Shown here: positions 1-39,059 of the stretch, piece by piece
Position numbering within the stretch: the stretch's first letter is position 1
How the letters are laid out: every line of letters starts with the position of its first letter
Source: Clostridiales bacterium
GTDB taxonomy: Bacteria > Bacillota > Clostridia > Saccharofermentanales > Saccharofermentanaceae
Length of the DNA: 39,059 nucleotides
Assembly (NCBI GenBank): GCA_017451265.1
Contig: JAFSPU010000013.1
Span: 1-39,059, forward strand
Direction of reading: 5' to 3'
Program-made: the position numbers and the translations under genes
The notes under the pieces: generated by a model
Seen by the model: the letters and a program-made list of their open reading frames with translations, nothing else
What the model was told of the DNA's origin: nothing
Database searches by the model: none

Positions 1-73
1 CCAAACCACACCCTCTCGCTACGTACTCCGCGCTTCGCTTGTGCGTAAGTCCGCTCGAAGGGGTGTGGTTTGG
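1..73. repeat. Inverted repeat with 13-bp perfect arms
   Basis: The arms CCAAACCACACCC (1-13) and GGGTGTGGTTTGG (61-73) are perfect reverse complements separated by 47 bp. The interior is GC-rich and has its own short self-complementary words (CGCTTCGC, TGCGTAAG). The element sits directly upstream of an acetyltransferase gene. It could be a REP/MITE-like palindromic element or the hairpin at the end of an upstream transcript. There is no T-tract, so a simple intrinsic terminator is less likely. The window begins exactly at the left arm, so a longer element cannot be excluded. Confidence 0.6.
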
Positions 74-135
74 CGCTACTAGGGGAAATTGGCGCATGGA
101 CGAACAACAGATGCTGGAGGAAAGTCCATTCTCAT

Positions 136-585
136 ATGATTACAACGATTGTGGATTATAGTGATGAACTGAAGGACAGCGTGTTCAAGTTTACGGATGC
201 TTGTTTCCGCGAGCTCGGGAAGGCATTCGAGCCTGACGGCAGGCACAGTTTCTATAATGACATCGAAAACACCTTCGCGATGTTCAAGTGCCTTCTTGCG
301 GATGATAATGTGATCGGAACGGTCGGGCTTAAGAAGATCAACGATGATACCGTGGAACTCAAGGCTCTCTATCTGGATAAGAATTACAGAGGTCAGGGAC
401 TTGGAACTAAGCTCATCAACACAGCGGTCGATGAAGCAAGACAACTCGGCTTTAAGACGATCGTCCTCGACTCCATGTCCGGCTATAAGGACGCGCTGAA
501 GCTTTATGAGAAGACCGGATTCGTGCCCACGGGAAGATTTAACGACAATCCCTACGCGGATGTGTTTATGAAGAAGGATCTGTGA
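136..585 (+). CDS. GNAT family N-acetyltransferase
   Basis: This 149-residue protein has the Gcn5-related acetyltransferase fold. The acetyl-CoA pyrophosphate-binding motif RGQGLG lies at about residues 85-90, after the beta strand VELKALYLD. The C-terminal YEKTGFVPTGRF segment is the usual motif B region. The family transfers acetyl groups from acetyl-CoA to amines; the substrate here is unknown. I chose the ATG at 136 because GGAGGAAA lies at 116-123. An in-frame TTG at 70 would extend the protein into the inverted repeat and adds no conserved sequence. The gene is followed after one base by a second GNAT gene, so the two are probably cotranscribed. Confidence 0.85.
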   Translation: MITTIVDYSDELKDSVFKFTDACFRELGKAFEPDGRHSFYNDIENTFAMFKCLLADDNVIGTVGLKKINDDTVELKALYLDKNYRGQGLGTKLINTAVDEARQLGFKTIVLDSMSGYKDALKLYEKTGFVPTGRFNDNPYADVFMKKDL

Positions 586-586
586 T

Positions 587-1051
587 ATGAGCGTTAAACT
601 GGTGAAGGTAAAAGCAGAAGAAGTCGAGACCGTGTGGAGGATGCAGACGGAAGCTTTTCGAGGTCTGCTGGAGAAGTACCATGATTACGACATAAGCCCC
701 GCGGCGGAACCGCTTTCCAATGTGCAGGCAAGATTTGCCCGGCCCGAGACAACATACTGGTTCATCGAGGCTGAAGGCGAGCGCGTCGGTGTCATCAGAG
801 TCATAGACAGGAACGACGGCAGCCGCAAGAGAATCTCGCCGCTGTGGATCATGGAGGAGTATAGGGGTAAGGGATACGCGCAGGCGGCGATGAAGGCCGC
901 GGAAGAGATCTACGGCGCGGACAACTGGTGCCTGGATACGATCCTGCAGGAGAAGGGGAATATACACCTTTATGAGAAGATGGGTTACCGTCAGACGGGC
1001 CGCGTCGACCGCATCAAAGACGGCATGGATATCGTTTACTACGAGAAGTAA
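587..1051 (+). CDS. GNAT family N-acetyltransferase
   Basis: This 154-residue acetyltransferase-fold protein carries the acetyl-CoA motif YRGKGYAQ in its central part and the family-typical HLYEKMGYRQTGR segment near the C terminus. It starts one base after the stop of the preceding GNAT gene. An AAGGA ribosome site lies inside the end of that gene, which indicates translational coupling. The two proteins are only distantly similar, so this is a pair of different acetyltransferases rather than a recent duplication. The substrate cannot be predicted. The 36 bases after the stop separate it from a convergent aldo/keto reductase gene. Confidence 0.85.
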   Translation: MSVKLVKVKAEEVETVWRMQTEAFRGLLEKYHDYDISPAAEPLSNVQARFARPETTYWFIEAEGERVGVIRVIDRNDGSRKRISPLWIMEEYRGKGYAQAAMKAAEEIYGADNWCLDTILQEKGNIHLYEKMGYRQTGRVDRIKDGMDIVYYEK

Positions 1052-1087
1052 ATCGGTTTAACAATGTTAAAGCCTATGAGATAAGCC

Positions 1088-2017
1088 TTACGGCAGCGTA
1101 TTTCCTGCGGCCTGATAGATCTCGTACCACTCCTTGCGGCTCAGGATGATGTCCGCACCCATTGCCATCTGCTGAACGCGGTCTGCCCTGGTGGTGCCGA
1201 TGACAGCCTGAATGGGATGAGGGTAGCGAAGTACCCATGCGATAGCGACCGCCTCGGGAGTGACACTATGCTCGGAGGCGATGCGGCTGAGAACTTTATT
1301 CAGCGCTTCGAACTTCGGGTTGCCGATGAAGACTCCCTCGAAGAATCCGTACTGAAGAACTGACCACGCCTGGATTACGATGTTGTTCAGCCTGCAGTAT
1401 TCGAGGATGCTGCCGTCTCTTACGATACCGGCGTCGGTACTCATGTTGACGTGAAGACCTGCATCGATCGCGGGAGTGAATGCTGCCGACAGCTGGATCT
1501 GATTGATCGCGATCTTCTCCTCGACATCGCGGGACAGGAATTCGATCATGAGCGGGTTCATATTAGATACACCGAAGTCTATGATCTTGCCCGCCTTGAC
1601 TGCATCGTTGATGGCGTCGTTGATCTCGTCCGCTTCCATGAGCGTGTCGGGACGATGCAGGAGAAGTGAGTCGATATGGTCAGTGTTAAGGCGCATCAGG
1701 ATGCCGTCTATGGCCTCGGTGATGTGCTCCTTGGAGAAATCAAAATACTTAATTCCGTCCTCGCGTCTGATGCCGCACTTGGACTGGATCCACATATGGT
1801 CTCTTAAGTCGGGACGGGAAGACAGGACCTTGCCTACGATCCTCTCACACAGACCGTCTGCATAGCAGTCGGCGAGGTCGAAAGCATTGATGCCGCAGTG
1901 GAGCGCGGTCTCGATCAGGTCTTCTGTCTCATTAGGCGACAGGGAGCTGATTCTCATCATGCCGAGAATAACAGTGGAAAGCTCTTTGTGGTTCTTACCG
2001 AATTCAATGTATCTCAT
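1088..2017 (-). CDS. Aldo/keto reductase (YdhF-like)
   Basis: This 309-residue cytoplasmic protein has the full aldo/keto reductase tetrad: Asp47 and Tyr52 in AFDLADCYADG, Lys80 in IQSKCG, and His121 in LLLHRPD. The C-terminal IGTTR motif contributes to NADPH binding. The family reduces aldehydes and ketones with NADPH; the natural substrate is not evident. The sequence resembles the E. coli YdhF type in length and in the IDSLLLHRPD segment. The start ATG follows an AGGGGG ribosome site. It lies 35 bp downstream of the histidine kinase gene on the same strand. The gap holds an AT-only palindrome (2037-2054), and the two genes may be cotranscribed or separated by a weak promoter. Confidence 0.92.
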   Translation of the reverse strand: MRYIEFGKNHKELSTVILGMMRISSLSPNETEDLIETALHCGINAFDLADCYADGLCERIVGKVLSSRPDLRDHMWIQSKCGIRREDGIKYFDFSKEHITEAIDGILMRLNTDHIDSLLLHRPDTLMEADEINDAINDAVKAGKIIDFGVSNMNPLMIEFLSRDVEEKIAINQIQLSAAFTPAIDAGLHVNMSTDAGIVRDGSILEYCRLNNIVIQAWSVLQYGFFEGVFIGNPKFEALNKVLSRIASEHSVTPEAVAIAWVLRYPHPIQAVIGTTRADRVQQMAMGADIILSRKEWYEIYQAAGNTLP

Positions 2018-2052
2018 GGTGAGCAGCCCCCTTTACAAAATATAAATATATT

Positions 2053-3300
2053 TTACACTTTTCTGATGACTATCTCTACTGTCAATCCGCCGCCTTCGCG
2101 GTTACGGATCTCGAGTCCGCCTCCCATCTTTTCCATAAAACGTGATGCAAGATAAAGACCCAGACCGCTTCCGTCCTTACCGGAACTCTCGGCTGCGGCG
2201 CCCCTGTAAAATTTGCTTGTCAGCATGGCGATCTCGTCTTCAGACACACCCGGGCCCCTGTCGGAGAAGAGGACATGTACGTTCTCTTCGTCAGCGCTGA
2301 AGGACACTTCAAGTGCCGTGCCCGCATACTTAAATGAGTTGCCCGCGATGTTGTCGATAACCTGCTCGAGCCTTAACCTGTCCGCCATGATAAGGCACTG
2401 CGGTACAGCTCCCTCGCATACAACTTCGCCGTAGAAGCGCAGGTCGTTAAGCATGGTCTCGATTATGAGTGAGCTTTCCTCACGCGGTGTGACCTTGAGT
2501 TCCTCGAGCTCATCGAGAGTTGCCTTGAACATGTTGTCGATCAGGTGTTCTACGGAAGTCGCCTTGGACTTGATGACGGCGACCTTGTCCTGCACATCCG
2601 GGTCCTTGTGCTTAAGCTCCATGACCTCGCATGTTGCCTTGATGGTGGCCACGGGAGTCTTGATGTCGTGGGACAATTCCGCGACGAGTTCCTGCTTGCT
2701 TCTGTTTGCTGCCGCCTCGCGCTCAGCGGAATGCTTGAGCTCCTCGCGCATGCGGTCGAATGACTCGGTGAAGGCGCCGAAATAATTGTGCCGCGTCATG
2801 TTAAGGGGCATGTCGAGGTTGCCCTTGGACACGTTGCTCGCGAACACTTTAAGCTTATTGAAAGGTCTTATGTAGAAATACCAGATGACGAGAAGCAGCA
2901 CGATGCCTGCCGCATACGCACTTCCGAAGACGATAAGAAGCTGCGTCTTCTCCTTGGCGACAGCCTGGCGGTACTCTTCGCCGCGTGCATCGAACGCGAC
3001 CTTGCCCAGGATCTGTCCGTCCTGTCTGTAGTCGAACACGGACCAGCCGCGCTTGATGAACTCGTTGTTCATGGTGGCGTAATCGGAGTCGCTTACGAGT
3101 ATGATCTCGCAGGAGTATTCGGCTTCAAGTGCATCGCGGTCTGCGTTTTCGGAGAGTGCCGCGGAAACTGCGTCCGCACGCGTGTTGAGGTCGAGCATGT
3201 CCAGGCTGTACTCGGTCTTGGCTTCGATCCTGAACCACAATACAAGCGCGCACGCGAGCATGAGGATGGTGTACAGGACGGCGATGACTTTCAGCTTCAT
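2053..3300 (-). CDS. Sensor histidine kinase
   Basis: This 415-residue membrane kinase has TM1 at about 4-23, an extracytoplasmic sensor of roughly 95 residues, and TM2 at about 121-143. A HAMP-like linker follows, then an H-box with His211 in ELSHDIKTP, an N-box (NIAGNSFKYA), and the ATP-lid motifs DRGPGV and GSGLGL. It autophosphorylates and would pass phosphate to the response regulator encoded immediately upstream. Its ATG overlaps the regulator's stop codon by four bases. The sizeable external loop argues against the intramembrane-sensing BceS type and for a VanS/PhoR-like sensor. The divergent ABC transporter genes are the likely output target. The signal is unknown. Confidence 0.93.
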   Translation of the reverse strand: MKLKVIAVLYTILMLACALVLWFRIEAKTEYSLDMLDLNTRADAVSAALSENADRDALEAEYSCEIILVSDSDYATMNNEFIKRGWSVFDYRQDGQILGKVAFDARGEEYRQAVAKEKTQLLIVFGSAYAAGIVLLLVIWYFYIRPFNKLKVFASNVSKGNLDMPLNMTRHNYFGAFTESFDRMREELKHSAEREAAANRSKQELVAELSHDIKTPVATIKATCEVMELKHKDPDVQDKVAVIKSKATSVEHLIDNMFKATLDELEELKVTPREESSLIIETMLNDLRFYGEVVCEGAVPQCLIMADRLRLEQVIDNIAGNSFKYAGTALEVSFSADEENVHVLFSDRGPGVSEDEIAMLTSKFYRGAAAESSGKDGSGLGLYLASRFMEKMGGGLEIRNREGGGLTVEIVIRKV

Positions 3301-3992
3301 TTATTCGTCTCCAGGATGTAACCCGTGCCCCACACAGTCTTGATGTATCTGGGCTCGTTGGGGTTCTCCTCGAGCTTCTCGCGAAGTCTCCTTATGTGCA
3401 CGTTAAGTGTGCTGTCGGAGTAGAAGCTGTCACCCCACACCTCGTCGAAAAGCTTCTCCTTGGTAACGATAGTATCCTTGTGCACGTAAAGGCAGGACAG
3501 GAGCGCAAACTCCTTGGCCTTAAGCTGCACTTCGTGGCCGTCTACGCGGCATGAGAGTGTCGCGGGGTCGATAGTGAAGTTTTCCGTGTCTGTTGCCTTT
3601 GCGCTGCTCCCGCTGAGCTGCTTTACGACCTCGAGCCTTTTAAGCTGAACCTTAACCTTGGCGAGGAGGACGCTTAAAGTGTACGGCTTTTTTATGTAGT
3701 CGTCGCCGCCGATGTTGAGCGCCACTAGGACGTCGTCGTCGCTTTGGCGTGCGGATATGAAAAGTATGGGCGTGTCGTATCTTTCGCGCAGTTGCTTGCA
3801 AAGGGTGAAGCCGCTTTCGTTGCCGAGGTTGATGTCGAGAAGAAAGACGTCAGCCGTGTTTTCCTTAAGAAACTCAAGGCACTCGTCTGCAGTGGAGACC
3901 GTGGCGCAGGAGACCTCGAACATCTCGAAATACTCCTGTGTCATGCGGGAAAGCTCTATCTCGTCGTCAATGATAAGGCAGTTATAATTCAT
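3297..3992 (-). CDS. OmpR-family response regulator
   Basis: This 231-residue regulator has a receiver domain with acidic residues in LIIDDE, phospho-acceptor Asp53 in FLLDIN, and Lys in the KKPYT motif. The C-terminal winged helix includes the RRLREKLEENP and TVWGTGY hallmarks of the OmpR/PhoB group. I chose the ATG at 3992 because it begins exactly at the conserved MNYNCLIIDDE. Further upstream in-frame starts would add about 45 non-conserved residues. There is no Shine-Dalgarno sequence before this ATG. A TATACT -10-like hexamer ends only six bases upstream, so the mRNA may be leaderless. The gene forms an operon with the kinase and is divergent from the ABC transporter it probably controls. 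Confidence 0.92.
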   Translation of the reverse strand: MNYNCLIIDDEIELSRMTQEYFEMFEVSCATVSTADECLEFLKENTADVFLLDINLGNESGFTLCKQLRERYDTPILFISARQSDDDVLVALNIGGDDYIKKPYTLSVLLAKVKVQLKRLEVVKQLSGSSAKATDTENFTIDPATLSCRVDGHEVQLKAKEFALLSCLYVHKDTIVTKEKLFDEVWGDSFYSDSTLNVHIRRLREKLEENPNEPRYIKTVWGTGYILETNK

Positions 3993-3998
3993 GATTCG

Positions 3999-4028
3999 AG
4001 TATAGCACATGTAAGAAACAGTTAAGAA
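3999..4028 (-). promoter_or_regulatory. Probable promoter and response-regulator site upstream of the two-component operon
   Basis: On the minus strand TATACT (3999-4004) ends six bases before the regulator ATG. The plus strand carries GTAAGAA (4011-4017) and TTAAGAA (4022-4028), two direct repeats with an 11-bp period. That is the usual geometry of OmpR/PhoB-family sites, and they cover the weak -35 region of this promoter. A further GTAAGAA copy lies at 4082-4088. Autoregulation and control of the divergent ABC genes are inferred. Confidence 0.45.
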
Positions 4029-4055
4029 TTGAACAAGATTCACGTAAAGTATTCT
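4029..4055 (+). promoter_or_regulatory. Candidate promoter of the ABC transporter operon
   Basis: TTGAAC (4029-4034) and TATTCT (4050-4055) resemble -35 and -10 elements with a short 15-bp spacer. The 11-bp-period direct repeats at 4011-4028 abut the -35 side, where an activating OmpR-type regulator would bind. The suboptimal spacer fits an activator-dependent promoter, but this is inferred by eye. Confidence 0.35.
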
Positions 4056-4120
4056 TCCCGCGGCAGCCGTAGAATGGCAGTGTAAGAATTCTGACAAAAC
4101 GAATTTGGGAGGCAATTGAA

Positions 4121-4879
4121 ATGACAACTACAGTTCTTAAGGCCACAGACCTTTGCAAGACTTTTTCTAACGAAAGCGTACAGCAGCATGTGCTGAAGAA
4201 TCTTAATCTTGAGATCAGGAAGGGAGACGTCACGGTCATCATGGGTGACTCAGGTGCAGGCAAGAGCACATTGCTGTATTCACTCTCCGGCATGGACCGT
4301 CCGAGTCTCGGAGCCATCCTCTACGGCAACGAAGAGATCTCCAAGTACAGCAACGACAAGCTCGCACTGTTCAGAAGAAAGCACTGCGGTTTTGTTTTCC
4401 AGCAGAACTACCTTAACGACACCATGAGCGTTCTCGACAACATCATCGTAAGCGGACTTCTTAAGAGCCGTGACCGCAAGGCAATCGCAGCGCGTGCCAA
4501 GGTTCTTCTCGGTGAAGTCGGACTTGATGAGAAGTGTTACAACAAGTTCCCGAATCAGCTGTCGGGAGGAGAGAAGCAGAGAGTTGCACTCGTAAGATCC
4601 GTTATCAACGAGCCGGAGATCCTCTTTGCTGACGAGCCTACAGGTGCTCTTAATTCTCAGAATACCGAGGCTGTGCTTGATGTCTTAACTGACATGAATA
4701 ATAAGGGACAGAGCATCGTAATGGTAACGCATACCATCGCAGCGGCTGAGAGAGGCAACAGAATACTCTACTTAAGAGACGGCGTTATCTGCGACGAGAT
4801 CTCGCTTGAGAAATATGACGGTGAGAATAAGGAGCGTCACGCCAAGCTTCGCGCATTCCTTTCTGATATGGGGTGGTAA
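4121..4879 (+). CDS. ABC transporter ATP-binding protein (MacB/LolD type)
   Basis: This 252-residue ATPase has Walker A GDSGAGKST at 42-50, a Q-loop in VFQQNY (about Gln95), the signature LSGGEKQR from 147, Walker B ILFADE at 167-172, and a switch His in MVTHT. These belong to the MacB/LolD/BceA class that energises FtsX-type permeases rather than importers. It is translated from a GGGAGG site. Its stop is only a few bases before the permease ATG. With the divergent two-component system it most likely forms a stress- or peptide-responsive export/resistance unit. The substrate is not shown by the sequence. Confidence 0.95.
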   Translation: MTTTVLKATDLCKTFSNESVQQHVLKNLNLEIRKGDVTVIMGDSGAGKSTLLYSLSGMDRPSLGAILYGNEEISKYSNDKLALFRRKHCGFVFQQNYLNDTMSVLDNIIVSGLLKSRDRKAIAARAKVLLGEVGLDEKCYNKFPNQLSGGEKQRVALVRSVINEPEILFADEPTGALNSQNTEAVLDVLTDMNNKGQSIVMVTHTIAAAERGNRILYLRDGVICDEISLEKYDGENKERHAKLRAFLSDMGW

Positions 4880-4881
4880 TC

Positions 4882-7224
4882 ATGAATTCATTGTTCTTTA
4901 TTGCACGTAATAATATCAAGAAGCATAAGGGTGAGGCAGCGATACTGTTTCTTCTGATGTTCATGGCAGCGGTATTGCTGTTCGTAAGCCTGTCCATGCT
5001 GATGAGCAAGGACAACACGATCAGAAAGAATACAGAGGAGTTTCATACTCCGTCACTGCTGGTATTCGGACCTGAAGATCTTACTTCGGAAGAGTCTGTA
5101 GAGATAATTAATTCTGTTCCTTCGACTTCTATGTGCGAATCGGTTGAATTCGTTTTCGGTACCGGCAGCTATTACTACGGTGATGTGAGCGAAGAAGATG
5201 CGATCTCGAATGAGTTCTATTTTCTGGACGGAACAAATGACAACTATCTGTGTTCACTGCCTTCGGAGGCTTCCGATCTTGCTGATAACGAGATCCTTCT
5301 TCCTTACTATATCGCGACTTCTCATCCTGTCGGAAGCACATACACCGTTAAGATTAACGGATATGAGAAGACGTTTACGGTTAAAGGCTATGTTGAGAAT
5401 CTTTTCTTTTCCACAGCCATGAGCGTTTCAGGTTATCTGAATGTCGTAAGCCATGATGCTTATCTTGAGATTCAGGGAGCTCTTGATCCGATGTTTACCA
5501 GATATCTCATCTATGCGGATGCTGCAGACGGTATCAGTTCCGGAGATTACGAGAAAGAAGTGTTAACTGCATTCGAGGGCAAGGCTAGTGTAAGCACATT
5601 TGATTACGATCTTGCTGTTCTTGCCGCTACGGCTACAACATTGATCGCTTCTGCTATCGTTCTGGTATTCACAGTTGTTCTGGTGGCTCTTGCCATCCTT
5701 ATCATGTACTTCTCGATCAAGAACTTTATCGAGCTTAATACACAGAATATCGGACTTTTGCAGGCAACCGGTTATACGGTAAAGGAATTGAGATTCGCAT
5801 GCATTGCAGAGCAGATGATAATATGCGTGCTGGCTACTGCGGCAGCAGTCGTTGCGGGATTGTTCCTGAATCAGCCTTTGTGTGCTCTTTCAGGTTCGCT
5901 GATGGGACTGTCCGGCTTCTCCGGTCTTTGTGTTCCTGCTCTGATCGCGACTCTTGTCGGTATCCCCGTTGCGGTTCTTATCGGTTCTTTCTTTGCCACA
6001 GGCAGCTACAGAAAGCTTACGGTTCTTGAGTCTTTAAGAAGCGGAATCACGGCGCATAACTTTAAGCGTAACCACTTTGAACTTGAGAACAGCCGTCTGC
6101 CTTTGGATCTCGCGATCTCAGGCAAGCACATCTTCGGAAGCTTGAAAAAGAGTGTTTTTCTCACACTTATAATCGCAGTTCTTACGTTGGCGATGTGCCT
6201 CGGATTCTGTCTTTATCAGAACTGGGTTATCGATCAGTCGAATCTTCTGAAGCTCGTCGGATTCGAGACATCTGATATTCAGATCTACTGCGCCGGTGAT
6301 GAGAATATGCTTGATGAGCTGAAGAATCATGACGGTGTTCGGAGGATTAATACATGGACAATAATGTCCAGCGTTGAAGTAATGTATCTTGATAATTCCA
6401 CTACTCTTAATATCGATGTATATCAGGATCTGGAATCTTTGGAGCAGGAATACATTCTTGAAGGACATGTTCCTTCCAATGAGAATGAGATTGTACTTAC
6501 TACAGTTGAAGCGGACAAGCTCGGAGTAACGGTCGGTGATATCGTAACAGTCAGAACCTCTGACGGCACAGGTACTGCATCATTCCTGGTAAGCGGAATC
6601 GATCAGAAGATCAATAACGGCGGCAACAAGGCACTGATGTCAGAGTCCGGTGCAATGAGAGTCAACCCTGATTATACTTTCGAGGATGTGCTTCTTTTCC
6701 TTGATGACGGTATCGATGTTAAGAAGTTTAAGAGTGACTTGGAGGAGGAGTATCCCGGTTACCAGATGTCACTTACGGAAGATGTTATCAATACAGCTCT
6801 CAATACATTGACAGCATCCATGAAGGCGATCTGCGTGATCTTCGTTGTCGTTACATGCTTCGTAGTCATATTGACTGAGATCCTTCTGACCCGTTCGCAA
6901 GTCATCCGCGAAAGAACAGATCTCGGTGTGTCCAAGGCTTTGGGTTATACATCCGGAGAACTTATCAGAAGAACGCTCATGACCAACATGCCGATCATCG
7001 TTACGGGAGTCGTTCTGGGATTTGTAATGCATGTTGCGCTGTCGGATAAGCTGATACTTCTCGGACTTGCGATGTTCGGCATCAGGCAGAACAGTTTCCC
7101 GACTCCGCCTGTCTGGTTCATCCTAAGCGGTGCGATCATCCTGGTATGTGCAGTCGTTACATCTTATCTGTGCGGCCGCGGGATATCCAAGCTCGAGCCG
7201 GTCGCGATACTTACTGAGGAATAA
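4882..7224 (+). CDS. FtsX-type ABC permease with duplicated core
   Basis: This 780-residue membrane protein pairs with the preceding ATPase. It has TM1 at about 18-38, a first extracytoplasmic domain to about 245, and three TM helices to about 385. A fifth TM lies near 420 (after LKKSVFLTLI), then a second extracytoplasmic domain to about 635 and three C-terminal TM helices. This is a tandem duplication of the FtsX plan (8 TM), unlike the 10-TM BceB plan with one large loop. The ATG at 4882 follows a GGGGTGG site. A GTG nine bases upstream would overlap the ATPase gene and adds only three residues. A strong terminator follows. Confidence 0.9.
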   Translation: MNSLFFIARNNIKKHKGEAAILFLLMFMAAVLLFVSLSMLMSKDNTIRKNTEEFHTPSLLVFGPEDLTSEESVEIINSVPSTSMCESVEFVFGTGSYYYGDVSEEDAISNEFYFLDGTNDNYLCSLPSEASDLADNEILLPYYIATSHPVGSTYTVKINGYEKTFTVKGYVENLFFSTAMSVSGYLNVVSHDAYLEIQGALDPMFTRYLIYADAADGISSGDYEKEVLTAFEGKASVSTFDYDLAVLAATATTLIASAIVLVFTVVLVALAILIMYFSIKNFIELNTQNIGLLQATGYTVKELRFACIAEQMIICVLATAAAVVAGLFLNQPLCALSGSLMGLSGFSGLCVPALIATLVGIPVAVLIGSFFATGSYRKLTVLESLRSGITAHNFKRNHFELENSRLPLDLAISGKHIFGSLKKSVFLTLIIAVLTLAMCLGFCLYQNWVIDQSNLLKLVGFETSDIQIYCAGDENMLDELKNHDGVRRINTWTIMSSVEVMYLDNSTTLNIDVYQDLESLEQEYILEGHVPSNENEIVLTTVEADKLGVTVGDIVTVRTSDGTGTASFLVSGIDQKINNGGNKALMSESGAMRVNPDYTFEDVLLFLDDGIDVKKFKSDLEEEYPGYQMSLTEDVINTALNTLTASMKAICVIFVVVTCFVVILTEILLTRSQVIRERTDLGVSKALGYTSGELIRRTLMTNMPIIVTGVVLGFVMHVALSDKLILLGLAMFGIRQNSFPTPPVWFILSGAIILVCAVVTSYLCGRGISKLEPVAILTEE

Positions 7225-7234
7225 GGGGATATAA

Positions 7235-7270
7235 GGGGACACTTTTTTGTAAGTGTCTCCTTTTCTTTTT
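7235..7270 (+). terminator. Intrinsic terminator of the ABC operon
   Basis: A 10-bp stem is formed by GGGGACACTT (7235-7244) and AAGTGTCTCC (7251-7260), with one G-U pair and a 6-nt loop. TTTTCTTTTT follows immediately. Its position 10 bp after the permease stop fits termination of the ATPase/permease transcript. Confidence 0.88.
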
Positions 7271-7297
7271 GTAAAAGTCTTTCGTTTGTCTGATAAT
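7269..7297 (+). promoter_or_regulatory. Promoter of the lipoprotein gene
   Basis: TTGTAA (7269-7274) and GATAAT (7292-7297) are separated by 17 bp and resemble -35 and -10 boxes. The -10 box ends six bases before the ATG at 7304. Transcription would therefore start at or next to the start codon, and no ribosome site is visible. Confidence 0.5.
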
Positions 7298-7303
7298 AGT
7301 TTT

Positions 7304-7942
7304 ATGAATAAGAGATTTCTTACATTGTTTGTTGCTTCGGCTGTGCTCATTTCCGGATGCGGTAAATCCCGCAAGTATGATTCGGAGTTTGAAGACGCCT
7401 GCGAGTTTGCATCGTACTGGTGCGGACCTTGTGAAGAGGTGGAAACCTATACTGTTGATACACCCGCAGGTGAGGTTATCGTTCATAAACTGCAGGATAC
7501 TGAGTTCGGGTTTGTTTACACGGTTGAAGAGACGGTGAAAGAATACAGTACGGGGTTATATTCTTCGTATACCACATCTGACTTTTCGTATTATTATCTT
7601 CAGACATTTCTGGAGCAGGCGGACCTGGATGATATCATTTCTGAATATTCATTGACTGTAGAACTGGCCGAACTTCAGGAAAGTGCGACCGAAGGGCTGC
7701 CCGGTTTCTTCCAGCCGAGTATTGATATATATACAGATCTGACTTTGACGGAATATGAAAACGATCTGATCCTCGAGACATTTGTTGATGAGTTGGAAGA
7801 CTTCGATGTCCGCGGTGATTATACCCGCGAGAATGATAATGCATTGGTCTTCTTCGAACTTCACTCCGCCCCGTCCGCCGAAGAAAGCCAAAACGGGTTC
7901 TATTACCACACCGACAACCGAACTTACGGATATCAGCAGTAA
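7304..7942 (+). CDS. Lipoprotein of unknown function
   Basis: This 212-residue protein begins with a lipoprotein signal peptide (MNKRFL, a hydrophobic core, then lipobox LISGC, Cys at about residue 19). It would be lipid-anchored outside the membrane. The mature part is acidic and rich in Tyr, Glu and Asp, with no domain I recognise. The ATG at 7304 is chosen because it begins a proper signal peptide. An upstream in-frame start at 7253 would lie within the preceding terminator. No Shine-Dalgarno sequence is present, and the promoter -10 is adjacent to the ATG. Base composition is AT-richer than the flanking metabolic genes. It stands alone between the ABC operon and the twin-hairpin region. 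Confidence 0.75.
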   Translation: MNKRFLTLFVASAVLISGCGKSRKYDSEFEDACEFASYWCGPCEEVETYTVDTPAGEVIVHKLQDTEFGFVYTVEETVKEYSTGLYSSYTTSDFSYYYLQTFLEQADLDDIISEYSLTVELAELQESATEGLPGFFQPSIDIYTDLTLTEYENDLILETFVDELEDFDVRGDYTRENDNALVFFELHSAPSAEESQNGFYYHTDNRTYGYQQ

Positions 7943-7954
7943 AATACGGGCTTG

Positions 7955-8009
7955 AATTCTGCATATGTCTCTTCACATATTGGCAAAGTGAAGAGCTCTG
8001 TGCAGAATT
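7955..8009. repeat. Structured hairpin repeat, copy 1
   Basis: The outer stem is AATTCTGCA (7955-7963) with TGCAGAATT (8001-8009). A symmetric 5x5 internal loop and an inner stem CTCTTCAC (7969-7976) with GTGAAGAG (7988-7995) follow. The apical loop contains GGCAAA. A T-rich run at 8016-8020 follows, so the first copy might also act as a terminator. The stem is AT-rich for that role. Confidence 0.75.
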
Positions 8010-8018
8010 TGGGCCTTT

Positions 8019-8069
8019 TTCTGCAACCTGCTCTTCATAATCAGCAAAATTGAAGAGACTCGTGCAGAA
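8019..8069. repeat. Structured hairpin repeat, copy 2
   Basis: This copy repeats the architecture of copy 1: outer stem TTCTGCA (8019-8025) with TGCAGAA (8063-8069), 5x5 internal loop, inner stem CTCTTCA (8031-8037) with TGAAGAG (8051-8057), and a 13-nt apical interval containing GCAAAA. The stem sequences are conserved between copies while the internal-loop bases differ. That pattern suggests a defined RNA or palindromic DNA element rather than chance. Confidence 0.75.
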
Positions 8070-8083
8070 TTATCTATCTGAGC

Positions 8084-8128
8084 TTTGTCGTTTTTTGTCG
8101 TTTTTTGTCGACATTTTGTAGGTATATT
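8084..8128 (+). promoter_or_regulatory. Tandem TTTGTCG array and candidate promoter
   Basis: TTTGTCG occurs at 8084-8090, 8094-8100 and 8104-8110, an exact 10-bp period, and a degenerate TTTTGTAGG follows at 8114. The core resembles the Spo0A box (TGTCGAA), though only partly. TATATT (8123-8128) could be the -10 box, with the array in place of a -35. An activator-dependent promoter for the downstream gene is inferred. Confidence 0.4.
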
Positions 8129-8179
8129 TCTTGTGGTGTTCTCCTAAAGTAGAAATAACTTTTGAAGGAGGACTTAAAA

Positions 8180-8920
8180 ATGAGTGAGAGTTATAGATTT
8201 CCGCCGCAGTATTTAAAAGCCAAACTGAGTTTGATTGATCAGGAAATTAAGAGTTTGCCGGATGTCAGATTAGGTAATCATGGCGGAAGAGTGGTTGTAA
8301 GACAATGCTCTCGTGTTAACGGGAAAAGACGTGTTCGGGAGTATTCTGCGGATAAAAAGGAAGGGAAGATATTATTCGGTCAAAGTGAGTATCGCAAGAA
8401 ACTGCTTAAGGTGAAGAAACAGCTTGAGGTAATACTTAAGAATGCTCCTGAGGTGCCGGATATAAATCTTTCAAAAGTTGATACCTCCTACAACAAAGAA
8501 ATGTGGGAGAAGATTCGTACCAGGGATGAATTTGAGAAGAAACAGAAAGGGTATCCCTACAAAGATCATTTAATGGACTCGAGGGCGGAGATGATAGTGG
8601 CGCAGTGTCTGGATTCGCTGGGGCTTATGTATAAGTATGAACCGAGGATCATCATTAAAGGTGAAGAGTACTATCCGGATTTCATTGTCTATCTGCCGGA
8701 GTTTCAACGGTGCTTCTTCATCGAGTTCCTCGGCAAGTTGAATGACGATAAATATATCTCCAGGAATGAGTTTAAACTCATGGATTATCTTAATTCCGGG
8801 ATGGTGATCAACAGGGATCTCCTGCTGTTCTGCGGATATGAGGACAGCATGGTCAATGCGGATGACATGATCGATGACATCGTGGCCCTGATAAAGAAGT
8901 ACTGCAGGATATATTCATAA
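8180..8920 (+). CDS. Orphan PD-(D/E)XK-like (restriction endonuclease fold) protein
   Basis: This 246-residue cytoplasmic protein has a basic, helical N-terminal half (about 1-115) that may bind nucleic acid. The C-terminal half follows the restriction-endonuclease-like layout: Glu in DSRAEM, PDF in YYPDFIVY, then IEFLGKLND. The last segment corresponds to the WEHFG-x-DDP motif that I recall from many uncharacterised clostridial proteins of this fold. The expected catalytic Lys of E-x-K is not at its canonical place, so activity is uncertain. The ATG at 8180 follows AAGGAGG; the in-frame TTG at 8162 lies before that site and is rejected. Codon use is AT-richer than in the TetR genes downstream. 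No partner methylase or toxin gene is adjacent. Confidence 0.6.
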   Translation: MSESYRFPPQYLKAKLSLIDQEIKSLPDVRLGNHGGRVVVRQCSRVNGKRRVREYSADKKEGKILFGQSEYRKKLLKVKKQLEVILKNAPEVPDINLSKVDTSYNKEMWEKIRTRDEFEKKQKGYPYKDHLMDSRAEMIVAQCLDSLGLMYKYEPRIIIKGEEYYPDFIVYLPEFQRCFFIEFLGKLNDDKYISRNEFKLMDYLNSGMVINRDLLLFCGYEDSMVNADDMIDDIVALIKKYCRIYS

Positions 8921-8932
8921 GCCAGCTTGCAG

Positions 8933-8987
8933 TTGACATCTTCTAACCTGCGATAGTAATATAAGACAGAAATGACCATGTGGTCAT
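8933..8987 (+). promoter_or_regulatory. TetR-unit promoter with palindromic operator
   Basis: TTGACA (8933-8938) and TAATAT (8957-8962) are spaced by 18 bp. Just downstream, at the expected transcription start, lies ATGACCA-TG-TGGTCAT (8972-8987), a perfect 7-bp-arm palindrome. The placement suits an autorepressing TetR-family operator that blocks initiation. Confidence 0.7.
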
Positions 8988-9011
8988 CGTACAAGGGATA
9001 AGGAGATAAAT

Positions 9012-9587
9012 ATGCCTACAAAACTATTCACGGAACTGCCGGAGGAGAAGAGGGCGCGCATCGAGAAAGCGGCCCTGGAGGAGTTTGCGGCTAACCGCTT
9101 TGACTCCGCCTCCACCAATACCATCGTAAAAAACTCCAACATCAGCAAGGGAAGCCTGTTCAAGTATTTCGAGAACAAAGAGGACCTCTACTTCTACCTG
9201 ATAGACACGGCTGCCGCGAAGATGGCGCAGGAGACAGCAGCCAAGGTTAAGGAACTGCCTTCCGACGTCTTCGAGCGCATTAAAGCGTACTCAGAGCTCG
9301 AGATCTCGTACTACTTAGCGCACCCTTCTGAGGGAAAGCTTATGACGAACTTCGCGGCCGAGCGTGACAATGAGATCGCGGAGAAGATCGCGGCGCGTTA
9401 CGGGGACTCAAGCAGGAATATGTACGAGCAGCTGATTGAAGGCACGGGCCTAAGCAGGCAAAAGTCCGATGTCTTAAAGTGGGTGCTCGAGGGCTTTAAC
9501 AAGGAGTTCCTGGAAAGCGGCGGTGACGGCAAAGCTTACATGGAAAGCCTGGACGAATACATTGAGATCTTAAGGAAGGTGCTGTGA
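9012..9587 (+). CDS. TetR/AcrR family transcriptional regulator
   Basis: This 191-residue regulator has an N-terminal TetR helix-turn-helix. The segment STNTIVKNSNISKGSLFKYF (about 36-55) is the canonical recognition region. The C-terminal ligand-binding helices are variable. It starts at ATG 9012 after an AAGGAG site, only 24 bp beyond the ATGACCA/TGGTCAT palindrome, and so is almost surely autoregulated. Its stop is one base from the start of an alpha/beta hydrolase gene, which should be under the same control. The ligand is unknown; a small lipophilic compound or acyl chain would fit the family. Confidence 0.93.
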   Translation: MPTKLFTELPEEKRARIEKAALEEFAANRFDSASTNTIVKNSNISKGSLFKYFENKEDLYFYLIDTAAAKMAQETAAKVKELPSDVFERIKAYSELEISYYLAHPSEGKLMTNFAAERDNEIAEKIAARYGDSSRNMYEQLIEGTGLSRQKSDVLKWVLEGFNKEFLESGGDGKAYMESLDEYIEILRKVL

Positions 9588-9588
9588 T

Positions 9589-10374
9589 ATGAACGGAAGC
9601 GTAAAGATCGGCGGCACGGAAATGTATTATGCCGCTTTCGGCAAGGGGGAGAAGAAGCTGGTGGTGCTCCCGGGCTTGAGTGATGGGCTCGCCACGGTGA
9701 AGGGCAAGGCCATGGTGCTTAAGGGCCCTTACAAGAAGTACCTGAACGACTACACGGTCTACATGTTCAGCAGGAAGAACGATATGCCCGAGGGCTACAG
9801 TATACGCGACATGGCGGCGGACCAGGTGACTGCCATGAAGACACTCGGTATTAACAGGGCGAGCGTGCTCGGCGTGTCGCAAGGCGGCATGATAGCGCAA
9901 TGCATCGCGATATATCACCCCGAGGCCGTGGAGAAACTCATACTCGCGGTCACGGCACCGTATTGCAATGAGACCGCGCGTGTTGCCGTCAACACATGGA
10001 TCGAGCTAGCGAAGAAGGACGACTACACGGCGTTTTTCATCGACAGCGCGGAGCGGACGTACTCACAGGCTTATCTTGATAAGAACAGGAAGTTGTTCCC
10101 ATTTATCGCGAAGCTCACAAAGCCTACGTCCTACGAGCGCTTCTACAGAAATGCGTATGCCATTCTCGACTTCGATGTGCGCGGGGAACTTAGCAGGATC
10201 AAGGCGCCGACACTCATCCTCTCGGGTGATAACGACCTGACTGTCGGAAACGATGCCCCTTACGAACTTAACCGCGGTATAGAGGGGAGCAGTCTTTACA
10301 TATATAATGGTCTCGGGCACAGCGCTTTCGAGGAAGGAAAAGACTTCTACAACCGCGTGTTCGAATTTCTGTGA
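9589..10374 (+). CDS. Alpha/beta hydrolase
   Basis: This 261-residue soluble hydrolase has an oxyanion region near VVLPGLSDG, a nucleophile elbow GVSQGG with Ser97, an acid in SGDNDLTVG, and catalytic His in NGLGHSAFE. The complete triad predicts an esterase, thioesterase or related activity; the substrate is unknown. The gene is coupled to the upstream TetR gene (one intervening base), so its substrate or product may be the regulator's ligand. It lies only one gene away from the flavoprotein/LuxE/LuxC operon. A role like LuxD (acyl-ACP thioesterase) is conceivable but not shown by any specific residue. Confidence 0.88.
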   Translation: MNGSVKIGGTEMYYAAFGKGEKKLVVLPGLSDGLATVKGKAMVLKGPYKKYLNDYTVYMFSRKNDMPEGYSIRDMAADQVTAMKTLGINRASVLGVSQGGMIAQCIAIYHPEAVEKLILAVTAPYCNETARVAVNTWIELAKKDDYTAFFIDSAERTYSQAYLDKNRKLFPFIAKLTKPTSYERFYRNAYAILDFDVRGELSRIKAPTLILSGDNDLTVGNDAPYELNRGIEGSSLYIYNGLGHSAFEEGKDFYNRVFEFL

Positions 10375-10389
10375 AGACGGGAGACAGAT

Positions 10390-11064
10390 ATGAAGAAGAG
10401 AGTGATCGCGAGTGTAATATGCATGGCACTGCTTACGGGATGCAGTACAGGAGCCAATGAGACAGCGGCGCAGACGCAGCCCGAACAGACTGCCGGTACG
10501 ATTTCTGAAGTGACGCAGATGGCTGCAGCGGAGGTGACCGAGACTCAGGCACAGGAGACTGAGCCCGCAGAAACGACGGAAGCTTTTGTGCTGGGCGATG
10601 ACGGCTTCCTTCCGGAGTACGAGACCTTCGAGCTGACCTCAGACGACCTTAATGACGGCGTGTGGGATGACGTAATCTCTAACACACTCGTGGGCGAAGA
10701 TGTTTCTCCGCAGCTTTCATGGGAAGAGGTCGAGGACGCAGATTCTTATGTAATCTACATGGTAGATACCACGGCATATTTCTGGATCCACTGGAAGAAT
10801 GATGCCGTGACTGAGACAGACCTTCCGCAGGGCTGGGCTGAAGGCGCGTCCTATGTGGGACCATATCCGCCCTCGGGAAGCACGCACACTTATGATATCT
10901 ATGTAGTGGCTTTAAGGAGCCCCGTTGAGAGGGTAAGAGGTACGGTGGACACTCAGAACCCGAACTTTGCCCAGTTTATAAGGGGCCTTGATACAGACGC
11001 CGACGGCAACACGGGCAACATCATCTCCTACGGATACCTTTCGGGCGAATTCACGGCTCCGTAA
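10390..11064 (+). CDS. Lipoprotein of the YbhB/PEBP (Raf kinase inhibitor-like) family
   Basis: This 224-residue protein has a lipoprotein signal peptide with lipobox LLTGC (Cys at about 18). A Thr/Glu/Ala-rich low-complexity linker runs to about residue 65. A phosphatidylethanolamine-binding-protein-like domain follows, with the SPQLSWEEVEDADSY, FWIHWKND and GPYPPSG blocks of the bacterial YbhB/YbcL group. Family members bind anionic or lipid-like ligands in a small pocket, but the bacterial function is poorly defined. Most bacterial members are cytoplasmic or periplasmic; a linker-tethered surface lipoprotein is less usual. It starts 15 bp after the hydrolase gene with a GGGAG site and is probably the last gene of the TetR-controlled unit. 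Confidence 0.82.
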   Translation: MKKRVIASVICMALLTGCSTGANETAAQTQPEQTAGTISEVTQMAAAEVTETQAQETEPAETTEAFVLGDDGFLPEYETFELTSDDLNDGVWDDVISNTLVGEDVSPQLSWEEVEDADSYVIYMVDTTAYFWIHWKNDAVTETDLPQGWAEGASYVGPYPPSGSTHTYDIYVVALRSPVERVRGTVDTQNPNFAQFIRGLDTDADGNTGNIISYGYLSGEFTAP

Positions 11065-11078
11065 GTTCTCGAAAAATA

Positions 11079-11096
11079 ATTGAATTAAAATTCAAT
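11079..11096. promoter_or_regulatory. Operator 1 (ATTGAAT-N4-ATTCAAT)
   Basis: ATTGAAT (11079-11085) and ATTCAAT (11090-11096) are perfect reverse complements around a 4-bp centre, followed by GAAC. The site lies seven bases upstream of the -35 box. It matches operator 2 in both arms and the trailing GAAC. Confidence 0.75.
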
Positions 11097-11102
11097 GAAC
11101 TA

Positions 11103-11131
11103 TTGACAAGGGATAGTTCGCGTTGTATATT
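11103..11131 (+). promoter_or_regulatory. Promoter of the flavoprotein/TetR/LuxE/LuxC operon
   Basis: A consensus TTGACA (11103-11108) and TATATT (11126-11131) are separated by exactly 17 bp. Operator 2 overlaps the -10 box. This is a strong housekeeping-type promoter expected to be silenced by repressor binding. Confidence 0.85.
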
Positions 11132-11161
11132 GAATATACATTCAATGAACGAGAGTTCAAT
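11129..11161. promoter_or_regulatory. Operator 2 plus an extra half-site
   Basis: ATTGAAT (11129-11135) and ATTCAAT (11140-11146) repeat operator 1 exactly 50 bp downstream, and GAAC follows again. A half-site GTTCAAT lies at 11155-11161. Overlap with the -10 box predicts repression. The TetR protein encoded second in this operon is the likely binder. Confidence 0.75.
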
Positions 11162-11179
11162 ACAACGGAGGAATAAGAG

Positions 11180-12679
11180 ATGAATAACACAGAAACAAAG
11201 AAGAAGGTAATCGTAGTAGGCGGCGGAATCGCAGGACTTTCTGCAGGTATCTACGCACTTAAGGCAGGCTTCGAGGCAGAAATCTATGAGAAGAACCCGG
11301 TACCCGGCGGCGAGTGCATGGGCTGGAACAGACAGGGCTACCACATCGACAACTGCATCCACTGGCTGACAGGCACAGACTCCAAGACGAAGCTGTGGGA
11401 AGTATGGAAGACCTGCGGTGCCATTGACGAGAACACAGAGTATGCCAACACCACTAAGTTCTATTCATCAAGACTCGGCGACAGGGAGGTAACTTTGTGG
11501 AACGACCTGGAGAAGACACAGAAGGAACTGATCGAGGCAGCACCAGAGGACGAGGAAGAGATCAGAAAGTTTATTCAGCACGTCGAGTACGCTAAGTCCT
11601 GCGTCATCCCCTCAGACAAGCCCCTGGACATGATGGGCGTTAAGGACTACATCGCGATGGGCAAGGACATGGCAGACATGCCCAAGGTCATGAAGGAATA
11701 CGGCAAGGTCAACTGCGAGCAGCTGGCAGACAGATTTAAGAGCCCCGTTATGAAGAAGCTTATGACAGACTACCTGCCTGCGGATTACACGGCTTATTCG
11801 CTCATCGTTTCCTATGCCACGATGGCTTCCGGCAACGGCAACATCCCTCTCAAGGGCTCACTTGCCATGACACTTCGCATAGTAAAGAGATTCAAAGACA
11901 TGGGCGGCGTGCTCCACACCAATGCACCCGCGAAGAGAATTATCATCGATTGTAAGAAGGCCGCGGGCATCGAGCTTATGGACGGCACTGTAGTTAAGGC
12001 TGACGAGGTCATCTCCGCAGTTGATGTAGACTTCCTTTACGGACACCTGATCGACAGAAAGTACATGCCCAAGGCTCTTAAGAAGGCATATGAGGACCGT
12101 AAGGCTTACCCCGTAACGAGCGGCTTCCAGACGGCCTTTGCCATCGACAGCGACTTCTCCGGCGAGGACACCATCTTCTTCGAGTGCGACCCCATCAGGA
12201 TCGGCGACAGGACATTCACAAGAATGTCCGTTAAGTCCTACGCTTACGACAAGTCCTTTGCACCCGAGGGCAAGACTGTGCTTCAGGCTAACGTCGTTCA
12301 GACTGATGCTGACTACCTTTTCTGGGCGAGCCTTAGTAAGGAAGAGTACAAGGCCAAGAAGGACGAGCTTGCCGCCGAGATCACAAAGAGGATCGTTAAG
12401 GAGTTCCCCGAACTTGAGGGAAGAATCGAGCTTCTCGATTGCTGGACACCTCTGACGTATAATAGATACTGTAATGCATACCACGGTTCCTACATGGGAT
12501 TCGTTACCACGGTAGGCAACAAGCAGATGAGATTCAAGGGCGTCGTTAAGGGCGTGAGCAATCTTTTCGTTGCAGGCCAGTGGGTAATGAGCCCCGGCGG
12601 ACTTCCGATCGCAGTCGTTTCCGGTAAGTTCGCAGTGCAGAGGATCCTTAAAAGAGACTGGAGAAGCATCGAGATCTGA
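11180..12679 (+). CDS. FAD-dependent oxidoreductase, phytoene desaturase/isomerase-like
   Basis: This 499-residue flavoprotein begins with a Rossmann FAD motif (GGGIAGLSAG, about 14-23) followed by the EIYEKN strand and the PGGECMGW loop. The C-terminal LFVAGQWVMSPGGLP segment closes the FAD site as in CrtI, CrtISO and retinol saturase-type enzymes. Such enzymes desaturate, saturate or isomerise long polyene or isoprenoid chains. No carotenoid genes (crtB, crtM, crtE) are nearby. It is the first gene after a strong operator-bearing promoter, with a GGAGG site, and is followed after 8 bp by a TetR gene and then the LuxE- and LuxC-like genes. I infer action on an acyl or polyene lipid; the exact reaction is unknown. 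Confidence 0.85.
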   Translation: MNNTETKKKVIVVGGGIAGLSAGIYALKAGFEAEIYEKNPVPGGECMGWNRQGYHIDNCIHWLTGTDSKTKLWEVWKTCGAIDENTEYANTTKFYSSRLGDREVTLWNDLEKTQKELIEAAPEDEEEIRKFIQHVEYAKSCVIPSDKPLDMMGVKDYIAMGKDMADMPKVMKEYGKVNCEQLADRFKSPVMKKLMTDYLPADYTAYSLIVSYATMASGNGNIPLKGSLAMTLRIVKRFKDMGGVLHTNAPAKRIIIDCKKAAGIELMDGTVVKADEVISAVDVDFLYGHLIDRKYMPKALKKAYEDRKAYPVTSGFQTAFAIDSDFSGEDTIFFECDPIRIGDRTFTRMSVKSYAYDKSFAPEGKTVLQANVVQTDADYLFWASLSKEEYKAKKDELAAEITKRIVKEFPELEGRIELLDCWTPLTYNRYCNAYHGSYMGFVTTVGNKQMRFKGVVKGVSNLFVAGQWVMSPGGLPIAVVSGKFAVQRILKRDWRSIEI

Positions 12680-12687
12680 GGCTTAAC

Positions 12688-13272
12688 ATGACACGTAAAG
12701 AGCAGAAAGAAGAGAGACGCAAGGCCATACTTATGACGGCACTCACCCTTTTCGTTGAGAAGGGTTACTACGACACCAAGATTACCGACATCGCCGCGGC
12801 GGTGCCGATGAGTACGGGGCTGATGTTCCACTACTTTGAGTCGAAAGAGGTGCTTCTTGCGGAGCTCGTGAAGATGGGTGCCGAGGGCACGCAGGCTTTA
12901 AGCTCGGGACCTGCTGCGCAGGCCATGGCGAGTGCTCCCGCGGACCAGTACCTCAAGGGCTTCCTGCAGCAGATGTTCTCGTATGCCAAGGAGCAGCCGT
13001 GGGTCTTCAACATGTTTGTTCTCATGGGGCAGGTCAGACGTAGCGGCATGCCCGAGGAAGCCCGAAGCTTAGCGGCTTCCGTTAACTCCATTGATTTTAC
13101 TGCCGCGCTTATTGCCAGAGGGCAGAAGGACGGCATCTTCCGCGAGGGTGACCCCGTGCTGATGGCAAGGTGTTTCTGGGCGTCAGTGCAGGGCATCATG
13201 GAAGAGATGGCTATGGATAAGGAGATGGAGGCGCCGGATCCCGAGTGGCTGGTGGCCATGTTGAGAAAGTAA
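12688..13272 (+). CDS. TetR/AcrR family transcriptional regulator
   Basis: This 194-residue regulator has the TetR helix-turn-helix near KITDIAAAVPMSTGLMFHYF (about residues 31-50) and a divergent helical ligand domain. It is embedded inside the operon it probably represses: the only strong operator pair (ATTGAAT-N4-ATTCAAT) lies upstream of the first gene. It begins 8 bp after the flavoprotein stop and ends 3 bp before the LuxE-like gene. Given its operon partners, a fatty acid, acyl-CoA or fatty aldehyde is a reasonable guess for the inducer, by analogy with TetR-type fatty-acid regulators. That is inference. Confidence 0.93.
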   Translation: MTRKEQKEERRKAILMTALTLFVEKGYYDTKITDIAAAVPMSTGLMFHYFESKEVLLAELVKMGAEGTQALSSGPAAQAMASAPADQYLKGFLQQMFSYAKEQPWVFNMFVLMGQVRRSGMPEEARSLAASVNSIDFTAALIARGQKDGIFREGDPVLMARCFWASVQGIMEEMAMDKEMEAPDPEWLVAMLRK

Positions 13273-13275
13273 CTC

Positions 13276-14379
13276 ATGAAGCTTCGCAGAAATCTGTTCT
13301 CGGTAAAAGACCCGTACGACCTCAGCAAGGATGAGCTGTTTCTGTGCGCGTGCCGTGAGAACTGGTCCTATCTGATGACTCACTGCGAAGACTACAGGAA
13401 GATAAGCGAGGGCTTCGGGGTGAAGTCCGTTGACGACATTAAGCGCCCTGAGGACCTTCCCGTGATCCCCACCATGCTCCTTAAGCAGCATGACATGAGG
13501 TCGGGCGCATACCTGGCGTCTGCGACCTCCTCGGGCACGAGCGGCAACTTCAGCACGATAAGATTCGATCTCGGAGGCTTGTGGGCTGACCTTAAGATGG
13601 CGCTGAAGATGTCGTCCTACCACAAGATCCTTTCGCCACGCCCGTGCAGGTACATCGTCATGGGCTATAAGATGCACCGCGGCAATAAGACCGCCATCGC
13701 GAAGACGGCTTTCCTCACCACGCTCCTCGCGCCTGCAGTGAGCCGCAAGTATATCCTGAAGTACAGGGATGGTGCGTACAAGCCTGATTTCGAGGGGATA
13801 ATGGAAGCTGTGTGCAAGTATGCGCGCGGTAAGCTTCCGGTGCGCTTCATGGGCTTCCCCGCATATACTTTCTTCCTGCTGCAGATGCTTGACGAGAAGG
13901 GCGTTAATGTGACGCTGCCGAAGCACTCCAAGATCCTCCTCGGAGGCGGGTGGAAGCAGTTCTATCAGGAAGCCGTCGACAAACAGACTTTCTATAAGCT
14001 TGCCAAGAAGGTCCTCGGCATCGACGAGGAGAATATCTGCGAGTATTACGGTGCGGTCGAGCACCAGATACTTTACACGCACTGCAGGAACCATAATTTC
14101 CATGTGCCGGTTTACAGCCGCGTTGTGATAAGGGATCCCGATACGCTCGAGCCCATCGGCAAAGACCGGATAGGACTTATGAATCTCATTACGCCGCTTC
14201 TTACGGCTACTCCGGTCCTGTCCATAATGACGGATGACCTCGGTGTGCTTCATGACGGCAGCAAATGCGGGTGCGGTATTGAGGCTCCTTACTTCGAGAT
14301 AATCGGACGCGTGGCTCCCGGCGAGATCAAGACGTGCGCAGCGGGTGCCGCGGATATATTGAACGGAGCGGGCAAATGA
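13276..14379 (+). CDS. LuxE-like acyl-protein synthetase
   Basis: This 367-residue adenylate-forming enzyme belongs to the LuxE family (acyl-protein synthetase). An N-terminal segment (DELFLCACRENW) is followed by the AMP-binding P-loop-like TSSGTSG at 84-90. A central YYGAVEH segment occupies the adenylate-binding position. A CGC cluster (SKCGCG) lies near the C terminus, close to the region where LuxE carries its acyl-accepting Cys. LuxE activates fatty acids as acyl-AMP and passes the acyl group through its own Cys to LuxC. It overlaps the LuxC-like gene by four bases (ATGA), as expected for a complex made in fixed ratio. No luciferase (luxA, luxB) gene is in the window. Confidence 0.88.
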   Translation: MKLRRNLFSVKDPYDLSKDELFLCACRENWSYLMTHCEDYRKISEGFGVKSVDDIKRPEDLPVIPTMLLKQHDMRSGAYLASATSSGTSGNFSTIRFDLGGLWADLKMALKMSSYHKILSPRPCRYIVMGYKMHRGNKTAIAKTAFLTTLLAPAVSRKYILKYRDGAYKPDFEGIMEAVCKYARGKLPVRFMGFPAYTFFLLQMLDEKGVNVTLPKHSKILLGGGWKQFYQEAVDKQTFYKLAKKVLGIDEENICEYYGAVEHQILYTHCRNHNFHVPVYSRVVIRDPDTLEPIGKDRIGLMNLITPLLTATPVLSIMTDDLGVLHDGSKCGCGIEAPYFEIIGRVAPGEIKTCAAGAADILNGAGK

Positions 14380-15671
14380 TACTTTACGCAGGAACAGTTT
14401 ACGACAGCTCGGAACAGAACAGGCTCCTTGATGAGCTTAAGACGCGCATACCGCAGACGCTTGCACGTGAGCCTCTGGATCCTGAGTGCGTCATCAATGC
14501 CATAGACAGGCTCAGGCAGGATACGCTTGCAGGTAAGTTCGATGAGCTTCTCGTGAACCTGCCTAAGGATACCGTCGCGGCCTACAAGGCGCAGGCTGCG
14601 GTGCTGTTGTCCAAGGACATGCTTCACTTAAAGCTCAAGACTGAACTTGGTAACACGGCTGAGTATGAGACGGAGGGCGCAGAGGGCTTCTCTCGCATCA
14701 GGGTAAGGACGATGCCTCTGGGCGTCATACTTCACATCGCTGCGGGCAACATGGATTTTCTGCCCGCTTATTCGCTCGCGGAAGGCCTGCTTACAGGCAA
14801 CATAAATATCCTGAAGCTTCCGTCTGCCGACGACGGCCTGTCGCTGAAGCTCATTATGCAGCTCATCGAGTATGAGCCCAAGCTTAAAGACTACATTTAC
14901 GTCTTCGATACGCCGTCCACAGATATATACGGCATGCAGAAGATGGCTGCGCTTTCCAACGGCATCAGCGTGTGGGGAAGCGACGTCGCGATCGATGCCG
15001 TGCGCAAGATGGCACCCACCGGCGTTAAGCTCATCGAGTGGGGGCAGAAGCTCGGCTTCTGTTATGTCTCACACCTCACTGAGAACGCGGAAGCGGAAGA
15101 AGAACTCAGGGCGCTTGCGAACCACATCGCGGACACAAAGCAGCTCCTATGCAGTTCGTGCCAGGTGATCTACCTTAACAGCGACAGTGACGAGGAGCAG
15201 GCTGCCTTTGCCAGAAGGTTCGCGCCGCTTCTTGAGGAAGCTGTGGGCAAGAATAAGTCGGACGAGATCGGCGTGCGTGCGCGTGATACGCTTGTAAGCT
15301 ATACCGCGAGACTTAAGGGCATACTTGGAGAGGAAGAAGTGGCGGACAATGTGATAAGGATGCGCGGGTGCAGCGTGATCATCTCGGATAACAGCAGGCT
15401 TGAGCTGTCGCCGATGATGTGTAATGTCCTCGTGAAGAACCTTCCTGAAGATAGGCTTACGCAGGTGCTCACGGAAAGCAAGAACTATCTTCAGACGGCG
15501 GGACTCATATGTCCGGCTGATGAGCGCGAACGCCTTACGGACACTCTGCTTAAGAGCGGACTTATAAGGGTTACAAGGGCAGGAAACATGAGTGCGTATT
15601 TCCCCGGTGAATCCCATGACGGAGATTATGCTTTAATGCGCTATGTCAGACATGTGAATGTGGAGCTCTGA
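14376..15671 (+). CDS. LuxC-like acyl-CoA/acyl-protein reductase
   Basis: This 431-residue protein matches the LuxC reductase family, an aldehyde-dehydrogenase-fold enzyme that reduces acyl thioesters to fatty aldehydes with NADPH. Visible marks are the cofactor region LGVILHIAAGN (115-125), the GNINILKLPS segment, and catalytic Cys259 within KQLLCSSCQ (a second Cys at 262). The ATG at 14376 is chosen because it overlaps the LuxE-like stop and follows a GGAG site. A start at 14334 would lie deeper inside the LuxE-like gene. With the LuxE-like protein it should form a fatty-acid reductase. It is the last gene clearly under the double operator; the next gene begins 55 bp later. Confidence 0.88.
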   Translation: MILYAGTVYDSSEQNRLLDELKTRIPQTLAREPLDPECVINAIDRLRQDTLAGKFDELLVNLPKDTVAAYKAQAAVLLSKDMLHLKLKTELGNTAEYETEGAEGFSRIRVRTMPLGVILHIAAGNMDFLPAYSLAEGLLTGNINILKLPSADDGLSLKLIMQLIEYEPKLKDYIYVFDTPSTDIYGMQKMAALSNGISVWGSDVAIDAVRKMAPTGVKLIEWGQKLGFCYVSHLTENAEAEEELRALANHIADTKQLLCSSCQVIYLNSDSDEEQAAFARRFAPLLEEAVGKNKSDEIGVRARDTLVSYTARLKGILGEEEVADNVIRMRGCSVIISDNSRLELSPMMCNVLVKNLPEDRLTQVLTESKNYLQTAGLICPADERERLTDTLLKSGLIRVTRAGNMSAYFPGESHDGDYALMRYVRHVNVEL

Positions 15672-15726
15672 CTTCCTTAAATAAAATAAGAAAATATGAT
15701 ATTATTACTTGTTGGGGACAAAACAA

Positions 15727-16233
15727 ATGGACAGGTATTTCAACAGGAAAAGAATTGACGGAGCTAACAGGGGACTTGTCGCCTGTTATGTTTTGGCTGG
15801 CATCATTCTGCTGCCTTTGATCGTTATTCTTATCGCGGGCCTGCAGGACGGAGAGTCTCATATGATCGTGACTGTTGTGATACTGCTGCTGATCCTTTCT
15901 GCGGAAGTTACAGCTCTTGCATTGATCACCCACAGGATCAACCGCGCCAAGAGATATGCCCCTATCTTCGAAGAGGATCACGACGGCATCATCACATTTG
16001 AACGTATCAATGAGATGACCGGTTACGGTCTTGAAAGAGTAAAGAAAGATATCTCATGGCTTCTTCAGAGCGGTTATCTTATAAACGCCGTTACTGATAA
16101 CGAGAAGGTTATCCTTTGGAGCGAGAACGAATACCTTGATATCACATGTCCCACATGCGGCGCAGTTAATCAAGTCAGGTTCGGAAGTTCCAACAAATGT
16201 AAGCACTGTGGTTCTTACTTAAGGAGAGTGTGA
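15727..16233 (+). CDS. Membrane protein with C-terminal zinc ribbon
   Basis: This 168-residue protein has two transmembrane helices (about 19-42 and 48-70). A cytoplasmic winged-helix-like stretch (FERINEMTGYGLERVKKDISWLLQSG) follows, then a C-terminal zinc ribbon with CPTC and CKHC pairs. The second, paralogous protein encoded next has the same order of parts. The ATG at 15727 is preceded by GGGGA; a TTG at 15709 would precede that site. I do not recognise a named family. The zinc ribbon next to a membrane anchor suggests a scaffold or sensor rather than an enzyme. It lies two bases before its paralogue and in the same unit as an LCP protein. Confidence 0.75.
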   Translation: MDRYFNRKRIDGANRGLVACYVLAGIILLPLIVILIAGLQDGESHMIVTVVILLLILSAEVTALALITHRINRAKRYAPIFEEDHDGIITFERINEMTGYGLERVKKDISWLLQSGYLINAVTDNEKVILWSENEYLDITCPTCGAVNQVRFGSSNKCKHCGSYLRRV

Positions 16234-16234
16234 T

Positions 16235-16771
16235 ATGTATAAGAATCACAGCAAGTACACATCAACACTCGTCTGGTCGATCTTAGGCCTCGTCTTCGGT
16301 ATCCTGCCGAATCTGTTCTGGCTGTTTCTGGTGGCAATGTGCTTTGCCCTGCGTGAATACAACACGCCGGTTATTGTATTCGGCTCGTTTTCTATCGTGG
16401 TCGGAATCGTGTTTACGGTGCTCGGGATCAGAGGCCTTTTGACTATCGCTGCTGTCTCTGCCGCCAACTGGGATTTCGAGAAGGACGCTGACGGCATCGT
16501 CGGCATGGATACGATCCTTAAGGCGCGCGGCAAGAAGAAGGGCAGCGCCTATGAGAGATGTCTCCTGCGCGCTGTGGAGAAGGGATACTTCGAGAAGCTT
16601 ACATACGACCGCACCAACAGAATTTTCGAGATGTCTGACAGAGTTAATGATATGAACGATTACCGTAACAGGTTCGTAGGAAAGAACTGCCCTAACTGCG
16701 GTGCGCCGCTTAAGATAAAGAAGGGCATGTCCATTGTCTGCGACCGCTGCGGTCAGGAGGTAGAGGGATAA
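16235..16771 (+). CDS. Membrane protein with C-terminal zinc ribbon (paralogue)
   Basis: This 178-residue protein has two N-terminal transmembrane helices (about 11-35 and 46-70), a cytoplasmic middle with ADGIVGMDTILKARG and a helical ERCLLRAVEKGYF stretch, and a C-terminal zinc ribbon (CPNC, CDRC). Its layout mirrors the preceding protein, including the DGI-start domain before the ribbon, so the two are distant paralogues and may form a heteromer. It starts two bases after its neighbour and ends one base before the LCP gene, so the three are likely one transcript. The function is unknown; a role tied to envelope assembly is inferred only from the LCP neighbour. Confidence 0.75.
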   Translation: MYKNHSKYTSTLVWSILGLVFGILPNLFWLFLVAMCFALREYNTPVIVFGSFSIVVGIVFTVLGIRGLLTIAAVSAANWDFEKDADGIVGMDTILKARGKKKGSAYERCLLRAVEKGYFEKLTYDRTNRIFEMSDRVNDMNDYRNRFVGKNCPNCGAPLKIKKGMSIVCDRCGQEVEG

Positions 16772-16772
16772 T

Positions 16773-17819
16773 ATGACGGATTCCACCAAGAATAAGATAG
16801 CGATAATCGCTGCAGGCGTGGCCGTAGTGGCATTGGCCGCAGGTTCAGCCGTGTATATGCATAACCACAGTGCGGCATCGCCGGTAGGAGTTGTGGAGCA
16901 GCCTGCCGTGCCAACGGAGCCCCAGTCTACATTCGAGCACGTGGACGATCCTAATTCTCTGTCACCTACGATAGAGAGACTAATCTACTATAACGGAGCA
17001 CAGTACCGTTACAGAGAAGATATAGACACACTTCTTATCATCGGTACCGATATCTATGATCAGGAAGATAATGAAGAGTTCAGATGCAACAGCCAGGCTG
17101 ACCTTATCCTGGTAGTTGTCTTTGATAATACCAATCAGAAGTACAACATCATTCAGATAAACCGTGACACTATCACAGGTATCAAGAGATATGATGTTCT
17201 CGGCCAGTATGCGGGCATCATAGACCTTCAGATCGCTCTGTCCCATTCATACGGCACAGGCGGCCTCGACAGCTGCCGTGACACCGCGTTCGCAGTATCA
17301 AGACTTCTGTATGATACGGATATTGACAGCGTCATGTCTGTAACGATGGGTGCGGTACCTGCGTTTAACGACCTGGTCGGAGGCGTTGATGTTTACGTGG
17401 AGGATAATTTCCGCGGCGTTGACAATACTCTGGTTCAGGGTCAGATCAATCACCTTGAGGGAGATCATGCCCTGACATTCGTAAGAGCTCGTATGGGCAT
17501 GGCTGATGATTCTTCTAATATAAACAGAATGAGCCGTCAGAGAACTTATATGGTCGCTTTGATGGAAGCTTTGGGCAACTGCCTGCAGAAGGATCCTGAT
17601 TTCGTTGTAAATGCATATTCCCAGCTGGCAAATTATATCGTATCCGATATCAGCACTGACGAGTTCAATGAGTATGCAGAAAGATTCGTCACATACGAGC
17701 AGGGAGATATCCTTGTTCCTGAAGGTGAGTCTGTAGAGGGTGACAGATACATGGAGTTCTATGTAGATGAAGATGCACTCCAGCAGCTCATCGTAGACAC
17801 ATTCTATGAACCCGCATGA
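16773..17819 (+). CDS. LytR-CpsA-Psr (LCP) family protein
   Basis: This 348-residue protein has a short cytoplasmic start, one TM helix (about 9-28), a linker, and an extracytoplasmic LCP domain. LCP marks are LLIIGTD, the RCNSQADLILVV strand, INRDT, the GGVDVYVEDNF segment and a FVRAR...NRMSRQR stretch with the family's conserved arginines. LCP enzymes transfer undecaprenyl-linked glycopolymers to peptidoglycan or protein. The gene converges on the minus-strand CpsB/C/D unit, which fits attachment of that polymer, though this is inferred. It ends close to a bidirectionally placed hairpin region. Confidence 0.93.
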   Translation: MTDSTKNKIAIIAAGVAVVALAAGSAVYMHNHSAASPVGVVEQPAVPTEPQSTFEHVDDPNSLSPTIERLIYYNGAQYRYREDIDTLLIIGTDIYDQEDNEEFRCNSQADLILVVVFDNTNQKYNIIQINRDTITGIKRYDVLGQYAGIIDLQIALSHSYGTGGLDSCRDTAFAVSRLLYDTDIDSVMSVTMGAVPAFNDLVGGVDVYVEDNFRGVDNTLVQGQINHLEGDHALTFVRARMGMADDSSNINRMSRQRTYMVALMEALGNCLQKDPDFVVNAYSQLANYIVSDISTDEFNEYAERFVTYEQGDILVPEGESVEGDRYMEFYVDEDALQQLIVDTFYEPA

Positions 17820-17905
17820 TGACCTGAATGGTTAAGCGGGGGATCCTCCTCCGCTGCCGAAGGGACACACTGTAATCAGACAATCAGTTAATTAAGACAA
17901 TAAAA

Positions 17906-17933
17906 GACGCCCGAGTTCTAGACCTCGGGCGTC
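17906..17933 (-). terminator. Intrinsic terminator of the minus-strand polysaccharide/sortase unit
   Basis: A perfect 10-bp GC-rich stem is formed by GACGCCCGAG (17906-17915) and CTCGGGCGTC (17924-17933) with an 8-nt loop. Read on the minus strand it is followed by TTTTATTG. It lies about 30 bp beyond the sortase-substrate stop codon. On the plus strand it lacks a T-tract but could still slow the LCP transcript. Confidence 0.85.
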
Positions 17934-17963
17934 ACTGTTGCTGACAGCAATTATATATCGATG

Positions 17964-18608
17964 TCAGTCAGCAGATACCGCTGACTTCTTCGATGTTGTG
18001 AAGCAAATAGCAGCACCGATGAGCGCTGTAATGGAAATCAAAGCATAAACGGCAGATGAATAACCGGTTTGTGCCGATGCAATCATTCCTGTTGCTTCTG
18101 CGGTGGGAACTGAAACTGCAGAACCGGGCTCGTCACTCTTGACAACAAATACTACTGTACAAAGGTGATTGAAGATCGCATGAACTACTGTTCCATCCTG
18201 TTCGAACCAAGCGGAATCCCAAGACTGTGTAGCCTCGTTCCAGTAAAGAACGGCCAGAACCTCAGAATCTGAGTTACGTACAAATGTAACAAGAAGTGAG
18301 TTGTTCGAAGCAAAGTACTGATCGTTTACTACTGTGCCCTGAAGATTGACGATATCAACGTCAACAGCGTCCAGAGAGCAATCAGGGATTACATCATCAC
18401 CTACAGCAGCTGCTGCAGCATCAGGAAGAACCTCTAATGCATGTTCAGTAGGATTGGGATCAGAAATGCGAACATAGAAACCGTCTACTGTACTTCCGTT
18501 CGGAACGATATCCTGACCGTGAGGCTCCGGGCTTTCTGCTGCCATGACAGGGATTGACATAGCAAATACGAGAGCGACCGCAGCGATGGTCGAGATTATC
18601 TTCTTCAT
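17964..18608 (-). CDS. Secreted surface protein with SAQTG sorting signal
   Basis: This 214-residue protein has an N-terminal signal peptide (core VALVFAMSIPVMA, cleavage near residue 24). An extracellular domain with no family I recognise runs to about 165. The C-terminal cell-wall sorting signal has three parts: SAQTG at 178-182, a hydrophobic helix at about 186-204, and the basic tail SKKSAVSAD. The gene directly upstream encodes a class B sortase, so the motif is very probably its substrate site. Related clostridial class B enzymes use (S/P)PxTG or NVQTG-type motifs. The ATG at 18608 is chosen for its spacing from AAGGAG; two in-frame ATGs lie upstream. The mature domain is acidic and includes a WNEATQSWDS stretch. 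Confidence 0.8.
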   Translation of the reverse strand: MKKIISTIAAVALVFAMSIPVMAAESPEPHGQDIVPNGSTVDGFYVRISDPNPTEHALEVLPDAAAAAVGDDVIPDCSLDAVDVDIVNLQGTVVNDQYFASNNSLLVTFVRNSDSEVLAVLYWNEATQSWDSAWFEQDGTVVHAIFNHLCTVVFVVKSDEPGSAVSVPTAEATGMIASAQTGYSSAVYALISITALIGAAICFTTSKKSAVSAD

Positions 18609-18643
18609 CAGCATATCTCCTTTCATAATATTTTTATTTATGT

Positions 18644-19441
18644 TCACTGATCAGGCTTCATAATAGCCATAACCAGGAATCTTCTGGTGTTATTTCCTTC
18701 CAGACACGTAGACAGAATAAGGACTCTGTCCTGCTCCGGGTCTTCCGGGAAATTATCCTCATTAATATACCCCCCTATCTCTCTAGCCGTCAATAACGAA
18801 CTAAAGAAAGTTTGATACACCACGGGATCGTACATATCATTATAATACAGGATATGCATTTTGTTAAATGGCATGGCTGCGAACAGCTCGTATTCGTACA
18901 TTCCTGAGGGGGTATAGAGCCTAATTACCGGGTCAGATGATAGGAATTCGGGGTCTGAAAAGTAGCTTTGAAGGTGCCCAAACATAATATTTCCGGCATT
19001 CATGTGGTGTCCGTAGAGGATTGTCACCGGATCGTTAAGATCTGTTGAATTATATGTTGCTTCCGAAAAAATGGCTCCTCCGGCGGAATAATTTCCGTCT
19101 GAATTGCGTCTTAAGTAGTATGTATCGTCATCAGGATTCTGGACGACAGGGTAGGAAATGTCGGTTCCGGGGATGTCCAGCCAAGCAAATATATCAGGGT
19201 TAAGAGCCTGCAATGAGTCGAAATCGACTTCAAGCAGACCTGAATCCTCCGTCTGTACATCAACGCCGCTGTCAGCCACAGCGTCCTGATACGGAGTGAT
19301 CTCCTGTACAGATATCGGGGAAGCATACTGCTCAGTAGTAAGATTCTTGGGAGAATAAGTATCAAGAAACCACTTAACTCCGAAGAATACAGCAACTCCG
19401 AGTAAAAGGAATCCTATGACTATCTTAAGATTCTTCTTCAT
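18644..19441 (-). CDS. srtB: Class B sortase
   Basis: This 265-residue membrane-anchored transpeptidase has an N-terminal TM helix (about 7-25). The sortase barrel contains the AWLDIPGTDISYPVV entry strand, catalytic His145 in ILYGHHMNAG, Cys246 in LILSTCLE and Arg in NTRRFLVMA. These are class B features (long segment between His and Cys, STC motif). It cleaves between Thr and Gly of a C-terminal motif and attaches the protein to the wall. The adjacent downstream gene encodes a protein with SAQTG, its probable dedicated substrate. It overlaps the phosphatase gene by four bases, inside the CpsB/C/D unit, which is not the commonest place for a sortase. Confidence 0.93.
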   Translation of the reverse strand: MKKNLKIVIGFLLLGVAVFFGVKWFLDTYSPKNLTTEQYASPISVQEITPYQDAVADSGVDVQTEDSGLLEVDFDSLQALNPDIFAWLDIPGTDISYPVVQNPDDDTYYLRRNSDGNYSAGGAIFSEATYNSTDLNDPVTILYGHHMNAGNIMFGHLQSYFSDPEFLSSDPVIRLYTPSGMYEYELFAAMPFNKMHILYYNDMYDPVVYQTFFSSLLTAREIGGYINEDNFPEDPEQDRVLILSTCLEGNNTRRFLVMAIMKPDQ

Positions 19442-20181
19442 TCTTTTCCTCCTCTTGCCTTATAAGCTCTGAAGGCTTCCCTAACAAGGGACTCATTCTT
19501 CCTTACATGATGCAGGGCATCCGGGCCGAGCTTCTTTTCGATGGCTGCCTCGGCAGGACCGATGTCCGGCTGTCTGGATGTAAGGTTATGCGCATCAGAA
19601 CCGATAAAGTCTATCGTCTTGTCGGATATCATGCGGAACGCCTTCTTGCGAGTCTTCGCGCTTAAGAAGAACTCGGCGTTACACTGGATGAGGATTCCTG
19701 TGTCCAAAAGATCGTCTATCTTACCTGAAGGCTGGATCTTCATATATCTTTCGATGTGGGCGGCTACCGGGATGATCCCCATGGACTTGATCTCCGTGAT
19801 CTCTCTTATCATATAGTCAGTCCACTTGCCGCTGAACGGCATCTCGATCAGCAGTAGCTTTGTTCCCTGAAGGCACAGGCTGTTAAGATCCTCGCAGGAG
19901 CTTAATCCTCTGTAGTAGTAGACTTCGGCACCGAGGGCGATTTCGGGGTATGAACTTAAACCTCCGGGCGTTTGCTGCAGGGCCTCCATCAATGATGCAT
20001 AAGCGGTATTTCTTTTCTCAAGGAAACGGGACGGGCTGTTGGAGTCTGCATAGAAGTGCGGAGTCGCACATATAAAATCAACGCCCTGTTCTTTCCACAT
20101 ATCAAGCATGCCGACAGACATCTTTATATCTTTGCTTCCGTCGTCGACACCGGGGATGAGATGTGAGTGAAAATCAAGCAT
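19438..20181 (-). CDS. cpsB: CpsB/CapC-type tyrosine-protein phosphatase (PHP fold)
   Basis: This 247-residue manganese-dependent PHP phosphatase has the metal-binding HSHLIPGVDDGS at the N terminus, then ATPHFY, an AAHIERY segment and GSDAHN near the C terminus. The family dephosphorylates the tyrosine cluster of the CpsD kinase and so tunes polymer chain length and export. The kinase gene lies immediately upstream (12 bp) and the sortase gene overlaps its end. Together with the CpsC and CpsD homologues it completes the Wzd/Wze/Wzh-like regulatory module of Gram-positive capsule loci. Glycosyltransferase, flippase and polymerase genes are not in this window. Confidence 0.93.
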   Translation of the reverse strand: MLDFHSHLIPGVDDGSKDIKMSVGMLDMWKEQGVDFICATPHFYADSNSPSRFLEKRNTAYASLMEALQQTPGGLSSYPEIALGAEVYYYRGLSSCEDLNSLCLQGTKLLLIEMPFSGKWTDYMIREITEIKSMGIIPVAAHIERYMKIQPSGKIDDLLDTGILIQCNAEFFLSAKTRKKAFRMISDKTIDFIGSDAHNLTSRQPDIGPAEAAIEKKLGPDALHHVRKNESLVREAFRAYKARGGKE

Positions 20182-20193
20182 GATGACCTGAGG

Positions 20194-20970
20194 TTATGCT
20201 CTGTATTCCTTCCGGTAGTACTTGCTGTAGTATTTGCTATAGCCCTTACCGTAGCCTTTGTAATACTTCTTCTTTGCGGTGTCCGCATTTGTATAAATGA
20301 AGCCGATTACCTTGGCATTTACGAGTCTTAACTGTCTCATGGTATTAGACAGACCGCGCTTTGCAGCATGATCGCTTCTTACTACGACGGCGATGCCGGA
20401 CACGAAGTTTGAAGCTACGAGAGCATCCGTTACTGCGGTAACAGGAGGGAGGTCGATGATGATTACATCATAGAATTCCCTCAGGGTATCGATCAGCTGG
20501 CGCATTCTCTGTGACTGCATAAGCTCCGAAGGGTTCGGAGGGATACTACCTGCGGTGATTACGTCGAACTTAATGGGGTCGGCGCTGCTTCTGCGGAATG
20601 CGATCCTCTGGATGGCATCCGAGATGGAATCCAGACCTGCCAGAAGATTGGACAGACCGGGAGTCTTCTTAAGATTAAGTCTGGTGTTGAAGTTAGGGAT
20701 ACGCATATCACCCTCGATCAGGAGTACGCGGCTGTTAGCTTCTGCCAGAGTATAAGCGAGGTTGATGGAAGTCAGTGACTTACCTTCACCCTGGAATGTC
20801 GAAGTAATGCCGATAACATGGCACTTTTCTTCAGCGGGGAATGAGAACAGAAGGTTGGTTCTAAGAAGCTTGTATGCCTCGGAAGCCGCGAAATTAAGAT
20901 GCGGTCCGATCATGCTCTTCTGTTCTACAGACAGAGTGGAATCAGGCGTATTATCTTTTTTCTTAGCCAT
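20194..20970 (-). CDS. cpsD: CpsD-type bacterial tyrosine kinase
   Basis: This 258-residue BY-kinase has Walker A STFQGEGKSL (57-66), Walker A' LLIEGDMR (84-91) and Walker B VIIIDLPP. Its C-terminal tail has about nine tyrosines mixed with Gly, Lys and Ser (for example KYYSKYYRK), the autophosphorylation cluster. It works with the membrane protein encoded next upstream, which supplies the activating segment, and is reset by the PHP phosphatase. The start ATG overlaps the CpsC-like stop by one base. The tail is denser in Tyr than most CpsD proteins I recall. Confidence 0.94.
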   Translation of the reverse strand: MAKKKDNTPDSTLSVEQKSMIGPHLNFAASEAYKLLRTNLLFSFPAEEKCHVIGITSTFQGEGKSLTSINLAYTLAEANSRVLLIEGDMRIPNFNTRLNLKKTPGLSNLLAGLDSISDAIQRIAFRRSSADPIKFDVITAGSIPPNPSELMQSQRMRQLIDTLREFYDVIIIDLPPVTAVTDALVASNFVSGIAVVVRSDHAAKRGLSNTMRQLRLVNAKVIGFIYTNADTAKKKYYKGYGKGYSKYYSKYYRKEYRA

Positions 20971-21782
20971 TATTCGTTCTCCTTCTTTGAGAATTCTATC
21001 TTTGCATCCGAAGCTGCAGCTCTGTAAGACGAGTAATAACCGTACTTGGAATAGCCGTAGCTGCCGCTGGTCTTACCCGTGATAAGGTCAGGGATTACAG
21101 CAAGCAAAGGCACTTCGGGATAGTTGTCCGTGAGGTAATCCTCGCTGTGGATGCTGTCATCGAGCAGATAGTTGATAACGATGACTGCACAGATGAATAC
21201 GAATCCTACGAGAGCGCCGATAGCTGCATTCTTGGTGTAGCTCGGTGAGCTCTTGGATGCGGGAACTACAGCGTAGTCAACGATCTTAACGTCACTTCCG
21301 TTAACGATCTCGGAGATCTTGTCAGGAAGTATGAGCGCGATGGTGTTTGCGATCTTCTCAGCCTCTTGAGGTGAATCTGCCGTGATCGTGATGCTGAAGA
21401 TCTCAGTATTATTAACAGCTGCTGCATTGATGCGGCTGTATAACTCGTTGTAAGAATAATTCGTGCCTGATTCCTCGATTACGTCGTTCAGAACTCTTCT
21501 GGATTTAAGGATAACGACGTAAGTATCTACGAGCTTCTGGGCTGCAGAAAGGTCGGCACTGGAAATCGATAAAGAAGCACTGCCTACCGAGATGTTGGAG
21601 TTGTTAACATATAGGAGCGTGCTAGCCGTGTACTGCGGTGCAACAAAGCCGTATGTGATACCGAAAGCGGCGCCGGCACCGATAATAACCACAATTAAGA
21701 TCAGCCAGAACTTGCTGAGCAAAACCATGCCAAGTTCGAGCAGATCAATCTCAAATTCTTCAGACTTTTTCTCGTTCATCAT
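20970..21782 (-). CDS. cpsC: CpsC/Wzz-type polysaccharide co-polymerase
   Basis: This 270-residue protein has TM1 at about 20-42, an extracytoplasmic Wzz domain (YTASTLLYVNN, KIVDYAVVPASKSSPSY), TM2 at about 183-205, and a cytoplasmic tail ending YGYSKYGYYSSYR...FSKKENE. The tail is the usual activator of the partner kinase. The proline-containing VPASKSSPSY motif before TM2 is typical. Two consecutive ATGs start the gene. Its ribosome site (AAGGAG) lies in the last codons of the upstream TPP enzyme, so translation is coupled. It sets chain length of an exported polysaccharide together with the kinase. Confidence 0.92.
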   Translation of the reverse strand: MMNEKKSEEFEIDLLELGMVLLSKFWLILIVVIIGAGAAFGITYGFVAPQYTASTLLYVNNSNISVGSASLSISSADLSAAQKLVDTYVVILKSRRVLNDVIEESGTNYSYNELYSRINAAAVNNTEIFSITITADSPQEAEKIANTIALILPDKISEIVNGSDVKIVDYAVVPASKSSPSYTKNAAIGALVGFVFICAVIVINYLLDDSIHSEDYLTDNYPEVPLLAVIPDLITGKTSGSYGYSKYGYYSSYRAAASDAKIEFSKKENE

Positions 21783-21791
21783 TTCAGTTTA

Positions 21792-23477
21792 CTATATCTC
21801 CTTACCGAGTTCCATAATATAATCATATAATTTTCTGTCAAGTAAAGGCTCCTGATCCTGATTGGGCTTGCCGAACTCAAGCTTGGGGAAAACATAGGTG
21901 GGTTCGCAGATCCTAACCTCGATAAACTGAGGTCCTTCAGTCTTAAAGAGCTCATCTGCGATGTCTTCGATCTTATCAATTCTTGTATAAGGGATCTTAT
22001 AAGCCGAAGCGATGGCACCGAAGTCGGGAACCGTGTATCCGCCTTCAGGAACAGTCTGAACATAGTTGTTGTTGAAGTACATTTCCTGGAAGTGACGGAT
22101 CATTCCCAGGGAAGAGTTATTGAACAGGATGACTTTGACGGGGATGTTCTCCCTTGCGATCGTCTGAAGCTCCTGGATATTCATCTGGATACCGCCGTCT
22201 CCCGAGAAGGAATATACCGGGGCGCCCGAAGCGAGTGCACAGCCGATAGCCGCGGGGAGTGAGTAACCCATTGCGCCGTGGCCGCCTGAGAAGAAAATCC
22301 TCTGGCCTGCCTTCACATTAAAGGACTGTGCGACCCATACCTGGTTCTGACCGACGTCGGTGGTGATGACGGCTCTCTCAGGGATGACATCGCTTATGCG
22401 CTGGACCAGTTTGTTCGGCAGTCTGCTGTCGATACCCTTAAGCTCCTCGCGGATCTGGTCGCAGACGCCGTTCCATGCTGTGGCGGGGCGTGCGGGTAAA
22501 CCCAGCAGGGCCTGCAGCGCATCCTTAACGTCAGCGTTGATCTGGATCTCATCTTCATGAGCCTTAAGGCTTAACTCGTTCTTATCTATCTCGACTCTTA
22601 CAATGCGCGCATCAGGTGCGAAAGCCGCTCTGTTGGCGCCCACCTGACGCACATCGAGACGGGCTCCGAGGGCGATCACGAGGTCGCTCTTGGCTGCGAT
22701 GAAGTTAGCAGTCCTTGAGCCGTAAGCGCCGATGAAGCCATAAGAATCCTTGGATACGTCTACCGCGAGCATAGTCGTGATGACGGGAATATTAAGGCGG
22801 GAAACGACTTCGTTAAGAAGTTCTACTGCCCCCGCCGTCTTTATGCCTGAGCCTGCAAGTATAACGGGACGGGAAGCCGAAGTCACTGCATCCGTGAGTG
22901 CAGTGAGATCACTTGCGCCGGTGCCTGCCTCGGGCTCGAAACCCTTAAGGGAGGCGGGGTCGATCTCGGCTCTGAAGATGTTCATGGGTATGTCGAGCAG
23001 GACAGGACCCTTACGTCCTTCCCGGGCAATGTAGAACGCCTGCTCCAGGTGGTAACGGAGCATTTCGGCGTCCGTAATCCTTACGGCGTGTTTGGTGACG
23101 GGCTTTACCATGGAAACGATGTCCGTCTCCTGGAAGCCCCTCTGTCTTACGCCGAGGTCGCCCTTGTACTCGAAAGTATTAACCTGACCCGTGATGAACA
23201 GGGTGGGGATGGAATCGAAGTAAGCATTGCAGATGCCGGTGATGAGGTTAGTCGCACCGGGGCCGGAAGTGGCATAAGCAACTCCGACCTTGCCTGTAGT
23301 CTGGGCATAGCCGCAAGCCGCGAAGGCTGCGCCCTGCTCGTGATAAGTTACATGTGAACGGATAGAAGACCTGCCCAGCGAGTCCATCAGATGCGTTACC
23401 ATGCCTCCGGGGTAGCCGAAGACATCGGTAATACCCCGCGTCTGCAAAAACTCAACTATGTAATCTGAAGCCTTCAT
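21792..23477 (-). CDS. Acetolactate synthase-like thiamine pyrophosphate enzyme
   Basis: This 561-residue protein has the three-domain TPP fold. The N-terminal Pyr domain has catalytic Glu47 in YHEQGAA and the TSGPGATNLITG segment; the central domain has an ALGARLDVRQVG segment; the C-terminal PP domain has GDGGIQMN...NNSSLGM for Mg-TPP. This resembles IlvB, but no small regulatory subunit (ilvN/ilvH) or other branched-chain gene follows. Position directly before CpsC suggests a role in making a precursor sugar or acid for the polysaccharide. I recall IlvB-like enzymes in other polysaccharide loci, with YerE (branched-sugar carboligase) as a characterised example. The FAD-pocket residues were not assessed. 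A true acetolactate synthase remains possible. Confidence 0.88.
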   Translation of the reverse strand: MKASDYIVEFLQTRGITDVFGYPGGMVTHLMDSLGRSSIRSHVTYHEQGAAFAACGYAQTTGKVGVAYATSGPGATNLITGICNAYFDSIPTLFITGQVNTFEYKGDLGVRQRGFQETDIVSMVKPVTKHAVRITDAEMLRYHLEQAFYIAREGRKGPVLLDIPMNIFRAEIDPASLKGFEPEAGTGASDLTALTDAVTSASRPVILAGSGIKTAGAVELLNEVVSRLNIPVITTMLAVDVSKDSYGFIGAYGSRTANFIAAKSDLVIALGARLDVRQVGANRAAFAPDARIVRVEIDKNELSLKAHEDEIQINADVKDALQALLGLPARPATAWNGVCDQIREELKGIDSRLPNKLVQRISDVIPERAVITTDVGQNQVWVAQSFNVKAGQRIFFSGGHGAMGYSLPAAIGCALASGAPVYSFSGDGGIQMNIQELQTIARENIPVKVILFNNSSLGMIRHFQEMYFNNNYVQTVPEGGYTVPDFGAIASAYKIPYTRIDKIEDIADELFKTEGPQFIEVRICEPTYVFPKLEFGKPNQDQEPLLDRKLYDYIMELGKEI

Positions 23478-23502
23478 ACCTTTCTATCTTAACACATCGG
23501 CA

Positions 23503-24639
23503 TTACAGTCCGAAAAGCTCCTTAACGGCTTCTTTGTTAACGTCTGCACCGATTACGCACAGCTTGCCGGTAACGTCGGCAGCGCCTGTTCTGACATCGG
23601 ACTCGCCGGGAACGTAGTCGAAGTGGATCCACTGTCCGTCTTCGCCTGCCACAATACCCTTTGCACGGAGGATCGTGCCGTACTTGGAGTTCTCATCGAG
23701 TGCTGCGAGGGCTGCCTTGATGCCGTCCTGCGTGAACTTTCTTGATGTCTCAAAGCCGATGGAATCGAAGACCTCGTCAGCGTGATGATGGTGGTGATCT
23801 TCGCCGCAGCAGCAGTGGTCATGATCGTGATCGTGATGGTGCTCATGCTCGTGGTCATGGTCATGGTGCTCGCCGCAGACAGGGCAGACATCGTCATCGT
23901 CGTGATCGTGATCATGCTCGTCATGGTCGTGGTGATGATGCTCGTGCTCATGGTCATGCTCATCGTGATCGTGGTCGTGATCATGGTGGTGATGGTGATG
24001 CTCATGCTCCTCGGCCTCAGCGAGAGCTGCAGCCATGTCGGCAGCGGTAAGAGGATTCTCGATCGCGCTTAAGATCTGTGCGCCTGAAAGCTGCTCCCAG
24101 GGAGTGGTGATGATCTGTGAGTGGTCGTTGATCTCCTTGATGAGCTCAACAGCCTTGTCGAGCTTCTCCTGCTTGATGTCGGAAGTTCTGGAGAGGATGA
24201 TCGTACCTGCGTACTTGATCTGGTTCTCGTAGAACTCGGAGAAGTTCTTGAGGTATACCTTGCACTTGCTGGCATCGATTACTGTTACTGTTCCGCAGAT
24301 CTCTGTGTCCTCGACCTTCTTAACGGCTGCGACTACATCGGAGAGCTTGCCTACGCCTGAGGGCTCGATTACGATGCGGTCGGGATGGAAACGGTCGATA
24401 ACGTCCTTAAGTGCAGTGCCGAAGTCGCCTACGAGTGAGCAGCAGATGCAGCCGGAATTCATCTCCGTGATCTCGATGCCTGCCTCCTTAAGGAAGCCGC
24501 CGTCGATGCCGATCTGTCCGAACTCATTTTCGATGAGAACGATCTTCTGCTTGTTGTATCCGTCAGAGATAAGCTTCTTGATGAGCGTTGTCTTTCCGGC
24601 TCCTAAGAATCCTGAGAAAACATCTACTTTTGTTGCCAT
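23503..24639 (-). CDS. G3E (CobW/COG0523) GTPase with His-rich metal-binding segment
   Basis: This 378-residue GTPase has Walker A GFLGAGKTT (10-18), switch residues ENEFGQIGID, and the family metal motif CICC (64-67, in SGCICCSL). The G4 position reads LSRTSD instead of the commoner NKxD. Residues 211-286 form a His/Asp/Glu-rich insert with 37 His, plus CPVC and CCC cysteines. The C-terminal CobW_C domain follows (GTILRAKGIV). COG0523 proteins are GTP-driven metallochaperones, often for zinc, sometimes cobalt, iron or nickel. The insert suggests metal storage or buffering. It sits between a second GTPase gene (21 bp upstream) and the TPP enzyme gene (25 bp downstream), so it is probably in one operon with polysaccharide genes. 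Confidence 0.92.
   Translation of the reverse strand: MATKVDVFSGFLGAGKTTLIKKLISDGYNKQKIVLIENEFGQIGIDGGFLKEAGIEITEMNSGCICCSLVGDFGTALKDVIDRFHPDRIVIEPSGVGKLSDVVAAVKKVEDTEICGTVTVIDASKCKVYLKNFSEFYENQIKYAGTIILSRTSDIKQEKLDKAVELIKEINDHSQIITTPWEQLSGAQILSAIENPLTAADMAAALAEAEEHEHHHHHHDHDHDHDEHDHEHEHHHHDHDEHDHDHDDDDVCPVCGEHHDHDHEHEHHHDHDHDHCCCGEDHHHHHADEVFDSIGFETSRKFTQDGIKAALAALDENSKYGTILRAKGIVAGEDGQWIHFDYVPGESDVRTGAADVTGKLCVIGADVNKEAVKELFGL
23782..24009 (-). repeat. Low-complexity His/Asp codon tract
   Basis: About 230 bp of near-repetitive CAC/CAT, GAC/GAT and GAG codons encode residues 211-286 of the GTPase. The tract produces several long spurious open frames on the other frames and strand. It is prone to slippage, so its length may vary between strains. 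Confidence 0.85.
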
Positions 24640-24660
24640 ATGAATACCTTCTTTCTTTTG

Positions 24661-25608
24661 TTAGCTGAAATAAATGATCTCGGTCTCGGGCTTGCTCGTG
24701 ATGGCATAGTCCGTGACCTCGAGGCAGGGAACGTCGATCTTCTGGCCGTTCTGCTTGTCCTCGAAATATCTTACTGTTCCGGTAACCTTGAGCCACTGTC
24801 CTACGGGGAAGCCGGGCTTTATGTCATAGAAGCACAGCAGGTGGATCTGTCCGATGTCAGCAGAGCAGCATGTGTATGCCTGCCTTTGCAGTGCGAAGGC
24901 TTTGCCCTTGAGCTCGCGGAAAGTAAAAGCCTGACCCGTGAGCTTAACCTTCTTGCCGTTATACCTCGCCACGTTATCAAGCGCGTCCGTCCAGAAGAGA
25001 CCGAAGTCGTCAGGCGTGATCTCGCACACATCCTGTGACAAGTCGTAAGGGAGGAAGTCTCCGATATCCAGGAGCATGCCGTCCTTGCTTAAGAACTGCA
25101 GGTTTACTCCGGGGTTAACGGACTTAACGGAACCTCTTAACTTAGGGATGTTGTTTACTTCGGGGTCAACGCGGTTAAAGATCGCGGTGTCGCAGTAGCG
25201 GTAGTAATCCGCAAAGAAAGTCTGCATGTTCTTGTAGTACTCGCTGTAAGTGGTGGCATCGATAACTACGACTGCAGCTGCGAGTGCCCATCTTTCGGGA
25301 ACATCGACTTCGTCGAAGAACTTGCCCGGGGACACGGAGCCGTTCCACTCCATGAAGATGACGTCGGGCTTGTGCTCGGCTTCGATCCTGAACATGAAGT
25401 CACGGTTAATCTCGGTTGTTTCCTTCTCGATGATGACGGGCCTGCCGTCAGGGAACTCGAGATCGTCGTACTCGACATCTCCGTCTTCTGTGGCAATGAT
25501 CACGATCTTCCTTCCTCTGAAGGCTTCGTTAGATGCCCACTCGCCGATGACGGTGGTCTTGCCGCTGTCAAGAAAACCCGTGAAAAAATAAACCAGACAA
25601 TCTTCCAT
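24661..25608 (-). CDS. G3E-type GTPase fused to a YcgQ/TIGR03943-like OB domain
   Basis: This 315-residue protein has Walker A GFLDSGKTT (11-19) and a switch region reading EDGDVEYDD. The CxCC metal motif of its neighbour is missing. After the GTPase domain (to about 210), residues about 215-315 carry GKKVKLTGQAF, YTCCSADIGQ, QWLKVTGTVRY and a final PETEIIYF. These match the C-terminal half of the YcgQ/TIGR03943 (DUF1980) family, which elsewhere accompanies COG0523 GTPases and YcgR-type permeases. The fusion implies a direct mechanical link between the two. The ATG at 25608 follows GGGAG; a TTG three codons upstream is less likely. It is the first gene of the minus-strand unit. Confidence 0.78.
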   Translation of the reverse strand: MEDCLVYFFTGFLDSGKTTVIGEWASNEAFRGRKIVIIATEDGDVEYDDLEFPDGRPVIIEKETTEINRDFMFRIEAEHKPDVIFMEWNGSVSPGKFFDEVDVPERWALAAAVVVIDATTYSEYYKNMQTFFADYYRYCDTAIFNRVDPEVNNIPKLRGSVKSVNPGVNLQFLSKDGMLLDIGDFLPYDLSQDVCEITPDDFGLFWTDALDNVARYNGKKVKLTGQAFTFRELKGKAFALQRQAYTCCSADIGQIHLLCFYDIKPGFPVGQWLKVTGTVRYFEDKQNGQKIDVPCLEVTDYAITSKPETEIIYFS

Positions 25609-25635
25609 AGAAATCAACTCCCAAATCTTTCGCGG

Positions 25636-25641
25636 ATTATA
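25636..25641 (-). promoter_or_regulatory. Candidate -10 box of the minus-strand operon
   Basis: On the minus strand a consensus TATAAT lies at 25636-25641, 27 bp before the ATG at 25608, with a GGGAG ribosome site between. The -35 region (around 25659-25664) is a poor match, so activation or derepression may be needed. No clear Zur-type palindrome was found. Confidence 0.45.
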
Positions 25642-25714
25642 TTTTCACGCGCTATATAAATAATTACAAGTGCCAAATGTATGAAAATTATGCGTCGATC
25701 CCCTCGGCGTGTGA

Positions 25715-25720
25715 TAGAAT
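25715..25720 (+). promoter_or_regulatory. Candidate -10 box for a leaderless PAP2 transcript
   Basis: TAGAAT (25715-25720) ends seven bases before the PAP2 ATG at 25728. The start codon has no Shine-Dalgarno sequence. The -35 position (about 25692-25697) is not recognisable. Confidence 0.35.
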
Positions 25721-25727
25721 CTGTCCT

Positions 25728-26348
25728 ATGAAAAGGATAATCATCGAGAATGGCATAAGAGAGCAAAGCCATAAGATTTCAAGGCAGATCGAGACTGAGA
25801 CTGACAAACAAGTCAGTCGTTTTTGTCAGTTCGAGCTTAATAATCTCAAGCGCCTCCACGATTATCTTTACTCTCCCTTCATGGATCATCTGATGGTTGC
25901 CGTGACCAGCACGGGTAACTTAGGTCTCATCTGGATCTTCGGAGCACTTTGTCTCATGATGCTTGACGGACCTAAAAAGCAGATCGGCTACAGCATGATG
26001 ATCGCATTGCTTTTCTGCATTACCATCGGCAATCTGATTATCAAGAATGTTGTAAAGAGAAGCCGTCCGTTCTTCCATAAAAACTACAAGCTTCTTATCA
26101 AGCAGCCCTGGGATTATTCGTTCCCGTCAGGCCATACATTGAGTTCATTTGCCGCCGCCACGGTGCTGTTTTTCCTGAACAAGGACGTAGCCATTTTGGC
26201 GCTCATCTATGCTTCCCTCATTGCTTTGTCGAGACTGTATCTGCGCGTGCATTTTTTTACTGATGTTTTCTTCTCGATGGTGCTCGGGATCGGGTTAGGC
26301 ATTCTGGCTGTAAAGGCTTATGAGACGGGATTTTTCGGACTTATTTGA
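25728..26348 (+). CDS. PAP2 family (type 2 phosphatidic acid phosphatase) membrane protein
   Basis: This 206-residue membrane phosphatase has the three PAP2 motifs: KNVVKRSRP (motif 1, KX6RP), PSGHT (motif 2, catalytic His) and SRLYLRVHFFTD (motif 3, SRX5HX3D). About five TM helices surround them. Family members dephosphorylate undecaprenyl pyrophosphate, phosphatidic acid or similar lipids on the outer face. A role in recycling the polyprenyl carrier used by the neighbouring polysaccharide genes is plausible, but the genes are divergent. The ATG at 25728 begins a basic N terminus; an upstream frame from 25677 adds 17 non-conserved residues. The C terminus overlaps the dihydrouridine synthase start by 29 bp. 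Confidence 0.9.
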   Translation: MKRIIIENGIREQSHKISRQIETETDKQVSRFCQFELNNLKRLHDYLYSPFMDHLMVAVTSTGNLGLIWIFGALCLMMLDGPKKQIGYSMMIALLFCITIGNLIIKNVVKRSRPFFHKNYKLLIKQPWDYSFPSGHTLSSFAAATVLFFLNKDVAILALIYASLIALSRLYLRVHFFTDVFFSMVLGIGLGILAVKAYETGFFGLI

Positions 26349-27351
26349 TACATCTCGCCCGCTGGTGGCGCTGTCCCCCATGGCGGGATTTTCATGCGTA
26401 ACTTTCCGTGGCTTATGCCATGGGTTAGGTTCTGATTATGCTCCCACTGAGCTTACGAGAGCGCGTTCCATTGTGATGAACGGCGTCACCAAAAGCTACC
26501 GCTTCATGAGGATAGATCCCGAGAAGGAAGGCGTTACTGCAATCCAGCTTTTCGGCAACACTCCCGGGGACTTCACGGAGGCAATGAAGATCATCTGTGA
26601 GGATGAGCTTTTGTCGCGCGTCGACATCTTCGACATCAACATGGGCTGCCCCGTGCAGAAGGTGGTGAAGACGGGCGCGGGCTCAGGGCTTTTGAAGACG
26701 CCGGAGCTTGCGGGAAAGATAGTAAAGAGCAGCAGGAAGACTGCGGAATCCCTCGGGAAAGTACTCACGGTGAAGACCCGTATCGGCTTCAGCGACAACA
26801 ATCTTAACGGCCTGGAGTTTGCGAAGATCCTTGCGGATAACGGCGCCCAGGCAATATGCGTTCACGGCAGGAGTGCCATGCAGATGTATGCGGGCAAAGC
26901 CGACTGGGAGCAAATACGACTCATGCGCGAGAGTGTGAAGGATTACGGGGTGTATTTCTTCGCCAACGGTGATGTTAAGGACGGACCTTCCGCGAGGGAG
27001 ATTCTGGATGTGACGGGAGCTGACGGCGTGATGATCGGAAGGGCTGCCTGCGGGAACCCGTGGCTGTTTTCCGAGGTTAAGGATTATCTGTTATGTCAAA
27101 ACGCTGACAATGCTATTAAAAACATATCTTTCAAAGAAAAATGTGATATGCTTTTAACTGAGCTTCACGGAAGGATCGGGGAAGTCGGGGAAAGGACCGC
27201 CGTATGTGAGATGCGCGGTGTTATGCCTCAGTATATCAAGGGCTTCCAGGGTGCAGCTAAAATGAAGGTTGCACTGTGCCGTGCTAGTACCGAAATGGAG
27301 GTTAGACAGATACTTGATGACTGTCTGAGATTAAGAGAAGATGGGCTTTGA
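26320..27351 (+). CDS. dus: tRNA-dihydrouridine synthase
   Basis: This 343-residue FMN/NADPH enzyme reduces uridines in tRNA D-loops. It has the LSPMAGFSCVTFR N-terminal strand, NMGCPVQKV with catalytic Cys110, GAGSGLLK, VKTRIGF, CVHGRSAMQMYAGKADW, FANGDV and GADGVMIGRAACGNPWLF. All of these are diagnostic of the Dus TIM barrel, and a helical C-terminal domain follows. The specific position modified cannot be read from the sequence. It starts at an ATG inside the end of the PAP2 gene with a weak AAAGG site, indicating coupling, and itself overlaps the following membrane-protein gene by 11 bp. Confidence 0.95.
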   Translation: MRRDFSDLFDTSRPLVALSPMAGFSCVTFRGLCHGLGSDYAPTELTRARSIVMNGVTKSYRFMRIDPEKEGVTAIQLFGNTPGDFTEAMKIICEDELLSRVDIFDINMGCPVQKVVKTGAGSGLLKTPELAGKIVKSSRKTAESLGKVLTVKTRIGFSDNNLNGLEFAKILADNGAQAICVHGRSAMQMYAGKADWEQIRLMRESVKDYGVYFFANGDVKDGPSAREILDVTGADGVMIGRAACGNPWLFSEVKDYLLCQNADNAIKNISFKEKCDMLLTELHGRIGEVGERTAVCEMRGVMPQYIKGFQGAAKMKVALCRASTEMEVRQILDDCLRLREDGL

Positions 27352-27991
27352 CAGTATTGCTCTGGGAATCATTCTTGTAGGCGGTCTGTTCACCGCATGT
27401 GCCGGAATCAATTTCTACAGGTATGCCGTTATCATCATGTCGGCTGCCGGCGGTTATGCTCTCGGTAAGATCATCTGCGACAGTTTCCTTAACGGAATGG
27501 TCGGTGAAGGTGTCTTAAGAGAGAGTGACACAGGCGCAGTAGACTCGTTCGTTATGGCGGTCTGCATATTAGGTTTCGCGGCTTTGGGATACGCTTTGTA
27601 TCAGATTATGGCCATTCTGGTTTCTTCGATCGGAGCGGCTTTCTTCTTCGCTAAGCTTGCACAGGCTCTCATGGGTGCAGACATGCTCTCATTGATGATC
27701 GGCGCTTTCGCAGGTCTCGTCATCGGTGCTCTTATCGCGATGCTTGCCATCAAGTTCGAAGGCATCGTTATGATCATATTCACGGCTCTTGCCGGAGGAA
27801 GGATCGCAGGCTATGCCGCAGCGTTCTTCTTAAGAGCTAACAGTATCGGTGCTTTGATCGCTAAACCCTGCATGGGACTTTACAGCGCAAGGTTCTCCGG
27901 AGACGCCATCAGACTGTCTCTCGCACTTGAATTAATGCTCGTAATTGCGGTCATCGGAGTCATCATTCAGTTAGTGATAAGAGATGATTAA
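27341..27991 (+). CDS. Polytopic membrane protein (DUF4203/TM7S3-like)
   Basis: This 216-residue hydrophobic protein has about seven predicted TM helices and many Gly/Ala, for example IIMSAAGGYALGK and LAGGRIAGYAAAFF. The layout resembles the DUF4203 group of small polytopic proteins, but the match is by hydropathy and glycine pattern only. It has no obvious catalytic motif. It begins inside the end of the Dus gene after an AGAGAAG site and ends the PAP2-Dus unit. The 188 bp that follow hold a perfect hairpin and no further gene. Confidence 0.7.
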   Translation: MGFDSIALGIILVGGLFTACAGINFYRYAVIIMSAAGGYALGKIICDSFLNGMVGEGVLRESDTGAVDSFVMAVCILGFAALGYALYQIMAILVSSIGAAFFFAKLAQALMGADMLSLMIGAFAGLVIGALIAMLAIKFEGIVMIIFTALAGGRIAGYAAAFFLRANSIGALIAKPCMGLYSARFSGDAIRLSLALELMLVIAVIGVIIQLVIRDD

Positions 27992-28119
27992 TTTAGTCAC
28001 GAAAAATTATCAATTTTTCCGTTGATTATTAACGTTTAACTTGTTATTATTCACTTATCGAAGGAAACTTCGGTATTGATTCAGACAATTTTCTATATCT
28101 ATCCCTTATTCCATGTTGA

Positions 28120-28149
28120 GGGCATCTCGAGCAACAAATCGAGATGCCT
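28120..28149. terminator. Perfect hairpin between convergent genes
   Basis: GGCATCTCGA (28121-28130) and TCGAGATGCC (28139-28148) form a 10-bp perfect stem with an 8-nt loop, extendable by a G-T pair. It lies between the convergent membrane-protein and dehydrogenase genes, 31 bp from the latter's stop codon. Neither side has a proper T-tract, so termination is likely but not certain. Confidence 0.5.
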
Positions 28150-28179
28150 TCAATAGTTTCGGGAAAAATTTTCCGGGAA

Positions 28180-29130
28180 TCAGTTTACCTGATTGATCTC
28201 GGCCTTGGGTTTGCCTTCAGTGAACAGGCGCAGATTAGCCGCTGCAGCCTCGATAAGACGGGCTCTGGTTTCCTTCGGTGCCCATGCAATGTGAGGTGTG
28301 ATCACTGTGTTGGGAGAAGTCAGAAGAGGGTTGTCCTCCTTCATGGGTTCGACGGATACAACATCGCAGCCGAATCCCGCTACTTTACCGGACTTCAGTG
28401 CCTGAGCCATGTCGGCCTCGTTAACAAGCGGGCCTCTTGCCGCGTTAATGATGAATACGCCGTCCTTCAAAGTATCCAGGACGTCTTTATTTATGAGGTT
28501 TTTCGTCTCTTCCGTGAGCGGGCAGTGCAGTGTGATGACGTCAGCTTTTTTCGAGGCCTCGGCAAAAGTGTATTCCTTTGCGGGGTCTTTTAAGGTGTGC
28601 GGCACGGGGAGCACGTTCATTCCGAGTGCCTCTGCAATTATGGCGACCCGTGAGCCGATCTTGCCCATGCCTACCACGGCGATGTTCTTGCCTGCAAGCT
28701 CCGTGAGGGGCTCAAGCCAGTAGCAGAATTGAGTCGATCTTACCCAGTCCCCGTTCTTTACGGAAGTATTGTGGAGCCCGACCTTGTCAGCGAGCTCGAG
28801 CAGCAGGGCAATGGTCATCTGCGCCGTGGCGAAGGTGCCGTATTCCGGCACGTTGGTGACTGTGATGCCTCTGTCGGCACAGGCCTTGAGGTCCACCACG
28901 TTAAATCCCGTGGCGAGAACGCCGATATATTTAAGGTCCGGAAGCTGCGCCACGATCTCCTCGGTGAAAGGTGTCTTGTTGGTGATAACGACTTCGGCTC
29001 CCGAAGCGCGCTCGATTATCTTATCGCTAGGTGTGTAGTCGTAGGCTGTAACATTTCCGATGGCTTCAAAGGGCTTCCAGTCAAGGTCTCCCGGATTTGC
29101 TGCTGAGCCGTCCATGATAACAATACGCAT
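28180..29130 (-). CDS. D-2-hydroxyacid dehydrogenase
   Basis: This 316-residue NAD-dependent enzyme has the substrate strand LATGFNVVD, the dinucleotide motif GMGKIGS (154-160) and the catalytic set Arg232 (NAARGPLV), Glu261 (VSVEPM) and His280 (ITPHIAWA). The PHIAWA context and overall sequence are closest to the glycerate dehydrogenase/hydroxypyruvate reductase branch rather than D-lactate or phosphoglycerate dehydrogenases. The substrate is still inferred. It is a single gene read towards the PAP2-Dus unit, with a GGAAGG ribosome site. Upstream is a 14-bp imperfect palindrome (29170-29183) shared with the divergent CbiG-like gene. Confidence 0.93.
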   Translation of the reverse strand: MRIVIMDGSAANPGDLDWKPFEAIGNVTAYDYTPSDKIIERASGAEVVITNKTPFTEEIVAQLPDLKYIGVLATGFNVVDLKACADRGITVTNVPEYGTFATAQMTIALLLELADKVGLHNTSVKNGDWVRSTQFCYWLEPLTELAGKNIAVVGMGKIGSRVAIIAEALGMNVLPVPHTLKDPAKEYTFAEASKKADVITLHCPLTEETKNLINKDVLDTLKDGVFIINAARGPLVNEADMAQALKSGKVAGFGCDVVSVEPMKEDNPLLTSPNTVITPHIAWAPKETRARLIEAAAANLRLFTEGKPKAEINQVN

Positions 29131-29169
29131 AAATATACCGCCTTCCGTGTTTTCTTTTTATAATATCAA

Positions 29170-29183
29170 AGCCAAAAATGGCT
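29170..29183. promoter_or_regulatory. Palindrome in the divergent dehydrogenase/CbiG-like promoter region
   Basis: AGCCA and TGGCT are arms around a 4-base A-rich centre, midway between the divergent starts at 29130 and 29235. TATAAT on the plus strand lies at 29159-29164. The site may be an operator. The arms are short and chance is possible. Confidence 0.3.
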
Positions 29184-29234
29184 ATACCATTATTTTTTTT
29201 TATTGTTAAACTGTATTCGGAGGAAGTTACAGTT

Positions 29235-30296
29235 ATGTATCTTTATTGTTACGCACGCTCTGACAGAGCGAAGTTAACGGGCCAAAAACTGATAGACAAT
29301 GCAGAAGGTGAGTGGATCGATAATCTCGAGTCATTCATCTCTTCTTACGCTACCGGAGGACAGAGAGCCGACGGTACCGTGGTTCTTCTCCTTCACCAGG
29401 AGGCATGTGTAAAGCTTTTGCTCGAGCGTCTTTATCCTTCAGATATCAAGTTCCCCGTGATCAACATTACCCCTGACGGTAAGTACGCGGGCATACTGAG
29501 ACCCGGCGGATACAATACTTATCAGATACTCGACAAGATCACTGCAATCCTCGGTTCCACTGCGCTTTCAGCAGAGGATGACCGTAAGGATACGGCTCCG
29601 GATCTCATGCGCATGGTCATGTCCTATCAGATGAAGGCTGACGATGAAGCGCTGCTTAAGGAGATCACCGCTTTCATCAAGGACGGCGGTACGGTAGATG
29701 TCTACAGTGACCTTCCTCTTGAGATGAGCGAGCCTGTTCTTGATTCATTAAGTTACAGACCGTTCCTTTTCCAGTCCAATCAGAAGAACGAACTGAACCA
29801 GGCTTATGCTTCCGCCAACAGCGAAGACAAGTATTCGGTATTCATCACATGCGCCCGCATGCAGGATATACCGAAGAACGGCAAGGTTCTGGTCCTCGTT
29901 CCCAAGATCGTAGTTCTCGGCATTGAAGTGTCTTCCAGATCCGATCCGGAATACTCGGCACGCACTTGCCGTGAATATATAGAGAAGTACCACATCAATC
30001 CTGATGCGGTAGTAACGGTAGCGGTTTCAGCTCTGTCTAAGGACAGCGAGGCTGTAAGGAAGATCGCGGAGGATCTGGGGTGCTTCGTGACTTACTTTGA
30101 TTCAAGGCTTCTCAAGGCTGTAAGAGTTCCTCTTAACATGGGATTCACTCCCGAGAGACTTGATTCCGATTTCTGTACTGCTGCAGCGTGTCTTGCGTCC
30201 GATAACGGCAGGATACTCATGAGAAGAGCGGGAGACAGGAATTCGGTAATAATGACGACGTCGATAAAGAGGAGTCCTGTTTATCTGACGCACTGA
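29235..30296 (+). CDS. Divergent orphan CbiG-like protein
   Basis: This 353-residue protein has an N-terminal part like the CbiG N-domain (VVLLLHQEACVKLL, then FPVINITPDGKYAGILRPGGYNTYQILDKI). The C-terminal part is like the CbiG C-domain: VVLGIEVSSRSDPEY, VTVAVSALSKDSEAVRKIAEDLG, then FCTAAACLASDNGRILMRRAG. CbiG opens the lactone ring of cobalt-precorrin-5A in anaerobic B12 synthesis. Here the usual SGHxGGAN stretch reads LRPGGYN, a middle domain is degenerate, and no other cobalamin gene is in the window. The ATG at 29235 follows GGAGG. Function beyond homology is unknown; it may be a repurposed binding protein. It precedes the transporter-like unit by 46 bp. Confidence 0.6.
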   Translation: MYLYCYARSDRAKLTGQKLIDNAEGEWIDNLESFISSYATGGQRADGTVVLLLHQEACVKLLLERLYPSDIKFPVINITPDGKYAGILRPGGYNTYQILDKITAILGSTALSAEDDRKDTAPDLMRMVMSYQMKADDEALLKEITAFIKDGGTVDVYSDLPLEMSEPVLDSLSYRPFLFQSNQKNELNQAYASANSEDKYSVFITCARMQDIPKNGKVLVLVPKIVVLGIEVSSRSDPEYSARTCREYIEKYHINPDAVVTVAVSALSKDSEAVRKIAEDLGCFVTYFDSRLLKAVRVPLNMGFTPERLDSDFCTAAACLASDNGRILMRRAGDRNSVIMTTSIKRSPVYLTH

Positions 30297-30342
30297 CAGT
30301 AACCTAGAGATTTAAGGATTGTTTATTTTAAGGGGGCTTAAA

Positions 30343-32727
30343 ATGAAAAAAGGAATTAAGATGCTGGCGGCAGGTCTGGCATTGACCATGATGGTGCCGA
30401 TGTTTGCCGGCTGTAAGAAGGGAAGAGGCGGTGAGACTGTATCCGGTGACGATGCCTGGTACAACCTTAATAAGATCGAACTCGAACAGACCGCCGATCC
30501 TAATGATTTCGATTATGTATCTTCAAATTACCTTTGTACTTTGGACGATGGTTATGCTTTCCGTAAGTCCGGTTCGCTTAAGATCCCTGACGGCGTAGAT
30601 GTCGAGAGTGTTGATCAGGCAGATTACTATGTAGATGAGCTTGAGATCTACAATACTGCAGGTAATCTGGTTAATTCATTTGATCTCAGGGCTTTGGTAA
30701 GCGGTATTGACGGTGATTATGTATCTGTTTCACAGCTCGTCCGTACTGAGGACGGATTCACAGCTATAGTTAGCGCATATAACTACAATACGCAGAGTTC
30801 TGTTAGTTATACCGCACAGATTGATCTTGCTTCCGGCACGATGAGCGCTCCGTCAGCAAGTGCGGACAGCAATGACCGCGTCGGAGAACTCACAAGTCAG
30901 GGTGCTACCGATGAGGGTTCGGTGAAACTCGGTTCATATACACTGCATAAGATCTGGTTCTCTGCTTCTGCAACAGGTTCCATTGCTACATACGTTATCC
31001 TTGCTGAAAATGATGACGGAACTGTAACTGAGTTTGATATGAGATCGTTATTCCCTAATCTGGAAGTCTTTAATATCAGTAGCATGATAGATATGGGAGA
31101 TAACCAGATCCTCTTATTGGCTACCAGCAGTGATTCAGACCTTGTATTCACCATCGATCTGAATTCCGGATCCATGTCACAGGATAACGGTGACTGGGCC
31201 TGGCTTAGGGAAAAGAACTACATGATCAGACAGGTAGACGGTGCAGGTTCGGTAGTCAGAGATGATGACGGTATCTATTCCATCGACTTTACAAACAAGA
31301 CATTTACACCTTTGTTCCTGTATACAAGCTCCAATGTTAATGCTTATGAGATCGCTAATCTGGTACCTATCTATGTCACGTCTGACAGAGCTCTGTTCTC
31401 CGGTACACAGTACAATCCCGTGCCCGGCACCATGAACACGGGTATTCCTATGATCTATGAGTTTACAAGAGCCGATTCCAACCCCAATGCGGGAAAGACC
31501 ATTCTTGATGTAGCCTGTATCGGAAACCTTTCATATCCTCTTTGTCAGGCAGTATGTAATTTTAATGGGACCAACGCAGACTACTTCTTAAGATTCGATA
31601 TGTCTTATCAGATCGAAGTTGATTACAGCAAGGGCGATTCATCCGAGAATGAAGATAATGCTGCAATTACGCTCGGAAATCAGCTTGCTATGGATATCAT
31701 GTCCGGAACAGGCCCTGACCTCATCATCAACGGCTCTAAGTTCGGTATGATCAACAATTCAGAGTACCTTCTTAATCTGTCTGACTTCGTTTCAGAGAAT
31801 TGCTCCGCAGACAGCTACTACACTAATATCCTTGATTCAGCGAAGATCGGCGGAGAATTATTCCAGGTTCCTCTGTGCTTCGGCGTTCAGGGTATTGTTA
31901 CAGATGCTTCCAATGTAGAACCCGGACAGACTGGTTTTACTTTCGATCAGTATCAGTCATTTGTAGAGGGTCCTTGTAACGGAAATGCTCCCATCAACCA
32001 GGGCAGAATGTATTTCTTCCTCAATTCACTTAACTGCATGACAGATCTTATGAATGAGGATCAGATCGTTAATTATAACAACGAAGCATTCAGAACACTT
32101 GCTGAGTTCACGGCTAACAATGTAAATGAAGTAATGCCTTCTGAGGATGATTTTGCCTACATGGATGATGACCCTGTTGCATCCATGGTAACTATCACCA
32201 ATGCTGCCAGCTACTTCAATTACACCAAGAACGGACAGCGTGTAGTTCTCGGAATCCCTTCTTATGACGGAAGAGGTCCTGTCATTATTTCATCTGATTC
32301 GGTTGCTATCTCTGCACAGACGGTCGCTCCCGATGCATGTAAGGAATTCGTATCCATCCTTTTCGGAGAAGAGATCCAGACTCTGTACGGATATCAGAGC
32401 GGAATTCCTCTTTCCCGTTCCGCTTTTGACACAGTAGGTTCGAAGTATGTTCAGTCCCAGAACGATGATCTCGACAGAAACTTAAGATTATATTCTGAGG
32501 CTGAGATGGTCCTGTACGGAATGAATACTGAGCGTATGGACGAAAGCGCAGTTGATGACTTGGCTGCTCTTATCGACAGTCTGACAGGCTGGTATGTCAA
32601 CGACGGTTCTATCAATGCCATCATCAGAGAAGAGATGCCTGCGTATTTCGAAGGTCAGAAGACTCTTGAGCAGATCATTCCTGTTCTTGAGGACAGAGTT
32701 CAGACAGTAATTAACGAGAGAAGGTAA
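30343..32727 (+). CDS. Solute-binding lipoprotein with a large N-terminal beta-rich domain
   Basis: This 794-residue lipoprotein has a signal peptide and lipobox MFAGC (Cys at about 24). Residues about 40-380 contain repeated beta-rich, Asp/Ser/Thr-rich segments (DDGYAFRKSG, GDYVSVSQLVRTEDGFTAIVSAYN) reminiscent of a propeller. From about 385 to the end it looks like a sugar-type extracellular solute-binding protein: ILDVACIGNLSYPLCQAVCNFN, MSGTGPDLIINGSKFG, VPLCFGVQGIVTDASN, and a helical C terminus. The usual solute-binding protein is about 400-450 residues, so this is a fusion. It is followed by two importer-type permeases. The ATG at 30343 follows AAGGGGG and begins the signal peptide. 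Confidence 0.85.
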   Translation: MKKGIKMLAAGLALTMMVPMFAGCKKGRGGETVSGDDAWYNLNKIELEQTADPNDFDYVSSNYLCTLDDGYAFRKSGSLKIPDGVDVESVDQADYYVDELEIYNTAGNLVNSFDLRALVSGIDGDYVSVSQLVRTEDGFTAIVSAYNYNTQSSVSYTAQIDLASGTMSAPSASADSNDRVGELTSQGATDEGSVKLGSYTLHKIWFSASATGSIATYVILAENDDGTVTEFDMRSLFPNLEVFNISSMIDMGDNQILLLATSSDSDLVFTIDLNSGSMSQDNGDWAWLREKNYMIRQVDGAGSVVRDDDGIYSIDFTNKTFTPLFLYTSSNVNAYEIANLVPIYVTSDRALFSGTQYNPVPGTMNTGIPMIYEFTRADSNPNAGKTILDVACIGNLSYPLCQAVCNFNGTNADYFLRFDMSYQIEVDYSKGDSSENEDNAAITLGNQLAMDIMSGTGPDLIINGSKFGMINNSEYLLNLSDFVSENCSADSYYTNILDSAKIGGELFQVPLCFGVQGIVTDASNVEPGQTGFTFDQYQSFVEGPCNGNAPINQGRMYFFLNSLNCMTDLMNEDQIVNYNNEAFRTLAEFTANNVNEVMPSEDDFAYMDDDPVASMVTITNAASYFNYTKNGQRVVLGIPSYDGRGPVIISSDSVAISAQTVAPDACKEFVSILFGEEIQTLYGYQSGIPLSRSAFDTVGSKYVQSQNDDLDRNLRLYSEAEMVLYGMNTERMDESAVDDLAALIDSLTGWYVNDGSINAIIREEMPAYFEGQKTLEQIIPVLEDRVQTVINERR

Positions 32728-32738
32728 TGGCATAACAG

Positions 32739-33749
32739 ATGTCTTCCGCTGAAGAGAAAAAGAAAGAATCAATAGATGAAAAGGGGACTGAAGGCCGTAA
32801 GCCGCAGACGATAACTGCGGTTACGGTCGACCCCGAACATCTCGCCCGCCTTAAGGCAGATAAGAAGAAGTTCCACAGGAAAAGAAGAATAAAAGACTGG
32901 GCTATGTTCACAGGTTACCTGACACCCAGTCTTGTCGGCGTTATGCTGTTCTTCTTCCTGCCGCTTCTGTTGATCCTTAAGACTTCTTTCCAGCGTTCGT
33001 CGACCAATTCTGATTTTGTCGGCTTCGTTAACTACGAGCGAGTTCTTACGAATGAATCTTTCATTAACGCCGCCAAGAACTCCATGGCATTTTCAGGCAT
33101 TGCCGTTCCTCTTTCGGTTCTTCTCGCACTGCTTCTTGCCATCCTTCTTAACACCAAGCTTCCCGGCAAGAGTATTTTCAGAAGTATCCTTCTTAACCCC
33201 ATGATGGTTCCTGTAGCATCCGTCGTTCTTATCTGGCAGGTATGCTTCAGCTACAACGGACTTGCTAACGGCTGGGGATTCTATCAGCTGTTCGAGCCGG
33301 ACCGAATCGACTGGCTTAAATCAGATCACTCTCAGTTTGTTATCCTGCTTCTGTTCCTGTGGAAGAACCTGGGTTATAACATGGTTCTGTTCCTTGCAGC
33401 TTTGAACAGTATCGATGAAGAGATACTTGAAGCTGCCACCATGGACGGTGCTGGTTCTCTCAGAAGATTCTTCTCCATCAAGATGTACTTCCTCGCTCCG
33501 ACTCTTTTCTTCGTAGCGATCATGTCTTTGATCAATTCATTCAAGATATTCCGTGAGGTATATCTTCTTACGGGTGATCACCCATATGCCAAGCTGTATA
33601 TGCTTCAGCACTTTATGAACAACCAGTTCACCAACCTCGACTACAGTAAGCTGTCGGCGGGTGCCATCATAATGTGCTTGTTTATGATAGTTATCGTAGG
33701 CGTACTGTTCTTTGCAGAAGCCAAGTTCGATGCGGATGTGGAAGGTTAA
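32739..33749 (+). CDS. Sugar-type ABC permease (MalF/UgpA class)
   Basis: This 336-residue protein has six predicted TM helices after a charged cytoplasmic N terminus of about 60 residues (rich in Lys and Glu). The importer EAA loop reads EEILEAATMDGAGSLRRF, near residue 225. That loop couples permeases to a MalK/UgpC-type ATPase. No ATPase gene is in this operon, so it must borrow one encoded elsewhere, which is common for such permeases in Firmicutes. The long N-terminal extension is unusual. It lies 11 bp after the binding-protein stop and 3 bp before the second permease. Confidence 0.93.
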   Translation: MSSAEEKKKESIDEKGTEGRKPQTITAVTVDPEHLARLKADKKKFHRKRRIKDWAMFTGYLTPSLVGVMLFFFLPLLLILKTSFQRSSTNSDFVGFVNYERVLTNESFINAAKNSMAFSGIAVPLSVLLALLLAILLNTKLPGKSIFRSILLNPMMVPVASVVLIWQVCFSYNGLANGWGFYQLFEPDRIDWLKSDHSQFVILLLFLWKNLGYNMVLFLAALNSIDEEILEAATMDGAGSLRRFFSIKMYFLAPTLFFVAIMSLINSFKIFREVYLLTGDHPYAKLYMLQHFMNNQFTNLDYSKLSAGAIIMCLFMIVIVGVLFFAEAKFDADVEG

Positions 33750-33752
33750 GAC

Positions 33753-34808
33753 ATGAGCACGAAGACTGAACAGCAAAGAAGAGACGAAGCATCACAGGCC
33801 AGGCGTAAGGTCCAGACCAGAGTAGAAAGGGATCTGTCTTTCTTTGAGAAGATGGATGATACTGCCAAGGAAGAATTCTTTAAGCAGGAGAAGGCCAAGT
33901 CATTAAAGGTTAGAAGAGCCAGAAAGATTAAGAGAAGGATCACTATTGCGATCGGACTTATCATTGCGGCTTCCGTCTCGATCCTCGCCATCATCCCGGT
34001 ATTCTTCACATTCCTTAACTCATTTATGTCGTCCGCTGAGATCGCACATAACTACGGAATTATCTTCCAGAGTCTTTCCGGTCATGCCGAGCAGGGTGCT
34101 ACTTACCTTGCCAAGTCGCCGACGATCACTCTGGTTCCCCAGAAGGTTACGATCGAACAGTATCTAAACCTCCTGTTCATGAGCCCTACATATCTTCTTA
34201 AGTTCTGGAATTCGATCATACTTGTAGTTCCTATCGTTATCGGTCAGATGGGTGTCTCCTGTCTTGCCGCATACAGCTTTGCAAGATACAGAAGAAAGAG
34301 AAGAGAGGTGCTCTTCTTCTCATACATCATCCTGATGCTCATGCCCTTCCAGGTTACCCTCGTTCCGAACTACATGATCTCGGAGTCACTCGGTATCCTC
34401 AACACCAGATGGGCCATCATACTTCCGGGTATTTTCTCGACATTCGCGATCTTCCTCCTTACCAAGTACATGAGGCAGATCCCGATTGCTTATATCGAAG
34501 CAGCCAAGCTTGACGGCGCCACAGAGTGGCAGATCTTCACCAAGATCGCAGTCCCTCTTTGTAAGAACGCTGTCTTTGCTCTTTCTATATTGTTGTTTAT
34601 TGATTACTGGAACATGGTTGAGCAGCCGCTGGTTCTTCTGACCAACGCGGATAAACAGCCGATGTCAGTATTCCTGTCACAAATAAATGAAGCGGAGATC
34701 GGTATAGCTTTTGCCGCATCGGCACTGTACATGATTCCGCCGCTGCTGATCTTCCTATGGGGTGAGGAGTACCTCGTAGAAGGAATCTCAAGATCAGGTG
34801 TTAAGTAA
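33753..34808 (+). CDS. Sugar-type ABC permease (MalG/UgpE class)
   Basis: This 351-residue protein has a charged N-terminal extension of about 65 residues with predicted helical heptads (SFFEKMDDTAKEEFFKQEKAK). Six TM helices follow, with a sizeable extracytoplasmic segment after TM1, and the EAA loop reads AYIEAAKLDGATEWQIF. It pairs with the preceding permease. The N-terminal extension on both partners suggests an extra cytoplasmic contact not needed in ordinary sugar importers. The 3' end overlaps the region of the adaptor gene's ribosome site, and the six genes from 30343 onward look like one transcript. Confidence 0.93.
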   Translation: MSTKTEQQRRDEASQARRKVQTRVERDLSFFEKMDDTAKEEFFKQEKAKSLKVRRARKIKRRITIAIGLIIAASVSILAIIPVFFTFLNSFMSSAEIAHNYGIIFQSLSGHAEQGATYLAKSPTITLVPQKVTIEQYLNLLFMSPTYLLKFWNSIILVVPIVIGQMGVSCLAAYSFARYRRKRREVLFFSYIILMLMPFQVTLVPNYMISESLGILNTRWAIILPGIFSTFAIFLLTKYMRQIPIAYIEAAKLDGATEWQIFTKIAVPLCKNAVFALSILLFIDYWNMVEQPLVLLTNADKQPMSVFLSQINEAEIGIAFAASALYMIPPLLIFLWGEEYLVEGISRSGVK

Positions 34809-34824
34809 ACGGAGGGGAAGAAAA

Positions 34825-36660
34825 ATGAAGAAGCACGAGAATACAAAGGGCAGCCGCAGATGGGTTGTAAGGGCGATGGTAACGTTCCTCGTCGTTCTTG
34901 CATTGCTGACATTCTTTTCGAACACGATTATGAATGCCACCATACCGCTGGTAGTAACAGCCAACGCCATGCGAGGCAATCTCTCTTATACGAACACGGC
35001 TACCGGCACGCTTCAGTCCGATGATCAGGTTGAGGTCAAGGGTATTGACGGCAGAACTGTAAGTGAGGTTCACTTCACCAACTATGATACGGTTGAGGAA
35101 GGCGATGTCATCCTTACTCTCGTCCCTGTTGAAGACATGAGCGAGCTCACTCAGCTTGAGACACAGCTTCTTGAACTGCAGCGCCAGCAGGAGTACGCTG
35201 CCAGAACTCCCCGCCACAATGACTTTACTACTCAGAACCAGGCTGTAAGAACAGCTCAGCAGGCTCTTGCCGATGCACAGGCCACACTTAACTCCGCTAC
35301 TACAAGAGAGCAGACAATTGCGGCCGCACAGCAGGTGCTTAACGCTAATCAGGCTGCAGTTAACGCCCTGACTTCCCAGGTCGCTTCCGCTTCGGCTACA
35401 GTAGAGAACATCAGTGCGATGATCGGCGCATGCCAGGCAAGAATCGCCATCATAGACGGAACGGCTCCCGGCGTATATGCCGCCCCTGCAGGACGTCCTT
35501 CCAAGAACGATCCCGAGGGCGGAGACGGTACTGCTCCCGTAGATCCCAACGCAAGCCAGGGAACACCGGACCCCAATGCCGGAACAGGCACAGGAACAGG
35601 TACTGGAGACGGTACTGACAGCACCACTACTACTGCACCCACCACACCTACAACACCTACAACTCCTACAGGTACCATTCCCACATACCCGGTACCCACA
35701 GTAGACCCCAATGCCAGCCGTCAGGCCCTTCAGGACCAGATCGCACAGCTCCAGGGTCAGCTCATCGAGGCACAGAACAGACTCGCAGGCTATTCCGCAC
35801 AGCTTGCCGCAGCTCAGGCTGCAGTAACTGCTGCACAGACAGCCATCACAACAGCCGAGGCTCTGCCCAGTACATATGCAGCTACCGATGCTGTATTGGA
35901 TGCTCAGGCTGCCCTCACTGCAGCGCAGACAGCTTTGTCGGACGCTCAGATCAACGCAGGTATCGCAGCAGACCAGGCAGCAGACCAGGTTGAGGACAGA
36001 GAGCGCCAGATCGCAGATCTCGAGACCAAGATCGAGAGAACAAGAGCAAGACTTACACAGAATGAGATCGTTGCTCCTGCATCAGGATACCTTTATAACC
36101 TCTCCGTTTCTGCAGGTGACAAGTTCACAGGCGAGACGGTTATCTTCACTATCGTTCCTGAAGACAGTAACTACTCTGTCTCCTTCGTATTCCCTACCAA
36201 TGTCGTACAGTCATACCAGGTAGGTCAGGAGTTCTCCGCTTCTAATTACTACTATATTGATAAGATCGTTATCACTAACATCAAGCCCGACCCCAACAAC
36301 CCCAGAGACAACCGTATCGTTAAGTGCGCGGTATATACAAGTTTCCCCGTATATCCCGGTGAGAGCCTCACGGTAACGGCTGACAAGGGCAACGCGACTT
36401 ACGACCACGTGGTGGCATCAAGTGCCATAAGCGAGGACAACTCGGGTAACTTCGTCTTTGTTGTGGATCAGTCATCCGGTCCTTTGGGCGACAGATACAC
36501 GGTAAGAAGAGTTGCTGTCAGTGTACTGGCTACCTCCGGATCCTTCACGGCTATCCAGGGCGAGGGCCTTGACGGCGTCATGGTCGTAACCCGAAGCGAG
36601 GAGCCTTTGCATAACGGAGACCGCGTAAGACTTGAAGATTACAGCGGCAATTCTAACTGA
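34825..36660 (+). CDS. HlyD/MacA-like membrane-fusion (adaptor) protein
   Basis: This 611-residue protein has one TM helix (about 13-33). A lipoyl-like half (TATGTLQSDDQVEVKG...VHFTNYDTVEEGDVILTLVP) leads into a long Gln/Ala-rich coiled-coil hairpin of two helices (about 105-205 and 298-408). The other lipoyl half follows (IVAPASGYLYNLSVSAGDKFTGE), then beta-barrel segments. Between the coil helices lies an insert of about 85 residues rich in Thr, Pro, Gly and Asp. It sits where the hairpin tip would dock a partner. In MacA/YknX-type systems adaptors work with MacB-type permeases; the gene next downstream encodes a MacB-core-like protein. The ATG at 34825 follows GGAGGGG. Confidence 0.88.
   Translation: MKKHENTKGSRRWVVRAMVTFLVVLALLTFFSNTIMNATIPLVVTANAMRGNLSYTNTATGTLQSDDQVEVKGIDGRTVSEVHFTNYDTVEEGDVILTLVPVEDMSELTQLETQLLELQRQQEYAARTPRHNDFTTQNQAVRTAQQALADAQATLNSATTREQTIAAAQQVLNANQAAVNALTSQVASASATVENISAMIGACQARIAIIDGTAPGVYAAPAGRPSKNDPEGGDGTAPVDPNASQGTPDPNAGTGTGTGTGDGTDSTTTTAPTTPTTPTTPTGTIPTYPVPTVDPNASRQALQDQIAQLQGQLIEAQNRLAGYSAQLAAAQAAVTAAQTAITTAEALPSTYAATDAVLDAQAALTAAQTALSDAQINAGIAADQAADQVEDRERQIADLETKIERTRARLTQNEIVAPASGYLYNLSVSAGDKFTGETVIFTIVPEDSNYSVSFVFPTNVVQSYQVGQEFSASNYYYIDKIVITNIKPDPNNPRDNRIVKCAVYTSFPVYPGESLTVTADKGNATYDHVVASSAISEDNSGNFVFVVDQSSGPLGDRYTVRRVAVSVLATSGSFTAIQGEGLDGVMVVTRSEEPLHNGDRVRLEDYSGNSN
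35500..35715 (+). repeat. Low-complexity Gly/Thr/Pro codon tract
   Basis: Short tandem motifs encode GTGTGTGTGD, TTTTAPTTP and TTPTTPTG. The core near 35580-35680 is almost pure ACA/ACT/CCT/GGA/GGT codons. It forms the insert at the tip of the adaptor's coiled coil and may be length-variable. A glycosylated linker is conceivable. Confidence 0.8.
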
Positions 36661-36671
36661 CGGGGAAACAT

Positions 36672-37961
36672 ATGGCCTTAAGTAAAAGCGCAAAGAGATA
36701 TATTAAAGACAAGCTCTACCTGCAGAAAAGACGTATCAGAAAGATCGTCATGGCAGCGCCTTTCTGGGTACTCATCATCGGAGTAACCCTGACCTCGCTC
36801 GGCATCGGAAGATACGCTTACCTCACAGACAAGAGGCAGGACCAGAACATGGCTTCCTACTGGGAATACGATGCCCAGTATAACTACAGGCACATGTCTG
36901 TCTATGCAAGAGGAGCCAGACCCGGCGGTGAGACTACACCTCCGGTCTACATTAACACAGCAACTTCACTTAAGAGGGCTGACATCGTAGCCATCCGTAC
37001 TGCCCTGCAGGGAATCGCCGACACGAGCCTCGGCCAGTCAGGCAAGGGAGGACTCAGTCAGGACGGAAGGCCCCGCGGCTGGGAGGACTGTTACTCATCA
37101 TTCCTCACGGGAACCATTGAGAGCGTCGCTGACACTGAGAGCGTTACGCAGTTCTCCTTCACGAGCACCTGCGACATCATCGCCATCGACGGCAACTACC
37201 CCGCATTCCACCCGTTCAGATACATGTCTGGCGGATTCCTTCCCGAGGTAGGTTACGATAACAGACAGATCGTCCTCAATGACGTTCTTGCCTGGAAGTT
37301 CTATAAGTCATACGACATAATCGGCTACACTGTTAAGCTTTGGGGCGAGAACTTCACTGTAATCGGCGTAGTAGGAGAGCCCAACGACGGTATTGCCAGA
37401 AGTGCAGGCACAGAACAGCCCCGTGCATATGTCTATTTTTCTGCCATGGAGGAGCTCGCTCCTTTGGAGGCAGCTGACCCGAGCTCCAATCCCGCGCCCG
37501 GAAGCAACGGCAGTTCATCAGCTCCTGCTTCATCCGGCGTTTCAGCAGCCGCACCTGCAGGTTCCGGTGCCGCAGATCTTTCCGCTGGAACCGGCTCTGC
37601 CACACAGCGCCCCGACATGGCGATCCTTTGCTATGAGGCCATGCTCCCCGAGGCTGTCCGCAATGTTGCCAAGAACGATATGAGTTCCGCGGTAACGAAC
37701 TACAATCCTTCAGATCCTAATTTTTATATCATCAGTAATACAGGACGCTTCTCTTTGCTCGACTCATGGCGCTTCATGTGGCCTATCGGCAAGACACAGT
37801 CCAGGCTTGCGGCATACGAGTTCCCATACTGGGAGAAGACGGCTCAGCTTACATCTGAGCACCTTTTTGCAGATGAGGTAATTACCGTGGCAGGCATCGT
37901 TACGCTGATTTCCGGAACGCTGATGGCGGCTCTGAGGTATCGTAAATCGTCACGAAAATGA
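36672..37961 (+). CDS. MacB periplasmic-core-like protein lacking the FtsX membrane domain
   Basis: This 429-residue protein has TM1 at about 28-48. A large extracytoplasmic domain resembles the MacB_PCD region of FtsX-type permeases (RADIVAIRTAL, IIAIDGNYPAFHPFRYMSGGFLPEVGYDNRQIVLNDVLAWKFY, YTVKLWGENFTVIGVVGEPNDG). A Ser/Ala/Gly/Pro-rich insert lies at about 270-313. One C-terminal TM helix is at about 400-420. Normal MacB permeases have four TM helices after TM1-PCD (one before and three after); the three-helix FtsX part is missing here. The lack of a frameshift remnant suggests a stable architecture, not a broken gene. It starts 11 bp after the adaptor, its likely partner. Confidence 0.75.
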   Translation: MALSKSAKRYIKDKLYLQKRRIRKIVMAAPFWVLIIGVTLTSLGIGRYAYLTDKRQDQNMASYWEYDAQYNYRHMSVYARGARPGGETTPPVYINTATSLKRADIVAIRTALQGIADTSLGQSGKGGLSQDGRPRGWEDCYSSFLTGTIESVADTESVTQFSFTSTCDIIAIDGNYPAFHPFRYMSGGFLPEVGYDNRQIVLNDVLAWKFYKSYDIIGYTVKLWGENFTVIGVVGEPNDGIARSAGTEQPRAYVYFSAMEELAPLEAADPSSNPAPGSNGSSSAPASSGVSAAAPAGSGAADLSAGTGSATQRPDMAILCYEAMLPEAVRNVAKNDMSSAVTNYNPSDPNFYIISNTGRFSLLDSWRFMWPIGKTQSRLAAYEFPYWEKTAQLTSEHLFADEVITVAGIVTLISGTLMAALRYRKSSRK

Positions 37962-37985
37962 AATAATGCAGCGCATTTCCAAAAG

Positions 37986-37991
37986 TATAAT
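37986..37991 (+). promoter_or_regulatory. TATAAT -10-like box before the last lipoprotein
   Basis: A consensus TATAAT lies 35 bp before the ATG at 38026, with a GGGGGAA ribosome site between. No good -35 is visible 16-18 bp upstream. The gene may have its own promoter in addition to read-through from the adaptor unit. Confidence 0.4.
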
Positions 37992-38025
37992 TTAAATACG
38001 AGATTATATTCAGGGGGAATGTGCA

Positions 38026-39059
38026 ATGATCGGAAATAGAAGAAGTAAATTAACAGCAGTAGTTTCCTCTCTTCTGGCAGGAGTGTTTCTTTTAACATCC
38101 TGTTCGGTCAATATGAACGGCATCGGTGAGGCTTTCTCCGATCTTGGAGAGAATCTTAACAGAGCTGCCGAAGGCAGATCCGCCGGAGATAATGAGGAGA
38201 CGGTTTCCGTTGCCGAGACTGTTGTAACGGAGACAATAATCGAAGAGACAGAGGTTGCTGAGACATCTGCCCCGGATCCCACAGCGACTCCCACCCCTAC
38301 GGCAACACCCACGCCTTCTCCCACACCTGTCCCTCAGAGAGTAGATTTCTCAGAGCTTACTGAGGATCCGCTTACTGATAAGATCACTGTAGAGACAGAA
38401 GAGTTCTCTGAGTCGGCGCATGCTGAAGATGATGACGATATACTTCTTGCACAGTTCGAAGGCATAAGGATGCTTCTTTCCTCTGAGGGGGATATGGCAT
38501 CTGTTGTATCCGTAAATCTTATGCTCGATGCTTTCTATATGGAAGCTGAAGGCATCTATAACAGAACCGTTAATGAACAGTACGCCGCATACGGGCTGGA
38601 TCCGGATACTGTTCCTGATACTATTACAGTGTCTGTTAATTATGATTATTATTTTAATGGCAGAATACTCGCCGTTGTAATGCACTATGAGACGACTCAG
38701 GAAGATGATGTCTTAAATGAGATCACAGAATATGTAACGTATGATCTTTATACAGGTCAGATGCTTACACCTGAGATGATGTTTACGGATGCCGATGCAT
38801 TCTATGAAGCAGTAGCAGAAGCAATTGCTGATGATACTGCCGACAGAAGAGATTCGGCTGAGGATTATGAGATCGAGTTTATCGGTGTCGAAGAGACGGA
38901 TGAAGGAAAGATAATCACGACTGTTATCGCTGCTTCAGACGACGGCACAGATCTTTATACGATTAACCTCGGAGACTTCTATGAGTTCCTCACACGCTAC
39001 GCCAGAATAGTATGGAGCGTAAGTCTTGAAGATTCTGAAGATGTTGAAGATGAGGAAGA
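38026..39059 (+). CDS. Lipoprotein with RsiV/DUF3298-like domain (3' end cut by window)
   Basis: The frame is open from ATG 38026 (after AGGGGGAA) to the window end, at least 344 residues. It begins with a lipoprotein signal and lipobox LLTSC (Cys at about 26). A Glu/Thr-rich region and a Pro/Thr linker (TPTPTATPTPSPTPVP) follow at about 85-105. The last part has SVNYDYYFNGRILAVVMHYE, a YVTYDLYTGQMLTPEMMFTD segment and a helical AFYEAVAEAI stretch. That pattern matches the DUF3298/DUF4163 domain found in RsiV and PdaC, where it binds lysozyme or peptidoglycan. It directly follows the MacB-like gene. The protein's end is not visible. Confidence 0.75.
   Translation, partial: MIGNRRSKLTAVVSSLLAGVFLLTSCSVNMNGIGEAFSDLGENLNRAAEGRSAGDNEETVSVAETVVTETIIEETEVAETSAPDPTATPTPTATPTPSPTPVPQRVDFSELTEDPLTDKITVETEEFSESAHAEDDDDILLAQFEGIRMLLSSEGDMASVVSVNLMLDAFYMEAEGIYNRTVNEQYAAYGLDPDTVPDTITVSVNYDYYFNGRILAVVMHYETTQEDDVLNEITEYVTYDLYTGQMLTPEMMFTDADAFYEAVAEAIADDTADRRDSAEDYEIEFIGVEETDEGKIITTVIAASDDGTDLYTINLGDFYEFLTRYARIVWSVSLEDSEDVEDEE

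Follow-up and report, generated by a model that had tools for sequence, protein, structure and literature searches.

A conserved gene unit of Clostridia: CUT1-type importer permeases, a MacA-like adaptor and a MacB core lacking an ATPase

Genes and predicted domains of the locus

The window, which is the whole stretch of 39,059 nucleotides that was analysed, comes from a gut Clostridia bacterium and carries six genes in the same direction between positions 30343 and 39059 (Table 1). A sequence-only reading of this DNA had described these genes as an importer set combined with MacAB-like components but lacking an ATPase gene, and this description is borne out by the gene calls and family matches.

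Table 1. Positions of the genes and features of the unit in the window
Feature	Position	Strand	Remarks
Solute-binding lipoprotein, 794 aa	30343..32727	+	Lipobox FAGC by eye; C-terminal SBP_bac_1 domain
MalF-type permease (BPD_transp_1), charged N-terminal extension	32739..33749	+	
MalF EAA loop (EAATMDGAGSLRRFFSIKMYFLA)	33429..33497	+	
MalG-type permease (BPD_transp_1), charged N-terminal extension	33753..34808	+	
MalG EAA loop (EAAKLDGATEWQIFTKIAVP)	34497..34556	+	
HlyD/MacA-like membrane-fusion adaptor, 611 aa	34825..36660	+	
Adaptor N-terminal membrane helix, FFSNTIMNATIP motif at its end	34849..34938	+	
Adaptor Pro/Thr-rich low-confidence insert, residues 215-291, at helical hairpin tip	35467..35697	+	
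Half-MacB: TM1, MacB periplasmic core, TM2; without TM3-4 and ATPase domain	36672..37961	+	
MacB periplasmic core domain	36879..37751	+	Limits approximate, from model
Half-MacB C-terminal helix, equivalent of MacB TM2	37827..37955	+	Conserved P.WE motif at start
Lipoprotein with Pro/Thr-rich linker	38026..39059	+	Truncated by contig end; lipobox LTSC by eye

As in CUT1 importers, the unit includes a solute-binding protein (SBP) of the SBP_bac_1/SBP_bac_8 type, together with two permeases that each carry a BPD_transp_1 domain and an EAA loop. In MalFGK2, the EAA loop is the docking site for the ATPase. The EAA helix of MalG is likewise named in passages of PMC7658222. The match of the window's SBP to Pfam SBP_bac_1 (24.8 bits) falls just under the 26-bit cut-off. 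Among 15 long SBPs of such units compared with Pfam, 11 score above the cut-off, the window's lies just below, and three (L057:9153, L058 and L061) have no Pfam family. The N-terminal part of the window's SBP, about 400 aa, matches no Pfam family and is perhaps a beta-propeller; the same part of two homologues from family f109 gives weak PQQ_2 or Reg_prop matches.

The adaptor matches RND_mfp at 3.4e-19, under the cut-off. Its predicted structure, a model of low overall confidence (pTM 0.41), has the parts of a membrane-fusion protein, namely an N-terminal membrane helix, a barrel-sandwich domain, a helical hairpin, and a beta-barrel. The structural matches are AcrA, MexA, MacA and EmrA, with low TM-scores of 0.2-0.25 by query. 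Adaptors of the HlyD/MacA family are textbook export parts, and to our knowledge a TolC-type outer-membrane exit duct is not to be expected in Clostridia.

The half-MacB protein resembles MacB in holding a periplasmic core between TM1 and TM2, has a low-complexity insert at residues 272-310, and stops after TM2, thus lacking the TM3 and TM4 of the FtsX domain. Its best structural matches are MacB (3ftj and 5gko), a pneumococcal protein (5xu1), and YknZ (5f9q). Pfam FtsX matches neither this protein nor any of 13 MacB-like proteins of a longer kind from relatives. A full-length FtsX domain was considered for these longer proteins and rejected, because profile comparison aligns only their TM1-core-TM2 region to ordinary MacB.

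The contig ends within the last gene, at position 39059. Homologues of this terminal lipoprotein occupy the same place in all five loci L010-L014. The suggestion that it is RsiV-like found no support, since scans of 12 members gave no Pfam match at E 0.5 or better to RsiV-type families, which we take to be DUF3298 and DUF4163; the window copy lacks its end.

Conservation of the unit in relatives

Half-MacB genes are rare, occurring in 23 of 391 genomes of the class, 11 of these in the window's own genus, and in 4 of 398 genomes of a sample of the phylum. The longer kind of MacB was found in 2 of 338 genomes, both part of the building set of the profile. The order MalF-MalG-HlyD-half-MacB is present in 22 of the 23 class genomes, and the 23rd is cut by a contig end. 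Of 17 named loci, 16 show it as well and the remaining one is again cut; these loci and the 23 genomes may overlap in species. Conservation of the order in relatives had been set beforehand as a test of the sequence-only reading, and the order proved to be kept across families and beyond the class. In addition, the top 23 MalG places among the 391 genomes (at least 340 bits, with the next at 308) fall to exactly the 23 half-MacB genomes. Adaptor and core evolve faster than the permeases: identity to the window's MalF and MalG is 47-59% where that of the core is 18-22%.

In a tree of MalG proteins, one side of a 100/100 branch holds the 63 rows that have an HlyD-like gene as neighbour, along with one contig-cut row, and the 39 half-MacB rows form a single group (100/100). 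By this phylogeny, half-MacB arose once, inside the clade of MalGs with an HlyD-like neighbour. Left out of the tree were L209, which duplicates the MalG of the window, another five rows as near-duplicates (two from L024 and the MalG2 of L012-L014), and MalG ORFs shorter than 230 aa, including L180. The long rows, on which the tree tool warns, were included. L131 was labelled 'half' by hand; its adaptor, hidden behind an antisense ORF by greedy ORF picking, was detected by tblastn.

Among 24 further genomes with a MalG match, an HlyD neighbour scores above 80 bits in 21, and a MacB-core neighbour is present in 16 at more than 60 bits, a value that marks a MacB core and not specifically the importer-linked system, because ordinary MacB scores 68-101 bits on the same profile. 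The profiles were built partly from the tested loci, such that 11 of the 16 MacB-core genomes belong to the training set of the MacB profile. Ten of these 11 also match MacB_PCD above the Pfam cut-off, and the eleventh locus, L173, is 56% identical to L174. Neither HlyD nor a MacB core lies beside MalG in L224 (G070), and L186 (G097) has only an HlyD-like piece (122 aa, 45 bits) without Pfam match. A MacB-core match is absent from L189 and from L223 (G012), the latter having a weak HlyD piece (46 bits). L181 is truncated by a contig end, and L185, L188 and L221 carry a multi-TM protein in the place of MacB with a weak or absent MacB-core match. L186 was also considered as an FtsX-type unit and rejected, its 496-aa gene being that of a C39-peptidase ABC protein.

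As controls, we searched 25 other MalG-like loci (one unlabelled) for HlyD or MacB within 1.5 kb, and 23 ordinary MacB loci for MalF or MalG within the same distance. Neither search produced a case (0/25 and 0/23).

ATPase genes, genomic context and probable substrate

No MacB-type ATPase, fused or adjacent, is present in the window's unit. However, the genome encodes one UgpC above cut-off elsewhere (G000:C2:30783-31889), which carries OB_MalK and TOBE_2 domains, and the MalK-type ATPase of a CUT1 importer is thus found outside the window in the same genome. This UgpC presumably serves the window's importer. In 13 relatives, a MalK-type ATPase adjoins the MacB gene, at 14 loci. A MalK-profile gene stands beside the MacB gene in 7 of 8 genomes of family f109 and in three genomes of f23, and four loci in three genomes elsewhere in the phylum (L233-L236) have MalF-MalG-HlyD-MacB-MalK-SBP in a single row. 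The Pfam-typed ATPases beside a MacB gene (L130, L131, L174 and L233) all carry OB_MalK and TOBE_2, and both of the two NCBIfam-typed ones are UgpC above cut-off. In f23, the ATPase next to the longer MacB was also considered to be MacB-type, but Pfam assigned OB_MalK and TOBE_2 to it and this reading was rejected. Five units of f28 g31 have a different, exporter-type ATPase upstream.

In G528, G696, G292 and G054, the MalK of the module is the only UgpC of the genome above cut-off, and it may therefore be a shared ATPase located there by chance. A motif screen for ABC ATPases in L010-L026 returned none, but its pattern was too strict and missed the exporter-type ATPase of f28; the absence of an ATPase does not rest on this screen. 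The lack of an ATPase gene in the unit, which had been regarded as a puzzle, is ordinary: the ATPase of this system is of the MalK/UgpC type, and whereas certain lineages have its gene within the operon, the window's genome presumably has it at a separate locus. An ATPase gene distant from the sugar importer genes is documented for other importers in passages of PMC7658222.

A second contig end in the same genome, C8, carries genes for an SBP, a long MalF, a MalG, one further protein, and a GH94 enzyme. These genes are 86-98% identical to those after the unit in L010, and L011-L014 have genes of equal sizes after the unit, with weak MalF and/or MalG blast matches. The synteny with L010 suggests that C8 continues the window's contig, C7. 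An ordinary MacAB operon cut by the window edge, its ATPase gene lying beyond, would have counted against the sequence-only reading; we reject it, because what probably comes next is a second importer together with the GH94 gene. GH94, GH9-CBM3 or GH5 genes also lie close to the unit in relatives. The substrate in the window's lineage is probably cellodextrin or a related beta-glucan.

Other neighbours vary by lineage. Long SBPs adjoin the unit in L057, L062, L066, L134 and L170, two or three in each. No adjoining SBP gene was recognised in many f1 relatives (L016-L018, L021, L026 and L068-L073), where it may be supplied by another locus or be dispensable. L233 and L236 encode a D-Ala-D-Ala carboxypeptidase close to the unit, the f28 g31 units have an exporter-type ATPase and also a 9-TM protein as neighbours, and the neighbours of f41 units include a kinase and an HtrA-like protease. 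Such lineage-varying neighbours are compatible with a function at the wall and with sugar uptake alike.

Possible functions and comparison with known systems

We consider it reasonably likely that the locus encodes a CUT1-type (MalFGK2-like) ABC importer in which the MacA-like adaptor and the ATPase-free MacB core are added extracytoplasmic subunits. The gene set and its order, the MalG clade, the MalK-type ATPase in the operons of relatives, and the single above-cut-off UgpC are features of the sequences themselves, to which structure models add the predicted folds. From these we infer one complex, the inward direction, the sugar, a role for the adaptor/half-MacB pair, and a mechanism. The SBP lipoprotein would capture an oligosaccharide, which MalF-MalG would pass across the membrane with power from the UgpC/MsmK-type ATPase encoded elsewhere. 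The stalk helices and core of half-MacB correspond to the parts of MacB that hold MacA, and adaptor and half-MacB might form a ring or tube that sits on MalFG from outside, keeps the long SBP in place and leads the solute across the inner zone of the wall. Points that weigh against this reading are the many f1 units with no recognised SBP gene beside them, the lineage-varying neighbours, the efflux and envelope setting in which such adaptors and cores are otherwise met, the low confidence of the adaptor model, the chance that the MalK of the module is a shared ATPase, and the rarity of the system.

More tentatively, the unit could represent an undescribed class of ABC importer, with an adaptor tube and a motor-less MacB core mounted on MalFGK2 that provide a wall conduit or turn MalK power outward. 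Such a class would span several families and at least two classes of the phylum.

It is less likely that adaptor and half-MacB are a sensor or regulator that, instead of guiding solute, ties the importer or SBP to the wall and reports occupancy in the manner of trigger-type transporters. L063, L233 and L235 carry genes for a kinase or response regulator close to the unit, and the faster divergence of adaptor and core is in keeping with this role, but these three cases are in different lineages, most neighbours elsewhere are untyped, and the genes identified around the unit of the window include no kinase. We favour a part of the import machine over a regulator of import.

Slightly less probable again is an envelope machine, in which MalFG, cycling under the power of MalK, sets the MacB core and adaptor in motion for wall or lipoprotein work and sugar import is secondary or absent. 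Passages of PMC5985334 describe mechanotransmission of this kind by MacB proteins, and the carboxypeptidase genes in L233 and L236 and the many f1 units without a recognised adjoining SBP point the same way. Against it stand the EAA loops retained by the window's MalF and MalG, the long SBPs that adjoin units elsewhere, in twos or threes in five loci, and the glycan enzymes close to f1 units. An ordinary sugar importer and a MacAB efflux remnant that merely share an operon is highly improbable: each part alone has ordinary relatives, but a gene order that is kept from family to family and also outside the class, the single MalG clade and half-MacB group, the two negative controls, and the lack of FtsX in the MacB-like proteins tested mark the genes as one unit, as the sequence-only reading proposed.

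If the importer with added extracytoplasmic subunits is real, the role of such adaptors is more general than export, because a conserved operon joins an HlyD/MacA adaptor and a motor-less MacB to a sugar importer. It would also open an approach to the question of how long oligosaccharides cross the wall of Gram-positive cells and reach the membrane, which the six-gene operons that include a MalK gene (L233-L236) make directly testable by co-expression. A search of titles and abstract openings, covering few subscription journals and thus weak as evidence of absence, found no published account of such a unit.

The MCE and Mla-type importers likewise place an extracytoplasmic ring or tube on an ABC importer, but the likeness is in idea only, as the protein families and substrates differ. 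Passages of PMC5985334 and PMC4446572 show the settings in which HlyD adaptors and MacB cores otherwise occur, namely efflux and envelope work. The unit shares a hairpin membrane-fusion adaptor and a MacB periplasmic core with MacAB pumps, including the Gram-positive Spr0693-0694-0695 (as outlined in PMC5768738) and YknWXYZ. It differs from them in lacking FtsX TM3-4 and a MacB-type ATPase and in being set among import permeases, an SBP, and MalK. CUT1 importers that use a shared MsmX/MsmK-class ATPase are similar in having an SBP and two MalFG-type permeases with no ATPase gene nearby. An example is the cello-oligosaccharide transporter of A. bescii, with its UgpC/MsmK-type ATPase encoded elsewhere and its cellodextrin link, as described in passages of PMC7658222 and PMC12838199 ('MACB' in the latter being a strain name). 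Unlike the A. bescii-type CUT1 importers as presented in those passages, which do not mention such components, the unit described here includes an HlyD adaptor and a MacB core.

The six-gene unit and its relatives

The six genes are present as the sequence-only reading described them: a solute-binding lipoprotein (SBP), MalF and MalG permeases, an HlyD/MacA-like adaptor, a half-MacB (TM1, MacB periplasmic core and TM2, without TM3-4 or an ATPase domain) and a second lipoprotein. The last gene is truncated by the end of the window, which is the entire contig C7 of a 1.96-Mb assembly that is 69.5% complete. In Pfam, both permeases are BPD_transp_1 and the fifth protein is MacB_PCD, above the cut-off. 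The adaptor is RND_mfp, below the cut-off, and the first protein matches SBP_bac_1 over its C-terminal half, just below the cut-off. No Pfam family was found for the sixth protein.

Features with coordinates in the window and in related loci
Feature	Location	Coordinates	Remarks
Six-gene unit	Window (+)	30343-39059
372-aa ORF directly 5ˊ of SBP	Window	29178-30296	CbiG_C borderline (27.8 bits, cut-off 27); position conserved in L010-L014
UgpC of the window's genome	C2	30783-31889	Only one above cut-off
Transglutaminase-like protein	L016	11351-12352	Where the window has the sixth gene; likewise L068-L070 (group of f1 loci)
Unusually long MalF, about 815 aa	L010	14253-16700	Second importer beside unit, also on C8 of the window's genome (G000); permease domain 550-789
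122-aa one-helix protein, weakly HlyD-like	L186	5771-6139	Between MalG and MalK-type ATPase gene; perhaps an adaptor remnant

The genes had been read as one unit, and their order is kept in relatives. Used as a query, the fifth protein matched 17 named loci, whose sources, where the title states one, are rumen, omasum, jejunum or faeces. The order MalF, MalG, HlyD, half-MacB is found in 16 of these (MalF is partial where the contig begins); in the 17th, L022, the contig begins within HlyD. Among 391 genomes of the class, 23 matched profile A4 with at least 261 bits, and the next scored 87.6 bits. All 23 neighbourhoods were read, and the four genes stand in order in 22, the exception (L064 in G144) being truncated by the contig start. 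These genomes belong to families f1, which includes the window (11), f3 (1), f28 (7) and f41 (4). Half-MacB also occurs in 4 of 398 genomes of a phylum sample, of which two are new, both from family f109 of another class (202.7 and 259.9 bits; next 72.6); within that other class it was seen in 8 of 43 genomes.

A larger system marked by the permeases

The permeases mark a larger system than the half-MacB genomes alone. The window's MalG matched 47 of the same 391 genomes at E <= 1e-45, the top 23 being the half-MacB genomes. Reading the loci of all 24 others revealed a same-strand HlyD-like gene (>80 bits) in 21, a weak HlyD-like piece in two (G012, G097) and no HlyD-like gene in G070. A MacB-core gene (>60 bits) is present in 16, although 11 of these genomes belonged to the training set of the MacB profile itself. 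The MacB-like proteins of these further genomes have 3 to 6 predicted helices. The longer kind aligns with ordinary MacB only over TM1-core-TM2 (hhalign 99.7%); past TM2 the best match to ordinary MacB is 4.7%, and Pfam FtsX was hit in none of the 13 proteins tested. Across the wider phylum this kind is rare: of 338 genomes, two, both of which had served in building the profile, score at least 635 bits, and the next scores 100. Locus L183 carries a tandem pair of units, the second with HlyD-like pieces only (146 and 72 aa).

In a MalG tree of 98 rows, which includes outer rows and carries a long-branch warning for them, a branch with 100/100 support separates the 63 rows with an HlyD-like neighbour, plus one row cut by a contig end, from all the others. 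The 39 half-MacB rows are likewise set apart by a 100/100 branch, which is present in 200/200 bootstrap trees.

As controls, 12 of these genomes gave 169 MalG-like matches, of which 30 were read with flanking DNA. Five were module MalGs, each with HlyD. The other 25 (one of which, L192, lacked any label) had no HlyD or MacB within 1.5 kb, a flank that would miss an arrangement like that of L172, where HlyD lies 3.8 kb from MalG. Of 26 loci with next-best MacB matches, three (L082, L083, L085) were the system itself; in the remaining 23, neither MalF nor MalG lay within 1.5 kb, and an ABC-ATPase gene was present in 22.

The ATPase

The sequence-only reading treated the missing ATPase as an anomaly. 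Its absence is ordinary instead, because MalK-type genes lie beside the MacB gene in relatives, a UgpC is encoded elsewhere in the window's genome, and importers that have no ATPase gene of their own and rely on a shared MsmX or MsmK are documented in passages of PMC7658222 and PMC12838199.

The gene 3ˊ of half-MacB matches the MalK profile in seven of eight f109 genomes, with no match within 1.5 kb in G781; the two of these ATPases that were typed score 504 and 472 bits against NF008653 (cut-off 432) and carry OB_MalK and TOBE_2. A MalK-profile gene follows the MacB gene in three genomes of f23 (typed in L174), and the row MalF-MalG-HlyD-MacB-MalK-SBP is found in G588, G725 (two loci) and G538 (typed in L233), for a total of 14 loci in 13 genomes. 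A UgpC search of 20 genomes gave exactly one protein above the cut-off in 18, two in G211 and none in G202 (60 of 90 candidates scored). The sole such protein is the module's own MalK in G528, G696, G292 and G054. No MalF or MalG match was found in the 20 kb around the UgpC of the window's genome, which is 53-57% identical to the in-operon ATPases tested.

Five loci of genus g31 in f28 (L057, L058, L059, L060, L134) carry, 5ˊ of MalF, a short gene (132-198 aa), perhaps GntR, followed in the list by genes for a 301-aa ATPase of the exporter type and for a protein with 9 TM helices. The last, typed in L057, is DUF6449 there; in both L057 and L134 its gene shares 4 nt with MalF. A comparable ATPase-membrane protein pair lies 5ˊ of HlyD in L172.

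Probable function and comparison with known systems

Unlike the absent ATPase, the adaptor and MacB core are not ordinary for an importer. We consider it fairly probable that the unit is a CUT1-type (MalFGK2-like) importer with these two proteins as extra subunits. MalFG and MalK would form the engine, half-MacB would keep the adaptor positioned above MalFG, and the adaptor ring might shield or steer the solute and SBP. Counting against this mechanism, an adjoining SBP was not recognised in many f1 units, and there are wall-related neighbours in other lineages. The adaptor and half-MacB could instead serve as a sensor, which we regard as unlikely, and an envelope machine powered by MalK appears slightly less likely still.

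For the proposed importer, GH94, GH9-CBM3 or GH5 genes near the unit point to cellulose products as the solute in f1. An end of contig C8, which by synteny probably follows C7, carries genes for SBP, MalF (813 aa), MalG, a protein without an assigned family and GH94. These are 86-98% identical to the genes 3ˊ of the unit in L010, where Pfam identifies an 829-aa protein as GH94. GH9-CBM3 or GH5 genes adjoin the unit in L015, L071 and L073 and are one gene off in L072. Neighbours differ in other lineages, and therefore the solute probably varies. A D-Ala-D-Ala carboxypeptidase gene (Peptidase_S11) lies 5ˊ of the six-gene operon in L233 and L236, with two-component genes nearby in L233. In locus L063 (f41), a histidine kinase gene and one for an HtrA-like trypsin/PDZ protein precede the unit, and a ThuA-type protein gene follows it.

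The families are known, and we found no precedent for their combination; a literature search by title or abstract start yielded no description of the unit. Term searches found neither 'importer' nor 'uptake' in two adaptor reviews (PMC4446572, PMC13328181), the first of which includes the suggestion that Gram-positive adaptors have more diverse roles than outer-membrane-factor bridging. The adaptor-ring picture is modelled on the MacA-like Spr0693 of Streptococcus pneumoniae, described in PMC5768738 as a hexameric nanotube proposed to span the inner wall space, although the direction is opposite to that of the proposed importer ring.
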